DNA from: Kiritimatiellia bacterium
GTDB lineage: Bacteria > Verrucomicrobiota > Kiritimatiellia > RFP12 > UBA1067
Assembly: GCA_017525225.1 (NCBI GenBank)
Contig: JAFXTB010000007.1
Span: 1 to 51,159, forward strand
Direction: 5' to 3'
Length of the DNA: 51,159 bases
A model generated the notes under the pieces. The model made no database searches, was not told the DNA's origin, and saw only the letters and a program-made list of their open reading frames with translations. This document shows positions 1-51,159 of this stretch, one piece after another. A program made the translations under genes and the position numbers. Each line of letters opens with the position of its first letter. Position 1 is the first letter of the stretch.

Positions 1-50
1 ACGCGAGATCCTCACCTCAGATGGGAATCCGTTCCAAAGTCGGCAAACGG

Positions 51-72
51 GCACGGGCGAGTTAGCCCGTGC
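51..72. repeat. Perfect inverted repeat upstream of the CE15 gene
   Basis: GCACGGGC and GCCCGTGC form an 8-bp stem around a 6-base loop. A second small stem (TCTGCG/CGCAGA) lies at 120-139. No T-run follows, so a classic terminator is not supported. The rest of 1-173 shows no gene that I can support. Confidence 0.5.
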
Positions 73-173
73 GCCAAAGGCAAGTTGTTTCAAATAGTTG
101 TTTCCAAACATCAGAAGGCTCTGCGGTGAATTACGCAGATACGCCCGGGAGAAGGGAATTTCAAGGATATCAC

Positions 174-202
174 TTGTCTCGACGGGATGAAACTGCTATA
201 CT
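174..202 (+). promoter_or_regulatory. Sigma70-type promoter of the CE15 gene
   Basis: The -35 box TTGTCT (174-179) and -10 box TATACT (197-202) are separated by 17 bases. Only 10 bases lie between the -10 box and the ATG at 213, so the mRNA would have almost no 5' leader. This places the start at 213 and argues against the in-frame ATG at 69. Confidence 0.6.
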
Positions 203-212
203 TTCAACCGCC

Positions 213-1553
213 ATGAAGAAACCATACATTCCCACAATGCTAGCCGCGGCACTGGCGGCGGTTCAGCTGTCCGCCGCCCCGGTCCGCCCCCCGGTCAACT
301 ACGATGAATCGAAGATTCCGCCATATACGCTGGAGGATCCCCTTGAGTTCGTAGACGGCACGAAGCTCAAGTCGCCTGCGGACTGGCCTCGCCGCCGCGC
401 CGAGATACTTGGCATATTCGCCCGCGAGATGTACGGCCAGCCGCCGCCCGCGCCGGAGGCCGTGGTCACCGAGGTCTGGGACGTAAAGGAAAACGCCCTC
501 GCCGGATACTGCATCCGCAAGCAGGTGCGGATGTGGTTCCGGAAGGACAAATCCGGTCCATGTATCAACTGGATCGCATTCATCCCGCGCTACGCCAAGG
601 GGCCGTCGCCCGTGATCCTTTTCCTGAACTACCGCGGAAACCACGAGCTGGTGCCGGATGCCGACATACCCGTCCAGCAGGCATGGGCCCAGAACGATCG
701 CCGCCGCCACATCACGGAGAACAGGGCGTCGGAAAAGACCCGCGGCGCCATGTGCGACCCGAACTGTGCCAGCATCCTTCCGATCGGCATGCTGCTTGCG
801 CGTGGCTACGCCGTGATGAGCGCGTGCTACTGCGAGGTGTCCCCGGATCCAGACTGGACCGAGAAGGACCCGGCGCACCAGCAGGATCCGTTCGCGTACA
901 CTGGAGTCTTCGATCTCTGGCCGAAGCGCGACGAGTCGCGTACCGACAACACGACCGCGCTTGGCGCGTGGGCCTGGGCGCTCTCCCGCGGTCTCGACTA
1001 CGCCGAGACGGATCCGCTGCTCGACGCGAAGCGTAGCGTCGTGACGGGATGCTCCCGCCTCGGCAAGGCCGCGCTTCTCGCCGCCGCGCGCGACGAACGC
1101 TTCGCCGTGTGCGTGCCCAACCAGACCGGCGGTGGCGGTGCGCCGCTCGCCAAGCGGTACTACGGCGAGAACACCGCGACCGAGAACGTCATGTTCACGC
1201 ACTGGTACTGCAAGGCGTACCGCAAGTACGCCGAGCGTCCGTGGGAGACGCTCACCTTCGACCAGCACCTCCTGCTCGCGTCGGTCGCGCCTCGCGCGCT
1301 GCTCATACAGGGATTCGATTCCAGCAAGTGGATGCATACGAAGGGCGAGTACCTCGCCTGCCGCGCCGCCGCGCCCGTGTGGAAGTTCCTCGGACGCGGC
1401 ACCATGCCGGACGTGCCGTATCCCGACAACTACTCAACCGCCGCCATCGGTGAATCGTTCGGCTATGTGCGCCGTAGCGAAGAACACGGCATCGCCGCAC
1501 ACGACTGGATGTGGATGATGGATTTCGCGGATCGCGCGCTTGGCCGCCGCTGA
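213..1553 (+). CDS. Secreted glucuronoyl esterase-like protein (CE15 family)
   Basis: The 446-residue product starts with a signal peptide (MKKPYIPTMLAAALAAVQLS, cleavage near residue 22). The nucleophile motif GCSRLGKAAL puts the catalytic serine near residue 281, the G-C-S-R-x-G-K signature of CE15 4-O-methyl-glucuronoyl methylesterases. A C-terminal HDWMWMMDFADRAL segment near residue 430 matches the family's catalytic-histidine region. Known CE15 enzymes cut ester links between lignin alcohols and glucuronoyl groups of xylan; the substrate here is inferred. The start at 213 is chosen because a promoter ends at 202 and the signal peptide begins there. manA begins 4 bp after the stop. Confidence 0.85.
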   Translation: MKKPYIPTMLAAALAAVQLSAAPVRPPVNYDESKIPPYTLEDPLEFVDGTKLKSPADWPRRRAEILGIFAREMYGQPPPAPEAVVTEVWDVKENALAGYCIRKQVRMWFRKDKSGPCINWIAFIPRYAKGPSPVILFLNYRGNHELVPDADIPVQQAWAQNDRRRHITENRASEKTRGAMCDPNCASILPIGMLLARGYAVMSACYCEVSPDPDWTEKDPAHQQDPFAYTGVFDLWPKRDESRTDNTTALGAWAWALSRGLDYAETDPLLDAKRSVVTGCSRLGKAALLAAARDERFAVCVPNQTGGGGAPLAKRYYGENTATENVMFTHWYCKAYRKYAERPWETLTFDQHLLLASVAPRALLIQGFDSSKWMHTKGEYLACRAAAPVWKFLGRGTMPDVPYPDNYSTAAIGESFGYVRRSEEHGIAAHDWMWMMDFADRALGRR

Positions 1554-1557
1554 GACG

Positions 1558-2433
1558 ATGAAACCTGTCCCGCTGGCTTTCGCAGAAGACCGCCACGACG
1601 CGATATGGGGATATGAGCGCTGGCTGGTGTCGGTCCATCCATCCGCGCCGTCGGTGGTGCGGGGTGGTCCGTATGACGGTCGCCGCCTGGACGATCTGAC
1701 GTCGGTTTTCGGAGCGGAGCTGCTGGGTACGCGTGCGCACGGACGCTTCCCGTTGCTTTTCAAGGAGATAGCCGCCCGTCTCGACCTGAGTGTTCAGGTG
1801 CATCCCAACGAGACGACCTGCCGCGCTACCGGCGGCGAACCCAAGACCGAGGCGTGGCATGTGCTGGCGGCGGAGCCGGGTGGTACGCTCTTCGCGGGAC
1901 TGCGCCAGGGCGTCACTGCCGAAAGGTTCTCCGCGGCGATTGCCGAAGGCGGATGCGAGGACCTTCTGCAGAGGATTGCCGCCGTGCCCGGCGAGACTGT
2001 CTTCGTGCCGGGTGGACTGGTGCATTCCATCGGCGCCGGCGTGCGCCTGTTCGAGGTACAGCAGTCGAGCGACACCACATACCGTCTGTACGACTGGGGA
2101 CGTACCGGCAAGGATGGACGGCCTCGGCCGCTCCATGTGCGCGAAGGGCTTACCGCCGCCGACCTGGCTGCACAGCCGGTGGTGGTGCATGGCGATTTCA
2201 CGTGCCCCTTCTTCAGCATAAGACCGCTGACCCTGGATGAAGCGTTCGCCCTGTCGGCCGATCCCGGGTCGTTCCGTGTGCTGTTTGCCGCCAGCGGCAG
2301 GTTCTCGCTCGTGTCCGAAGGCTCGGCGATGATTGTCGAAGAAGGTGGTGCCGTGCTGATGCCGGCGGTCGTTTCGGCGGAGGTGGTCCCGGCCGTCCCT
2401 GGTGCGAGGCTGCTGCTGGCGTCCCTCGGATAG
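1558..2433 (+). CDS. manA: Mannose-6-phosphate isomerase, class I (cupin)
   Basis: The 291-residue cytoplasmic protein is the short class I phosphomannose isomerase that interconverts mannose-6-phosphate and fructose-6-phosphate. Zinc-site motifs are visible in order: SVQVHPNE, KTEAWHV, then GGLVHSIG, followed by the usual VQQSSDTTYRLYDWGR stretch. The ATG at 1558 (MKPVPLAF) is preferred over 1540, which lies inside the upstream esterase gene. uvrB follows after 25 bp. The protein would link mannose breakdown or GDP-mannose synthesis to central metabolism. Confidence 0.88.
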   Translation: MKPVPLAFAEDRHDAIWGYERWLVSVHPSAPSVVRGGPYDGRRLDDLTSVFGAELLGTRAHGRFPLLFKEIAARLDLSVQVHPNETTCRATGGEPKTEAWHVLAAEPGGTLFAGLRQGVTAERFSAAIAEGGCEDLLQRIAAVPGETVFVPGGLVHSIGAGVRLFEVQQSSDTTYRLYDWGRTGKDGRPRPLHVREGLTAADLAAQPVVVHGDFTCPFFSIRPLTLDEAFALSADPGSFRVLFAASGRFSLVSEGSAMIVEEGGAVLMPAVVSAEVVPAVPGARLLLASLG

Positions 2434-2458
2434 CGGACCAGGAAGGAAGGTGTAGCGA

Positions 2459-4429
2459 ATGTCCGAAGGTCTGTTCAGGCTCAAGTCCGACTTCCAGCCA
2501 ACCGGCGACCAGCCGGAGGCGATAGATGCGCTGGTGAAGGGTCTGGAGAAGGGTGCCAACCGGCTTGTGCTGCAGGGTGTCACAGGCTCCGGCAAGACAT
2601 TCACCATGGCCAACATCATAGCCCGGTGGAACAGGCCCACGCTTATCCTCTCGCACAACAAGACGCTTGCCGCCCAGCTCTTCGCGGAGCTGAAGCAGTT
2701 CTTCCCCGAGAACGCCGTGGAGTACTTCATCTCCTACTACGACTACTACCAGCCCGAGGCGTACATCCCGCAGACCGACACCTACATCGAGAAGGACGCC
2801 TCCATAAACGAGGAGATAGAGCGCTACCGCCTTGCCGCCACAAACGCGCTGATAGCTCGCAGGGACGTAATAGTGGTGGCGTCCGTCAGCTGCATATACG
2901 GCCTTGGCGAATCTACCGAATACCGCAATCTCGCCGTGGGCTTCAAGGTGGGCGAGGCGATAGGGCGCGGCGCGCTCATCGACAGGCTCGTCGCCGCGCA
3001 GTACGTCCGCAACGACTTCGACCACACCCCCGGCACGTTCCGCGTGCGCGGGGATACCGTGGATATCTTCCCGGCGTACGCCACGGAAGGCGTGCGGGTG
3101 GAGTTCTTCGGCGACGAGATCGACGCCATACACGCCCTGTCCCTGCCGGATTTCCATCTGGGCGTGTCGATGCCGGCGTGCGTCGTCACCCCGGCCAAGC
3201 AGTTCGTGATGCCTCGGGACCGTATGGAGGCCGCGTACGCGCGCATCGAGGCGGAGCTGAAGGAACGGCTCGCATTCTTCGAGGCGGGGAAGAAGTACCT
3301 GGAGGCGCAGCGCCTGAGGGAGCGCACGGAATACGACATAGAGATGATGCGCCAGCTCGGCTACTGCAACGGCATCGAGAACTATTCGCGTCCGCTCACC
3401 GGCCGCCCGCCGGGTTCGCCGCCGGAATGCCTCATCGACTATTTCCCCGACGACTTCCTCACGATAATAGACGAGTCGCATGTGGCCGTGCCCCAGCTCA
3501 GGGCCATGTACAACGGCGACCAGGCACGCAAGCAGAAGCTGGTGGACTACGGCTTCCGGCTGCCGAGCGCCAAGGATAACCGTCCGCTCACTTTCGACGA
3601 GTTCGAACGCAAGGTGCATCAGGTGGTGTTCACCTCCGCCACGCCCGGCGACTACGAGTATTCGGTTTCATCGGTGGTGGCGGAACAGGTGATACGCCCG
3701 ACCGGGCTTCTGGACCCGGTGATCGAGATGCGCCCGCTCAAGGGGCAGATCGACGATCTCATCGAGGAGGTGAAGAACGTCGCCGCCGCCGGCGACCGTG
3801 TGCTGGTGACCACCCTCACGAAGCGCAGCGCCGAGGACCTCACCGCCTACCTGCACGAGACCGGCATCAGGGTGGAGTATCTGCATTCGGACATCGACGC
3901 CCTGGAGCGCGTGGCGATCCTGGGCCGTCTTCGGAAGGGCGAGTTCGACTGCCTCGTGGGCATAAACCTTCTGCGCGAAGGGCTGGACTTCCCAGAGGTG
4001 GCGCTCGTAGCCATACTGGACGCCGACAAGGAGGGATTCCTGCGGTCGACGACTTCGCTCGTGCAGACGGCGGGGCGCACGGCGCGCCATGTGAAGGGGC
4101 GGGTGATACTCTATGCGGACCACCAGACAGACGCCATCCGCGACCTGCTGCGCATCACGAAGCGCCACCGCGACAGGCAGATCGCCTACAACAAGGCCCA
4201 CGGCATCGTGCCGAAGAGCGTCAAGCGCGCGATCAACGAGTCGGTGTACGTATACTCCGAATCGTCGAAGAAGGGGCATGGCGGCGCGGCGGTGGCGCCC
4301 GAAGGACAGGATATGCAGGAGACCCTCGCCGAACTGCACCGCGAAATGCTCGAGGCGGCCGATGCGCTGGAGTTCGAGCGTGCAGCCTTCCTGCGCGACC
4401 AGATCGCGCAGATCAGGAAACGGCTCTAG
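2459..4429 (+). CDS. uvrB: UvrABC system protein B (excinuclease subunit)
   Basis: This is a full-length UvrB (656 residues), the DNA-damage verification helicase of nucleotide excision repair that works with UvrA and UvrC. Walker A is GVTGSGKT at residues 40-47, the damage-probing beta-hairpin YYDYYQPEAYIP lies near 91-102, and helicase motif VI appears as QTAGRTARHVKG. A C-terminal UVR domain (LEFERAAFLRDQIAQIRK), which binds UvrC, ends the protein. A purine-rich ribosome-binding site (GGAAGGAAGG) precedes the ATG. It lies close behind manA and may be co-transcribed. Confidence 0.97.
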   Translation: MSEGLFRLKSDFQPTGDQPEAIDALVKGLEKGANRLVLQGVTGSGKTFTMANIIARWNRPTLILSHNKTLAAQLFAELKQFFPENAVEYFISYYDYYQPEAYIPQTDTYIEKDASINEEIERYRLAATNALIARRDVIVVASVSCIYGLGESTEYRNLAVGFKVGEAIGRGALIDRLVAAQYVRNDFDHTPGTFRVRGDTVDIFPAYATEGVRVEFFGDEIDAIHALSLPDFHLGVSMPACVVTPAKQFVMPRDRMEAAYARIEAELKERLAFFEAGKKYLEAQRLRERTEYDIEMMRQLGYCNGIENYSRPLTGRPPGSPPECLIDYFPDDFLTIIDESHVAVPQLRAMYNGDQARKQKLVDYGFRLPSAKDNRPLTFDEFERKVHQVVFTSATPGDYEYSVSSVVAEQVIRPTGLLDPVIEMRPLKGQIDDLIEEVKNVAAAGDRVLVTTLTKRSAEDLTAYLHETGIRVEYLHSDIDALERVAILGRLRKGEFDCLVGINLLREGLDFPEVALVAILDADKEGFLRSTTSLVQTAGRTARHVKGRVILYADHQTDAIRDLLRITKRHRDRQIAYNKAHGIVPKSVKRAINESVYVYSESSKKGHGGAAVAPEGQDMQETLAELHREMLEAADALEFERAAFLRDQIAQIRKRL

Positions 4430-4430
4430 C

Positions 4431-4461
4431 ATGGTAGGGTCGCCTCGCCGAGGCGACCGCA
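4431..4461 (+). repeat. REP-like palindrome of the ATGGTAGGG family, copy 1
   Basis: ATGGTAGG is followed by a 9-bp perfect stem (GGTCGCCTC / GAGGCGACC) with loop GCC and a trailing GC. It begins one base after the uvrB stop codon. Three related units occur at 8134, 9255 and 9321. It may also fold as a transcript-end hairpin, but no T-run follows. Confidence 0.6.
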
Positions 4462-4476
4462 GACGCAAGTTGCCTA

Positions 4477-4506
4477 TTGACAAGATCGCAGGGATGAGGG
4501 TATAAT
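4477..4506 (+). promoter_or_regulatory. Consensus sigma70 promoter of the passenger-like gene
   Basis: TTGACA (4477-4482) and TATAAT (4501-4506) are both perfect consensus boxes, 18 bases apart. The spacer resembles that of the promoter at 16922-16950: both contain CGCAGGG and run into GGG just before the -10 box. Confidence 0.85.
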
Positions 4507-4568
4507 TCAAGTGTTATTGCCGCCTTGGCAACCGTTGCAAGGGTGTCGCAAGAACAGGAGTGAATAGC

Positions 4569-7103
4569 ATGCAGACAAACAAGACAGTCGTAGGCGCAAT
4601 TTCCTTGCGCTATATGTTCGCCTTGGCTTTCGCCATTTCCGTACACTCGGTCGCCATCGGCGGCTATGGCGACCTGCCGGACACGTTCGATGCCTCTACT
4701 GGATATGTCACCCTCAACACGTCCGATACGGCGGGGAACGATGGGCATTCGTCGTTCTTCGATGGTACCAACTGGTCCGACACTCGGCCGCCGCATTCCG
4801 ATACCAACTACTATGTCGCTAGCGGCAAGATGTTCGGGACGCCACGCCAGGCTGCGTACACCGAGGCTCAGCTTGCGGTTGATCCAACCGCGCTCACGTT
4901 CAAGGGGAACATCCTTGTCTGCGCAGGTGAGGTGCGTGGACAGTCCTACACGTATGAATTCGAGATTCCCGACTTGCGGATGCTGCCGGGCGCCAACTTC
5001 TACTGGGCGTCGCCTTGGCCCCAGGTGCTTGGCAAGGTGACCACATACGGCACATCCTCAACTCCTGTGAGATTCGACTACTACCTGTCCGGGGACGAGT
5101 ATCTGCAGAACTTCGGCATGGATATGAAGTCCGACTCGTCCAGCTACCTTATCGTCAGGGCGCCACGCGCTGGGGACAGGGCATCGAAACTGGCCTATAC
5201 GGGCTACATCGTGATGACTGGCGACCTTTCGGAATACTACGGGACTCTGAAGGCCAGCGCCCAGCTGCTCAGCGACGCCACCAACCACTACGCAAACTAC
5301 GGATTCGGCCTGGCGGCTTCTGCTTCCAACGCCACGGTTGTACTTGAGAAGAAGGGCGGGATTCTTGCGATGGCGCCAGGCGGCGCCGAGGTCCGTCGCC
5401 TGTCCATCGATGGTGCCGAAACCCTCATACGCATGAAGTCCGAGAATCTCTCGCATGATGCGCCTAGACTGACCGTCGGCGAAGAACTGGCCCTCAACGG
5501 CCATAGTGTACGGCTCGAGCTTAGTGACTTCGTTCATAAGGGCAGTTCGCGGTATGAATTCCCGCATGCCAATCCGAACCCGGCAGAGGACGTGGCGCTC
5601 ATCCGGCTTAAGCCTGCGACCGTCACGAACGGCGGGTTCGGCGAGGTGAACGAGATGTTCGCATGGGCGGATCCGATGGCGGCGGCGAAGTCCGAGTGGC
5701 GTCCCGATCCGGACGGCGGCATGACGCTGTGGCGGCTTTCATACGTCACCAACAATGTGGGCGATAGCGAAACGCGTTCCTGCATGACCAATGCGTTGAC
5801 GACAGGCGGCAAGAACCAATGGAGCGATGGGATGAACCCAGCCGATCCCGATGCCGCGTCCAAGCGCTATTTCACAAGCTTCACCATACATGTACCGAAG
5901 GCGACGTCAACCACTCCCTTTTCTTTCGGCGGCGGATCTCTTACCATGTACAAATCCAGCTTGAACACGTATTCTGCTGGATATGGCTTCTACTGTTCCG
6001 AGCTTGTCCTGAGAGGGGCAAACTTCATGCTCTGCAACGCGAACATACAGAGTCCTACCAGGTTAAACGAGGATGATGGCGGCAAGTACAACTTCTACAG
6101 GTTCCAGGGGAAGATCCGGGTGCCGGCCGGCTACTCCAACACCTGCTATGTGTGGGGTACGCGCCAGGTCATGCGCGTAGAGGCCGAGGTCGAGGGCGGC
6201 GGCCGTCTCGTTTGCACCCCGTACAAATCGTCCAACTATATTAACGACAGCGCCTACTACGAGTTCACGGCGTTGAACACCAATTTCACCGGCAAGATAT
6301 CTATGAGCATGGCGTACGATAGTACGAAGTACGCTTCGCAGGGCATCGTGGTCCCCAACTGGACGCAGCGTCCGCGGCTTTTCGTCTCCGACGAGAGGAA
6401 CCTCGGCGGCCGGTGCGAGGAGTTTGTCTGGGATTCGCTTCTGCTCGAGCACTATTCGGACCTCTTCCCGCTCAACGACGTGACGTTCACAGATGGATGG
6501 AACCGCGGCATCGCCATCGGCGACATCGGGCGCATGAAGGTGCAGAGCGGCCTTACGCTTACGATACTGCGTCCGCTCAACGTGAACGGGCATTTCGTGA
6601 AGGAAGGGGACGGCACGCTCGCGCTCGGCGGCAGGCTTGCGTTCAACGGCGCCGCGCAGAGCGCCACGCCCACGGCCGGCAACAACCTTTTCACGATCAT
6701 GGGCGGCTCGATCAAGCCGCTTTCCACCAACGCCTTCGATGGCCTCGCCATCACGTTCACCAACAACGCCTCGATCAAGCTCGATGCCACCACGGCGGCC
6801 GATGGCCTGCTGGACTACGGCATCGTCGACTTGAAGGAGACAACGTCCCCGATCACGCTTGCGGCGAACAAGGCGTCCATCCCCGTGACGGTTGCGCCGC
6901 CCGCCATCGCCACGCCGCATTTCGCCGTCGCCATCTGCACGATCGGCTCCGGTCCTGCTGCCGGTCTGCAGGAGTCTGTGTTCTCGGTCGCCCATGCGGC
7001 TCCATACCGCTTCCGCCGCGTGGAGAAGCGTTCGAACGCCGACGGTTCGGTGACCTACCTCGCGCATTTCTGCCGCAAGGGCCTTGTGGTCAGCATCAAG
7101 TAG
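4569..7103 (+). CDS. Large secreted beta-rich protein with autotransporter-passenger-like motif
   Basis: The 844-residue product has an N-terminal signal peptide (hydrophobic YMFALAFAISVHSVAIG). The body is rich in Thr, Ser, Gly and Tyr, without a recognisable catalytic domain. Near residue 685 the stretch FVKEGDGTLALGG resembles the autotransporter-associated beta-strand repeat (K-x-G-x-G-T-L-x-L-x-G), so a surface-displayed beta-solenoid is plausible. The C-terminus ends RKGLVVSIK, similar to the tail of the PA14-like protein at 22407 (PRGLTINFK). GGAG at 4557-4560 lies 8 bases before the ATG at 4569, so this start is preferred over the GTG at 4560. Function is unknown. Confidence 0.75.
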   Translation: MQTNKTVVGAISLRYMFALAFAISVHSVAIGGYGDLPDTFDASTGYVTLNTSDTAGNDGHSSFFDGTNWSDTRPPHSDTNYYVASGKMFGTPRQAAYTEAQLAVDPTALTFKGNILVCAGEVRGQSYTYEFEIPDLRMLPGANFYWASPWPQVLGKVTTYGTSSTPVRFDYYLSGDEYLQNFGMDMKSDSSSYLIVRAPRAGDRASKLAYTGYIVMTGDLSEYYGTLKASAQLLSDATNHYANYGFGLAASASNATVVLEKKGGILAMAPGGAEVRRLSIDGAETLIRMKSENLSHDAPRLTVGEELALNGHSVRLELSDFVHKGSSRYEFPHANPNPAEDVALIRLKPATVTNGGFGEVNEMFAWADPMAAAKSEWRPDPDGGMTLWRLSYVTNNVGDSETRSCMTNALTTGGKNQWSDGMNPADPDAASKRYFTSFTIHVPKATSTTPFSFGGGSLTMYKSSLNTYSAGYGFYCSELVLRGANFMLCNANIQSPTRLNEDDGGKYNFYRFQGKIRVPAGYSNTCYVWGTRQVMRVEAEVEGGGRLVCTPYKSSNYINDSAYYEFTALNTNFTGKISMSMAYDSTKYASQGIVVPNWTQRPRLFVSDERNLGGRCEEFVWDSLLLEHYSDLFPLNDVTFTDGWNRGIAIGDIGRMKVQSGLTLTILRPLNVNGHFVKEGDGTLALGGRLAFNGAAQSATPTAGNNLFTIMGGSIKPLSTNAFDGLAITFTNNASIKLDATTAADGLLDYGIVDLKETTSPITLAANKASIPVTVAPPAIATPHFAVAICTIGSGPAAGLQESVFSVAHAAPYRFRRVEKRSNADGSVTYLAHFCRKGLVVSIK

Positions 7104-7110
7104 GCGACCT

Positions 7111-7131
7111 AGCGGGGGACAGTCCCCCGCT
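7111..7131. terminator. Terminator-like palindrome after the passenger gene
   Basis: AGCGGGGGAC and GTCCCCCGCT form a perfect 10-bp dyad about one central A, 7 bases after the stop codon. A T-rich tract begins about 20 bases downstream. The core GGGGACAGTCCCC recurs inside mtaB at 48269-48281, so it may be a dispersed repeat used as a terminator. Confidence 0.55.
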
Positions 7132-7168
7132 GGTCCTCCTCGTTTGCGTATATTTTTCTCGCGCCCTC

Positions 7169-7197
7169 TTGCGTCCCACGGCACGATAGTGTATAAT
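7169..7197 (+). promoter_or_regulatory. Promoter of the first toxin-antitoxin unit and its structured leader
   Basis: TTGCGT (7169-7174) and TATAAT (7192-7197) are spaced by 17 bases. The sequence just upstream (TTTTTCTCGCGCCC) is nearly repeated upstream of the argB promoter at 43521-43534. Confidence 0.65.
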
Positions 7198-7202
7198 TTC
7201 AC

Positions 7203-7345
7203 TGTTCCTTCGCAAGGGGAACGTTGTTTCTTGGCATATCGGCGGGCATCCAGCCGCCGGCCCGATCGCCACAGCGGGTCAAACCGCTGGAGAGCGACGA
7301 ACAACTGCCGCGCGCACGTGTGTGCGCCTCCGGCAGAATGTACGT
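7203..7345 (+). ncRNA. Candidate structured RNA or 5' leader (three-way junction plus hairpins)
   Basis: Stems seen directly: GTTCC/GGAAC (7204-7222); an outer GTTGTT/AACAAC stem (7223-7228 with 7300-7305) enclosing CGGCGG/CCGCCG (7240-7259) and CAGCGG/CCGCTG (7272-7289); then CTGCCG/CGGCAG (7305-7336) with an inner GCGCAC/GTGCGC. It starts about 6 bases after a good promoter and ends about 45 bases before the antitoxin start. I recognise no known riboswitch or housekeeping RNA. It is either a regulatory leader of the toxin-antitoxin mRNA or a separate small RNA. Confidence 0.5.
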
Positions 7346-7388
7346 AGTTCGTAAACATGTTATTTTAGTTTAGAGGAAGGAGTACGAC

Positions 7389-7637
7389 ATGAGCATAACG
7401 ATTGATCTTCCTCCTGCGATGGCACAGGAGGCGCGTGAATATGTAACCGTTCGAGGTACGACGCTTGAACGGATGTTCCTTGACTACCTTGCGTCGGAGC
7501 TGAAAAGAAGGCGTGAGGCTGACGCCGTCATGTCCAGATTAGACGAGTTGGCAAGGGGCACAAGCGCACGTCTTACAGGCGAAGCGTATAAGTTCAATCG
7601 TGCAGATGCATACGAACCGGAGACCGTTTACGCATGA
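7389..7637 (+). CDS. Antitoxin-like small protein (ribbon-helix-helix type)
   Basis: The 82-residue protein begins MSITIDLPPAMAQEAREYV, the short beta-strand plus helix typical of MetJ/Arc-type DNA-binding antitoxins. A charged C-terminal tail follows that would contact the toxin. A ribosome-binding site (GAGGAAGGAG) sits 7 bases upstream. The stop codon overlaps the PIN gene start by 4 bases (ATGA), the usual antitoxin-toxin coupling. Known antitoxins of this type repress their own promoter; here a structured leader lies between promoter and gene. Confidence 0.7.
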   Translation: MSITIDLPPAMAQEAREYVTVRGTTLERMFLDYLASELKRRREADAVMSRLDELARGTSARLTGEAYKFNRADAYEPETVYA

Positions 7638-7903
7638 AGTTCATCGACTCAAATGTCTTCGTATATTTTGCAGATGGAAGGAACCCGAAGAAACAAGCCA
7701 TCGCGCGCACTGTGTTGGCAGACGCGATAGGTAACCGTCAGTATGTTATCTCATCGCAGGTACTGAACGAGTTTGCCAACGTGTCGCTGAAGAAGCTTGA
7801 AATGACGGAAGATGAAGTACGGAGATATGTTGAAGAGTTTCAACACATTCGTGTCGTGTTTCAGCAGAAGATGACACTTTTCCCCTGCCAATTCCAATTC
7901 TAA
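7634..7903 (+). pseudogene. Truncated PIN-domain (VapC-like) toxin
   Basis: The 89-residue product begins MKFIDSNVFVYFADG, with the first conserved PIN aspartate at position 5 and a second acidic site in VLNEFANV. PIN toxins are normally about 130-140 residues. This one stops after an unrelated-looking tail (FQQKMTLFPCQFQF) and lacks the C-terminal aspartates that complete the RNase metal site. The coding region breaks off just before the promoter and repeat unit starting at 7928, as if a later insertion or deletion removed the 3' end. It is probably inactive as an RNase, though it could still bind the antitoxin. Confidence 0.65.
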
Positions 7904-7927
7904 TTTTCGCCTAATTTTTGCGGCATC

Positions 7928-7956
7928 TTGAAATTGGCACACAGAAATGATATCAT
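7928..7956 (+). promoter_or_regulatory. Promoter in front of repeat element copy 1
   Basis: TTGAAA (7928-7933) and TATCAT (7951-7956) are spaced by 17 bases. The -10 box lies 34 bases before the conserved repeat at 7991. An equivalent promoter lies 33 bases before repeat copy 2, although the surrounding bases differ. Confidence 0.5.
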
Positions 7957-7990
7957 GTTTACGCCTTGTCCTTAGAAGGTTGAGGCGGTT

Positions 7991-8281
7991 GATCTTTGAT
8001 ATCGGCGGATACGGCTTTTCGTGACGCGACTAGCGCGGCGAAGAGCGGCACCAAGTATCCGCCACCGGCCCGAAACCAAGGGAGGGCCGCGCCCCGTCGC
8101 GGCCAATTGGTCACGCGTCCCGCGTGACCGAAAATGGTAGGGCCCGCTCGCCGAGCGGGCCGCACCACCCCAGGCAGTAGGGCAGAACCCCGGAGTGTGA
8201 TGGTTGATAAAACAGGTCTGACCTGTTTTATCAACGACACAAACCGATGAGGAGCAGGGGAACCCCGAAAGGCTCCTAGCA
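7991..8281 (+). repeat. Multi-hairpin direct repeat, copy 1 (candidate structured RNA or recombination site)
   Basis: The first ~214 bases are nearly identical to 9112-9325, and the last ~30 bases match 9362-9391. Stems visible: GGCGGATAC/GTATCCGCC (8004-8012 with 8055-8063); GGCCGCG/CGCGGCC (8085-8104); GGTCACGCG/CGCGTGACC (8109-8129); GGCCCGCTC/GAGCGGGCC (8141-8161); a 14-bp AT-rich stem (8204-8217 with 8221-8234); and AGGAGC/GCTCCT (8250-8276). Copy 2 keeps a perfect hairpin at the fifth position with a wholly different sequence. There is no coding potential I would support. It occupies most of the gap between the truncated toxin and the next PIN gene. Confidence 0.8.
8134..8163 (+). repeat. 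REP-like palindrome of the ATGGTAGGG family, copy 2
   Basis: ATGGTAG followed by a 9-bp stem (GGCCCGCTC/GAGCGGGCC), loop GCC and a trailing GC, embedded in the larger multi-hairpin repeat. Confidence 0.6.
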
Positions 8282-8323
8282 ATTTTGCATAATACATAAA
8301 AACCACAAAGAGAAAGGAGAGTG

Positions 8324-8830
8324 ATGGACGAACCGAACAAGTTGAAAGTTTACTGTGAGACCTCGTTTTGGAGCTATCTCACAGGTCGGCGGACTACTGA
8401 CGAGAAAATCGCCAGCTGCCAAGCGTTGACCCTCAGATTGTGGGAAGACATCGCGCCTCGGTGTGAAATCTACATATCACAACATGTAAGGATTGAAGCT
8501 GCCGATGGTGATCCTGCATGTGCGATTCGGCGACAGCAGGCAATGGTAGATGCGCTTAATCTCGATGGGTATGTCGATGAGGTCCGTGAATTGGCCAAGG
8601 TATTGCTTGCGGCTCATGCCATACCAGAGACGGAACCGACCGATGCACTCCATATTGCGACAGCTACGATTTATCAGATGGATGTTTTGCTGACATGGAA
8701 TTGCAGGCACATGGCGAACCCTGTTGCCTTGCCGAAGACGATTTCCACGATAGCCCGGGCTGGTTATCAGAGTCCAATTATTATCACACCAGAAGATTTC
8801 CTTAATCGGAAGGAGGAATTTGGCCTATGA
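8324..8830 (+). CDS. PIN-domain ribonuclease toxin
   Basis: The 168-residue protein begins with a PIN-type strand (KLKVYCETSFWSYLTG). A glutamate sits where many PIN proteins have the first aspartate. The later acidic pair (TEPTDALHIATATIYQMDVLLTWNCRH) is the conserved D-A-x-H-x-A-x-A segment of PIN toxins. AGGAG at 8315-8319 favours the ATG at 8324 over the GTG at 8321. The next gene starts inside its stop codon (ATGA), giving a toxin-first order. GC content is visibly lower than in the neighbouring housekeeping genes. It probably cuts RNA; the target is unknown. Confidence 0.75.
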   Translation: MDEPNKLKVYCETSFWSYLTGRRTTDEKIASCQALTLRLWEDIAPRCEIYISQHVRIEAADGDPACAIRRQQAMVDALNLDGYVDEVRELAKVLLAAHAIPETEPTDALHIATATIYQMDVLLTWNCRHMANPVALPKTISTIARAGYQSPIIITPEDFLNRKEEFGL

Positions 8831-9018
8831 AATACGAATGGGAGAAGATGACACCGCTTGAAGAGGTGTATGCGATTCGCAAACGCATTGCCGAGAAATT
8901 CGGATACAGTCTTGATGCAATCTTCGATGCAGGAATCAAGGAACAGCGCGAGGCGGAGGCACGTGGGGAGAAACTGCAATTTGCCAAGTTGCCGATTGCA
9001 CGACCTTGTTTCGCGTGA
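8827..9018 (+). CDS. Putative cognate antitoxin of the PIN toxin
   Basis: This 63-residue charged protein (MKYEWEKMTPLEEVYAIRKR...) overlaps the toxin stop by 4 bases. Small proteins with the pattern P-hydrophobic-E-E-x(2)-I-R-x(2)-I-A-E-x-F often follow PIN genes and are taken as antitoxins. The assignment rests on that resemblance and the coupling. The central LDAIFDAGIKEQREAEAR looks helical. A region with a new promoter and the second multi-hairpin repeat follows. Confidence 0.6.
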   Translation: MKYEWEKMTPLEEVYAIRKRIAEKFGYSLDAIFDAGIKEQREAEARGEKLQFAKLPIARPCFA

Positions 9019-9049
9019 TTCACATGATTTCATGAGTCGCAATTTCCGC

Positions 9050-9078
9050 TTGTTTCCGTCGCCGCGATTTGTTATCAT
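9050..9078 (+). promoter_or_regulatory. Promoter in front of repeat element copy 2
   Basis: TTGTTT (9050-9055) and TATCAT (9073-9078) are separated by 17 bases. The geometry relative to the repeat matches that of copy 1 within one base. Confidence 0.5.
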
Positions 9079-9254
9079 ATCCCGCGTTCTTGACGAAAAA
9101 GGAACAGTTTCGATCTTTGACATTGGCGGATACGGCTTTTCGTGACGCGACTAGCGCGGCGAAGAGCGGCACCAAGTATCCGCCACCGGCCCGAAGCCAA
9201 GGGAGGGCCGCGCCCCGTCGCGGCCAATTGGTCACGCGTCCCGCGTGACCGAAA

Positions 9255-9284
9255 ATGGTAGGGCCCGCTCGCCGAGCGGGCCGC
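9255..9284 (+). repeat. REP-like palindrome of the ATGGTAGGG family, copy 3
   Basis: Identical to the unit at 8134-8163, within the second large repeat. Confidence 0.6.
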
Positions 9285-9320
9285 ACCACCCAAGGCAGTA
9301 AGGCAGAACCTCGGAACACG

Positions 9321-9350
9321 ATGGTAGGGCGGTCGCCCCGCGACCGCCGC
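9321..9350 (+). repeat. REP-like palindrome of the ATGGTAGGG family, copy 4
   Basis: ATGGTAGG followed by GGCGGTCG/CGACCGCC with a 5-base loop and a trailing GC. It occupies the position where the other large repeat has an AT-rich hairpin. Confidence 0.6.
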
Positions 9351-9391
9351 TCCAATCCGGGGAGTTGGGGAAGCCCGAAAGGCCCCCAGCA

Positions 9392-9635
9392 CGTACGCAA
9401 CAGCGTATTGTCGCTTTAGAGGTAAACTTCGCCAAAGTTCCAAAGTGTTATTGCGAGATACGAAGGTTGCGCTACGTGGGCAAGTCCCATGTGGCGTGTC
9501 TTTTCATCATGTTTTAACACGGGTGTTTGGCGACACCTCCTCTAAGGCGTGAGAATGTAAGGCACGCCACTCTTCTTTTCTGCGCCGAGGGTGTTGGGCC
9601 TTGGTAGGTAACTGGCGCGGGAGGAAGAAGAAAGA
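9392..9635 (+). other. Untranslated region before the DUF2971 gene
   Basis: There is no gene here that I can support. Two small stems are visible: GGTGT/ACACC (9522-9537) and GGCGTG/CACGCC (9546-9568). The region would be transcribed as a long leader if the promoter at 9050 drives the next gene. Confidence 0.4.
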
Positions 9636-10442
9636 GTGGAAAACACGGATGAGATTCCGCCAGTGCGGCTTTACAAGTATTATTCTCCAGATGGCATAGA
9701 GAAAGTCTTGAGTGATAATACATTGCGATGGGCTCTCCCTTGCGAAGAAAACGATCCGTTTGAGGCTCTTGCAAAATGTTGGGACAAAGAAGCGGTCCGG
9801 GAGAACGCACGAGGCCTTCGTCCAGAAGATTGGATGTTTCTCGAGGGGATTTTTAGAGAGAAGGAGGCTCAAGAAAAAGTTTCGCATATCGCAGCTTTTG
9901 TCTCTTTTTCAAAAAGCGACAAAAGCATATTGATGTGGGCGCATTATGCAGCCAATCATACAGGCGCATGTCTAGAATTTGACAAGCACCAGATTCAGAG
10001 ATTTAATTGCCTGAAAAAAGTCATGTATGCTAATCTAGGAGACGAACGAGAAGAATACCCGCTTTTGTATGGGGATCTTAAGGAGGATGACATAAGGTAT
10101 CAAAAACGTGCAGAGGAATTCCTTTGCAAAAAGGCGGCAGAATGGTCCTATGAACAAGAATATCGACTGATTTTTCCGCCTATGTCCAAATACGTCGGAT
10201 GTCGGAAAATAGGCGAGAAGTTCATTCTCACATCGGGAATCCCCCAAGGTGCAATAACAAAGTTGATTTTCGGATGCAATGTGCCTGTTTCAACAAGGAT
10301 TACATGGGCAAAGATGTTACAGAGGAATCACCCTGATTGTAAATTTGGTGTTGTTGTTCCCGACAGAAAGAAATATGAGCTGATAGTAGAAGATCTTCTC
10401 ATGGAAGCGATAGAGAATCCGTCATGTCAAAGATCACCCTGA
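9636..10442 (+). CDS. DUF2971 family protein
   Basis: The 268-residue cytoplasmic protein carries the DUF2971 landmarks in order: RLYKYYSPDG near the N-terminus, ENDPFEAL, AFVSFSKSDKSILMWAHYA followed by GACLEF, and EWSYEQEYRLIF. Its molecular function is not established to my knowledge. The GTG start at 9636 is supported by GGAGGAAGAAG just upstream. Base composition is clearly lower in GC than in flanking core genes, and it sits behind toxin-antitoxin cassettes, which suggests horizontal acquisition and a possible defence or stress role (inference only). Confidence 0.75.
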   Translation: MENTDEIPPVRLYKYYSPDGIEKVLSDNTLRWALPCEENDPFEALAKCWDKEAVRENARGLRPEDWMFLEGIFREKEAQEKVSHIAAFVSFSKSDKSILMWAHYAANHTGACLEFDKHQIQRFNCLKKVMYANLGDEREEYPLLYGDLKEDDIRYQKRAEEFLCKKAAEWSYEQEYRLIFPPMSKYVGCRKIGEKFILTSGIPQGAITKLIFGCNVPVSTRITWAKMLQRNHPDCKFGVVVPDRKKYELIVEDLLMEAIENPSCQRSP

Positions 10443-10494
10443 CTGTAATTTTATGAACCACCATTTTCAACGATAATAGAAAGGACAAGTAACA

Positions 10495-11676
10495 ATGAAC
10501 ATCAAACGAACTATCGCCAGTATAACCATATTCGCTGCAGTTGGCATAGCGAGTGTCACTTGTGCCGCCACACCGACGATAACTGGTGTGACGGCACAAC
10601 AGAGATACCCGTGGAACGGGAAGGTCGATATCTCGTACACGGTGACGGGCGACATTGCGGCGGAAGCGAAGCAGAGAGCGGTACTGACCTCATTGAGGGT
10701 GATGGCCATCGACATGGTTGCGAACACGACAAATATTGCGACGCAACTTTCCGGCGACACGGCGCTCACCGCAGGTACGCACAAGTTCGTGTGGGACATG
10801 AACGCCGAGGGGCTTACGTTCAAGTCGAGCAATGTGGTGTTCAACGTCGCGTGCGAGACAACGCCCGCGACATACTGTGTGATCGACCTCTCGGCAGGTG
10901 CGAGCGCTACAAGCTATCCAATCACGTATTTGGCCACGTCTCCGAGCGGTGGTTTCAATGTGGATGAATACAAGACGACCAAGCTTGTATTGCGGCGGCT
11001 TGAGGCTGGAACATTCATTATGGGTGATAATCAAGCAGATGAGTCTCTTCGTGTCACACTTACGAAACCGTTCTTCTGCGGACTTTTCGAGGTGACGCAG
11101 AAACAATATTCGCTCGTGACGGGGACGAATCCGTCGAATTTTTCCGGCGACAAGCTGCCCGTGGAGATGGTGAGTTACAACGCCATACGAGGCACTTCAG
11201 ACGGTGCGAAATGGCCTTCGTCCTCCGCCGTGGATTCATCATCATTCATGGGTAAGTTACGCGCTCGCACGGGACTGGACTTCGATCTGCCCACGGAGGC
11301 TCAGTGGGAGTACGCCTGCCGTGCGGGGACGACGACGAAATACAGCTACGGCGATTCGGCGAATAAGAATTACATGTGGTACCATAACAATTCCTGTTCC
11401 CAAACGCAAGAGGTAGGTACGAAATCTCCAAATCCATGGGGACTCTACGATATGCATGGCAATGTGTTTGAGTTGTGCCTAGACTGGTACGCAAGTAGCC
11501 TGTCGGGAGGGACGGACCCCAAAGGTTCTTCCTCTGGGTCGAGTCGGGTGGAGCGCGGGGGCAGCTGGTACGACTACAACTCCATATGTACCTCGTCTCA
11601 CCGGGGTGGCTATTACCCGTCGAACGGGCACGCCAGCATCGGCTTCCGCCTTGTCAGAACCCTGTCAAACCAATAA
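10495..11676 (+). CDS. Secreted SUMF1/formylglycine-generating-enzyme-fold protein
   Basis: The 393-residue product has a signal peptide (MNIKRTIASITIFAAVGIAS...), an Ig-like region at roughly 30-125, and a SUMF1 (C-type-lectin-like) domain from about 160 to the end. SUMF1 landmarks are ALTKPFFCGLFEVTQKQY-like spacing, LPTEAQWEYACRAGT, NPWGLYDMHGNVFELC and RGGSWYDYNS ending GFRLV. Genuine sulfatase-activating enzymes carry GGSF-x-C with a second cysteine; here the first is replaced (GGSW), so catalysis is unlikely. The C-terminal surface segment (codons at 11563-11640) has the layout of a diversified lectin loop. An AAAGGA ribosome-binding site precedes the ATG. Confidence 0.8.
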   Translation: MNIKRTIASITIFAAVGIASVTCAATPTITGVTAQQRYPWNGKVDISYTVTGDIAAEAKQRAVLTSLRVMAIDMVANTTNIATQLSGDTALTAGTHKFVWDMNAEGLTFKSSNVVFNVACETTPATYCVIDLSAGASATSYPITYLATSPSGGFNVDEYKTTKLVLRRLEAGTFIMGDNQADESLRVTLTKPFFCGLFEVTQKQYSLVTGTNPSNFSGDKLPVEMVSYNAIRGTSDGAKWPSSSAVDSSSFMGKLRARTGLDFDLPTEAQWEYACRAGTTTKYSYGDSANKNYMWYHNNSCSQTQEVGTKSPNPWGLYDMHGNVFELCLDWYASSLSGGTDPKGSSSGSSRVERGGSWYDYNSICTSSHRGGYYPSNGHASIGFRLVRTLSNQ

Positions 11677-11767
11677 CAAAAATCCGCCCGGTAGGGTGCC
11701 AAAACCGTGCGGCCTGCGCGGTAGCGTAACGGGACGCCCGCAATGGAGATTTCAAAGGAGAACTAGA

Positions 11768-13678
11768 ATGAACAAAGTGATGATGATTGGTAGCATGGCG
11801 ATGATCGCTATCGGTACGGCTTTATCTGCAAGTGGTGCAACGATGTGCTCTGGCGAGAGTGCGTCGGTGTTGCTTGACCTTGCAACTGGTGTTCGTACGG
11901 CAGCGACGAATGAGGTGATACGCTATTCGACGGCTTGGGTGGATGGTGCGACACCGGACGCAACGGCGGTAGTAGAGGTGAACGGAGAAACGTTGAACTC
12001 GGCAACTGGCAGCGGATATGTCGATTGGACGCCGTTGAGCAATGGTGTATATGTGTTGACACACAAGGTGATGTCGGGTAGTGAACAGATTGGTGAAACA
12101 CTGGCAGAGACGTTCATTGCGGAAGGTCTGAATCCAGAGGCCCCGATATTTTCACCTGCGAGTGGTACGATATTCGAAACGTCACTTTCGGTGTCAATCA
12201 TGTGTCCGACGGAAGGAACGGTGATTCATTATACGACAGATGGAAGCGAGCCGACTGTCAATAGTCCTGTGTATCGTCGTTTTCGTATCAGCGGTAAGAC
12301 GACGGTTAAGGCGATAGCTGAAAAGTATGGGATGTTAAGCGATGTCGTGACCGCGGAGTATGCGCTTGGCCAGTGTGACGATCCTGTGATTACGCCTAGT
12401 AACGGTACGACATTTGAGTGGGCGGGAGAGCAGGTCTCGATCAATTGGCAAGGCGCGGATGGGGTGTTGCGATTCACGACTGACGGAAGTGACCCGACGA
12501 GCGAGAGTCCAGTTTACGAAGGGCCGTTCACGATAAACGATTCTACGGTTGTCAAGGCAAAGGCGTTTGGCGATCAGTTCTTTGATTCCGCTGTCGTGAC
12601 GGCGAATATTACTCGCGTCTGGACGGATGTTGCGGTGCCGCAGATTGCGGCGACAAATTCGTTTACAGGCTCGAAAACCAAGGTTGTGATTTCGTGTGCG
12701 ACGGAGAGGGCGGCTATTCGCTACACACTGGATGGAAGCACGCCAGATTCAAATTCGAATGAGTACACCGAACCAATATATGTGACGGACAGTTGTACGG
12801 TCAAGGCGTATGCTACGAAGTATGATTACCATGATTCCGCCATTGCGACGCAGGAGATCGTCAAGGTGTGGGGCATCGGCGATACGATGGGTAAGGCCGA
12901 CCATGGCTTCACAACGGATGGAACTAGTGGTGTCGGCTGGGTACGGATTGAGGATGCTACCGCGCCGAACGGCGAGGCGATGAAGTCTGGAGCGATTACG
13001 CACGATCAATATTCTGTCCTTGAGACGAAGGTGACGGGACCGGGTACGCTAACGTTTTCGTGGCGGACCTCATGCGAGGATTCAGGCGGTGCATACGATT
13101 GGGATCATGCGGAGTTTGCCGTTGACGGCACGGCAATTCTGAAGCGCGACGGCATCAATTCGTGGACAAATGAGTCCGTCCGTATTGTTGGCGAAGGCGA
13201 GCATACTGTTACATGGACTTACACGAAGGATGATGTGGAAAGCGAAGGTGATGATGCCGCGTATGTCGCTGGCTATGGCTGGGTATCGGACTACACCGAG
13301 ACGAAGACAACTGTCGTACCTGTGCCGTATGTCTGGTTGACGGCGCATGATCCGGATGTCGTGGACGAATATGAGTCATACGAGGCGTCGGCCAAAAGCA
13401 GTGCGGCAAACGGACGGAAGGTCTGGGAATGCTATGTGGTGGGCCTTGATCCGGAAAGCACAACGAACGACTTCAAGATCACATCCTTCCCGATGAAGGC
13501 GGATGGAACGCCGGACTTGGAGAACATCGTGTTCGACCCGCCGGAGGCGAGGTGGAACGTGTCTGGTGCACGGCCTGTCGTTAAGGGTGCCGCCACGCTC
13601 GACGGCGAATGGCAGACGGTGACAGAGGCGAACAAGGCGACGTTCAGGTTCTTCAAGGTGGTTGTTGAGCTGCCGTAG
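11768..13678 (+). CDS. Secreted protein with chitobiase C-terminal-like repeats
   Basis: The 636-residue product starts at the ATG after CAAAGGAG (11753-11760). After a signal peptide and an N-terminal beta region come three repeats of the chitobiase/beta-hexosaminidase C-terminal type, each with a Y/F-T-T/L-D-G-S-x-P-x core: HYTTDGSEPT, RFTTDGSDPT and RYTLDGSTPD. A beta-sandwich region (GPGTLTFSWRTSC...) follows. The last segment, PYVWLTAHDPD through NGRKVWECYVVGLDPE, is a tail module that I recall from secreted proteins of Verrucomicrobia and Kiritimatiellota. No catalytic motif is seen; binding or surface display is likely. It follows the SUMF1-fold gene by 91 bp and may be co-transcribed. 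Confidence 0.75.
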   Translation: MNKVMMIGSMAMIAIGTALSASGATMCSGESASVLLDLATGVRTAATNEVIRYSTAWVDGATPDATAVVEVNGETLNSATGSGYVDWTPLSNGVYVLTHKVMSGSEQIGETLAETFIAEGLNPEAPIFSPASGTIFETSLSVSIMCPTEGTVIHYTTDGSEPTVNSPVYRRFRISGKTTVKAIAEKYGMLSDVVTAEYALGQCDDPVITPSNGTTFEWAGEQVSINWQGADGVLRFTTDGSDPTSESPVYEGPFTINDSTVVKAKAFGDQFFDSAVVTANITRVWTDVAVPQIAATNSFTGSKTKVVISCATERAAIRYTLDGSTPDSNSNEYTEPIYVTDSCTVKAYATKYDYHDSAIATQEIVKVWGIGDTMGKADHGFTTDGTSGVGWVRIEDATAPNGEAMKSGAITHDQYSVLETKVTGPGTLTFSWRTSCEDSGGAYDWDHAEFAVDGTAILKRDGINSWTNESVRIVGEGEHTVTWTYTKDDVESEGDDAAYVAGYGWVSDYTETKTTVVPVPYVWLTAHDPDVVDEYESYEASAKSSAANGRKVWECYVVGLDPESTTNDFKITSFPMKADGTPDLENIVFDPPEARWNVSGARPVVKGAATLDGEWQTVTEANKATFRFFKVVVELP

Positions 13679-13701
13679 GCGGCGGTCGCGGGGCAATCGC
13701 A

Positions 13702-14415
13702 TTATATCGCCTTTACCTGGCGGCAGATGCGGGTTGTCTTGTAGTCCGTGGTCTTGCCGCCGCGCGTGTAAACGGAGACGAGGTAATTGCCGCGTGCAAC
13801 AGGAGCGTCGAACACGAATTCAAGATGGCCGTTCTCCATCTTCAGCATGCGCGCCCTGGCCACGCGGACGAGTCCCTGCTTCTTCGCGCGCCGTTCCAGC
13901 CATACGCCTTCGTCGTCGCGCGACGGGTCGAACGCAAGCCCCGCTCCCACCGCGCTGAGCACATGCCCGGCGGCGACGACGCTTGCCTTGTTTGCGTCCC
14001 TGTCCAGGATGCTGAATATCGTCGGTTGGCCGTCGGACACGGTGCGGTTCACCGCCCTCAACTTGTTCCTTGCACATTCCATCAGCGGACGCCGCGCTTT
14101 CACCGCCCCACGCACGTACAGCGAGTCGGCATCAGGGTCGGCATCACGGGTGGTGAGCGCTCCGGAAAGGCGCGGATAGAAGGACGCCAGCCTGAAGTTC
14201 AGCTGCCGCCCCTTGGCAACCGACTCCATGATGAACCATTCAAGGCTTGTCAGCATCGTTCGCGCCTGAATGGCGCCGATTGCCGCGCTTGCCGCCCATT
14301 GCGCGACAATGGCGTCTTCGTCCAATATGTCGGTAGGGGTCAAGTCGGCCTGGAACTTCCCTGCGCTGGAAGTCGATCGCGTCGTGGCCTCAATCTCTTT
14401 GCGCTCTGCCTTCAT
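13702..14415 (-). CDS. HU-like DNA-binding protein with DUF4469-type C-terminal domain
   Basis: The 237-residue protein has an HU/IHF-like N-terminal half (TSLEWFIMESVAKGRQLNFR, FYPRLSGALTTRDADPDAD) and a C-terminal Ig-like segment (LEFVFDAPVARGNYLVSVYTRGGKTTDYKT) typical of DUF4469. Family members are taken to be nucleoid-associated, but the role of the Ig-like part is unknown. The ATG follows AAAGGA by 8 bases. It converges with the chitobiase-repeat gene, with only 23 bp between stop codons. A -10 box lies about 45 bases upstream, among repeated GGCGGCAA boxes that could be an operator. Confidence 0.8.
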   Translation of the reverse strand: MKAERKEIEATTRSTSSAGKFQADLTPTDILDEDAIVAQWAASAAIGAIQARTMLTSLEWFIMESVAKGRQLNFRLASFYPRLSGALTTRDADPDADSLYVRGAVKARRPLMECARNKLRAVNRTVSDGQPTIFSILDRDANKASVVAAGHVLSAVGAGLAFDPSRDDEGVWLERRAKKQGLVRVARARMLKMENGHLEFVFDAPVARGNYLVSVYTRGGKTTDYKTTRICRQVKAI

Positions 14416-14450
14416 GTTGCTGTTCCTTTCTCTTTCTGCCCTTGTGGCAG

Positions 14451-14524
14451 GTTGCCGCCATTATAACACAACTTGCCGCCTCTATCATCAATAAAGGCGG
14501 CTACAATTTCAAGAAAGGCGGCAA
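14451..14524 (-). promoter_or_regulatory. Promoter/operator region of the HU-DUF4469 gene
   Basis: Read on the minus strand, TATAAT (plus 14460-14465) lies about 45 bases before the ATG. GGCGGCAA occurs three times on that strand or its complement (near 14452, 14474 and 14515), with a further GGCGGC near 14504. They form direct and inverted pairs around the promoter, which suggests an operator. No clear -35 box at 17 bases was found. Confidence 0.4.
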
Positions 14525-14595
14525 ATATGGGCGGTGCCCTGTGCGGGCATGATCGGCGGCCTGTACGGGAGAGGCCGAGAGCCTTGCGGCCCGTA

Positions 14596-14653
14596 GGCGG
14601 CGCGCGCAAGCGCACGCCCTACCGGGCGGGCACGCGGGGACGCGTACCCTACT
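14596..14653 (-). repeat. Two tandem GGTAGGG-type palindromes, minus orientation
   Basis: On the minus strand AGTAGGGT plus a GCGT/ACGC-type stem plus CCGCC is followed at once by GGTAGGGCGTGCGC, a short loop and a matching GC-rich arm. They have the same architecture as the ATGGTAGGG units at 4431, 8134 and 9255 but different stems. The rest of 14416-14760 shows no gene I can support. Confidence 0.5.
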
Positions 14654-14672
14654 GGGCGGCTGGGGCACAATG

Positions 14673-14710
14673 GCTTTAAGGGCAATTAAGGACTTTAAGG
14701 ACGTTAGGAC
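14673..14710. repeat. 9-bp GGCNTTAAG-type repeat, intergenic copy
   Basis: Successive units read GGCTTTAAG, GGCAATTAAG, GACTTTAAG and GACGTTAGG, with a 9-10 bp period. The same unit occurs in the coding regions at 42346-42513, 48939-48996 and 49709-49750. Confidence 0.7.
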
Positions 14711-14769
14711 CTGGCTCGGTGTCAGTGCAGAGATTCCAAAGGTAGAATAAGTCGCGTCGCGGTGCCCAC

Positions 14770-14798
14770 TTGTGGCAGTCGGGTGGCTTTGGTATAAT
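14770..14798 (+). promoter_or_regulatory. Promoter of ligA
   Basis: TTGTGG (14770-14775) and TATAAT (14793-14798) are spaced by 17 bases, about 86 bases before the ligA start. Confidence 0.65.
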
Positions 14799-14850
14799 AT
14801 GTGCCATACGATTTAAGGAGCGAGCCCATTCCGGTGGCTGGCGAGGAGAA

Positions 14851-14892
14851 ATGATGGCTACAACGACAAGACAGGTGGTGGCGCATGGATGA
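14851..14892 (+). CDS. Possible 13-codon leader peptide overlapping the ligA start
   Basis: GAGGAG (14843-14848) precedes ATGATG at 14851. The short frame (MMATTTRQVVAHG) stops at TGA 14890-14892, just past the ligA ATG at 14885 in another frame. This is the geometry of translational coupling. No regulatory codon run (such as repeated rare amino acids) is obvious, so the function is speculative. Confidence 0.35.
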   Translation: MMATTTRQVVAHG

Positions 14893-16885
14893 ACGGGTTG
14901 AAACGATGCGCGAGTGGATCGCGCGGCTTAACGCCGCCGCGGACGCCTACTACAACGGTCGCGGCGAGCTGATGACCGACTACGAGTGGGACGCGCTCTT
15001 CGACAGGCTCAAGGCCCTCGAGGCCGAGACGGGCGTGGTGCTTCCGGATTCGCCCACCAGCCGTGTCTCTTCCGATGATGTCGCTGGGCAGAAGGAGCCC
15101 CACGAATTCCCGGCCCTCTCCCTGGCCAAGACGAAACAGGTTGCCGAGGTCGCGAAATGGGCGGAGGGGCGGCCCGTCTGGATCAGCTGGAAGCTCGACG
15201 GGCTCACGCTCGTCGTCACCTATGATGGCGGCCGACTGACGAAGGTGGTGACGCGCGGCGACGGTCACACGGGCACCAACATCACCCATCTCGCGCCGGG
15301 GATCGCCGGGCTGCCGCAGGAGGTAGGCGACAAGGGACATCTCGTGGTACGGGGCGAGGCCGTGATATCGTATGCCGACTTCAAGGCGTTCCTGGCCGAA
15401 TCGCAGGAGGACTACGCGAATCCGCGTAATCTCGCCTCCGGGTCGCTGTCGCTCAAGGATACGGACGAGATCAAGGCCGTAGACGAGCTGCGCCGCCGGA
15501 AGCTGCGCTGGATCCCGTTCTCGCTCGTGGCGGCCAGCAGGACCTTCTCGTCCTGGGGCGCGCAGATGGACTGGCTGGGCGAAATCGGGCTCGATGGCGT
15601 TGAACGCGAACTCGTGCGAAGATCGTCCGAGGCCGATCTGCAGGCCGCCATAGACCGATGGACGCTGCGCGTGACGGACGGCGAGAACCCATATCCCGTG
15701 GACGGGTTAGTGGTCGTCTACGACGACGTGGCGTACGCGAAGACCGGCAGCGTGACCGGGCACCATGCCACGCGGGCGGGCCTTGCGTTCAAGTGGGCCG
15801 ATGAATCTGCCGAGGCGACCCTCGAGCGGATAGAGTGGTCGTGCGCGGTTGCGTCGATATCGCCGGTGGCGGTGTTCACGCCGGTGCAGCTTGAGGGCAC
15901 CACGGTCAGGAGGGCGTCGCTCTGCAACATCTCGGAGTGCGAGAGGCTCGGCATCGGCGGCGCCGGTACGAAGCTTTCCGTGATCAAGGCCAACAAGATA
16001 ATCCCCAAGGTCGTGGCTGTGACGAAGAAGGAGGGGAGTCTCGACATTCCCTCCAGCTGCCCGGTGTGCGGCGCGCCGACCGTGGTGAGGGTATCCGAAT
16101 CGGGCACGCGCACGCTTGGCTGCACGAATGGCGAGTGCGCGGCCCGAGAGCTGCGCAAGTTCATGCGGTTCGTATCCAAGGACGGCATGGACATCGACGG
16201 GCTCGCAGGCGAAACCCTGGCGAAGTTCGTCAACCGCGGCTGGATACGCACGTTTGGCGACATCTACCGGCTTGCGGCCCATCGTGACGAGATGTCTGCG
16301 ATGGAGGGATTCGGCGCGAAGTCGGCCGAGAACATCCTGGACGCCATCGAATCCGCCCGTCGCCGCAAGGCCGTGAAGTTCCTTGTCGCGCTGTCGATTC
16401 CGCTCTGCGGACCGGACGTGGCCAAACGGCTTCTGGGCGTACATGCGGTGCGCGACCTGTTCGCGGCCGCCTGCGAGCCCGGCCAGCCGGACGACCTGTT
16501 CGCGGGGATCGATGGGATAGGTCCAGGCAAGTCGGCGGCGTTCGTGCAATGGTGTCGCGATCCTGCGCATCGGGCCGTGGTGGACGATCTTCTAGGCGAG
16601 ATCGAGCTGGAGGAACACGCTGCCGCGCCGGCGACGGGATCATGCGCCGGATTGACGTTCGTGATCACCGGGGACGTTCACCATTTCGCCAACCGGGCGG
16701 CGTTCAAGGAGTTCGTCGAATCGGCGGGCGGCCGCGTAGCGGGGTCGGTATCGAAGGCCACGAACTACCTTGTGAACAACGACATCACATCCACGTCCGG
16801 CAAGAACAAGAAGGCGCGCGAACTCGGAATCCCCGTCATATCCGAGGATGAGTTCATCGAACGCTTCGGAGGCGGCAATTCCTGA
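14885..16885 (+). CDS. ligA: NAD-dependent DNA ligase
   Basis: This is a near full-length LigA (666 residues; about 670 is usual), which seals nicks in replication and repair with NAD as adenylate donor. The adenylated lysine is in SWKLDGLT at about residue 103. A four-cysteine zinc finger (CPVCGAP ... GCTNGECAARE) follows near residues 396-420, then helix-hairpin-helix repeats (EGFGAKSAENIL, DGIGPGKSAAF) and a C-terminal BRCT domain (GLTFVITGDVHHFANRAAFKE). AGGTGGTG lies 4 bases before the ATG. A short leader frame overlaps the start. Confidence 0.96.
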   Translation: MDERVETMREWIARLNAAADAYYNGRGELMTDYEWDALFDRLKALEAETGVVLPDSPTSRVSSDDVAGQKEPHEFPALSLAKTKQVAEVAKWAEGRPVWISWKLDGLTLVVTYDGGRLTKVVTRGDGHTGTNITHLAPGIAGLPQEVGDKGHLVVRGEAVISYADFKAFLAESQEDYANPRNLASGSLSLKDTDEIKAVDELRRRKLRWIPFSLVAASRTFSSWGAQMDWLGEIGLDGVERELVRRSSEADLQAAIDRWTLRVTDGENPYPVDGLVVVYDDVAYAKTGSVTGHHATRAGLAFKWADESAEATLERIEWSCAVASISPVAVFTPVQLEGTTVRRASLCNISECERLGIGGAGTKLSVIKANKIIPKVVAVTKKEGSLDIPSSCPVCGAPTVVRVSESGTRTLGCTNGECAARELRKFMRFVSKDGMDIDGLAGETLAKFVNRGWIRTFGDIYRLAAHRDEMSAMEGFGAKSAENILDAIESARRRKAVKFLVALSIPLCGPDVAKRLLGVHAVRDLFAAACEPGQPDDLFAGIDGIGPGKSAAFVQWCRDPAHRAVVDDLLGEIELEEHAAAPATGSCAGLTFVITGDVHHFANRAAFKEFVESAGGRVAGSVSKATNYLVNNDITSTSGKNKKARELGIPVISEDEFIERFGGGNS

Positions 16886-16921
16886 TGCCCCCCTTGGATT
16901 GCCATTTATAATTGTTTGCGA

Positions 16922-16950
16922 TTGACAAAAACGCAGGGGGGGGGTATAAT
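16922..16950 (+). promoter_or_regulatory. Consensus promoter with a nine-G spacer tract driving the glycan operon
   Basis: TTGACA (16922-16927) and TATAAT (16945-16950) are perfect boxes at the optimal 17-base spacing. The last nine spacer bases (16936-16944) are all G and abut the -10 box. Gain or loss of a G would change the spacing, so the promoter has the form of a phase-variable switch, here in the ON spacing. Confidence 0.85.
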
Positions 16951-16983
16951 TTTCATGTTTAAGATTTTTCAAGGAAGAAGATC

Positions 16984-18702
16984 ATGCTTGCCAGCATTCT
17001 GATTGCAGCGACCATCGCGGCAACGCCAACGGTCGATATTTTGGAGGCATCCCTAGCGGAACGGGATGCAGCGAACGATCGTTCCTGGAAGGAACTGGCG
17101 GATGCCGCAGCCTTCGCCGCCAAGAGGGATGCCTTTCGCGAGACTTTCCGGTACAAGACCGGCTTCCACGACATCGTCCGCACTCCCCTCAACGCGCGGA
17201 CGGTGGGGCTCAAGGCATACGCCGGCTTCCGCATCGAGAAGGTGATCCTCGAAAGCGCGCCTGGTGTCTACATCGCGGCGCTTGTGTTCCTGCCGGACGA
17301 AGCGAAATACAAGCCGCCATACGCCGGCTTTATATTCATCCCCGGACATTCCGTCACAGGGAAGTCCGCGCCCAACTACCTCCACACATGCGAGCTGGGT
17401 GCGCGCAACGGCCTCGCCGCGATCGTCTACGATCCCCTTGGCCAGGGGGAGCGTTCGCAGGGCGCTGGACTCAAGACCTCGCACGAGCATGTACGCATCG
17501 GCGCGTATGCGTCGCTCGTGGGCGAGACAACGACAACCTACATGCTGAGGGATGCGGTGCGCGTGCTCGACTATCTCGCATCGCGGCGGGACATCGACGC
17601 CGAGCGCCTTGGCGCCAGCGGCTGCTCCGGCGGCGGCACGCTGTCCTCGTACCTGATGGCCGTGGATCCGAGGGTCAAGGCCGCCGCCCCTACGTGCTAT
17701 CTTTCGTCCGCCCGCGAGCATCTGCTGGCCAATGGGCCCCAGGACGCCGAGCAGAACTTCTTCGACGAGCTTTCGTGGGGCTTCAACCACGCCGCGCTCA
17801 TCTTCGCGGCCGGATGCCCTGTGCTGATCAACGCGGCCGTGGAGGACTTCTTCCAGATAGAAGGGGCCCGCTCGACCTATCGTCTGGTGAAGGATGTCGC
17901 CGGCCGCGCAGGACTGCCGCCAGACTGGCATGCGCTCGCCGAGGCTCCCGGGCCGCACGGCATGTCGAAGTTCCATCGTGAGGCGGCGGTCGGGTTCCTT
18001 CTCAGGCATTTCAAGGGCGAGTTCAGGCCTGTCATGGAGACGGAAACCACCGATTTCCAGCCGGCGGATTCCATCGTGACCCCCGACGGCGAGGTGTCGC
18101 ATCTTGCCGGATTCAGGCCGGTATACGACGAGCTGTCCAAGAAGTTCGAAAAGTCGGGCGTCTCGGTGGAACAGGCTGCCGTCAACGCCCGGGAGCTGGT
18201 GCTGAAGGAGCTGGATGGAGAAGGGTGCTGCGAAGTCCTGCAGACGCTCAAGGGCGACATTGCGAAAGGCCGCTGCGCGACGCTTCGCCTGGGCGGCAAG
18301 GCGATGCCGGGGGAGGTGGCCGTGACGCTGTACGCGGATGCCGGGCGCTACATCCTGCGCGAGAAGCGCCGTGGCAAGCGCTCCTACTATGAACGGCGGC
18401 TGGACGACGAGGTGGTGGCGGTGGATTTCTACATCGCAGGCCGGTCGCTCGCCGCGTTCCGGGCCGCCGAACTGCTGAAGGTCGCGGAGGAGCTGGAACG
18501 GCGCACGGGCATGAAGCCCAGGCTCGTGGCCGAAGGCCGCTTCGCCACGCCTGCGAAATTCGCGATCGCGGCGAACCCGTCGGCGTTTGCCTCCGTGGAG
18601 TTCAAGGATGAGCCGCCGCCCTGGCGGAAGATGCTCCGTGATCGGGCATATCTTTCGTTCGCCGATTCCGGCGCGCTTTATTCAGGAAGGATGGGAAAAT
18701 GA
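16984..18702 (+). CDS. Secreted alpha/beta-hydrolase (acetyl xylan esterase-like)
   Basis: The 572-residue first gene of the operon begins with a short signal peptide (MLASILIAATIAATPT). An alpha/beta-hydrolase fold follows, with the nucleophile in GASGCSGGGTLSSY (G-x-S-x-G, near residue 215) and a likely catalytic histidine in GPHGMSKFHRE near residue 325. The arrangement (FIPGHSVTGKSAPNY, YDPLGQGERSQG) resembles large bacterial acetyl-ester hydrolases. A ~200-residue C-terminal extension has no motif I recognise. AAGGAAGAAG precedes the ATG by a few bases. The next gene starts within its stop codon. Confidence 0.75.
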   Translation: MLASILIAATIAATPTVDILEASLAERDAANDRSWKELADAAAFAAKRDAFRETFRYKTGFHDIVRTPLNARTVGLKAYAGFRIEKVILESAPGVYIAALVFLPDEAKYKPPYAGFIFIPGHSVTGKSAPNYLHTCELGARNGLAAIVYDPLGQGERSQGAGLKTSHEHVRIGAYASLVGETTTTYMLRDAVRVLDYLASRRDIDAERLGASGCSGGGTLSSYLMAVDPRVKAAAPTCYLSSAREHLLANGPQDAEQNFFDELSWGFNHAALIFAAGCPVLINAAVEDFFQIEGARSTYRLVKDVAGRAGLPPDWHALAEAPGPHGMSKFHREAAVGFLLRHFKGEFRPVMETETTDFQPADSIVTPDGEVSHLAGFRPVYDELSKKFEKSGVSVEQAAVNARELVLKELDGEGCCEVLQTLKGDIAKGRCATLRLGGKAMPGEVAVTLYADAGRYILREKRRGKRSYYERRLDDEVVAVDFYIAGRSLAAFRAAELLKVAEELERRTGMKPRLVAEGRFATPAKFAIAANPSAFASVEFKDEPPPWRKMLRDRAYLSFADSGALYSGRMGK

Positions 18703-21503
18703 AAGTAAAGACTTCATTGCTCGGCGCCATTGCCGCGCTTGCCGCAGTTGTCGCGCAGGCGGAGGGGCCGGTGGTCGGATACATGCTGGATGTCTCGCGG
18801 AACAAGGTGCCGACGATGGCATCGCTGTATCGCATGGTGGATGTGCTCGCCGAACTCGGCTACAACCAGTTCCAGCTCTATACCGAGCACACATTCGCCT
18901 ACCGTGACCATGCGGTAGTCTGGAACGACGCCTCGCCGATGACGGCCGAGGAGGTCCGTGCGCTCGACGCCTACTGCGCCGGGAAGGGCATCGATCTCGT
19001 ACCTAACCAGAACTCGTTCGGACACCTCGAGAAATGGCTGGAGCATCCGAAGTACCGTTCGCTCGCCGAGGCGCCGGAGGGCGGGGTCAAGACTCCGTGG
19101 AAATCCACGATCGTTACGCCTCGGGCGCTCTGTCCGACGGATCGCAGGTCCCTGGAATTCGTCGCATCGCTCTACGACGAACTCCTGCCGAACTTTCGTT
19201 CGAAGCTGTTCAACGTCGGGTGCGACGAGGTATGGGAGCTTGAGAGCCAGGGCAGGGGACGCAGCTGGGAGGTCGTGAAGGAGAAGGGGCGGCAGCGCGT
19301 ATGGCTCGACTACTTCCGCGAGATATGCCGCCTGGCGGAAGAGCGCGGCAGGACGCCGATGTTCTGGGACGACATGATCGTCCGTCGGCATCCGGAACTC
19401 ATTCCCGAGCTGCCGGCCAACGCCATCGCGCTGGAGTGGGGCTACGAGATCAAGAAGGGCATCGATGCCGCGATCTTCGAGCGCGACTGCGCAAACCTCA
19501 GGAAGAACGGGCGGCGGTTCTATGTCTGCCCAGGGACTTCCGGATGGAATGCGATCACGGGCCGTCACTTCAACATGAAGACGAACGTCAACGAGGCTGT
19601 GAATGCCGGGCTCAAGCATGGCGCTGAGGGCTATCTGCTCTGCGACTGGGGCAATGGCGGCATGTGCCAGCCGTGGGTGACGGCCCTGCCGGCCCTCGTC
19701 TACATGCGCGCCAAGGTCGATGGACGTGAAATGACGGACGGCGAGATCGCCCAGGCCGTCGACCGCCTGACCGGCGCGAAGTGCGGCAAGGCGCTTCTCC
19801 GCTTCCAGGATCTCTACCGGCTGAGCGGCGAGCCCAATCCGAACAACCGCAACACGCTATACACGTTCATGTCCGATGGCGCGAATGGAAGGCGCCCCAG
19901 GGGACTGACGGATGCGGCGCTGGGCGCGGTGTTCGCCGAATACGAAGCGGCGAAGAAGGGTCTGGATCTGACCGGTGCGCCTGCGTGGGTTTCGGACGGA
20001 TTTGCGACAATCGACCTCCTGATGGAGACTCTGCGCCTGCGGTGGGCCGGCGAGCACGACCGGATCGCGCGCGAGATTCCGCCGCGCTACCGCGAACTGT
20101 GGCTCCGGCACAACCGTCCGGGCGGTCTGGACGAAAGCGTAAAGCAGAATTTCAAGCCTGCACATGTCTGCGAGGTGCTCGTGTGCTTCGATACCGAGGA
20201 CTACACGTGCGCCAAGAACGCGGATGGCATCGTCGAGCTGACGAAGATCTGCATCGAAGAGGGCGTCATTCCGCATCATCAGGTTGTTGGCGAAATGGCG
20301 AAGGCGCTTGTCGGGTGGAAGCGCGCGGATGTGATCGAATTGATGAAGCATGCGTTCATCGGCACCCAGACGCGATACCACACGCTGCATCCCGACATCC
20401 TCGAACTCTCGGATGGAGCCGACTATGCGGCGGCCTACCGGCGCGTGTGGGAGCAGGAGAAGGAGTGCGCGGACATCCTCAAGGATGTTTTCGGCGTGAA
20501 ACGCCTGTGGGCGAGCTGCCCCCCAGGCAATTCCGAGTCGTATGTCGCCAACCGCGTCTATGCCGATCTCGGCATCACGTTCGATCTTGGCGCGGGATTC
20601 CTTGAACCGACCGGGGCCGATGTCTGGTTCGCCGGTCAGCGCAGGATCGCATACGGGCTCAATTTCGAGTGGCTCCAGCGCCAGAAGCGCCGCTATGACT
20701 GGGCGAAGGACGGCAAGCGCCTGCTGGATGAATGGGCCGGACAGGACCGGTTCTGCCTCAACTGCCATCCTAACAAGGTGTTCTCCACGGAGTTCTGGGA
20801 CGGCATCAACTACCGGCGCGAGAACAAGGGCAAGTGGGGCGCGTGGATCCAGCCCAAGATGCGAGACCTGGACGAGGTGCGCGAGTACCTTGCCAACGTC
20901 CGCCGCGTCATGCGCGACATCAAGGAGGACCCGAGGTTCAGGTTCGTCACGATCCCCGAGATAGCGGCCACGCAGAAGCCGCGTGTCGCATTGACGCGGA
21001 AGGACATGGGGGCGATCCGCGCCGAATGGGCGGCCAAGGGAATGGGGCCGGTGCGTACACCGGCCAGCTGGAGCGTGGCGGACGTGTTCTGCGCGGCCGT
21101 GGCGATGCTGAAGGGCGAGAAGGAGTTCATGCCGGCGAACGCCTACGGTTTCCTCGAGATGCCGGTCTCGTCGCCCCGGCAGATGGATGTCACGCGCGCG
21201 GAGATCGTCGCGGCGGCGAAGGCGATGGATACGTCGTCCTTCCTCCCGGCGCGCATCGACCTCGACGGCGGAAAGACGATCGGCCCCCGCCAGTTCCTCT
21301 ACGCGGCGCTCGAGTTCCTGGTCAGACCGGTCGATGTCTATACCGTCATCCCCGGCGACCAGCTCGGATCGTTCGCGCCGCTCAGGAAGCTCGAATTCCG
21401 GACGCACCGCAACACATGGCTGCACTGCCCGCCGCCGGTGTTCGAGGACGCATACGCCTCGGACCGTCTGCGCTGGCAGATATGGACGCTCAGGTACGAG
21501 TAG
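18699..21503 (+). CDS. Secreted GH20-like hexosaminidase fused to a polysaccharide deacetylase domain
   Basis: The 934-residue product has a signal peptide (MKVKTSLLGAIAALAAVVAQA). Residues ~25-480 resemble GH20 catalytic barrels: YNQFQLYTEHTFAY, FGHLEKWL and the acid pair in NVGCDEVWE (D176, E177). Residues ~490-780 match NodB-type deacetylases: CFDTEDY near 498-504, the metal motif HTLHP near 560, and ASCPPGNSE near 605. About 150 C-terminal residues are unassigned. Together this suggests removal of N-acetylhexosamine units and of acetyl groups from one glycan; substrate and activity are inferred. It overlaps the esterase gene by 4 bases. Confidence 0.75.
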   Translation: MKVKTSLLGAIAALAAVVAQAEGPVVGYMLDVSRNKVPTMASLYRMVDVLAELGYNQFQLYTEHTFAYRDHAVVWNDASPMTAEEVRALDAYCAGKGIDLVPNQNSFGHLEKWLEHPKYRSLAEAPEGGVKTPWKSTIVTPRALCPTDRRSLEFVASLYDELLPNFRSKLFNVGCDEVWELESQGRGRSWEVVKEKGRQRVWLDYFREICRLAEERGRTPMFWDDMIVRRHPELIPELPANAIALEWGYEIKKGIDAAIFERDCANLRKNGRRFYVCPGTSGWNAITGRHFNMKTNVNEAVNAGLKHGAEGYLLCDWGNGGMCQPWVTALPALVYMRAKVDGREMTDGEIAQAVDRLTGAKCGKALLRFQDLYRLSGEPNPNNRNTLYTFMSDGANGRRPRGLTDAALGAVFAEYEAAKKGLDLTGAPAWVSDGFATIDLLMETLRLRWAGEHDRIAREIPPRYRELWLRHNRPGGLDESVKQNFKPAHVCEVLVCFDTEDYTCAKNADGIVELTKICIEEGVIPHHQVVGEMAKALVGWKRADVIELMKHAFIGTQTRYHTLHPDILELSDGADYAAAYRRVWEQEKECADILKDVFGVKRLWASCPPGNSESYVANRVYADLGITFDLGAGFLEPTGADVWFAGQRRIAYGLNFEWLQRQKRRYDWAKDGKRLLDEWAGQDRFCLNCHPNKVFSTEFWDGINYRRENKGKWGAWIQPKMRDLDEVREYLANVRRVMRDIKEDPRFRFVTIPEIAATQKPRVALTRKDMGAIRAEWAAKGMGPVRTPASWSVADVFCAAVAMLKGEKEFMPANAYGFLEMPVSSPRQMDVTRAEIVAAAKAMDTSSFLPARIDLDGGKTIGPRQFLYAALEFLVRPVDVYTVIPGDQLGSFAPLRKLEFRTHRNTWLHCPPPVFEDAYASDRLRWQIWTLRYE

Positions 21504-21518
21504 AAGGGGACCGCGGCC

Positions 21519-22367
21519 ATGACACTGCTTTTCCTTGCAGCGCTCGCCTCCGCCTCGGCGGTCTGTCCTCTTCCCGGGGATTGGACGCTCGACACCGAGG
21601 TCAGCGACGAATTCGACGGCGAGAGCCTGGACAAGGGCAAGTGGTGGGACTATGCGCCGCACTGGCCGGGTCGCCCCGGCGTCTACCGTACCCTGGCGAA
21701 GAACGTATCGCAGAAGGACGGCGAACTGCTGCTTCTGACCGACAAGGTTCCAGAGGCGGAGATTCCGTACGAGGCTCGCATGGACGGCATGCAGGGGTAT
21801 ACGTGTGCGCTCGTAAAGAGCCGCAGGAAGGTCAGATACGGCTATTTCGAGGCACGCATCAAGGCGACTCCTGCGGCAGTGCGCAACGCCTTCTGGCTCT
21901 ATGACCCGCTCAGCGACGACCTGAAGCGGAAATATTCCCCCGGCGACTTTTCCGAGGAGATCGACATCTGCGAGATCCTCGGCCGCCACCAGCCCGGCGA
22001 CGCCAGCCAGGAGTACAGGACGTCGCATTTCACGCACCACTACATGACGCCGTACTACGAGGGGGTCTGCAACAACCAGGATGTCCCGCTCGGCGTCATG
22101 AAGAAGCTGGATTTCTGCCCTAGCGCGGAGTACCACACCTACGGGCTGCTCTGGACCGAACGCGAGCTCGTGTGGTACATCGACAATGTGGAGAGCGCCC
22201 GCATGCCCACGGCCAGCTACGGGAACGGTGGCTTCCGCCGCCCGCTGCACGTCGTATTCGATACGGAGGTCAACAACTGGTCGGGTGCCAAGGTGGCGGA
22301 TCTGGACGCAAGGACCCTGCCCGCCGTGCAGCGGATCGACTGGTTCCGCCGTTGGGTACGCAAGTGA
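21519..22367 (+). CDS. Secreted GH16 endo-beta-glycanase
   Basis: The 282-residue product has a short signal peptide (MTLLFLAALASASA) and one GH16 jelly-roll domain. The catalytic motif EEIDICEIL at about 146-154 is the bulged E-x-D-x-x-E form found in laminarinases, kappa-carrageenases and related galactanases, not the unbulged lichenase form. Supporting family motifs are RYGYFEARIKATP and HTYGLLWTERELVWYIDN. It would cleave the backbone of a beta-linked glucan or galactan; the exact substrate cannot be read from sequence. The gene starts 15 bp after the GH20-like gene. Confidence 0.88.
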   Translation: MTLLFLAALASASAVCPLPGDWTLDTEVSDEFDGESLDKGKWWDYAPHWPGRPGVYRTLAKNVSQKDGELLLLTDKVPEAEIPYEARMDGMQGYTCALVKSRRKVRYGYFEARIKATPAAVRNAFWLYDPLSDDLKRKYSPGDFSEEIDICEILGRHQPGDASQEYRTSHFTHHYMTPYYEGVCNNQDVPLGVMKKLDFCPSAEYHTYGLLWTERELVWYIDNVESARMPTASYGNGGFRRPLHVVFDTEVNNWSGAKVADLDARTLPAVQRIDWFRRWVRK

Positions 22368-22406
22368 GTCAATTTCCGAAAACAAGACAATGAAGGAGCA
22401 ACCAAG

Positions 22407-24164
22407 ATGAGAACCGGAAAACTAGCGCCATGCATCCTTGCGGTGCTTGGATCATGCATGGCGGCGCATGCGGACATCCTTGTGGACTGGTCGCAGGTGG
22501 CAGGCCTTCGCACCTACACGAACGTTCACAACCAAACCGCCTGGGAAGGGACGCTTCCCGCCTCCGAGACTTCACCCTATCAGGGGATCACCGAACTCGG
22601 GGTTGGAGTGGCTACAAACAGCAATGCCCACATCTACTTCGCGGACGGGAGTGCCGAGAACAAGATGCTCTCCTATTGCGGCTACATCTGGAACGACTCG
22701 GAGACGACCGAGAACTGGACGTTCGCCTGCTGCATGGATGCACATTCGAAACTGTTCATCGACGGTACGCTCGTCATAAACCAGAACGTGCGTTATACAG
22801 GCAAGACGGCCACCATCGCCATCTCGCCAGGGGCGCATGCCTTCGAGCTCCGGTATCGCCGTGGTGGCGGAACCACGGGCGCGACGCAGAAGAACAGCAT
22901 TACGAACTTTGACGACGAAGTGTTTTCCGGTGGCACGGGCGCTTCAGGCGGCGAGTGGGCCAACAAATTCGGCTTCGGCATAGACCGCCAGGGGCGCGGT
23001 TCGCACAAGTACAAGGACTACACGGCCCCGTTCGACTCTGGAAACGGCGCACTCTTCACCTGGACCACGAACTACAGCGGCATTGCGGCGCTCGACATGA
23101 AGAGCGGGACATATCGCTATGCCGCACCGGTGTACGACTATTCTGGAGTAGCCGGTCTCGCCGAATATACGAACCTATACAACGGGGCAGCGTGGACAGG
23201 TACCGATCCCGCGTACATTACCTCGCCGTGCCAGGGGATAACGTCGCTCTGCGTCCGCGTGGCATATGATGAAAACAACGGGGCTGCCTATTATGGAGAT
23301 GGTATTCCGGACTACAAGATGGTGTCCTATTGCGGCTACATCTGGAACGACTCTGATTCGACCGAGAACTGGACGTTCGCCTGCTGCATGGACGCGCAGT
23401 CCAGGCTGTTCATCGACGGGAATCTCGTTGTCGACCAGTCTGTTCGCAAGACATGCAATTCTGCCACATACTCCATGACGCCAGGAGCCCATGCATTTGA
23501 ATTCCGCTATAGGAAAAACGGGGGCTATTCCTGTGCAATACATAAGGCAATCATGGAGAAGTTCGACAGCGAGACATTCTCCAACTATGTCGGTGCCGAT
23601 GATGGACTCTGGACAGCGAAGTTCGGCTTCGCGATCGACCGGCAGGGACGCGGCACGCACAAATACACGGACTACACGGCACCTGTCGATACTGGCGACG
23701 GGCTGCTTTTCTGCGTGTCGACGAATGTGGACGACGTCATACGCTTCGACCATCGCCCGGTATTCACCAACATGACGTTCGCGCCGAACACGACCTTGGA
23801 CCTGAATGCCGGGCAGTTCACGATATCCGTGGAAAACATAGTGGGCCTTCCAATCGTCACGAACGGCAGCCTGAAGGTGACTGGCTCCTGGACGATTCCT
23901 TCCGCCGATGTCGCCGCCGGCGCCGTCCTGGAGGCCAGCGGGGCGTTCACGCTCGAGGACGGCGCGGTGCTTTCGGTAGCGGATGTTTCGGGACTTCCCG
24001 AGCAGACCGTCGTGATCTTGCGTGCTGCGGGCGGACTGACCTTGCCTGCGGGCGTTGATGGGCGCGCTTTGGTTCCGTCGAAAAAGTACATTCTGGAGCA
24101 GACGTCGCCAACGGAACTTTCGATCAAGTATGCTCCTAGGGGCCTTACGATCAACTTCAAGTAG
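22407..24164 (+). CDS. Secreted protein with two PA14-like repeats
   Basis: The 585-residue protein has a signal peptide ending near residue 22 and two tandem homologous modules (about 24-220 and 238-440). Each carries SYCGYIWNDS, ENWTFACCMDA and S-K/R-LFIDG followed by FGF-x-IDRQGRG and HKY-x-DYTAP. The D-x-x-S-x-L-F-I-D-G core resembles PA14 domains, which often bind sugars. The rest is beta-rich, and the protein ends PRGLTINFK, similar to the tail of the passenger-like protein at 4569. GGAG lies 9 bases before the ATG. It is probably the glycan-binding or surface-anchoring member of the operon. Confidence 0.7.
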   Translation: MRTGKLAPCILAVLGSCMAAHADILVDWSQVAGLRTYTNVHNQTAWEGTLPASETSPYQGITELGVGVATNSNAHIYFADGSAENKMLSYCGYIWNDSETTENWTFACCMDAHSKLFIDGTLVINQNVRYTGKTATIAISPGAHAFELRYRRGGGTTGATQKNSITNFDDEVFSGGTGASGGEWANKFGFGIDRQGRGSHKYKDYTAPFDSGNGALFTWTTNYSGIAALDMKSGTYRYAAPVYDYSGVAGLAEYTNLYNGAAWTGTDPAYITSPCQGITSLCVRVAYDENNGAAYYGDGIPDYKMVSYCGYIWNDSDSTENWTFACCMDAQSRLFIDGNLVVDQSVRKTCNSATYSMTPGAHAFEFRYRKNGGYSCAIHKAIMEKFDSETFSNYVGADDGLWTAKFGFAIDRQGRGTHKYTDYTAPVDTGDGLLFCVSTNVDDVIRFDHRPVFTNMTFAPNTTLDLNAGQFTISVENIVGLPIVTNGSLKVTGSWTIPSADVAAGAVLEASGAFTLEDGAVLSVADVSGLPEQTVVILRAAGGLTLPAGVDGRALVPSKKYILEQTSPTELSIKYAPRGLTINFK

Positions 24165-24167
24165 GCA

Positions 24168-26165
24168 ATGGTTATGAAAAGGCTTCTTGTTGCGGGGATC
24201 CCGTCGATTGCCGTCGCATCCCTGTCGCTCCTGGGACATGCGGCTGGGCCGGTTGTGGTGGACGTCCCGGCGGGAGCGCGACTGGACGCCGTCCGGGATC
24301 GTGTCCGCGCCATGCCGGCCGACCAACGCGCTCGCGGTGTCGAGATCCGGCTCGCGTGCGGGACGTACGAGCTTGGCGATGCGGGCTTGATGCTTGATAC
24401 CCGCGACTCCGGAAGCGTTTCGGCGCCGGTCGTCTGGCGCGGATCGCCAGGCGGGGGTACGCGCTTCGTCGGTGGACGCGCGATCCCGACTGCGGCCTTC
24501 AAGCCGGATCCGTCGCGTCCAGGAGTATTCGTCGCCGACATCTCGGGCTGGCGGGCGGAGTGGCCGGCCAGACGGAACAAGGCGGACAAGTATGAATACC
24601 TTCCGTATCCAGTGCCGGAACTCTATGTGGACGGGCGGCGCATGCGCCCCGCCGGCTGGCCGAATGTGGTTGGTGGCGAACTTGATGGATGGGAGGATGG
24701 ATGGACGACGTTCGATCGGGTAGTAGACCCCGGGACGAACAAGGTGGATTGCGGTACGTTCGCATACCATTCGCTTCGTCCCGACATGTGGGTGAACGAG
24801 AAATTCGCCTATCTGCTCGGCTTCTGGGGCTGTGAATGGCGAGCCGAGGAGATTCCGATCGAATCGATCGACACGAAGGCGAAGACGATTACGCTTGGCA
24901 GCTTCTCGCAGTATTCGCTCAAGGAGATAGTCGACTGGACAAACAGACCACGTCGCTGGCGTGTCATGAACGCACTCTGCGAACTTGACGCTCCTGGCGA
25001 GTGCTATGTCGACATTGAGAAGAGTAGGGTCTACGTCCTGCCGTCAAGGCCGCTCTCTGAAGCCGGGGAGATGCGTCTGTGCTGGCGCGATCCAGACCTG
25101 GTGTCGCTGGACCGGGTCGCCTGCGTGGAGATCCGCGATATCTCGTTCGGCCCTGCCTGGCGGAGTGCGATTGCCGGGACGGGAGTCACGAATGTTGTCA
25201 TCAGCGGCGTATCGGTGCGCAATGTGCGACTGGGGGCCATAGTGCTTCATGGCGCCGACCATTGCCGCGTGTCGGATTGTGACATCGCCGACATAGGGGC
25301 AGGGGGTATAGAGGTCGTTGGCGGCGATCGGCGCAATCTCGTCCCCAGCGGGAACGTGATCGAGAACAACCTCGTCCACGATTGCGGCAAGATCAGGCTT
25401 ACGCACACCTGGGCGATAATGACCGAAGGCGTCGGCGACATCGTGCGGCACAATGAACTCTGCAATTCGATCCACGAGCTCCTTTTCGTGGATGGCAACG
25501 ATTGCCTGATCGAATACAACGTCATTTCGAACTGCGTCACTGGAACCGATGACTCCGGCGCGTACCACTGCGGGCGCAACATCTCCTGCAGAGGGAATGT
25601 GTTTCGATACAACCTGTTCTCGGACATCGGAAACCCAGAGTTCCGCGCGCAGACCGCGCTCTATCTCGACGACGGGCATTCGGGATGGACGATTGACAGC
25701 TGCGTGTTCCGCAATGTCCGTCGCAACACCGATTCCCGGGGATTCGGGGCGGTCCACTGCAACGGCGGGTATTCGAATGTCGTTCGCAACTGCGTGTTCG
25801 TCGATTGCGGCCGCGCACTCGGCTCGCGCTGGGTGTCGGACGAGATATGGAAGAGCTGGCTGAAGAGTCAGGCATGGCTTCGGCGCATAAAGGGCGCCGT
25901 CGATATTGAAAGCCCGGTCTACCAGACGCGCTATCCCGATCTCAAGGGTGTGATGCAGGGCTACCCGCGCAGCTACAGGTGGCAGGCTGCGGAGGACAAT
26001 GTCTTCATCCGGTGCCGGGAGACGTTCAGTGGCGGGAACTGGGCTACGAACAAATGGAATGCGGTCGTCTCCGAACCGGCTTCGGCTGACATCAATGCCG
26101 TCTGCCGCAGGAGGATCCCGCACTTCAGGCCGATCCCCTTCGACAAGATTGGAAGGATTAAATGA
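24168..26165 (+). CDS. Secreted right-handed beta-helix enzyme (GH141- or lyase-like)
   Basis: The 665-residue product has a signal peptide and starts 3 bp after the PA14-like gene (ATG at 24168; 24174 also possible). The N-terminal part (IRLACGTYELGD, VVWRGSPGGGTRFVGGRAI) matches the lead-in of GH141-type and related beta-helix enzymes. Residues ~340-560 contain parallel beta-helix coils such as NVVISGVSVRNV, CRVSDCDIADIG, NVIENNLVHDCG and CLIEYNVISNC. Known relatives include fucosidase/xylanase-type hydrolases and polysaccharide lyases, so the reaction is uncertain. It overlaps the GH2 gene by 4 bases. Confidence 0.7.
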   Translation: MVMKRLLVAGIPSIAVASLSLLGHAAGPVVVDVPAGARLDAVRDRVRAMPADQRARGVEIRLACGTYELGDAGLMLDTRDSGSVSAPVVWRGSPGGGTRFVGGRAIPTAAFKPDPSRPGVFVADISGWRAEWPARRNKADKYEYLPYPVPELYVDGRRMRPAGWPNVVGGELDGWEDGWTTFDRVVDPGTNKVDCGTFAYHSLRPDMWVNEKFAYLLGFWGCEWRAEEIPIESIDTKAKTITLGSFSQYSLKEIVDWTNRPRRWRVMNALCELDAPGECYVDIEKSRVYVLPSRPLSEAGEMRLCWRDPDLVSLDRVACVEIRDISFGPAWRSAIAGTGVTNVVISGVSVRNVRLGAIVLHGADHCRVSDCDIADIGAGGIEVVGGDRRNLVPSGNVIENNLVHDCGKIRLTHTWAIMTEGVGDIVRHNELCNSIHELLFVDGNDCLIEYNVISNCVTGTDDSGAYHCGRNISCRGNVFRYNLFSDIGNPEFRAQTALYLDDGHSGWTIDSCVFRNVRRNTDSRGFGAVHCNGGYSNVVRNCVFVDCGRALGSRWVSDEIWKSWLKSQAWLRRIKGAVDIESPVYQTRYPDLKGVMQGYPRSYRWQAAEDNVFIRCRETFSGGNWATNKWNAVVSEPASADINAVCRRRIPHFRPIPFDKIGRIK

Positions 26166-28993
26166 ACAGGGTTGCCATTTCATGTATCTCCGTCCTTGCC
26201 GTGTTCGCCGCCCATGCTGTCGACGCCACGGTGGAATGGGCCTTCAAGGATGCGATTTCGCTGGACGGCGCATGGGAGATGGCCTACAGCCCGTTCTTCC
26301 CGGAGGTGGACACATATCCGTCCTTCGAGGGGAAGCTCGTCCAGGAGGCGATTCCGGGGTATTGGGAGGACATGGTCCCCGCCTTTCGCGCGGCGGGCAT
26401 CGCCGACGAGTTCCGGATCAATCCCGAGTACACCGAACGACGCCTTCCGCAGCGCGGCTGGTCTCCTGATACGCAGCTGCCGCAGATCTACGGAACATTC
26501 TACTACAGGCGGCACATCTCCCTTTCCCGTACGCGGGGTGCGAGCCTTGCCTTCGAGGGCGTGCGGAACCAGGTGCAGGTGTGGGTGAACGGGCGTTTTG
26601 TGGAATGCCGCCGCGGGTATTCAACGCCGTTCACGATCGAGATACCGGAAGGGTATCTGAGGGATGGCAGGAACGAGATCGTCCTTGCGGTCGCGAACAA
26701 CCTCAATCTCGGCTATCTCGGCGCGGAGGTGCGAGGGTTGACGTCGCGGTCGATCTTCCGTGCGACCGGCGGAGTCAACGGCCATCTCGCGCTTGAATTC
26801 GTCGCGAGCGACATCGGCAACGTGGCGGTGACGACGGCGGACGACCTCATGTCGTTCACCATACACACGGGCGGGAAGGACCGGTGCAGGTACGAGATCG
26901 CCGATGGCGGGCGGATCGTGCGGAGCGGCGAAGGGGCTGGAGACATCCTCCTATCCTCGGAAGGCATGTCGTTCTGGTCACCGGAGTCGCCGAAGCTCTA
27001 TACGCTACGGCTTTTTCGCGATGGCCGCCGCTATCAGCAGAGGTTCGGCCTCAGGCGCCTGGCGGCGAAGGGCGACAGGCTGTTCCTCAACGGACGCCCC
27101 GTCTTCCTGCGCGGGGTCACCGAGCATTGCTACTTCCCGAACACGGTGCATCTGCCAAGGGACGTTGAATACTACAGGATGGTGACGCGAAGACGCAAGG
27201 AGCTCGGTTTCAACTTTGTCAGGTTCCATACCTTCATACCGCCGGCGGAGTATCTTGATGCGGCGGACGAGGGGGGCATGATGATAGAGATCGAGTCGCC
27301 GAATTTCGTGACCGAGCGGGAGTACGCGGCGATCATCGCGTTCGCGCGGCGGCATCCTTCCGTCGTGATGTACTGCACCGGCAACGAGACGCGCATCGAC
27401 AGGCTCGCCGAGGTATATCTGGAGGAGATAGCCGACATGGTCCATTCCAGGACGGACTCGCTCTTCTCCCCGATGAGTGCGCTCAAGGGCGTGTCCTATG
27501 GCGTATACGAGGCGGTGGAGCCGGTAGTGAAGAAGCCGCACCGGCACAACGAGGAACGGGCGGCGCGGCTTGCGCGGTACAGCGACGTGTTCAACGCCTT
27601 CTGCGACAACGCCACATCCTACAACTACATCGGGGGCAGGACGGCGGCGGAAATCGATTCCTGGTCGCCGTTCTATTGCCGCAAGCCGAGGCTTCTGCAT
27701 GAGATCTGCATCGACGGGACGTATGCCGACCTGTCGCTTGAGGGGCTGTACCCGAAGGATTCCCCGATTCTCAGGACAGGCCTCTTCTCGGAGGTGCGGA
27801 GGGTGCTGTCGGAAAAGGGGCTCGTCTCCAGGGCCGGGACATACTTCACCAACTCCTGCGCCTGGGTGGCGCTCGGGCGGAAGTACGCCTTCGAAAAGGC
27901 GCGCGCCTGCAGGACCGTCGCCGGTTTCGACTTCCTCGGCGACATCAACACGCACTGGCATACCTTCGGGTATTCGGTGGGGATGATGGACGAGTTCTAC
28001 CGCCTCAAGCCGCACGAGACGGTGAAGAATGTCCTCCGCTACAATTCCTCCGCCGTGCTGCTGGCCGACTTCGACGCCGATTTCGTGTTTCCCTCCCGTA
28101 AAGTCAGGAATACGTCGTTTTCAATCTCGAACTTCGCGAGGGATATGCACGGCGGCACGCTGACGGTCTCCCTGGAGGATGACGGAGGGCATGTGGTTTT
28201 CTCGCGACGCATCGATTCAGTCCCCGCGTCGTTGGGAGAAGTCACCAGGCTCGCCACGGTCGATATCGCATTTCCGGACGCAGCGATGCCGCAGAGGCTC
28301 CATCTGTCGGCACGTCTCGTAGCCGAAGGCGTCTCCGTGGAGAACCGCTGGGACTGCTATGTCTTTCCGAAGCCTGGCGAGGTGTCCGGCGGGGCGCAGG
28401 TTCGTGTCTGCACGGACATCTCGCGGGATGATCTCCTTTCGGCCATGTGGCGCGGCGAACGGGTGCTGCTGCTCGGCAAGGGGCCGTTCAAGACGTCGCC
28501 AATGACCTTCTGCACGGGGCGGCCGGGGCGGTGCGGCGGCAATTTCGCCACGGTAGTGAAGGCGGGGCATCCTGCACTTGAGGGATTCCCGCACGATGGA
28601 TATTGCTCCTGGCAGTTCCGGCGGATGATGGAGGGTGCCTCGGCATTCCAGCTCGAGTCGGATGTTCCGTTCGACCCGATCATCGATGTCGCAAGTTCCG
28701 TCAAGCTCCCGATCCGCCAGGCTGCGCTGTTCGAGTACCGGGTCGGCGGCGGTCGGCTTCTTGCGTGCTCGTTCAATCTCCACGCGGACGATCCGGCGGG
28801 CGTCTATCTGTGCTCCTTGCTTTGTCGCTATGTCGCGTCCGGTGCGTTCGTACCTTCGGCTACGTTGACGGTCAACGATCTGGCCGCGCTCGTCGACACG
28901 CCGCAGGTGACGTCGAAACGCGATCCGAACCGAGCCATGAACCCCGGGGATCCGGCCCGCTACATCCGGATGGGAAAGGACCTAATGCCATGA
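26162..28993 (+). CDS. Secreted GH2-family beta-glycosidase
   Basis: The 943-residue product has a signal peptide (MNRVAISCISVLAVFAAHAVDA). A GH2 sugar-binding domain follows (YGTFYYRRHISL, VWVNGRFVECRRGYSTPF), then an Ig-like domain and a TIM barrel. LNGRPVFLRGVTEHCYFP is the typical GH2 barrel entry, and the acid/base glutamate lies in CTGNETR near residue 407. A ~270-residue C-terminal extension is unassigned. The family removes beta-linked galactose, glucuronate or mannose from glycan ends; specificity is not visible. Its ends overlap both neighbours by 4 bases. Confidence 0.85.
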   Translation: MNRVAISCISVLAVFAAHAVDATVEWAFKDAISLDGAWEMAYSPFFPEVDTYPSFEGKLVQEAIPGYWEDMVPAFRAAGIADEFRINPEYTERRLPQRGWSPDTQLPQIYGTFYYRRHISLSRTRGASLAFEGVRNQVQVWVNGRFVECRRGYSTPFTIEIPEGYLRDGRNEIVLAVANNLNLGYLGAEVRGLTSRSIFRATGGVNGHLALEFVASDIGNVAVTTADDLMSFTIHTGGKDRCRYEIADGGRIVRSGEGAGDILLSSEGMSFWSPESPKLYTLRLFRDGRRYQQRFGLRRLAAKGDRLFLNGRPVFLRGVTEHCYFPNTVHLPRDVEYYRMVTRRRKELGFNFVRFHTFIPPAEYLDAADEGGMMIEIESPNFVTEREYAAIIAFARRHPSVVMYCTGNETRIDRLAEVYLEEIADMVHSRTDSLFSPMSALKGVSYGVYEAVEPVVKKPHRHNEERAARLARYSDVFNAFCDNATSYNYIGGRTAAEIDSWSPFYCRKPRLLHEICIDGTYADLSLEGLYPKDSPILRTGLFSEVRRVLSEKGLVSRAGTYFTNSCAWVALGRKYAFEKARACRTVAGFDFLGDINTHWHTFGYSVGMMDEFYRLKPHETVKNVLRYNSSAVLLADFDADFVFPSRKVRNTSFSISNFARDMHGGTLTVSLEDDGGHVVFSRRIDSVPASLGEVTRLATVDIAFPDAAMPQRLHLSARLVAEGVSVENRWDCYVFPKPGEVSGGAQVRVCTDISRDDLLSAMWRGERVLLLGKGPFKTSPMTFCTGRPGRCGGNFATVVKAGHPALEGFPHDGYCSWQFRRMMEGASAFQLESDVPFDPIIDVASSVKLPIRQAALFEYRVGGGRLLACSFNLHADDPAGVYLCSLLCRYVASGAFVPSATLTVNDLAALVDTPQVTSKRDPNRAMNPGDPARYIRMGKDLMP

Positions 28994-30264
28994 GCCTAAT
29001 AACCGTATCCTTCGCGGCCGCTTCGCTGTGCGCCGCCACGCTGCCGCCGTTCCCCTCCTTTTCGCCGCCGCGAGCGGTCACCGGAGGAGAACACGACCAT
29101 TTCCTCGCCAACTACTTCGCAATCAACTGCTGGAGTCCAGACAATCGCTACATGCTGACCCTCGAGACGGACATCAAGAATACATTGCCGGATGGAAGGC
29201 CGTGCGTGCTCGGACTCGTGGATCTTGCGGACGGGAACCGGTTCATCCCCGTGACAACCACGCGGTGCTGGAACTTCCAGGAGGCGACGATGGCCCACTG
29301 GGTTCCGTGGGCGAAAGACACCTTCGTGTTCAACGACATCCGCGATGGCCGTTTCTGCGCGGTGATGATGAACTGGAAGACGCGCAGGGAGCGGGTGTTC
29401 CCCGGCTATCCGGTAAGCGCCGTATCCGAGGATGGGGCGTTCGCACTCTCCATCAACTATGCGCGGCTCTACTGCACGCGGCCTGACTATGGGTACGCCG
29501 GACGCGGGCAGGATCCACGGCTCGGCACGGTGTTCCCGGAGGATGACGGCATCTTTCGCCTGGACCTGCGCACCGGCGAGGCCCGGTTGATCGTCAGCTG
29601 CGCATCGGTACGGGACCAGGTGCCGCCCGTGACGGGTACGAACGGTCTCAGCTACCTCTGCCATACGGCCATCTCGAAGGACTTCCGGAGGATATTCTTC
29701 CTGTCGCGTTCGGTGGGTGAACCGAACGAGGGCGGGCGGAAGAAGAAAAGGGTGCGCTGGGAGACGACCGCCTTCACCGCAACCGTGGACGGGACGGACA
29801 TCAGGCGGTGCTTCCCTGACGGATGGGGTGCATCGCATTTCAACTGGAAGCCGAACCTGTCCGTGCGCGATGCCGCGACGATGGTGGTGACATGCAACGT
29901 GAACGGCAACCGTCGCGTATGCTCGCATGTGGAATTCGTTGTAGGGGAGGAGGAAAAGGTCCGCAGGATCGGCGGAGCGGAAATGGACTTCGACGGACAC
30001 TGCATCTACTCCCCCGACGGAAGATTCGTCAGCGGGGACGGCTACTGGGACAAGAACTATTTCCGCCACTGGAAGATCGTGCGTCTTGCGGACGATGCCG
30101 TCAGGGACCTTGGCTCGTACTTCATCCCGGAGATATACCGTCATACCTACTGTCGGTGCGACCTTCATCCGCGATGGCGCCCCGACGGACGCCAGATCGC
30201 CTTCAACTCGGTACACGAGGGGACTCGCCAGGTCTACGTGATGGATGTCACGGCAGGGAAATAG
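28990..30264 (+). CDS. Secreted beta-propeller protein, oligogalacturonate lyase (PL22)-like
   Basis: The 424-residue product begins at the ATG inside the GH2 stop codon (ATGA), followed by a signal peptide (MSLITVSFAAASLCAA). Propeller blades are seen as CWSPDNRYMLTLETD, HCIYSPDGRFVSGDG and LHPRWRPDGRQIAFNSVHEG, the TolB/PL22 type. PL22 enzymes split short galacturonate oligomers in the cytoplasm, so a secreted relative may act on another uronate or only bind. It is the last gene of the operon; a new promoter lies 67 bp downstream. A longer frame from 28603 is rejected because it overlaps the GH2 gene. Confidence 0.65.
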   Translation: MSLITVSFAAASLCAATLPPFPSFSPPRAVTGGEHDHFLANYFAINCWSPDNRYMLTLETDIKNTLPDGRPCVLGLVDLADGNRFIPVTTTRCWNFQEATMAHWVPWAKDTFVFNDIRDGRFCAVMMNWKTRRERVFPGYPVSAVSEDGAFALSINYARLYCTRPDYGYAGRGQDPRLGTVFPEDDGIFRLDLRTGEARLIVSCASVRDQVPPVTGTNGLSYLCHTAISKDFRRIFFLSRSVGEPNEGGRKKKRVRWETTAFTATVDGTDIRRCFPDGWGASHFNWKPNLSVRDAATMVVTCNVNGNRRVCSHVEFVVGEEEKVRRIGGAEMDFDGHCIYSPDGRFVSGDGYWDKNYFRHWKIVRLADDAVRDLGSYFIPEIYRHTYCRCDLHPRWRPDGRQIAFNSVHEGTRQVYVMDVTAGK

Positions 30265-30330
30265 TGGACCGTTCTGCGTAACGCAATCGCGCGGGCGCAT
30301 CCGCGAATCGTGCATTGTTTTGGATTTGCG

Positions 30331-30359
30331 TTGCCTTTGCGCGGGAAAAGGGGTATAAT
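30331..30359 (+). promoter_or_regulatory. Promoter of the TRL lipoprotein gene
   Basis: TTGCCT (30331-30336) and TATAAT (30354-30359) are spaced by 17 bases. The bases just before the -10 box are again G-rich (GGGG). Confidence 0.6.
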
Positions 30360-30412
30360 CAGACCATCCCCCGCCTGAATGGTTCGGGCGGGCGGAACAA
30401 GGAGAAACGAAA

Positions 30413-30745
30413 ATGAAGAAACTGATGATTGCGTCGGGCGCGCTCTGCGCCGCGCTGCTTACCGGCTGCTGCTCGCAGGGTGGCCCGATCACCACGGTCG
30501 CCATCACCGGAGGCATCGTGCTGGATCATCGTGCCCCTGGCGCGTTCGATGTCGACAACTCCGTGAAGTGCGCCAAGTGCGGCACGGCCACGAGCAAGGG
30601 CATCGTCCTGTACACCACCGGCGACAGCTCCATCAAGGCGGCAATGGATGCCGGCGGCATCACCAAGATCCACCACATCGATTTCGAGACCAAGAACATC
30701 TTCAACGTCTACACCGAGACGTCGACGATCGTCTGGGGCGAATAG
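30413..30745 (+). CDS. TRL-family lipoprotein
   Basis: The 110-residue protein has a lipoprotein signal (hydrophobic run ending LLTGC, Cys19). The mature part contains KCGTATSKGIVLYTTGDSSI, AAMDAGGITKIHHIDFE and TETSTIVWGE, the conserved pattern of the TRL-like family (small exported proteins of unknown role, named after a tRNA-associated locus). AAGGAGAAAC precedes the ATG. The FAD oxidoreductase begins 3 bp after the stop, so the two share a transcript. Confidence 0.8.
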   Translation: MKKLMIASGALCAALLTGCCSQGGPITTVAITGGIVLDHRAPGAFDVDNSVKCAKCGTATSKGIVLYTTGDSSIKAAMDAGGITKIHHIDFETKNIFNVYTETSTIVWGE

Positions 30746-30748
30746 GCC

Positions 30749-32404
30749 ATGTGGAAGATGGCGTTCATCGCCTCTCTCGCGGCGTCCGCGGCCTTGTCGG
30801 TCGCGGGCGCCGTAGATGTCGACGTGGTGATATACGGTTCCACGCCGGCCGCGATATCCGCCGCGGTGCAGTCGAGGCGCATGGGGCATAGCGCCGTGGT
30901 AGTGTCGCCGGAGACGCGGATAGGCGGGCTTACCACGGGCGGGCTCGGACAGACCGACATCGGCAACAAGTCGGCGTTCGGGGGCATAGCGCTTGAGTTC
31001 TACCGCGCCGTGGCCGTATACTATTCCGACCGTTCGCGCTGGACCCGCCAGTCGCCCGAGTCGTATTTCCCCGACGGCCAGTGCGCCGGCACGCGCAACA
31101 GGGAGACGATGTGGACGTTCGAACCGTCGGCCGCACTGTCGATACTCGAGGGCTGGGAGAGGCGCGACGGGCTGGACATACGCCGTGGCGAGCTGCTCGA
31201 CCGCGAGAAGGGCGTAGTGAAGAATGATGGGCGCATAGCCGCCATCAGGACGCTTTCAGGAAATGAATATCGCGGCAAGGTGTTCGTGGACGCCACGTAC
31301 GAGGGCGATCTCATGGCGGCGGCGGGAGTGTCGTACACGGTCGGGCGCGAGGCGAATTCCACATACGGCGAGACCTTGAACGGTAACCAGCCGGGACAGG
31401 CGAAGTTCCACCAACTCAATGCGGGCGTCGATCCGTACGTGGTGAAGGGCGATCCGTCGAGCGGGCTTCTGCCGGGCATCGAGCCGCCTGACCCATCCTT
31501 CAGGCCGGGCGATGGCGACCGGCGCGTGCAGGCGTACTGCTTCCGCATGTGCCTTACCGACGATCCGTCCAACATGATCCCGTTCGCGAAGCCGGCAGGC
31601 TACGACGAGCGTGAATACGAGCTTCTTTTCCGGCATCTGGCCATCGCGCCGCTGGATCGCGACGGGATGCCCTGGATAAACTCGAAGATGCCGAACCGCA
31701 AGACGGACACGAATAACCGCACGGGCTTCGCCACCGACTTCATCGGCAGGAACTGGCGGTGGCCGGAGGCCTCGTACGCCGAGCGCGAGAAGATCCGCGC
31801 GGAGCACCTCAGATACCAGCAGGGGTTGATGTGGACGCTCGCGAACCATCCGCGGGTACCGGCGACGATACGCGAGAGGGTCTCGAAGTGGGGAACCTGC
31901 AGGGACGAGTTCGCCGACGGCCTCGGCGACGGCTGGCAGACCCAGCTGTACGTGCGCGAGGGCAGGCGCATGGTGGGCGAATACGTGATGACGGAGGCCA
32001 ACTGCCGCGGAACGGCCATCGCGCCGCGTCCAGTGGCGATGGGGGCCTACAACATGGACTCCCACCATGTCAGGAGGTATGTGGGCGAGGACGGCTTCGT
32101 GCACAATGAAGGCGATGTGGAGGTGGGTACCGACAAGCGCGGGCGGCGCTTCCCGCCATACCCGATAGACTATGGAGCCGTTGTGCCGAAGCGCGGGGAA
32201 TGCGCCAACCTCGTGGTGCCGGTGTGCCTGTCCGCCTCGCACATCGCGTTCGGGTCCATCCGCATGGAACCGGTGTTCTTCGCGCTCGGGCAGGTGGCCG
32301 GCACGGCGGCCTCGCTGGCGTGCGAGGGCGCGTGTGCCGTGCAGGATGTCGACTACGCGAAACTGTCCAGCCGCCTCCTGGCCGACGGACAGGTGCTGCG
32401 CTGA
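30749..32404 (+). CDS. Exported FAD-dependent oxidoreductase
   Basis: The 551-residue product has a signal peptide (MWKMAFIASLAASAALSVAGA). A Rossmann FAD-binding start follows directly: VDVVIYGSTPAAISAAVQSRRMG, with an acidic/serine strand end and IGGLTTGGLGQTD. FVDATYEGDLMAAAGV and SHIAFGSIRMEPVFFALGQVAGTAA are typical of the FAD_oxidored family (often annotated xanthan lyase-like or glucose-inhibited division A-like) in glycan-degrading bacteria. The substrate is unknown; a sugar-alcohol or amine oxidation in the periplasm is possible. It is coupled to the TRL lipoprotein gene. Confidence 0.8.
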   Translation: MWKMAFIASLAASAALSVAGAVDVDVVIYGSTPAAISAAVQSRRMGHSAVVVSPETRIGGLTTGGLGQTDIGNKSAFGGIALEFYRAVAVYYSDRSRWTRQSPESYFPDGQCAGTRNRETMWTFEPSAALSILEGWERRDGLDIRRGELLDREKGVVKNDGRIAAIRTLSGNEYRGKVFVDATYEGDLMAAAGVSYTVGREANSTYGETLNGNQPGQAKFHQLNAGVDPYVVKGDPSSGLLPGIEPPDPSFRPGDGDRRVQAYCFRMCLTDDPSNMIPFAKPAGYDEREYELLFRHLAIAPLDRDGMPWINSKMPNRKTDTNNRTGFATDFIGRNWRWPEASYAEREKIRAEHLRYQQGLMWTLANHPRVPATIRERVSKWGTCRDEFADGLGDGWQTQLYVREGRRMVGEYVMTEANCRGTAIAPRPVAMGAYNMDSHHVRRYVGEDGFVHNEGDVEVGTDKRGRRFPPYPIDYGAVVPKRGECANLVVPVCLSASHIAFGSIRMEPVFFALGQVAGTAASLACEGACAVQDVDYAKLSSRLLADGQVLR

Positions 32405-32429
32405 TCTGTTGGTGGATGAAAGAGGGGGA

Positions 32430-32459
32430 TTGTCCACGCAAGCCCCGATATGGTATAAT
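32430..32459 (+). promoter_or_regulatory. Promoter giving a leaderless aminotransferase mRNA
   Basis: TTGTCC (32430-32435) and TATAAT (32454-32459) are spaced by 18 bases. The ATG begins at 32466, the seventh base after the -10 box, which is where transcription would normally start. No ribosome-binding site fits in between. Confidence 0.65.
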
Positions 32460-32465
32460 CTCCGC

Positions 32466-33752
32466 ATGAATCCATTGGCAACAAGACTCAACAGGGCGCT
32501 GGGGCCCGCGGCGGCGTTCCTTTCGCGGGAAGGGCGGCGCATGTACTTTCCGTACGGCGGCATCCTCGGCCAGGGCGCCGAAGCCAAGGCCTGCGCCATC
32601 AACGCCACGGTGGGCATGGCGTTCGAGGAGGATGGTTCTCCGCTCGTGATGGACTGCTTCTCGGACCAGGTGAAGCTTGGCCGCAGGGCGTTCCTGTATG
32701 CGGGCTCGTTCGGTCTGCCGCAGCTGCGCGCGCGCTGGAAGGAGCTGCAGATCGCGAAGAATCCCTCCTTGAAGGGCGTGACGTACTCCAATCCCGTTGT
32801 CACCCATGCGCTGACGCACGGCATCCGCATAGTGGCGGAGCTGTTCGCAGACCCGTCGGACCGTCTTGTGGCGCCGGACCTCTACTGGGACAACTACGCG
32901 CTCATCTTCAGCGAGGCCGTCGGCACGCCGATGGAGACGTTCAACACATTTCGTCGTGGCGCGTTCGACGCGGCGGCGATGAAGGCCGCGCTCATGAAGC
33001 CGGGCGCGAAGAAGCTGCTCATCCTCAACTTCCCCAACAACCCTACCGGCTACACGGCCACGTTCGAGGACGCGCGCCGCATCGTGGCGGCGGTCAAGGC
33101 CGCGGCATCGGCGGGCAAGAGGATAGTCGTGGTGCTCGACGACGCCTATTTCGGCCTCGTGTACGAGAAGGGCATACATGCCGAATCGCTCTTCGCCGAG
33201 TTCGCGTCGCTCCATCGCAACGTGCTGGCAGTGAAGCTCGACGGCACCACCAAGGAGGACTACGCATGGGGGCTGCGCGTGGGCTTCATCTCCTTCGCCT
33301 TCAAGGGGGCGACGGCGGAGCAGCTCAAGGCGCTGGAAGACAAGGCCGCGGGCAACGTGCGCAGCGGCATATCCAACGCGTCGTCGCTCGGCCAGCACCT
33401 CGCGCTGGCGGCATACGCCGACAAGGGCTATGCGCGGCAGAAGCGGCAGAAGTACGATGTGCTCAGGCGCCGCTACATGGCCATCCGTCGGCTGCTGGCG
33501 GAAAACCCCGGATACGCGGAGTTCTTCGAGCCGATGCCGTTCAATAGCGGATACTTCATGTGCGTGAAGCCCAAGGGGGTCGACGCCGAGGAGGTGCGGC
33601 GGCACCTGGTGGCCAAGTATTCGACCGGTGTGATCGTCCTTTCCGGACTGGTCCGGCTGGCGTTCTCCACCGTGCCCGTGGCGAAGCTGCCCAGGCTTTT
33701 CGCCAACGTGGCCGCCGCCATCGCCGATCTGCAGAAGAAGAAAGAGAAGTAG
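32466..33752 (+). CDS. PLP-dependent aminotransferase, class I/II
   Basis: The 428-residue cytoplasmic enzyme is a fold-type I aminotransferase. It carries ILNFPNNPTGY (cofactor-site Asn), VVLDDAYFGLVY (Asp and Tyr that contact the pyridoxal ring) and a Schiff-base lysine in LDGTTKEDYAWGLRVGF. LVRLAFSTVP near the C-terminus supplies the substrate-carboxylate arginine. The specific amino acid is unknown. argF starts 9 bp after its stop, so a role near arginine or glutamate-family metabolism is possible. The start codon coincides with the predicted transcription start. Confidence 0.82.
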   Translation: MNPLATRLNRALGPAAAFLSREGRRMYFPYGGILGQGAEAKACAINATVGMAFEEDGSPLVMDCFSDQVKLGRRAFLYAGSFGLPQLRARWKELQIAKNPSLKGVTYSNPVVTHALTHGIRIVAELFADPSDRLVAPDLYWDNYALIFSEAVGTPMETFNTFRRGAFDAAAMKAALMKPGAKKLLILNFPNNPTGYTATFEDARRIVAAVKAAASAGKRIVVVLDDAYFGLVYEKGIHAESLFAEFASLHRNVLAVKLDGTTKEDYAWGLRVGFISFAFKGATAEQLKALEDKAAGNVRSGISNASSLGQHLALAAYADKGYARQKRQKYDVLRRRYMAIRRLLAENPGYAEFFEPMPFNSGYFMCVKPKGVDAEEVRRHLVAKYSTGVIVLSGLVRLAFSTVPVAKLPRLFANVAAAIADLQKKKEK

Positions 33753-33761
33753 GATACCGAA

Positions 33762-34772
33762 ATGTCTACACTTACCTGGATGCCCGAGCTGAAGGGCCGT
33801 TCCCTGATGCGCATGACCTCGTTCACGGACGAGGAGATGCTGGATCTCATCAACCTTGCCGCCCAGCTCAAGGCGCGGCGCGCGGCCGGAATACGCGGCG
33901 ACCTGCTGCACCGCAGGAACATCGCGCTCATCTTCGAGAAGAGCTCCACGCGTACGCGCAACTCCTCGATCATCGCCGCGCGCGACGAGGGCGGCGGCGC
34001 GGAATACCTCACCCGGCCGGACATACATTTCGGCAAGAAGGAGTCGGTAAAGGACACCGCGCGCGTCCTCGGCCGCATCTACGACGGCATCCTGTTCCGG
34101 GGATTCCGCCAGTCGACGGTGGAGGAGCTCGCGAAATGGTCCGGCGTGCCGGTGTGGAACGGACTTACCGACGACTACCATCCCACGCAGATCCTCGCCG
34201 ACCTGCTGACCGTGAAGGAGGCGTTCGGTTCGCTCGATAACACGACGGTCGCATACGTGGGCGACGGACGCAACAACGTGGCGAACTCGCTCATGATGGG
34301 CTGCGCCAAGGCGGGCGTGAACTACGTGTGCTGCACGCCGAAGGAGCTATGGCCCGACGAGGAGAAGCTGGCCGAGGCATCCCAGGTGGCGCGCCGCAAC
34401 GGAGTGGACGTGAAGGTGTTCGACGATCCGCAGAAGGGGGTCAAGGGCGCGAATGTGCTCTATACGGACGTGTGGGTATCCATGGGCGAGGAGGACAAGA
34501 CCGCCGAGCGAATCAGGCTGCTCAGGCCGTACCAGGTCAACATGGACCTCATGGCCGCCACGGGCAACCTCGACGGCCGGCTCGTGTTCCTGCACTGCCT
34601 GCCGGCGTTCCACGATGCCAATACGGACGTGACGCGGGAGTGCGGCGCGCTGGAGGTTACGGACGAGGTGTTCGAATCGAAGTATTCGCGCGTGTTCGAT
34701 GAGTCCGAGAACCGCATGCACACCATCAAGGCATTGTTCGTCAGCGCGCTCTGCGACCGTGCCGCGCTGTAG
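33762..34772 (+). CDS. argF: Ornithine carbamoyltransferase
   Basis: The 336-residue enzyme makes citrulline from ornithine and carbamoyl phosphate. The carbamoyl-phosphate site EKSSTRTRNSS begins near residue 59 and the ornithine-binding HCLPAFHD lies near 278. DYHPTQILADLLTVKE and YVGDGRNNVANSL are further family blocks. It is separated from argB, argD and argG by about 9 kb. It sits between an aminotransferase and a set of membrane and envelope genes, probably in one transcript. Confidence 0.95.
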   Translation: MSTLTWMPELKGRSLMRMTSFTDEEMLDLINLAAQLKARRAAGIRGDLLHRRNIALIFEKSSTRTRNSSIIAARDEGGGAEYLTRPDIHFGKKESVKDTARVLGRIYDGILFRGFRQSTVEELAKWSGVPVWNGLTDDYHPTQILADLLTVKEAFGSLDNTTVAYVGDGRNNVANSLMMGCAKAGVNYVCCTPKELWPDEEKLAEASQVARRNGVDVKVFDDPQKGVKGANVLYTDVWVSMGEEDKTAERIRLLRPYQVNMDLMAATGNLDGRLVFLHCLPAFHDANTDVTRECGALEVTDEVFESKYSRVFDESENRMHTIKALFVSALCDRAAL

Positions 34773-34791
34773 CTTGTACCCGCACGCAGCC

Positions 34792-34968
34792 ATGTCGATG
34801 AGACCAATAGAATACCTGAAGAGCTTCAACTGGCTCGTCCTCGCCGGAATGGCAGTCCTGGCGCTGGCGCTGGGCGCGCTGAACAACCTGCGCGTGGACG
34901 ACGAGAAGCGGGTGATGTGGCTTGGCGGCTCCATGGCCGCCGAAGACGATTCGGAGGATGAGCCATGA
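34792..34968 (+). CDS. Small single-span membrane protein
   Basis: The 58-residue protein (MSMRPIEYLKSF...) has one membrane segment (LVLAGMAVLALALGALNNL) and an acidic C-terminus (AAEDDSEDEP). A longer frame from 34699 lies within argF and is not favoured. The next gene starts in its stop codon (ATGA), so it is likely a partner of the MauE-thioredoxin fusion. Its function is not recognised. Confidence 0.6.
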   Translation: MSMRPIEYLKSFNWLVLAGMAVLALALGALNNLRVDDEKRVMWLGGSMAAEDDSEDEP

Positions 34969-36551
34969 ACGGGAGATGCGTCGCATCCGTGCTTGAACGG
35001 CTGTTCCGTCTCGGCATAGGGGGGCTGTTCGTCTATTCGGCCCTGGCCAAGATAGACGATCCTGGCGTCTTTGCCGACGCAGTCCGGCGCTACGAGATGC
35101 TGCCTGAATGGTCACTGGGTATGTTCGCCCTTGCGCTTCCGATGCTGGAGCTGATCGCCGGCGCGGCGCTCGTCCTCTCGCGATGGACGCGCGAGGCGGC
35201 GCTGGTGGTGGCCTGCATGCTCGCCATGTTCATCGTGGCGCTGGGCGTGGCGCTTGCGCGCGGGCTTGAGATCGACTGCGGGTGCTTCGGTGTGCCGTCC
35301 GTTGGCGGCCGGGCGGAGATGTACATCGCGCTCGTCCGCGACATCGTGCTGCTGGCGCCTGCGGTGTGGCTCACGTTCCGTGCCGACGGCTGGATATGGA
35401 GCCGCTCCTGCCGCTCCGGCGCGTGCGCGGCGCTGCTTTGCGCTGTGGCCATGCTTGCGGGCCAGGCGTCCGGCGAGGCGCCTGCCGCCTCGTTCCAGCC
35501 TGGCGAATGGAGTTCCGACTTCGATGGTGTGGTGGCGGCGGCCGAACGCGAGCGCCGTCCGATGCTCCTCGTGCTGGAGGGCGACGACTGCACCTACTGC
35601 AAGCGGCTTGCAAAGGCGCTTTCTGGCGAGGCGTTCCGGCTGTGGCGGCAGGACCGCGCGCCGCTGATGGTGAAGATCACCGACCGTTCGCCATCCTCCA
35701 CCCCCGAACTGGTGAAGCGCGTACAGGATTTCATCGCGGCGGCCGCATCTACGAAAGAATATCCGCTCGTATGCGTCTATTGGCCGCGCGCCGGCGTCAC
35801 AAACCGCGTCGCCTTCACTGGACGCCGCGGCCAGATGGGCGTGAAGAAAGGCAAACAGCCGCTGTCGGTGGAGGCGATGAAGGCGATCGACGGCGCCTGG
35901 CCGGACTATCTCGCATCCAGGCCGAAGCACAAGACGATCGCCGCATGCGTCGCGGCCGCCACGCGCAACGTATCCGTACGCGCGGATGGCGACGGCAAGG
36001 TATCGATGAAGCCGGCGCAGGGCATTCTCGTGGAAGGGGGGACGGTTGCGCTTTCGGCGAAGCCTGGCAAGGGCAGCGTGTTCGTTGGGTGGTGGCGGCC
36101 CGACGGCCGTGTGGCGGGCTGGGCGCCCAAGCTGGAGGTCGGCGGCGGAATGCCCGGCGGATGCTACGTGGCGCGATTCATGCCGAAGGACAAATGCCGC
36201 CCGCCGGCGCTGGAGACGCCTGCGTCCACGACTCTGTGCGTACGGGCCCGCGAGCGCTTCCGCTATGCGATTCGCGTGTCGCCCGAGACGCGTCCCGTGA
36301 AGTTCAAGCCTTCCGGGGTGTTCCCGTACTGGATACGCCTGAACGAGAACTCAGGAAGCCTTTCTGGGTGGCCGCCTTTCCCTGCGACGAACAACGTGTC
36401 GATCTCCGTGATAGGCTCGGACCCGGCTCAGACGGCAGTGCCAGTGTGCCTTACGCTGCACGCGGGGCCTGCGGTATGGGGTCAGCGCGGGGAGGATGAC
36501 GGGAAGGAGAAGGATGCGCCGGCGGAAGATGCCGCCGACGGGACCGACTGA
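34965..36551 (+). CDS. MauE/DoxX-like membrane domain fused to a thioredoxin-like domain and beta-repeats
   Basis: The 528-residue protein begins with four hydrophobic segments (about 10-140) of the MauE/DoxX type, including EIDCGCFGVPS near residue 105, the cysteine motif typical of MauE. Residues ~180-300 form a thioredoxin-like domain with an active-site CTYC at 209-212. Residues ~330-400 (KVSMKPAQGILVEGGTVALSAKPGKGS, FVGWWRPDG) resemble an InlB-type beta-repeat, followed by an Ig-like region and a charged tail. The fusion suggests transfer of disulfide reducing power across the inner membrane. It overlaps the small membrane protein gene by 4 bases. Confidence 0.7.
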   Translation: MNGRCVASVLERLFRLGIGGLFVYSALAKIDDPGVFADAVRRYEMLPEWSLGMFALALPMLELIAGAALVLSRWTREAALVVACMLAMFIVALGVALARGLEIDCGCFGVPSVGGRAEMYIALVRDIVLLAPAVWLTFRADGWIWSRSCRSGACAALLCAVAMLAGQASGEAPAASFQPGEWSSDFDGVVAAAERERRPMLLVLEGDDCTYCKRLAKALSGEAFRLWRQDRAPLMVKITDRSPSSTPELVKRVQDFIAAAASTKEYPLVCVYWPRAGVTNRVAFTGRRGQMGVKKGKQPLSVEAMKAIDGAWPDYLASRPKHKTIAACVAAATRNVSVRADGDGKVSMKPAQGILVEGGTVALSAKPGKGSVFVGWWRPDGRVAGWAPKLEVGGGMPGGCYVARFMPKDKCRPPALETPASTTLCVRARERFRYAIRVSPETRPVKFKPSGVFPYWIRLNENSGSLSGWPPFPATNNVSISVIGSDPAQTAVPVCLTLHAGPAVWGQRGEDDGKEKDAPAEDAADGTD

Positions 36552-36552
36552 G

Positions 36553-39540
36553 ATGAAGTGGGCGCTCTACAACCTTCTTTTCGCAGTCGTATACATTTCG
36601 CTGCTGCCGTCGTTCCTTCTTCGCATGAAGCGGCGCGGCGGCTATCGGGCGCGCATGGGCGACAGGTTCGGCCGCTATCCGAAGGACCTGGCATTCCCCG
36701 GCGATCCCGTGTGGATACACGCCGTTAGTGTCGGCGAGGTTGCCGTGGCCGGGCAGCTGATGCGCGCGCTCAGGGCGCGCGACCCCGGTGTGCGGTTCGT
36801 GTTCTCCACGACATCCTCCACCGGCTGGCGGCAGGCCGTGCGCGAGCTGGCAGATGGCGATGCGCTCATATACAATCCGCTCGACTTTGGCGCATGCGTG
36901 CGCCGGGCTCTGGACAGGGTCCGTCCGCGCGCAGTGATCCTCGTTGAGTCGGAGCTGTGGCCCAATTTCATCCGTGAGGCGCACAGGCGCGGAGTGCCGC
37001 TGTACCTGGTCAATGCAAGGGTGTCGGACCGAAGCGCACCCCGCTACCGCGCGGCCAGGTGGTGGTTCGGCGAAGTGCTGCGCTCCTTCGACACGATCTT
37101 CGCCCAGTCGGATGCGGACGCCCAGCGCCTCGTCGCCGCCGGGGCCGACGCCCGCACGGTGCAGGTTACAGGTTCGTTCAAGTTCGATGTCGCGCATCGC
37201 AACGAGGCGAAAGAGCGGGAACTCGCGGACTGGATAAGGCTTGGCGAGCATGGCGGCGAAGGCGAACTGCTGCCAGGGTTCGTGATGCCGGAGGCGACAT
37301 CCCGCGCGCTTCCGCAGATCCTGCTCGGGGGATCCACGTGGCCCGGCGAGGACGAGGCCATGCTGCGCATCTACAGGCATGTGCTGCGGATGCGGCCGGA
37401 CGTGCGGCTTGTGATAGTGCCGCGGCATTTTGAGAAGGCCGACGCCGTGGAGGCCAACATCCGCCGGGCTGGTTTCCCGTGCATCCGCCGTTCGCGCGGC
37501 GGACGGACGCCCCCCGCCCCCGGTTCGCCGCCCTCGCCAGCGGTCTATCTGGGCGACACGACCGGAGAGATGATGGGCTTCTTCGGCCTGGCGACGGTGG
37601 CGTTCGTGGGCAAGTCGCTCTACGCACGCGGTGCACAGAACATGATCGAGCCCTGCCTATGCGGCGTTCCCACGGTCGTCGGTCCGCACACCGAGAACTT
37701 CCGTCCCGTGATGAGCGACCTGCTGGCGGCCGGCGCGATACGCCAGGTCCGCGACGAGGACTGCCTCAGGCGCGAGATACTGCATCTTTTCCTCAACGAT
37801 GCCGACCGCGTGGCGCTGGGGAACAGGGCGCAGGAGGCTGTAAGGCGGCGCTGCGGCGTAGTGGACCGCTGCGCGGCCGCGTTGCTGGACGCCTGGCGGG
37901 CGCGCGCGTCCGCCGCCCCCGGTACGTCCGCCGGGAGAAGGAAGAGGAAGATGTCCGCGCGCCTCAAGGTCGCGATCGCGCTGGCGCTCGTAGCCGCGTA
38001 CGCGCTTGCGGGCTGGCTCTGCACGGCTCCGCTGCATCGCGCATGGGAAAGGCTTCTCAAGAATCCGACACGCCGCTATTCGCAGTTCATAGGCCTGTCG
38101 GCGGCATCGGTGGCGCTGCCCTGGTGCTTCGGCGAGATACGTACGGCCTACATCCGCCTTGCGACGCGCGACTATGGCTTCGCCGGCGGCGTTCCGGACG
38201 AGGTGACCACGGTCGATGGGCACGAGTACGCCTGCTACCGCGGCGTGGAGGAGTATGGCGGAGACGTGGTTGTGCGCGATGGCTGGCCGGTCGTCATGGG
38301 CGAGAAGTTCAAGTCATCTCGGCTGCTGGCGGATCTGATCCCGCTGGCAGAGGGCATGGCGTGCCCGGATGCGGTGGCATCCACCAACGCGCCGCCAGGA
38401 ACGGCGGCCCTGCCTGCCCTGAGGATCGACGGGCGGTTGCTCTCGCTTGCGCGATTGAAGGGCATGCTTGGCGAATTCCGGGAACGCTTCGGCGCGTACA
38501 AGTTCTGGTGTATCGGCCGCTATGACTATCTGGTGACGCCTTCGTGCCGTGTGTCGGCGGACCGCCTGCTGGCCATCTTCGACGATCCGAAGAGCTTCGC
38601 GCGCTTCGCCGAGGCGGGCATCTATTCCGCAGCCGACCTGTACGCATGCTATGTAGGCACCGACTACGAGGTGGAGCCTGCCCTGGCCGGAGTTTCGGCG
38701 TACGGACCGCTGCGCGGCGCCATCACCGCGCCGCGTCTAGCGTTCTCGCCGCCGCCAGGCGGAGATCTCGTGCCGGTGCGCCCTGCCCTCGTTACCCCTA
38801 TGGATGCGAGGCCGGTGGATGGACTAGAGCCCGGCACCCTCGACACGGACATCTTCGGCTCGCTAACCAACCGCATCGCGGCCGTGCAGGCAGCAAGGCG
38901 CCAGGCGCTGCGCGGGCTGGATGCCGCGGACATGGGCCTCGCCACCAATGCGCTCGACCACTGGGCCAGCGCGGCGAAGGTGAATCCGCGCGACCCGATA
39001 CTCAGGAACATGGCCGACTCGCTGGATCTGGAAGGACGCCGCAGGCTGCGCGTCGGCGACGTGAACGGCGCGCTGAGATGCTACGAGAACCGCATAGTGG
39101 TATCGCCGCACGATGTCGCGGCCATACACAATTTCGGCGTGTGCCTCAAGCAGGGCGGCCACCCCGAGATGGCGGCGCGAATCTTCCTCAAGGCCGTGAC
39201 GATGGATCCGCGTACGGACGAGCATCGCATCGAGTTCGTTGGATGCGCCGCGGCGTCAGGGCATCTCGACGCTGCCAGCAGGCAGATGGAGGTGCTTCTC
39301 GCGCGCCATCCGAAAGACCCCAAGCTCATGCTGCGCGCGGCCAGGCTGCTGGCGCTCGAGAAGAACCCTCTGCGCAACGAGACCAGGGCGGTCAGGCTGG
39401 CCGAAGAGGCGGCAACCCTCACGAAGTGGCGCAACCGCGCCGTCGTGCAGGGGCTGGCGGATGTCTACATCGAAACCGGGCGCGTGCTCATGGGCATGGG
39501 ACTCAAGAAACGGATGAAGGAAATGGAGTTCGACGAATGA
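36553..39540 (+). CDS. waaA: Kdo transferase (WaaA) fused to a membrane-anchored TPR region
   Basis: One uninterrupted 995-residue frame. Residues 1-~450 are WaaA/KdtA, which adds Kdo to lipid A precursor: N-terminal membrane anchor, WIHAVSVGEVAVAGQL, ESELWPNFI, NARVSDRSAPRY, STWPGEDEAM and GGQNM-like ARGAQNMIEPCLCGVPTVVGP. After a basic linker (GRRKRKMS) comes a second membrane segment (ALALVAAYALAGWL, near 475-490). A ~500-residue periplasm-type region ends in TPR-like helices (ATNALDHWASAAKVNPRDP, AAIHNFGVCLKQGGHPEMA). WaaA alone is about 420-430 residues, so this is a fusion. An ATG near 37951 could give a separate second product. Confidence 0.82.
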   Translation: MKWALYNLLFAVVYISLLPSFLLRMKRRGGYRARMGDRFGRYPKDLAFPGDPVWIHAVSVGEVAVAGQLMRALRARDPGVRFVFSTTSSTGWRQAVRELADGDALIYNPLDFGACVRRALDRVRPRAVILVESELWPNFIREAHRRGVPLYLVNARVSDRSAPRYRAARWWFGEVLRSFDTIFAQSDADAQRLVAAGADARTVQVTGSFKFDVAHRNEAKERELADWIRLGEHGGEGELLPGFVMPEATSRALPQILLGGSTWPGEDEAMLRIYRHVLRMRPDVRLVIVPRHFEKADAVEANIRRAGFPCIRRSRGGRTPPAPGSPPSPAVYLGDTTGEMMGFFGLATVAFVGKSLYARGAQNMIEPCLCGVPTVVGPHTENFRPVMSDLLAAGAIRQVRDEDCLRREILHLFLNDADRVALGNRAQEAVRRRCGVVDRCAAALLDAWRARASAAPGTSAGRRKRKMSARLKVAIALALVAAYALAGWLCTAPLHRAWERLLKNPTRRYSQFIGLSAASVALPWCFGEIRTAYIRLATRDYGFAGGVPDEVTTVDGHEYACYRGVEEYGGDVVVRDGWPVVMGEKFKSSRLLADLIPLAEGMACPDAVASTNAPPGTAALPALRIDGRLLSLARLKGMLGEFRERFGAYKFWCIGRYDYLVTPSCRVSADRLLAIFDDPKSFARFAEAGIYSAADLYACYVGTDYEVEPALAGVSAYGPLRGAITAPRLAFSPPPGGDLVPVRPALVTPMDARPVDGLEPGTLDTDIFGSLTNRIAAVQAARRQALRGLDAADMGLATNALDHWASAAKVNPRDPILRNMADSLDLEGRRRLRVGDVNGALRCYENRIVVSPHDVAAIHNFGVCLKQGGHPEMAARIFLKAVTMDPRTDEHRIEFVGCAAASGHLDAASRQMEVLLARHPKDPKLMLRAARLLALEKNPLRNETRAVRLAEEAATLTKWRNRAVVQGLADVYIETGRVLMGMGLKKRMKEMEFDE

Positions 39541-40211
39541 AAATGAAAAGGATAACATTGCTTCCGCTGGTACTGCTGGCCGGATGCTTCACGCTTTCGC
39601 AGAGCGAGTATCCGGCGCTCGGCATGTCCGAGGTGAAGGTCGGCACAAAGATCCAGCTGGAGGGCTTCCTGGCGGAAGTGCTCGAATATGCGCCCATGTA
39701 CGCGGCCGGAGCGCTTCCGCCGGACAGGCACATCCCTCCAGGGATGCCCCCGCCGGACGATGTGTACGTGGCGTATGCGTACATGCCTACGCTGCGCAGC
39801 ACCGACGCCTTCCTGCGCCGTGCGACGTCGAATCTGGAGAAGGCCGGCTGCGTGCTGCGTGCCTCGCCCGCCGAATACACGGTCTCAGGCACGTTCTACG
39901 GCCCGTATGAAGGCAAATGGACCGCGCTCAAGCGCGCCGGCGTGTTCCTTGGCTCGATCTGCTCGGCCCGTTTCGCGCAGCAGTCCTATACGGCGGAGCT
40001 CAAGATATACGATGCCTCCAGTGGAAAGATGGTGTTCAACCGCACGTACTCGCAGAACTACTACGCCAGCGGCTGGTCGCCCTTGCCGCTGCTTGGCATA
40101 ATGGATTTTGATAAGGTGCAGGACGGGTACATCAAGAACTGGTGCCTGGCCGCGCTTACCGACCGCATAACGTCCGACACCGCCGATTTCCTGGCGCAGG
40201 CCAAGAAGTAA
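39537..40211 (+). CDS. Lipoprotein of unknown function
   Basis: The 224-residue protein has a lipoprotein signal (MKMKRITLLPLVLLAGC, Cys17). The mature part has no domain I recognise; it contains a proline-rich stretch (LPPDRHIPPGMPPPDD), and TYTAELKIYDASSGKMVFNRTYS-like strands suggest a beta fold as in some outer-membrane-associated lipoproteins. It overlaps the WaaA fusion gene stop by 4 bases (ATGA), so it likely acts with that envelope protein. Confidence 0.65.
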   Translation: MKMKRITLLPLVLLAGCFTLSQSEYPALGMSEVKVGTKIQLEGFLAEVLEYAPMYAAGALPPDRHIPPGMPPPDDVYVAYAYMPTLRSTDAFLRRATSNLEKAGCVLRASPAEYTVSGTFYGPYEGKWTALKRAGVFLGSICSARFAQQSYTAELKIYDASSGKMVFNRTYSQNYYASGWSPLPLLGIMDFDKVQDGYIKNWCLAALTDRITSDTADFLAQAKK

Positions 40212-40254
40212 ATGACCAGACCACAACCAAACCAAAACAGAGAGGAATGAAAAG

Positions 40255-41136
40255 ATGAACAGACGCGATTTCATAGCGACAGGCATGCTTGGCGCCGCGG
40301 CCGCGATGGCCGGATGCCAGGGCCCCGCATGCGCAGGCAAGCGCTGCGCCGGCAGGAAGCCCTTGTTCCACGTGGCCATGGCTGGCTACACGTACAACAA
40401 GTTCTCGCTAGACCAGACGCTCGCAGACCTGCAGAAGTACGACGTGCACTACCTGTGCGTCAAGGACTTCCATCTGCCGTTCAACGCGAATTCCGCGCAG
40501 ATCGCCGAGTTCAGGCGCAAGTGCGCCGACCACGGCGTCACGCCGTACGGTGTCGGGCCGATCTACATGGACACCACCGACGACGTGAAGCGATTCTTCG
40601 ACTACGCCGCGGCGCTCGGCGTGGGCGTGCTTGTGGGAGTGCCCGGCGAGAAGGGGCCCGACGGCAAGAAGCGTTCCAGCCGCAAGATGTGCGAGGCCGC
40701 CTCCGCCCTGTGTCCGAAATACGGCATCAAGTTCGCCATCCACAACCACGGCGCCAATCCGAAGACCGGCGTGCCGACCCTCTACCCGACGATCCCCGCC
40801 ACGTATGAGCTGATCAAGGATCTGGATCCGATGATGGGCTTCTGCATGGACGTCGCCTATACCTTCGCGGACGGATACGACCCCGCCGAGATCGTGCGGA
40901 AGTACGCCTCGCGCATATTCGACGGGCATCTGCGCAACATCTCCATCCCCGACAACGGTTCGTCCGGCACGACGGCCCACCGCGGCGTGATAGACTACCT
41001 GCCGTTCTTCCGCGCGCTGACCGACGCCGGGTACGACGGCTGCCTCGGACTCGAGCTGGCGAACGCGTTCCCGAACAATCCGCATTGGATTCCTGAGTCG
41101 CTCGGCTACTTCCGCGGACTGATCGCGGCTGTCTGA
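40255..41136 (+). CDS. Tat-exported sugar phosphate isomerase/epimerase-like protein
   Basis: The 293-residue protein starts with a twin-arginine signal (MNRRDFIATG) ending in a possible lipobox (AMAGC, Cys21). The rest is an AP-endonuclease-2-type TIM barrel: YGIKFAIHNHG, MMGFCMDVAYTF, IFDGHLRNIS and GYDGCLGLELA supply the usual His, Asp and Glu metal ligands. Such exported relatives occur in bacteria that process sugars outside the cytoplasm; the substrate is unknown. The upstream 43 bp are rich in A and C and end with GAGAGGA before the start. Confidence 0.8.
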   Translation: MNRRDFIATGMLGAAAAMAGCQGPACAGKRCAGRKPLFHVAMAGYTYNKFSLDQTLADLQKYDVHYLCVKDFHLPFNANSAQIAEFRRKCADHGVTPYGVGPIYMDTTDDVKRFFDYAAALGVGVLVGVPGEKGPDGKKRSSRKMCEAASALCPKYGIKFAIHNHGANPKTGVPTLYPTIPATYELIKDLDPMMGFCMDVAYTFADGYDPAEIVRKYASRIFDGHLRNISIPDNGSSGTTAHRGVIDYLPFFRALTDAGYDGCLGLELANAFPNNPHWIPESLGYFRGLIAAV

Positions 41137-41140
41137 CATC

Positions 41141-42610
41141 ATGGCATGCGTATTCGACAGCCTTGACGAGCGCCTGCGCCGTGCCATCGCGGATGCAGGC
41201 TACGAGACGCCCACCCCCATCCAGGAGCAGGCGATCCCCCACCTGCTGGCGGGCCGCGACCTCATCGGCTGCGCGCAGACGGGTACAGGCAAGACGGCTG
41301 CGTTCCTGCTGCCGATCCTGCACCGTCTGCACAACACGCCGGCCAAGGGGCCCTGCTCCGAAAAGGGGGCGGGGCACCCCCGGGCGCTCGTCCTGTCGCC
41401 AACGCGCGAACTTGCCGCCCAGACGGCCCGTAACCTCGTGGACTACGCAAGGTACACGCGCACGCACTACGCCATCGTGTTCGGCGGGGTGTCGCAGTTC
41501 CTGCAGGTGAAGGACCTCCAGCGCGGCGCGGAGGTGGTCGTCGCCACGCCCGGCAGGCTCATGGACCTGATGCGGCAGGGAATCGCATATCTCGACCGCA
41601 TCGAGGAGTTCGTCCTGGACGAGGCCGACCGTATGCTCGACATGGGGTTCTTCCCGGACATCAAGCGCATAATCTCCAAGCTGCCCTGCGAACGACACTC
41701 GATGTTCTTCTCCGCCACGCTCTCGCCCCAGATACTGCAGCTTGCCGGCGAGCTTGTGCGCGATCCCGTGCAGATAATGATCTCGCCGGACCATCCCACC
41801 GTCGACAAGATTGACCAGCGCGTGATGTGCGTGGAGAAGGGCAACAAGGACAACCTGCTTAAATACCTGCTGGATTCGCATCCCGAATGGGGCAAGGTGA
41901 TGGTGTTCGCTCGCACGCGCCATGGCGCCGACCGCGTGGAGCGCAAGCTCCGGCGGACCGACATGCGCGTGGCTGCCATACATTCCGACAAGACGCAGAA
42001 CCAGCGTACCCGCGCCCTGGACGGCTTCCGCGACGGGCGCGTGCGCGTGCTGGTGGCCACCGATATCGCCTCGCGCGGCATCGATGTGCCGGAGGTCGAC
42101 CTGGTCGTCAACATGGAGCTTCCAAACGAGACGGAGAGCTATGTGCATCGTATAGGGCGTACGGCGCGCGCTGGCGAGTCCGGCATCGCCATCTCGTTCG
42201 TGGCCCCGGAAGAGCGCGGCCTTCTGAAGGCAGTGGAGCGATTCATCCGCCAGCAGATCCCGATCGACCGCGATCATCCATACCATTCTGCCGCGGCCGA
42301 ACAGCTCGCTGGGAAGAAGGGCCAGGGCGTCCCGCAGGCGCCATGGATAAGAAGGGCCCCTAAGGGCGATAAGGGCTTTAAGGGCGATAGGGGCTTTAAA
42401 GGCGATAGGCCCCCTAAGGGCTTTAAGGGCTTTAAGGGCGTTAAAGGCGTTAAAGGCCTTAAGGGCGTTAATGGTGATAGAGGCGATAATGGCGATAGAG
42501 GCGATAAGAAGGGCGGGAAGAAATTCAAGCATCCTGCCAACATGAACCGGAAGCGGCGGAACAGACCGAGCTTCAAGGGGCGTCGGCAACCTGATTTCGG
42601 CCAGAAGTGA
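41141..42610 (+). CDS. DEAD-box RNA helicase with a collagen-like GXK/GXR tail
   Basis: The 489-residue helicase has the Q motif (PTPIQEQAIP), Walker A AQTGTGKT near 46, PTRELAAQ, DEAD at 160-163, FFSATLS near 190 and HRIGRTARAG. It resembles RhlE-type enzymes, which unwind short RNA duplexes in ribosome assembly or RNA decay. Residues ~403-458 are a Gly-X-Lys/Arg tail encoded by the 9-bp repeat GGC-NTT-AAG or GGC-GAT-AAG. The tail is basic and probably binds RNA. A lysine- and arginine-rich end (MNRKRRNRPSFKGRRQ) follows. It starts 4 bp after the isomerase-like gene. Confidence 0.9.
   Translation: MACVFDSLDERLRRAIADAGYETPTPIQEQAIPHLLAGRDLIGCAQTGTGKTAAFLLPILHRLHNTPAKGPCSEKGAGHPRALVLSPTRELAAQTARNLVDYARYTRTHYAIVFGGVSQFLQVKDLQRGAEVVVATPGRLMDLMRQGIAYLDRIEEFVLDEADRMLDMGFFPDIKRIISKLPCERHSMFFSATLSPQILQLAGELVRDPVQIMISPDHPTVDKIDQRVMCVEKGNKDNLLKYLLDSHPEWGKVMVFARTRHGADRVERKLRRTDMRVAAIHSDKTQNQRTRALDGFRDGRVRVLVATDIASRGIDVPEVDLVVNMELPNETESYVHRIGRTARAGESGIAISFVAPEERGLLKAVERFIRQQIPIDRDHPYHSAAAEQLAGKKGQGVPQAPWIRRAPKGDKGFKGDRGFKGDRPPKGFKGFKGVKGVKGLKGVNGDRGDNGDRGDKKGGKKFKHPANMNRKRRNRPSFKGRRQPDFGQK
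42346..42513 (+). repeat. 9-bp GGCNTTAAG-type repeat inside the helicase gene
   Basis: About 18 units of GGC-TTT-AAG, GGC-GTT-AAA, GGC-GAT-AGG and close variants run in frame. They encode Gly-Phe-Lys, Gly-Val-Lys and Gly-Asp-Arg triplets. The same nucleotide unit occurs at 14673, 48939 and 49709. Confidence 0.85.
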
Positions 42611-42619
42611 GGATAGTCC

Positions 42620-43492
42620 ATGGCCTTGTACTACTTCATTGTGTTTGCCCTGTTCGCGTTCTCACTTGGAGCATGCGTCGCCAGCTTCCTCAACGTATGC
42701 ATCTGGCGGCTGCCGCGCGAGGAGAGCGTGGTGAGTCCGCCATCGCACTGTCCAAAATGCAACGCGCCCATACGCTGGTACCAGAACATCCCGATCATAA
42801 GCTGGTGCTGCCTGCGCGGCAGATGCGCCAACTGCCGCCAGCCGATCTCGCCACGCTACATGGTCGTTGAGATCCTGGGCGGGGTGTTCTTCCTGCTTGC
42901 GTACATGCAGTGGGCCATGCCGACCATCCTTGGGTATCTTCCGCCTTTCGGGATGGTACGTCTCTTCGATCCGTGGATGATGGCTGTGGAGGCGTTGGCT
43001 ATAACGGGCCTCATACTCGGCTCCTTCATAGATCTCGACCACTTCTATCTGCCGGACCGTGTGACGATCGGCGGCATGGTCCTGGGCGTGCCGCTGAGCT
43101 TTCTGGTGCCGGAGATGCAGGGCCAGCCGGATCGCATCGGAGCGCTCTGCTGGTCGGTGGGGGGCATGGCCGGCGGCTTCCTGTTCCTGTGGGCGGTGGG
43201 CGCGGTGTTCTCGAGGCTCTTCCGCAAGGAGGCCCTGGGGTTCGGCGACGTCAAGCTCATCGGCGCGGTGGGCGCGTTCTTTGGTCCATGGGCGGTGCTG
43301 TTCACGATCATAATGTCTTCCGTGGTCGGTTCCGTGGCCGGCATCGCGCTCGTGGTGCGCGGTCGCGCGAAGCTGGGCGGCTTCACGGCCGTGCCGTACG
43401 GGCCTTTCCTGGCGCTTGGCGCGCTCGTATGGATGTACTGGGGTCCGGCCATCTTTGACTGGTATCTGAGGCTTCTGCGGCTGAACGGCTAG
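42620..43492 (+). CDS. pilD: Prepilin peptidase (type IV leader peptidase)
   Basis: The 290-residue multi-span membrane protease cleaves and N-methylates type IV prepilins or type II secretion pseudopilins. The cytoplasmic zinc motif has cysteines at 44, 47, 69 and 72 (HCPKC ... RCANC). The catalytic aspartates lie in GSFIDLDHFYLPD and in GFGDVKLIGA near 207-212. No pilin gene lies in this window. The start is 9 bp after the helicase stop with GTGAGGA overlapping that stop. A T-rich tract after the stop (43510-43526) may help termination. Confidence 0.93.
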   Translation: MALYYFIVFALFAFSLGACVASFLNVCIWRLPREESVVSPPSHCPKCNAPIRWYQNIPIISWCCLRGRCANCRQPISPRYMVVEILGGVFFLLAYMQWAMPTILGYLPPFGMVRLFDPWMMAVEALAITGLILGSFIDLDHFYLPDRVTIGGMVLGVPLSFLVPEMQGQPDRIGALCWSVGGMAGGFLFLWAVGAVFSRLFRKEALGFGDVKLIGAVGAFFGPWAVLFTIIMSSVVGSVAGIALVVRGRAKLGGFTAVPYGPFLALGALVWMYWGPAIFDWYLRLLRLNG

Positions 43493-43534
43493 TTCGCGGG
43501 CTTCCGGGATTTTTTCCGTTTTTTCTCGCGCCCC

Positions 43535-43563
43535 TTCCGCGTGCGCCGCTTTTGTGGTACAAT
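43535..43563 (+). promoter_or_regulatory. Promoter of the argB-argD-thiM-like operon
   Basis: TTCCGC (43535-43540) and TACAAT (43558-43563) are spaced by 17 bases. The argB ATG at 43573 is 10 bases from the end of the -10 box, so the mRNA is leaderless or nearly so. The upstream TTTTTTCTCGCGCCCC matches the sequence upstream of the promoter at 7169. Confidence 0.5.
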
Positions 43564-43572
43564 ATGCAGCCC

Positions 43573-44436
43573 ATGCAGAATACAGACACAGCCATCGCGA
43601 AGGCGGCGGTGCTTACCGAGGCATTGCCGTACATTCAGGATTTCGCCGGTTCGACCGTCCTTGTGAAGGTCGGCGGATCGGTCATGGAGTCCGAGTCCGA
43701 CCTGGTGTCGCTGCTTGGGGACATCGCGTTCATGGATGCGGTGGGCATGAAGGTGGTCATAGTGCATGGCGGCGGAAAGGCGATCTCGCGTGCGCTCAGG
43801 GAGAGCGGCCTCGAGCCGCGCTTCGTGGACGGCCTGCGCGTGACGGACGAGCCTTCCATGGAGATCGTGCGCCGCACGCTCAACAACGTCGTCAATGCCG
43901 ACATCGTGCGCAAGCTGCAGGCGCTGCGGACGAACGCGCGGCCCGTGCATGGCAACTGGATGTTTACCGCCGAGAAGATAGTCTCGCCGGACCGCGGCTA
44001 CGTGGGCGAGCCGGTCGGGGTGGATGTGCGCATAGTCTCCGAGATGATGGATGCGGGCATAGTGCCCGTGGTGACGCCTCTCGGCACGGGGCGCGACGGC
44101 CATCTCTACAACGTCAACGCCGACAGCGCCGCCGCCGCGCTCGCGAAGGCGCTGAAGGTGCGCAAGTTCGCCGTGGTGTCGGACGTGCCCGGCCTCATGC
44201 GCGACCCTTCCGATCCGAAGACGCTCCTGCCTACGCTGCGCCTCTCCAGCGTGGCGAAGCTCAAGGAGGAGGGGATCATCTCCGGCGGGATGCTGCCGAA
44301 GATAGAGGGCTGCGAGGACGCGATCCGCGCCGGCGTGAAGAAGGTCCATCTCGTGGATGGACGCATGGCACATTCGCTTTTGCTGGAAATATTCACCCGT
44401 GAAGGGGTGGGAACGGAGATCATCGATGAACAATGA
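43573..44436 (+). CDS. argB: Acetylglutamate kinase
   Basis: The 287-residue kinase phosphorylates N-acetylglutamate, the second step of arginine synthesis. Visible motifs are VLVKVGGSVM, VIVHGGGKAIS near residue 72, FVDGLRVTDEPSMEIVRRTL, NVNADSAAAALA and KEEGIISGGMLPKIEGC. The start at 43573 (MQNTDTAIAK) is preferred because upstream in-frame ATG/GTG codons lie inside or next to the promoter. No ribosome-binding site is present. argD begins 11 bases before its end. Confidence 0.95.
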   Translation: MQNTDTAIAKAAVLTEALPYIQDFAGSTVLVKVGGSVMESESDLVSLLGDIAFMDAVGMKVVIVHGGGKAISRALRESGLEPRFVDGLRVTDEPSMEIVRRTLNNVVNADIVRKLQALRTNARPVHGNWMFTAEKIVSPDRGYVGEPVGVDVRIVSEMMDAGIVPVVTPLGTGRDGHLYNVNADSAAAALAKALKVRKFAVVSDVPGLMRDPSDPKTLLPTLRLSSVAKLKEEGIISGGMLPKIEGCEDAIRAGVKKVHLVDGRMAHSLLLEIFTREGVGTEIIDEQ

Positions 44437-45634
44437 GCTGATGGAAGACTACAAGAGGTACATCATGCCTACGTATGCGCCCACGGTGGCGGTTGCGAAG
44501 GCGAAGGGTTCGCGCGTCTACGACGACAAGGGCAAGCAGTACTACGATTTCACGTCTGGCATAGGCGTGCACAACGTCGGCCACTGCACTGACGGCGTGG
44601 TGAAGGCAGTGCAGGAACAGGTGGCGAAGCTCGGCCACTGCTCCAACCTCTTCGTCAATGCGCCGCAGGTGGCCCTGGCGAAGCGCCTGGTGGAGATATC
44701 GGGGCTTGGCGGCAAGGTGTTCTTCTGCAATTCCGGCGCCGAGGCCAACGAGGCCGCCATCAAGCTGGCGCGCAAGTGGGGCGCCGCGAACGGCGGACGC
44801 TACGAGGTGGTGACGATGCGCAACGGCTTCCACGGCCGCACGCTCGCCACGGTCACGGCGACCGGCCAGAGCTGGTGCCAGAAGGACTTCGACCCGCTGA
44901 TGCCGGGGTTCGCCTATGCCGACTTCAACGATCTCGAATCCGTGAAGGCGGCGGTGACGGAGAAGACGGTCGCCATCATGCTCGAGGCCGTGCAGGGCGA
45001 GGGCGGCGTGACGCCGGCGACCGAGGAGTTCATGGCTGGCGTGCGGGCGCTCTGCGACGAGCGCAACCTCCTGATGATCTGCGACGAGGTGCAGTGCGGC
45101 ATGGGCCGTACCGGCAAATGGTGGGGCTGGCAGCATTACTCCGTCAAGCCGGACCTCTTCACGGTCGCGAAGTCCATCGCCGACGGCGTGCCGATGGGCG
45201 TGCTGGTGTCGAACGCGAAGCTGGCGGATGTTTTCACCCCGTCCAGCCACGCCTCCACGTTCGGCGGCAATCCGCTCGCATCGGCGGCGGCGCTGGCCGT
45301 CATCAAGATCATCGAGGACGAGAAGCTGCTTGATGCGGCGACTAGGAAGGGCGAGCTGCTGCAGTCCGCACTGCGCGCGTTCGCCGACAAGTACGACCAG
45401 ATCCTCGACGTACGCGGCCTGGGCCTCATGGTGGGCATGGTCGTGGATGGAGACCCCAAGGTGGTCGTCGAGAAGTTCCGCGACTACGGGCTGCTGGTGC
45501 TCACCGCTGGCGGCAACGTGGTGCGCTTCCTGCCGACGCTTTCAATGTCCGACAAGCATCTCGAGGAGGCCGTGGAGATGATGGGCGACGCGCTCGAAGA
45601 GCTCTATGGCGAAGCTCCTCAGGAGGAGGCCTGA
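44426..45634 (+). CDS. argD: Acetylornithine aminotransferase
   Basis: The 402-residue class III aminotransferase converts N-acetylglutamate semialdehyde to N-acetylornithine. Motifs are YDFTSGIGVHNVGH, FFCNSGAEANEAAIKLAR, NGFHGRT, LLMICDEVQCGMGRTG and the Schiff-base lysine in TVAKSIADGVPMG, then HASTFGGNPLA. GGTGGGAACGGAGA precedes the ATG inside the argB end. The 11-base overlap means tight translational coupling. No argC or argJ is nearby. Confidence 0.94.
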   Translation: MNNELMEDYKRYIMPTYAPTVAVAKAKGSRVYDDKGKQYYDFTSGIGVHNVGHCTDGVVKAVQEQVAKLGHCSNLFVNAPQVALAKRLVEISGLGGKVFFCNSGAEANEAAIKLARKWGAANGGRYEVVTMRNGFHGRTLATVTATGQSWCQKDFDPLMPGFAYADFNDLESVKAAVTEKTVAIMLEAVQGEGGVTPATEEFMAGVRALCDERNLLMICDEVQCGMGRTGKWWGWQHYSVKPDLFTVAKSIADGVPMGVLVSNAKLADVFTPSSHASTFGGNPLASAAALAVIKIIEDEKLLDAATRKGELLQSALRAFADKYDQILDVRGLGLMVGMVVDGDPKVVVEKFRDYGLLVLTAGGNVVRFLPTLSMSDKHLEEAVEMMGDALEELYGEAPQEEA

Positions 45635-45638
45635 GTCC

Positions 45639-46577
45639 ATGGCTGAAGACAAGGGAAGGAACGCCGCGACGGCGGTGGATGCGGACGACGATGGCGAGGA
45701 CGATGTGCGCCTGCGTCCCCGCAAGGCGCCGGCGGCGAAGCTGACGCTTTTGTCCGCCGAGCTGCTGAAGGCGTCGGCGGCCGCTCTTGACGCGGTACGC
45801 TCCAGGCGCCCGCTCGTGGCCTGCATCACCAACGTCCTTTCCGCAACGCGTGTCGCCGACGGAATGCTTGCGCTTGGCGCATCGCCCATCATGGTGCAGG
45901 ATTCCGGCGAGGCCACGGCGCTTGCCGCTCGGTGCGACGCGCTTCTCGCCAACGTCGGGACGATCGACCGTACGCAGGCCGAGGCGCTTCGCGCCGCGGT
46001 CGCGCGCGCCAACATGTCGTCCCATCCATGGGTTCTCGATCCCGCAGGCGTGGGATCGCTCGCGTTGCGCACGTATCTCGCCAGGGAGCTGATGCGCAGG
46101 TTCCCGGCGGTGATACGCGGCAACGCCTCGGAGATACTCGTGCTTGCGGGCGTGGTCGGCGCCGAGGAGGGCGGTCGCGGCCTCGATGCCACCGTGCCGG
46201 CCGATGATGCCGTGCGCGACGCGCAGAGGCTTTCGCAGGTGACGCATGCGGCGGTGGTCGTTTCCGGTGCATCCGATTTCATCTGCGTGGAGAACGCGCC
46301 AGTCGTGGCGGTGCGCAACGGCACGCCCATGCTTTCCAGAATCGCCGGATCCGGATGCCTGCAGGGCGCGCTGGCCGCGGCCTTTCTGGGCGTCCTGGGC
46401 GGGCAGGAGCGTCTCAACGCGGCCGTGGCGGCGGCCCTTGTGCTGGCGTTCGCCGGCGAGCGCGCGGCATCCAAGGCCAAGACCGTCGGCTCGTTCGCCG
46501 CGGCGCTCCTCGATTCGCTGGATTCGCTCAAGGGCTCCGAACTGGCGAAGGGCGGCAAGATCGACATCCTAAAGTAG
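45639..46577 (+). CDS. thiM: Hydroxyethylthiazole kinase (ThiM)-like protein
   Basis: The 312-residue protein begins with a ~50-residue charged extension (DADDDGEDDVRLRPRK) absent from typical ThiM (about 265 residues). The core matches ThiM: LVACITNVLSATRVADGMLALGASPIM, WVLDPAGVGS, VIRGNASEI and the phosphate-loop region IAGSGCLQGALAAAFLG. ThiM phosphorylates the thiamine thiazole moiety for salvage. AGGAGGAGG lies 10 bases before the ATG, within the argD end, so it is co-expressed with arginine genes, an unusual pairing. Substrate drift is possible because the usual N-F-T-A after TN is altered (TNVLSATRVAD). Confidence 0.75.
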   Translation: MAEDKGRNAATAVDADDDGEDDVRLRPRKAPAAKLTLLSAELLKASAAALDAVRSRRPLVACITNVLSATRVADGMLALGASPIMVQDSGEATALAARCDALLANVGTIDRTQAEALRAAVARANMSSHPWVLDPAGVGSLALRTYLARELMRRFPAVIRGNASEILVLAGVVGAEEGGRGLDATVPADDAVRDAQRLSQVTHAAVVVSGASDFICVENAPVVAVRNGTPMLSRIAGSGCLQGALAAAFLGVLGGQERLNAAVAAALVLAFAGERAASKAKTVGSFAAALLDSLDSLKGSELAKGGKIDILK

Positions 46578-46611
46578 TCCGAGAAAAGCAAATCTACCAG
46601 CTTGTATGAAT

Positions 46612-46716
46612 GTTCACAAATCTCAATTGTCACAATTGTTCACGAATCACAAATATCAATTATTTGTATTTGTGGCAATGGAGGCATTTGTGAACAATTG
46701 TCATTTGTGAACAATT
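46612..46716. promoter_or_regulatory. AT-rich repeat cluster upstream of argG
   Basis: ATTTGTGAACAATT occurs twice in direct order (46686-46699 and 46703-46716), with inverted partners TTCACAAAT (46613-46621) and AATTGTTCACGAAT (46634-46647) and a palindrome CAATTGTCACAATTG. It stands out from the GC-rich surroundings. It could be a multi-site operator or fold into a long hairpin in the argG leader. No promoter could be assigned with confidence. Confidence 0.55.
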
Positions 46717-46718
46717 AA

Positions 46719-46754
46719 CCACCAACTACCAACAAACCAACTACCAACCAACCT
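46719..46754 (+). other. C/A-repeat leader without ribosome-binding site before argG
   Basis: CCAACTACCAAC occurs at 46722-46733 and 46737-46748. The whole stretch up to the ATG contains almost only A and C with a few T. No purine-rich ribosome-binding site is present, so initiation would rely on an unstructured leader. Confidence 0.6.
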
Positions 46755-47990
46755 ATGAAACTCGAAGACCTAAAGGGCAAGACCGTCGGCGTATGCGTGT
46801 CCGGCGGACTGGATTCAAAGACAATCTGCTGCGTCCTCCTGGACGCAGGCGTCAAGGTGAAGGCGTTCAGCGCGAACGTAGGCCAGCCGGACGAGAAGGA
46901 CATCAACGACATCAAGAAGCGCATGGCCCCTACCGGCGTGCAGACGACCATCGTGGACGTCACGAAGGAAATGGCCGAGATATGCTTTGAGACGGTCAAG
47001 TGCCAGGCCATGTACGATGGCGGATACTGGAATTCCACGGGCATCGCCCGCGCCGTGACGGTGCAGGCGCTCCTCCCCGCGATGAAGAAGGCCGGGTGCG
47101 TGGCGCTCGTCCACGGCGCGACCGGACGCGGTAACGACCAGATGCGCTTCGAGCGCTACACGAACGTGCTCGATCCGAAGTTCGGCGTGTACGCCCCCTG
47201 GCGTGACGCCGAGCTGCTCAAGCGCTTCCCCGGCCGCACGCAGATGGTGGAGTTCCTCGCCAAGCGCGGCATCGTCGCCTTCGTCGGCACGAAGAAGAAG
47301 TATTCGACCGATGCGAACCTCGCCGGCCTCTCGCACGAGGCGGAGGATCTGGAGTCGATGGAGACCTCCATGCGCATCGTCAAGCCCACGATGGGCGTGT
47401 GGCCAGAGAAGGCCCCGAACAAGGTCGAGAAGGTCACACTCTCCTTCGTGAAGGGACGCTGCGTGGCCGTGAACGGCAAGAAGATGACGCCCTACGAGGT
47501 CATGCTCGAGGCGAACAAGATCGGCGGACGCAACGGCATCGGCATGAAGCACGCGCTCGAGAACCGCATCATCGGCACGAAGAGCCGCGGCGTCTATGAG
47601 GCCCCGGGCATGGAGGTGCTGAGCTGGGGGCTCAAGTACATCTACGAGGGCGTGATGGACCGCCGTTCCACGCTCCTGTTCCAGCAGCTTTCGAAGCTGG
47701 TGAGCGACCAGATCTACGATGGACGCTGGTTCGACCCCGCAACTCGCGCCGCCCGCGCCGCGATACAGGTCTGGGCGGACAAGGCAACCGCCGACGTGAC
47801 GCTCGGCCTCTACAAGGGCAACATCTTCTTCGAGTCGCTCAAGGGGTTGAAGGCTACGATCTACAACGAGGCGGACAGTTCGATGGAGGCTTCCAACGGC
47901 CTCAATCCCCACAGTTCGCAGGGTTTCGCGGAGATTCAGTCCGTAGAGGCCAAGATGCTCGCGAAGTCCGGCCAGATCGTCGTGCGCTGA
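46755..47990 (+). CDS. argG: Argininosuccinate synthase
   Basis: The 411-residue enzyme joins citrulline and aspartate with ATP. The PP-loop CVSGGLDSKT is at about 14-23, with GATGRGNDQMRFE near 120 and KKKYSTDANLAGLSHEAEDLE near 178 as substrate-binding blocks. The start ATG has no ribosome-binding site but a C/A-rich leader. It follows the ThiM-like gene by 177 bp with an AT-rich repeat cluster in between, so it probably has its own control. argH is not in the window. Confidence 0.95.
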   Translation: MKLEDLKGKTVGVCVSGGLDSKTICCVLLDAGVKVKAFSANVGQPDEKDINDIKKRMAPTGVQTTIVDVTKEMAEICFETVKCQAMYDGGYWNSTGIARAVTVQALLPAMKKAGCVALVHGATGRGNDQMRFERYTNVLDPKFGVYAPWRDAELLKRFPGRTQMVEFLAKRGIVAFVGTKKKYSTDANLAGLSHEAEDLESMETSMRIVKPTMGVWPEKAPNKVEKVTLSFVKGRCVAVNGKKMTPYEVMLEANKIGGRNGIGMKHALENRIIGTKSRGVYEAPGMEVLSWGLKYIYEGVMDRRSTLLFQQLSKLVSDQIYDGRWFDPATRAARAAIQVWADKATADVTLGLYKGNIFFESLKGLKATIYNEADSSMEASNGLNPHSSQGFAEIQSVEAKMLAKSGQIVVR

Positions 47991-48015
47991 GGCCGACGTT
48001 CTTGATCCTCGCTCA

Positions 48016-48042
48016 ACGCCGACGCCTCTCAGGCGTCGGCGT
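48016..48042. terminator. Bidirectional terminator between argG and mtaB
   Basis: ACGCCGACGCCT and AGGCGTCGGCGT form a perfect 12-bp stem with a 3-base loop. The mtaB stop codon lies at the loop, so the hairpin also encodes the last residues of MtaB. T-runs are short on both sides. Confidence 0.65.
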
Positions 48043-49255
48043 TTGCGCATAGCGTACCGTCCTGCGCGGAGATGATGCGCAGCTGGACGAGCCTCCGGCG
48101 CGGTAGGCCGGTCGGTACGACGCACCGAAGATAGCGGTCGGTCCAGCCGCTACCACCTTTCTCGATGCAGACGACGGCTTTCCGCCCTATGAACGAATCG
48201 GCGAGGATGTTTCGGTTGCGGTGGCCTATCTCCTGCAGCTCCTTGGCCCGTGCCTTGCGCTTTTGCATGGGGACAGTCCCCACAAAGGTCGCAGCGGGCG
48301 TACCTGGCCGTTCGGAATACGGAAACACGTGAATGTTGGTGAAAATCGGCAGATCTTCAGTCTGGCGAGATAGAAACTCGGCTGTCATAGCATGGTCCGC
48401 GTCTGTCTCGCCCGGAAAGCCGGCGATGACATCGGCGCCAAAGGTGAAATCAGGTGCGATGCGCTGACGGCATTGCAGACAGAATTCGGCAACCTCTTCG
48501 GCCGAATATGGACGGTTCATAAGCCGTAGGACGCGATTTGATGCAGATTGCAGCGAAAGATGCAGGTGTCTGCAGATGTTGCCGTGGGCGGCGAACGTCT
48601 CAAGAACGGCCTCGTCGCATAGACCCGGTTCGATCGAGCCGATGCGGACGCGGTGGATGGTACCGGGCGCGATGGCTGGTTCGCCGGTGGAGCCGTCTGG
48701 CGGAGGAAGCACCGCAAGCGCGGCGAGAAGATCCGCAAAGGAGCGCCCACCATCGCGATAGAGCGCGAGGTTGCATCCGGTGACTACGATCTCGCGAAAT
48801 CCAGCCGCAAGACAGGTGCGGGCGCGGTCCAGGACAAGGTCGAACGGGACGGACACGGGCGGCCCTCGAAATTGCGGGACGATGCAATAGGTACATTTAC
48901 CGCTGCATCCATCTTGAATCTTCAGGAAGGCTCGCGAACCTTTAAGGCCTTTAAGGGCGTTAAGGCCGTTAAAGCCGTTAATGGCGTTAAGACGGTCAAG
49001 GGGGGCGGCTGCGGGAAGACAGCCAGTGGGGATGATTTCCGATGCCGGATAGCGGCTTCTGAGGCGCGCAAGCTCCTTCTCGCAGTCGTGCTGCGCCTTT
49101 GCCGTCACGCTGCAGCCACGCACGACTATGAAGTCCGGAGGGGGAACGGCATCGACAGGCACGACATCGTGTCCGGCGACCGACACGGCGGCCTCCATCT
49201 CCAGCGCCTCGGCGCGGTTCAGGCGGCATCCGAAAGTGACGAACGCATACCGCAT
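48029..49255 (-). CDS. mtaB: tRNA t6A37 methylthiotransferase (MtaB/MiaB-type radical SAM)
   Basis: The 408-residue protein has the UPF0004 N-terminal domain with cluster cysteines at 10 (TFGCRLNRAEA), 48 and 79. The radical-SAM motif GCSGKCTYC has cysteines at 117, 121 and 124. These enzymes add a methylthio group to modified adenosine 37 of tRNA. FGCRLN rather than YGCQMN points to the MtaB branch. The linker at residues ~88-107 is made by the 9-bp repeat (LNAINGFNGLNALKGLKG). A palindrome GGGGACTGTCCCC lies in frame near residue 325. It follows the CPBP protease gene by 7 bp. Confidence 0.88.
   Translation of the reverse strand: MRYAFVTFGCRLNRAEALEMEAAVSVAGHDVVPVDAVPPPDFIVVRGCSVTAKAQHDCEKELARLRSRYPASEIIPTGCLPAAAPLDRLNAINGFNGLNALKGLKGSRAFLKIQDGCSGKCTYCIVPQFRGPPVSVPFDLVLDRARTCLAAGFREIVVTGCNLALYRDGGRSFADLLAALAVLPPPDGSTGEPAIAPGTIHRVRIGSIEPGLCDEAVLETFAAHGNICRHLHLSLQSASNRVLRLMNRPYSAEEVAEFCLQCRQRIAPDFTFGADVIAGFPGETDADHAMTAEFLSRQTEDLPIFTNIHVFPYSERPGTPAATFVGTVPMQKRKARAKELQEIGHRNRNILADSFIGRKAVVCIEKGGSGWTDRYLRCVVPTGLPRRRLVQLRIISAQDGTLCANADA
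48268..48282. repeat. GGGGACAGTCCCC palindrome inside mtaB
   Basis: TGGGGACAGTCCCCA matches the core of the palindrome at 7111-7131. Here it is read in frame within the C-terminal domain of MtaB. Confidence 0.55.
48939..48996. repeat. 9-bp GGCNTTAAG-type repeat inside mtaB
   Basis: Six consecutive 9-bp units on the plus strand (CTTTAAGGC, CTTTAAGGG, CGTTAAGGC, CGTTAAAGC, CGTTAATGG, CGTTAAGAC). They encode the linker between the two MtaB iron-sulfur domains on the minus strand. Confidence 0.85.
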
Positions 49256-49262
49256 CTGCGCG

Positions 49263-50003
49263 CTATCCCACCAGGCCGGACATCACCAGCACGAGGTTGA
49301 CCAGATTGAACAGGAAGTGCGCCGCTATCGGCGCGAGGATCGTTCCCGTGCGCTGGTAGAGCCAGGCGAACGCAATGCCGAGGAACCAGAGCGGCATCAT
49401 CGTGGCGGCGTTTACGTGGATTAGCGCGAAGACGAACCCCGACACAGCCATTGCCGCCCATGGCGGCATCGAACGGGCGAATCCTCGGAACATGATGCCG
49501 CGGAAGAGAGGCTCTTCCAGCAGCGGCGCCTCGAAAAGCGCAAAGGCCATCAGCATGATGCGGATGGAAAGGGGATAGGTGCCAGGCTGCAGCCATTTCA
49601 CCAGATCCTGTCCGGCAGGTTCGATGCTGAAAACCTTCTGCAGCAGTTCGGTGGAGATCCATTCCAGTGCGAATGCGGCCAGTATGATCGGGACGAATGC
49701 CAATACGGTAAATTTAAGGGCCTTAAGGATCTTCGGGGCCTTAGGGGCATTGTTACCATCGGCCGGATGCTTGACAAACAGCGTGCTGACCCACAGCACC
49801 AGCAGCAGCGAGCCGAAGAGCATCGCCTGGAATCCGATCAGCTGAAGGAGCGTGGATGTAGGCGGCGGCTGGGCGAAGCCTCCATGCAGGAAGTAGTGCC
49901 AGAAGTTCTGCCACACGGCAGCTACCAGCACGATGGCCGCCGCCACCGCGTGCAGCATGCCGTAGCGGCTCCGTGCCTGGAATGCTCTGCCTGGATCGTC
50001 CAT
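49263..50003 (-). CDS. CPBP-family intramembrane metalloprotease
   Basis: The 246-residue protein has several membrane segments and the CPBP (CAAX protease/Abi) motifs: APLLEEPLFRGIMFRGF with the glutamate pair at 163-164 and arginine 168, then FALIHVN near 195, and AHFLFNLVN near 232. Members process prenylated or bacteriocin-type peptides or have unknown roles. The loop at residues ~82-99 (GNNAPKAPKILKALKFTV) is encoded by the 9-bp repeat at 49709-49750. It lies between aspS and mtaB with 7-bp gaps on both sides. Confidence 0.85.
   Translation of the reverse strand: MDDPGRAFQARSRYGMLHAVAAAIVLVAAVWQNFWHYFLHGGFAQPPPTSTLLQLIGFQAMLFGSLLLVLWVSTLFVKHPADGNNAPKAPKILKALKFTVLAFVPIILAAFALEWISTELLQKVFSIEPAGQDLVKWLQPGTYPLSIRIMLMAFALFEAPLLEEPLFRGIMFRGFARSMPPWAAMAVSGFVFALIHVNAATMMPLWFLGIAFAWLYQRTGTILAPIAAHFLFNLVNLVLVMSGLVG
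49709..49750. repeat. 9-bp GGCNTTAAG-type repeat inside the CPBP protease gene
   Basis: AATTTAAGG, GCCTTAAGG, ATCTTCGGG, GCCTTAGGG, GCATTG: a decayed run of the same unit with 9-bp period. It encodes a cytosolic-type loop between membrane segments. Confidence 0.65.
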
Positions 50004-50010
50004 GCGGGCG

Positions 50011-51159
50011 TCAGTGCGCGGCGGCTTCGCCCTCGTTCGTGCCGCGGATCTTGATATGGAGTTCGCGCAGCTGCTGCTCCGTGACGAAGTTCGGCGCGTT
50101 CATCATGAGGTCCTGCGCCTTCTGGTTCATCGGGAAGGCGATCACCTCGCGGATATTCGCCGTGTCGGCGAGCAGCATCACCATGCGGTCCACGCCGGGC
50201 GCGATGCCACCGTGCGGCGGCGCGCCGAACTGGAACGCGCTATGGAGCGCGCCGAACTTCTGCTCCACCACGTCCTTGCTGTATCCGGCGATCTCGAACG
50301 CCTTGTACATCACCTCGGGCAGATGGTTCCGGATCGCGCCGGAGGAAAGCTCTATGCCGTTGCATACGACGTCGTACTGGTAGGCGACGATGTCCAGGGG
50401 CGGCATCTCCTCCAGCGCCTTCAGGCCGCCTTGCGGCATGGAGAACGGGTTGTGCGAGAAGATGATCTTGCCGGTCTCCGGGTCCTTCTCGAAGAACGGG
50501 AAGTCGACGATCCAGCAGAACTTGTAGCAGTCGTGCTCGCGGACGTCGTTCGTGAGGTTGTCGGCGATGTTGGTCCTGACGAGACCGGAGAGGCGGTGGC
50601 ACTCGTCCACGTCGGCGGCCATGAAGAAGAGGCAGTCGCCAGGCTCCATCTTCGCGAGCGCCTTCATCTCATCGAGCTGCTCGGGGGTGAGGAACTTGGC
50701 TATCGGGCCCTTCAGCTCGCCTTCCTTCGTCCAGGAGATGTAGCCGAGGCCCTTGCCGCCGTTCTCCTTCACGAACGCCTCGCGCTTGTCGAACCATGCG
50801 CGCGCCTCTACGCCGACGATGCCCTTGACGAGCAGGCCCTTGACGAGACCGCCGTTCTCCACGCAGGCGGCGAACGCCTTGAAGCTCGCCCGCCGGAAGA
50901 AGTCCGACATGTCGATCCACTTGAGCGGGTTGCGGAGGTCGGGCTTGTCGGAACCATAGACCATCATTGCGTCGCGGTACTTGATGCGCGGCCACGGTGC
51001 CTCGTTGCAGGTCCAGGAGGAGAACTTCCGGAAGGTGGCGGAGACGACATCCTCCACGACCGCGAAGATCTCGTCCTGCGTGGCGTAGGACATCTCGATG
51101 TCGAGCTGGTAGAACTCGCCGGGCGAGCGGTCGGCGCGGGCGGCCTCGTCGCGGAAGCA
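50011..51159 (-). CDS. aspS: Aspartyl-tRNA synthetase, C-terminal 382 residues (start outside window)
   Basis: The frame stays open to the window edge and the 5' part is missing. Visible residues begin CFRDEAARADRSPGEFYQLDIEMSYAT, class II motif 2 of AspRS. A bacterial-type insertion domain follows (KALAKMEPGDCLFFMAADVDE), and motif 3 is FGAPPHGGIAPGVDRMVMLLAD. It charges tRNA-Asp with aspartate; whether it also charges tRNA-Asn cannot be decided here. The protein ends IKIRGTNEGEAAAH. The CPBP protease gene starts 7 bp after the stop. Confidence 0.95.
   Translation of the reverse strand, partial: CFRDEAARADRSPGEFYQLDIEMSYATQDEIFAVVEDVVSATFRKFSSWTCNEAPWPRIKYRDAMMVYGSDKPDLRNPLKWIDMSDFFRRASFKAFAACVENGGLVKGLLVKGIVGVEARAWFDKREAFVKENGGKGLGYISWTKEGELKGPIAKFLTPEQLDEMKALAKMEPGDCLFFMAADVDECHRLSGLVRTNIADNLTNDVREHDCYKFCWIVDFPFFEKDPETGKIIFSHNPFSMPQGGLKALEEMPPLDIVAYQYDVVCNGIELSSGAIRNHLPEVMYKAFEIAGYSKDVVEQKFGALHSAFQFGAPPHGGIAPGVDRMVMLLADTANIREVIAFPMNQKAQDLMMNAPNFVTEQQLRELHIKIRGTNEGEAAAH

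Follow-up and report, generated by a model that had tools for sequence, protein, structure and literature searches.

The closest known counterpart of the locus described here is the porA promoter of Neisseria meningitidis, where changes in the length of a poly-G tract alter promoter spacing (PMC3639595; van der Ende 1995 as cited in PMC5084427). The outcome is graded, with a 10G tract giving ~2-fold and a 9G tract ~13-fold less surface protein than an 11G tract (PMC3639595). In nadA, also of Neisseria, the length of a repeat alters promoter geometry upstream of a surface adhesin (PMC2791445), and long G/C homopolymers have been proposed to serve phase variation in Akkermansia muciniphila (PMC3048395).

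In the current work, we examine a promoter whose spacer contains nine consecutive G, located in a 51,159-nucleotide stretch of DNA (hereafter the window) that is one whole contig (C115) of its genome (4.2 Mb, 180 contigs). The host is a Kiritimatiellota bacterium, probably of an animal gut, to judge from the first gene behind the promoter, whose nearest named relatives occur in Kiritimatiellae MAGs obtained from sheep rectum, horse faeces, and elsewhere.

The promoter at 16922–16950 and its operon

The original prediction described two perfect hexamers 17 nt apart, a G9 tract beside the -10 box, and seven co-oriented genes at 16984–30264, all of which were recovered at the following positions.

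16922–16927, + strand: -35 box TTGACA, exact match
16928–16935, + strand: constant spacer half AAAACGCA (class consensus AAAnCGnCA)
16936–16944, + strand: pure G9 tract, candidate slippage site, fixing the spacer at 17 nt
16945–16950, + strand: -10 box TATAAT, exact match, directly after the G9 tract
16984–18702, + strand: gene 1, exported AXE1-like esterase/hydrolase, 572 aa
18699–21503, + strand: gene 2, exported, GH20-type catalytic domain, 934 aa
21519–22367, + strand: gene 3, exported GH16, 282 aa
22407–24164, + strand: gene 4, exported, weak PA14 match just below the curated cut-off, C-terminus GLTINFK
24168–26165, + strand: gene 5, exported right-handed beta-helix protein, 665 aa
26162–28993, + strand: gene 6, exported, GH2 N-terminal sugar-binding domain, 943 aa
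28990–30264, + strand: gene 7, exported, short PD40/TolB-like propeller match, 424 aa, final gene of the operon

The hexamers thus lie within the 16–19 nt typical of sigma70-type promoters and upstream of a gene with a ribosome site, as AAGGA occurs 8 nt upstream of the gene 1 ATG at 16984. RNA polymerase with the main sigma factor most likely uses this promoter, and transcription would be expected to start at about 16955–16958, given the position of the -10 box. A minor promoter may be present at 16907–16912, where an extra TATAAT without a good -35 box occurs 38 nt upstream of the main -10 box.

The promoter is not a chance arrangement. Neither its pattern nor that of a second promoter at 4477 was seen in 100 dinucleotide shuffles of the window. 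In the host genome, pattern and model searches, which underlie all genome-wide statistics given here, found perfect boxes 14–20 nt apart 30 times versus twice in a reversed control. Runs of at least nine G occur at only 20 places in that genome, and the three that fall inside such a spacer all read CGCA-G9/10-TATAAT.

Neighboring genes of the operon overlap by 4 bp or are separated by gaps of at most 40 bp, no other promoter-like site was found on the + strand between 16950 and 30331, and the gene series stops before a further G-rich promoter at 30331; an operon architecture is therefore plausible from the sequence. Gene 7 begins at the ATG at 28990 and not at the TTG of a longer ORF at 28603. 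Signal-peptide-like N-termini are present in all seven products and, together with the glycan-type domains and the lack of an internal promoter, make "secreted glycan operon" a fair name. Directly upstream of the nearest homologues of gene 1 (G000 C118, 68%; G001 C242, 63%; also L072 and L073), no class promoter was found.

Two further G-rich promoters are present in the window:

4477–4506, + strand: second class promoter, TTGACA-AGATCGCAGGGATGAGGG-TATAAT, exact boxes, interrupted tract GGGATGAGGG, 18-nt spacer
30331–30359, + strand: weaker class-like promoter, TTGCCT-N17(...GGGAAAAGGGG)-TATAAT, right after the operon

The former precedes an exported 844-aa protein (4569–7103) with the C-terminus GLVVSIK; its interrupted G tract had been correctly described in the original prediction and its boxes are exact, but its spacer measures 18 nt, not 17. 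The latter precedes a small lipoprotein-like gene (30413–30745).

A promoter class upstream of exported proteins

Judged by its sequence, the promoter belongs to a lineage-specific and previously undescribed class, TTGACA-AAAnCGnCA-G-rich-TAWAAT, in which the spacer combines a constant 8–9-nt half (AAAnCGnCA) with a G-rich half adjoining the -10 box; the bases after the -10 box are also conserved across the class. The site at 16922 has both spacer halves, the TAWAAT box, and an exported product, although its score in the profile model is by construction, the site having been part of that model. About a third of the 30 perfect-box spacers in the host genome are G-rich with a common base order, and a profile made from nine sites recovers these promoters along with a few weaker ones. 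Across 115 genomes of the family, the pattern TTGACA-N-GGGGG-TAWAAT gave 26 matches versus none in a reversed control, and approximately 20 of the 26 form one class (the AAAnCGnCA half with a G-run beside the -10 box), while a looser pattern brings in interrupted members plus other promoter types. Altogether, 35 class members were collected from eight genomes of one family, in which the class is present in four genera. The strict pattern was not found in 47 genomes of other families within the order, and the rest of the phylum sample contributed one copy (in G426, which belongs to another family of the same taxonomic class), with a G11 tract before an exported protein. The class is patchily distributed: G001, which is the nearest genome and belongs to the same genus, has only one degenerate copy. 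Most members in the host genome have interrupted tracts, and across the sequences compared it is G-richness, rather than the homopolymer itself, that is the conserved feature, a point that the original prediction overlooked. A mobile element carrying the promoter was considered and rejected, since the flanks differ between most members, the exceptions being one block in G041 (see below) and a few promoter families.

Of the 32 readable downstream genes, at least 30 encode exported proteins by a crude signal-peptide rule, versus 68 of 212 background ORFs (Fisher test, 1e-11), and a 31st product has a Tat-like leader. Long repeat or lectin-like proteins (PATR, Laminin_G_3, PKD, beta-propeller) are numerous among the products, and the class drives exported and surface proteins. 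At the extreme C-terminus, 20 of 29 readable class products bear the motif GxxhxhK/R-COOH, compared with 7 of 237 background ORFs (Fisher test, 1e-17), one of these seven being operon gene 4. We regard this motif as a candidate for a shared sorting or anchoring signal of Kiritimatiellota. None of the library models matched it in the window proteins, and a search of the downstream proteins for known sorting-signal or domain families yielded no general match, only scattered domains. Carriers of the motif are large exported proteins, such as those encoded at 4569–7103 and 22407–24164 of the window (L169–L192).

Several neighboring elements were also observed. A promoter with the palindromic spacer TTGACATACCCTACGGGGGTATGGTATAAT, probably the operator of a conserved regulator, is near-identical in more than 12 family genomes (e.g., G001:C124:31200-31229 and G044:C13:40028-40057), and related forms occur in the host genome (C10:4346, C134:23311). 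A second promoter type, TTGACA-GGGGGAAAAATGCG-TATAATATRYGCM, with a 15–16-nt spacer (C74:18534, C89:78903, and C102:53899 of the host genome; L045, L046, L047), precedes exported-looking proteins with the start (A/T)TGK. A dispersed, MITE-like repeat of ~83 nt, often a divergent pair ~60 nt apart, has many copies in the genomes of one genus (L184, L192); it was found at query positions 1886–1968 and 841–921, and also upstream of a class promoter of the host genome (92.6% over 108 nt). In G038, a class promoter and its expected gene lie on separate contig ends with other sequence beside each (C77:1-132 and C197:5313-5468; L177, L240), probably through an insertion or an assembly break.

Tract length and competing explanations

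Pure G tracts occur in 19 of the 35 members, ranging from G5 to G12 with spacers of 14–19 nt (sd 1.5). In the 16 interrupted tracts found by pattern, the spacer is 18 nt in 14 and 17 nt in two (sd 0.34), or sd 0.66 (n = 24) once eight copies found by homology are added. The contrast between pure and interrupted tracts drawn in the original prediction for the window is thus meaningful class-wide. The difference in variance is significant by permutation (p 0.0003 for 19 pure and 16 interrupted tracts; p 0.002 with the eight homology-found copies; p 0.016 with near-duplicates collapsed), for promoters that are not phylogenetically independent. It vanishes when only spacers of at least 16 nt are kept (p 0.17); part of the signal therefore comes from a handful of very short tracts, which may represent OFF states or promoters that have decayed. 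The scatter fits slippage, and the test is of moderate strength.

Tract length differs between loci and also between near-identical blocks of a single genome. In G041, a block of ~620 bp is nearly identical on contigs C98 and C179 and extends from the end of the upstream gene across the promoter to the signal-peptide start, while the mature proteins differ. Among the few differences between the two copies are a 1-nt indel and one substitution within the G tract (G10 in one copy, GGGGAGGGG in the second). The block (L182, L172) connects the end of one gene with the promoter and signal peptide of two different surface proteins, which points to gene conversion or recombination in the recent past. 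Tracts also differ between orthologous or paralogous promoters in G035, G038, and G041, and the orthologous G8 tracts of G035 and G038 are equal in length.

The best explanation, in which our confidence is evenly divided, is a class of sigma70-type promoters for exported proteins whose pure G-runs slip and tune the spacing. A pure G-rich half, such as that at 16936–16944, would gain or lose a G by replication slippage, shifting the -35/-10 distance around a favored 17–18 nt, so that cells would express the downstream operon to different degrees, as they do porA in meningococcus; interrupted tracts would be the length-stable form of the same promoter. The sequences show the promoter, the class, its link to exported proteins, and the scatter in length among pure tracts at different loci; that such tracts slip in living populations, and thereby affect transcription, is what we infer. 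This porA-like reading is plausible but unproven, and under it the G-run could let expression rise or fall from cell to cell. Tracts of nine G are at the short end of known slippage tracts. Hypermutation through loss of mismatch repair was rejected, as MutS was found in all nine genomes tested, and with MutS kept, slippage would be restrained. The claim that one indel switches seven genes together was overstated, given the class norm of 17–18 nt and the graded porA effect: with that norm, G9 (17 nt) and G10 (18 nt) should be active and G8 (16 nt) reduced, such that a change of one G should tune rather than switch the operon. More tentatively, the promoters may constitute a dispersed contingency regulon, in which many surface genes have a poly-G-spacer promoter, pure copies slip independently, and recombination spreads cassettes of promoter and signal peptide (such as the ~620-bp G041 block); if so, each cell would display a different mix of surface proteins and glycan enzymes.

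The main rival is a stable recognition element, which we consider a substantial possibility though short of probable. RNA polymerase (through an extended -10 region) or a regulator dedicated to exported proteins would recognize its G-rich spacer directly; the pure run would be just the extreme of G-richness, with a length that drifts slowly and switches nothing. The predominance of interrupted tracts in the host genome also allows such a non-slippage role, G-richness is retained where an A or T interrupts the run (GGGATGAGGG, GGGGGGAAGG, GGGAATGGG), and the AAAnCGnCA half together with the conserved bases after the -10 box suggests selection on more than spacing. Purity itself, at 19 of 35 versus approximately 15 of 35 expected from independent G-rich positions (a hand estimate), is about what this reading expects; selection for tract purity is unsupported by this simple count. 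A stable element does not readily account for spacers that scatter in pure tracts and hardly at all in interrupted ones, nor for the 1-nt tract indel separating the G041 blocks, and its regulator was not found. In an improbable combination of the two, a regulator recognizes the G-rich spacer and slippage of pure tracts modulates its access, comparable to repressor-dependent meningococcal nadA; the same evidence speaks for it as for slippage and for the stable element, and nadA offers a precedent of joint control (PMC2791445), but neither a regulator nor an operator was found.

Assembly or sequencing error in G-run length is very improbable: homopolymers do attract errors and the genomes are MAG-like in their fragmentation, but many independent assemblies share the same architecture, with G7–G12 tracts and intact boxes. 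With short reads, a 9-base run is uncommonly miscalled in the consensus. The chance reading, in which a G-run happens to sit in an ordinary promoter, gains something from the 17 of 20 long G tracts of the host genome that lie outside such promoters; set against the shuffles, the empty control in 115 genomes, and a class with exported products, its probability is negligible, and the existence of the class already refutes it. Slippage of pure tracts, the reading we prefer, can be tested on existing reads without culture.

Comparison with known systems

If pure tracts slip, the class would repeat a porA-type system throughout a regulon. The phylum is one for whose promoters no description was found in the literature searched, and its gut members have large repertoires of exported proteins active on glycans. 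The signature TTGACA-AAAnCGnCA-Gn-TAWAAT, in combination with the C-terminal motif, could be used to list candidate surface proteins from any metagenome.

An ordinary sigma70 housekeeping promoter likewise has perfect TTGACA and TATAAT boxes and a 17–18-nt spacer, but not the G-rich spacer half or the strong bias to exported products. The tracts of Akkermansia muciniphila, a PVC relative from a related gut phylum with long homopolymers, lie inside capsule genes (the frameshift type) and not, as here, in promoter spacers (PMC3048395). At nadA, the repeat sets the spacing between distal elements and acts via a repressor (PMC2791445), whereas the present tract is inside the core promoter. With porA, the locus shares a poly-G homopolymer between -35 and -10, of the approximately eight or more identical bases that mark this type (here G9), and a downstream surface or exported product, predicted here from sequence. 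As the porA type is also defined by a change of length within a population and by its effect on transcription, we state a likeness to porA and claim no membership. Unlike porA, the window promoter drives a seven-gene operon and is one of dozens with a single architecture, a constant AAAnCGnCA half-spacer, and interrupted siblings, in the largely uncultivated Kiritimatiellota. What is new is thus the lineage, the number of loci with one architecture, the interrupted siblings, and the link with a C-terminal motif.
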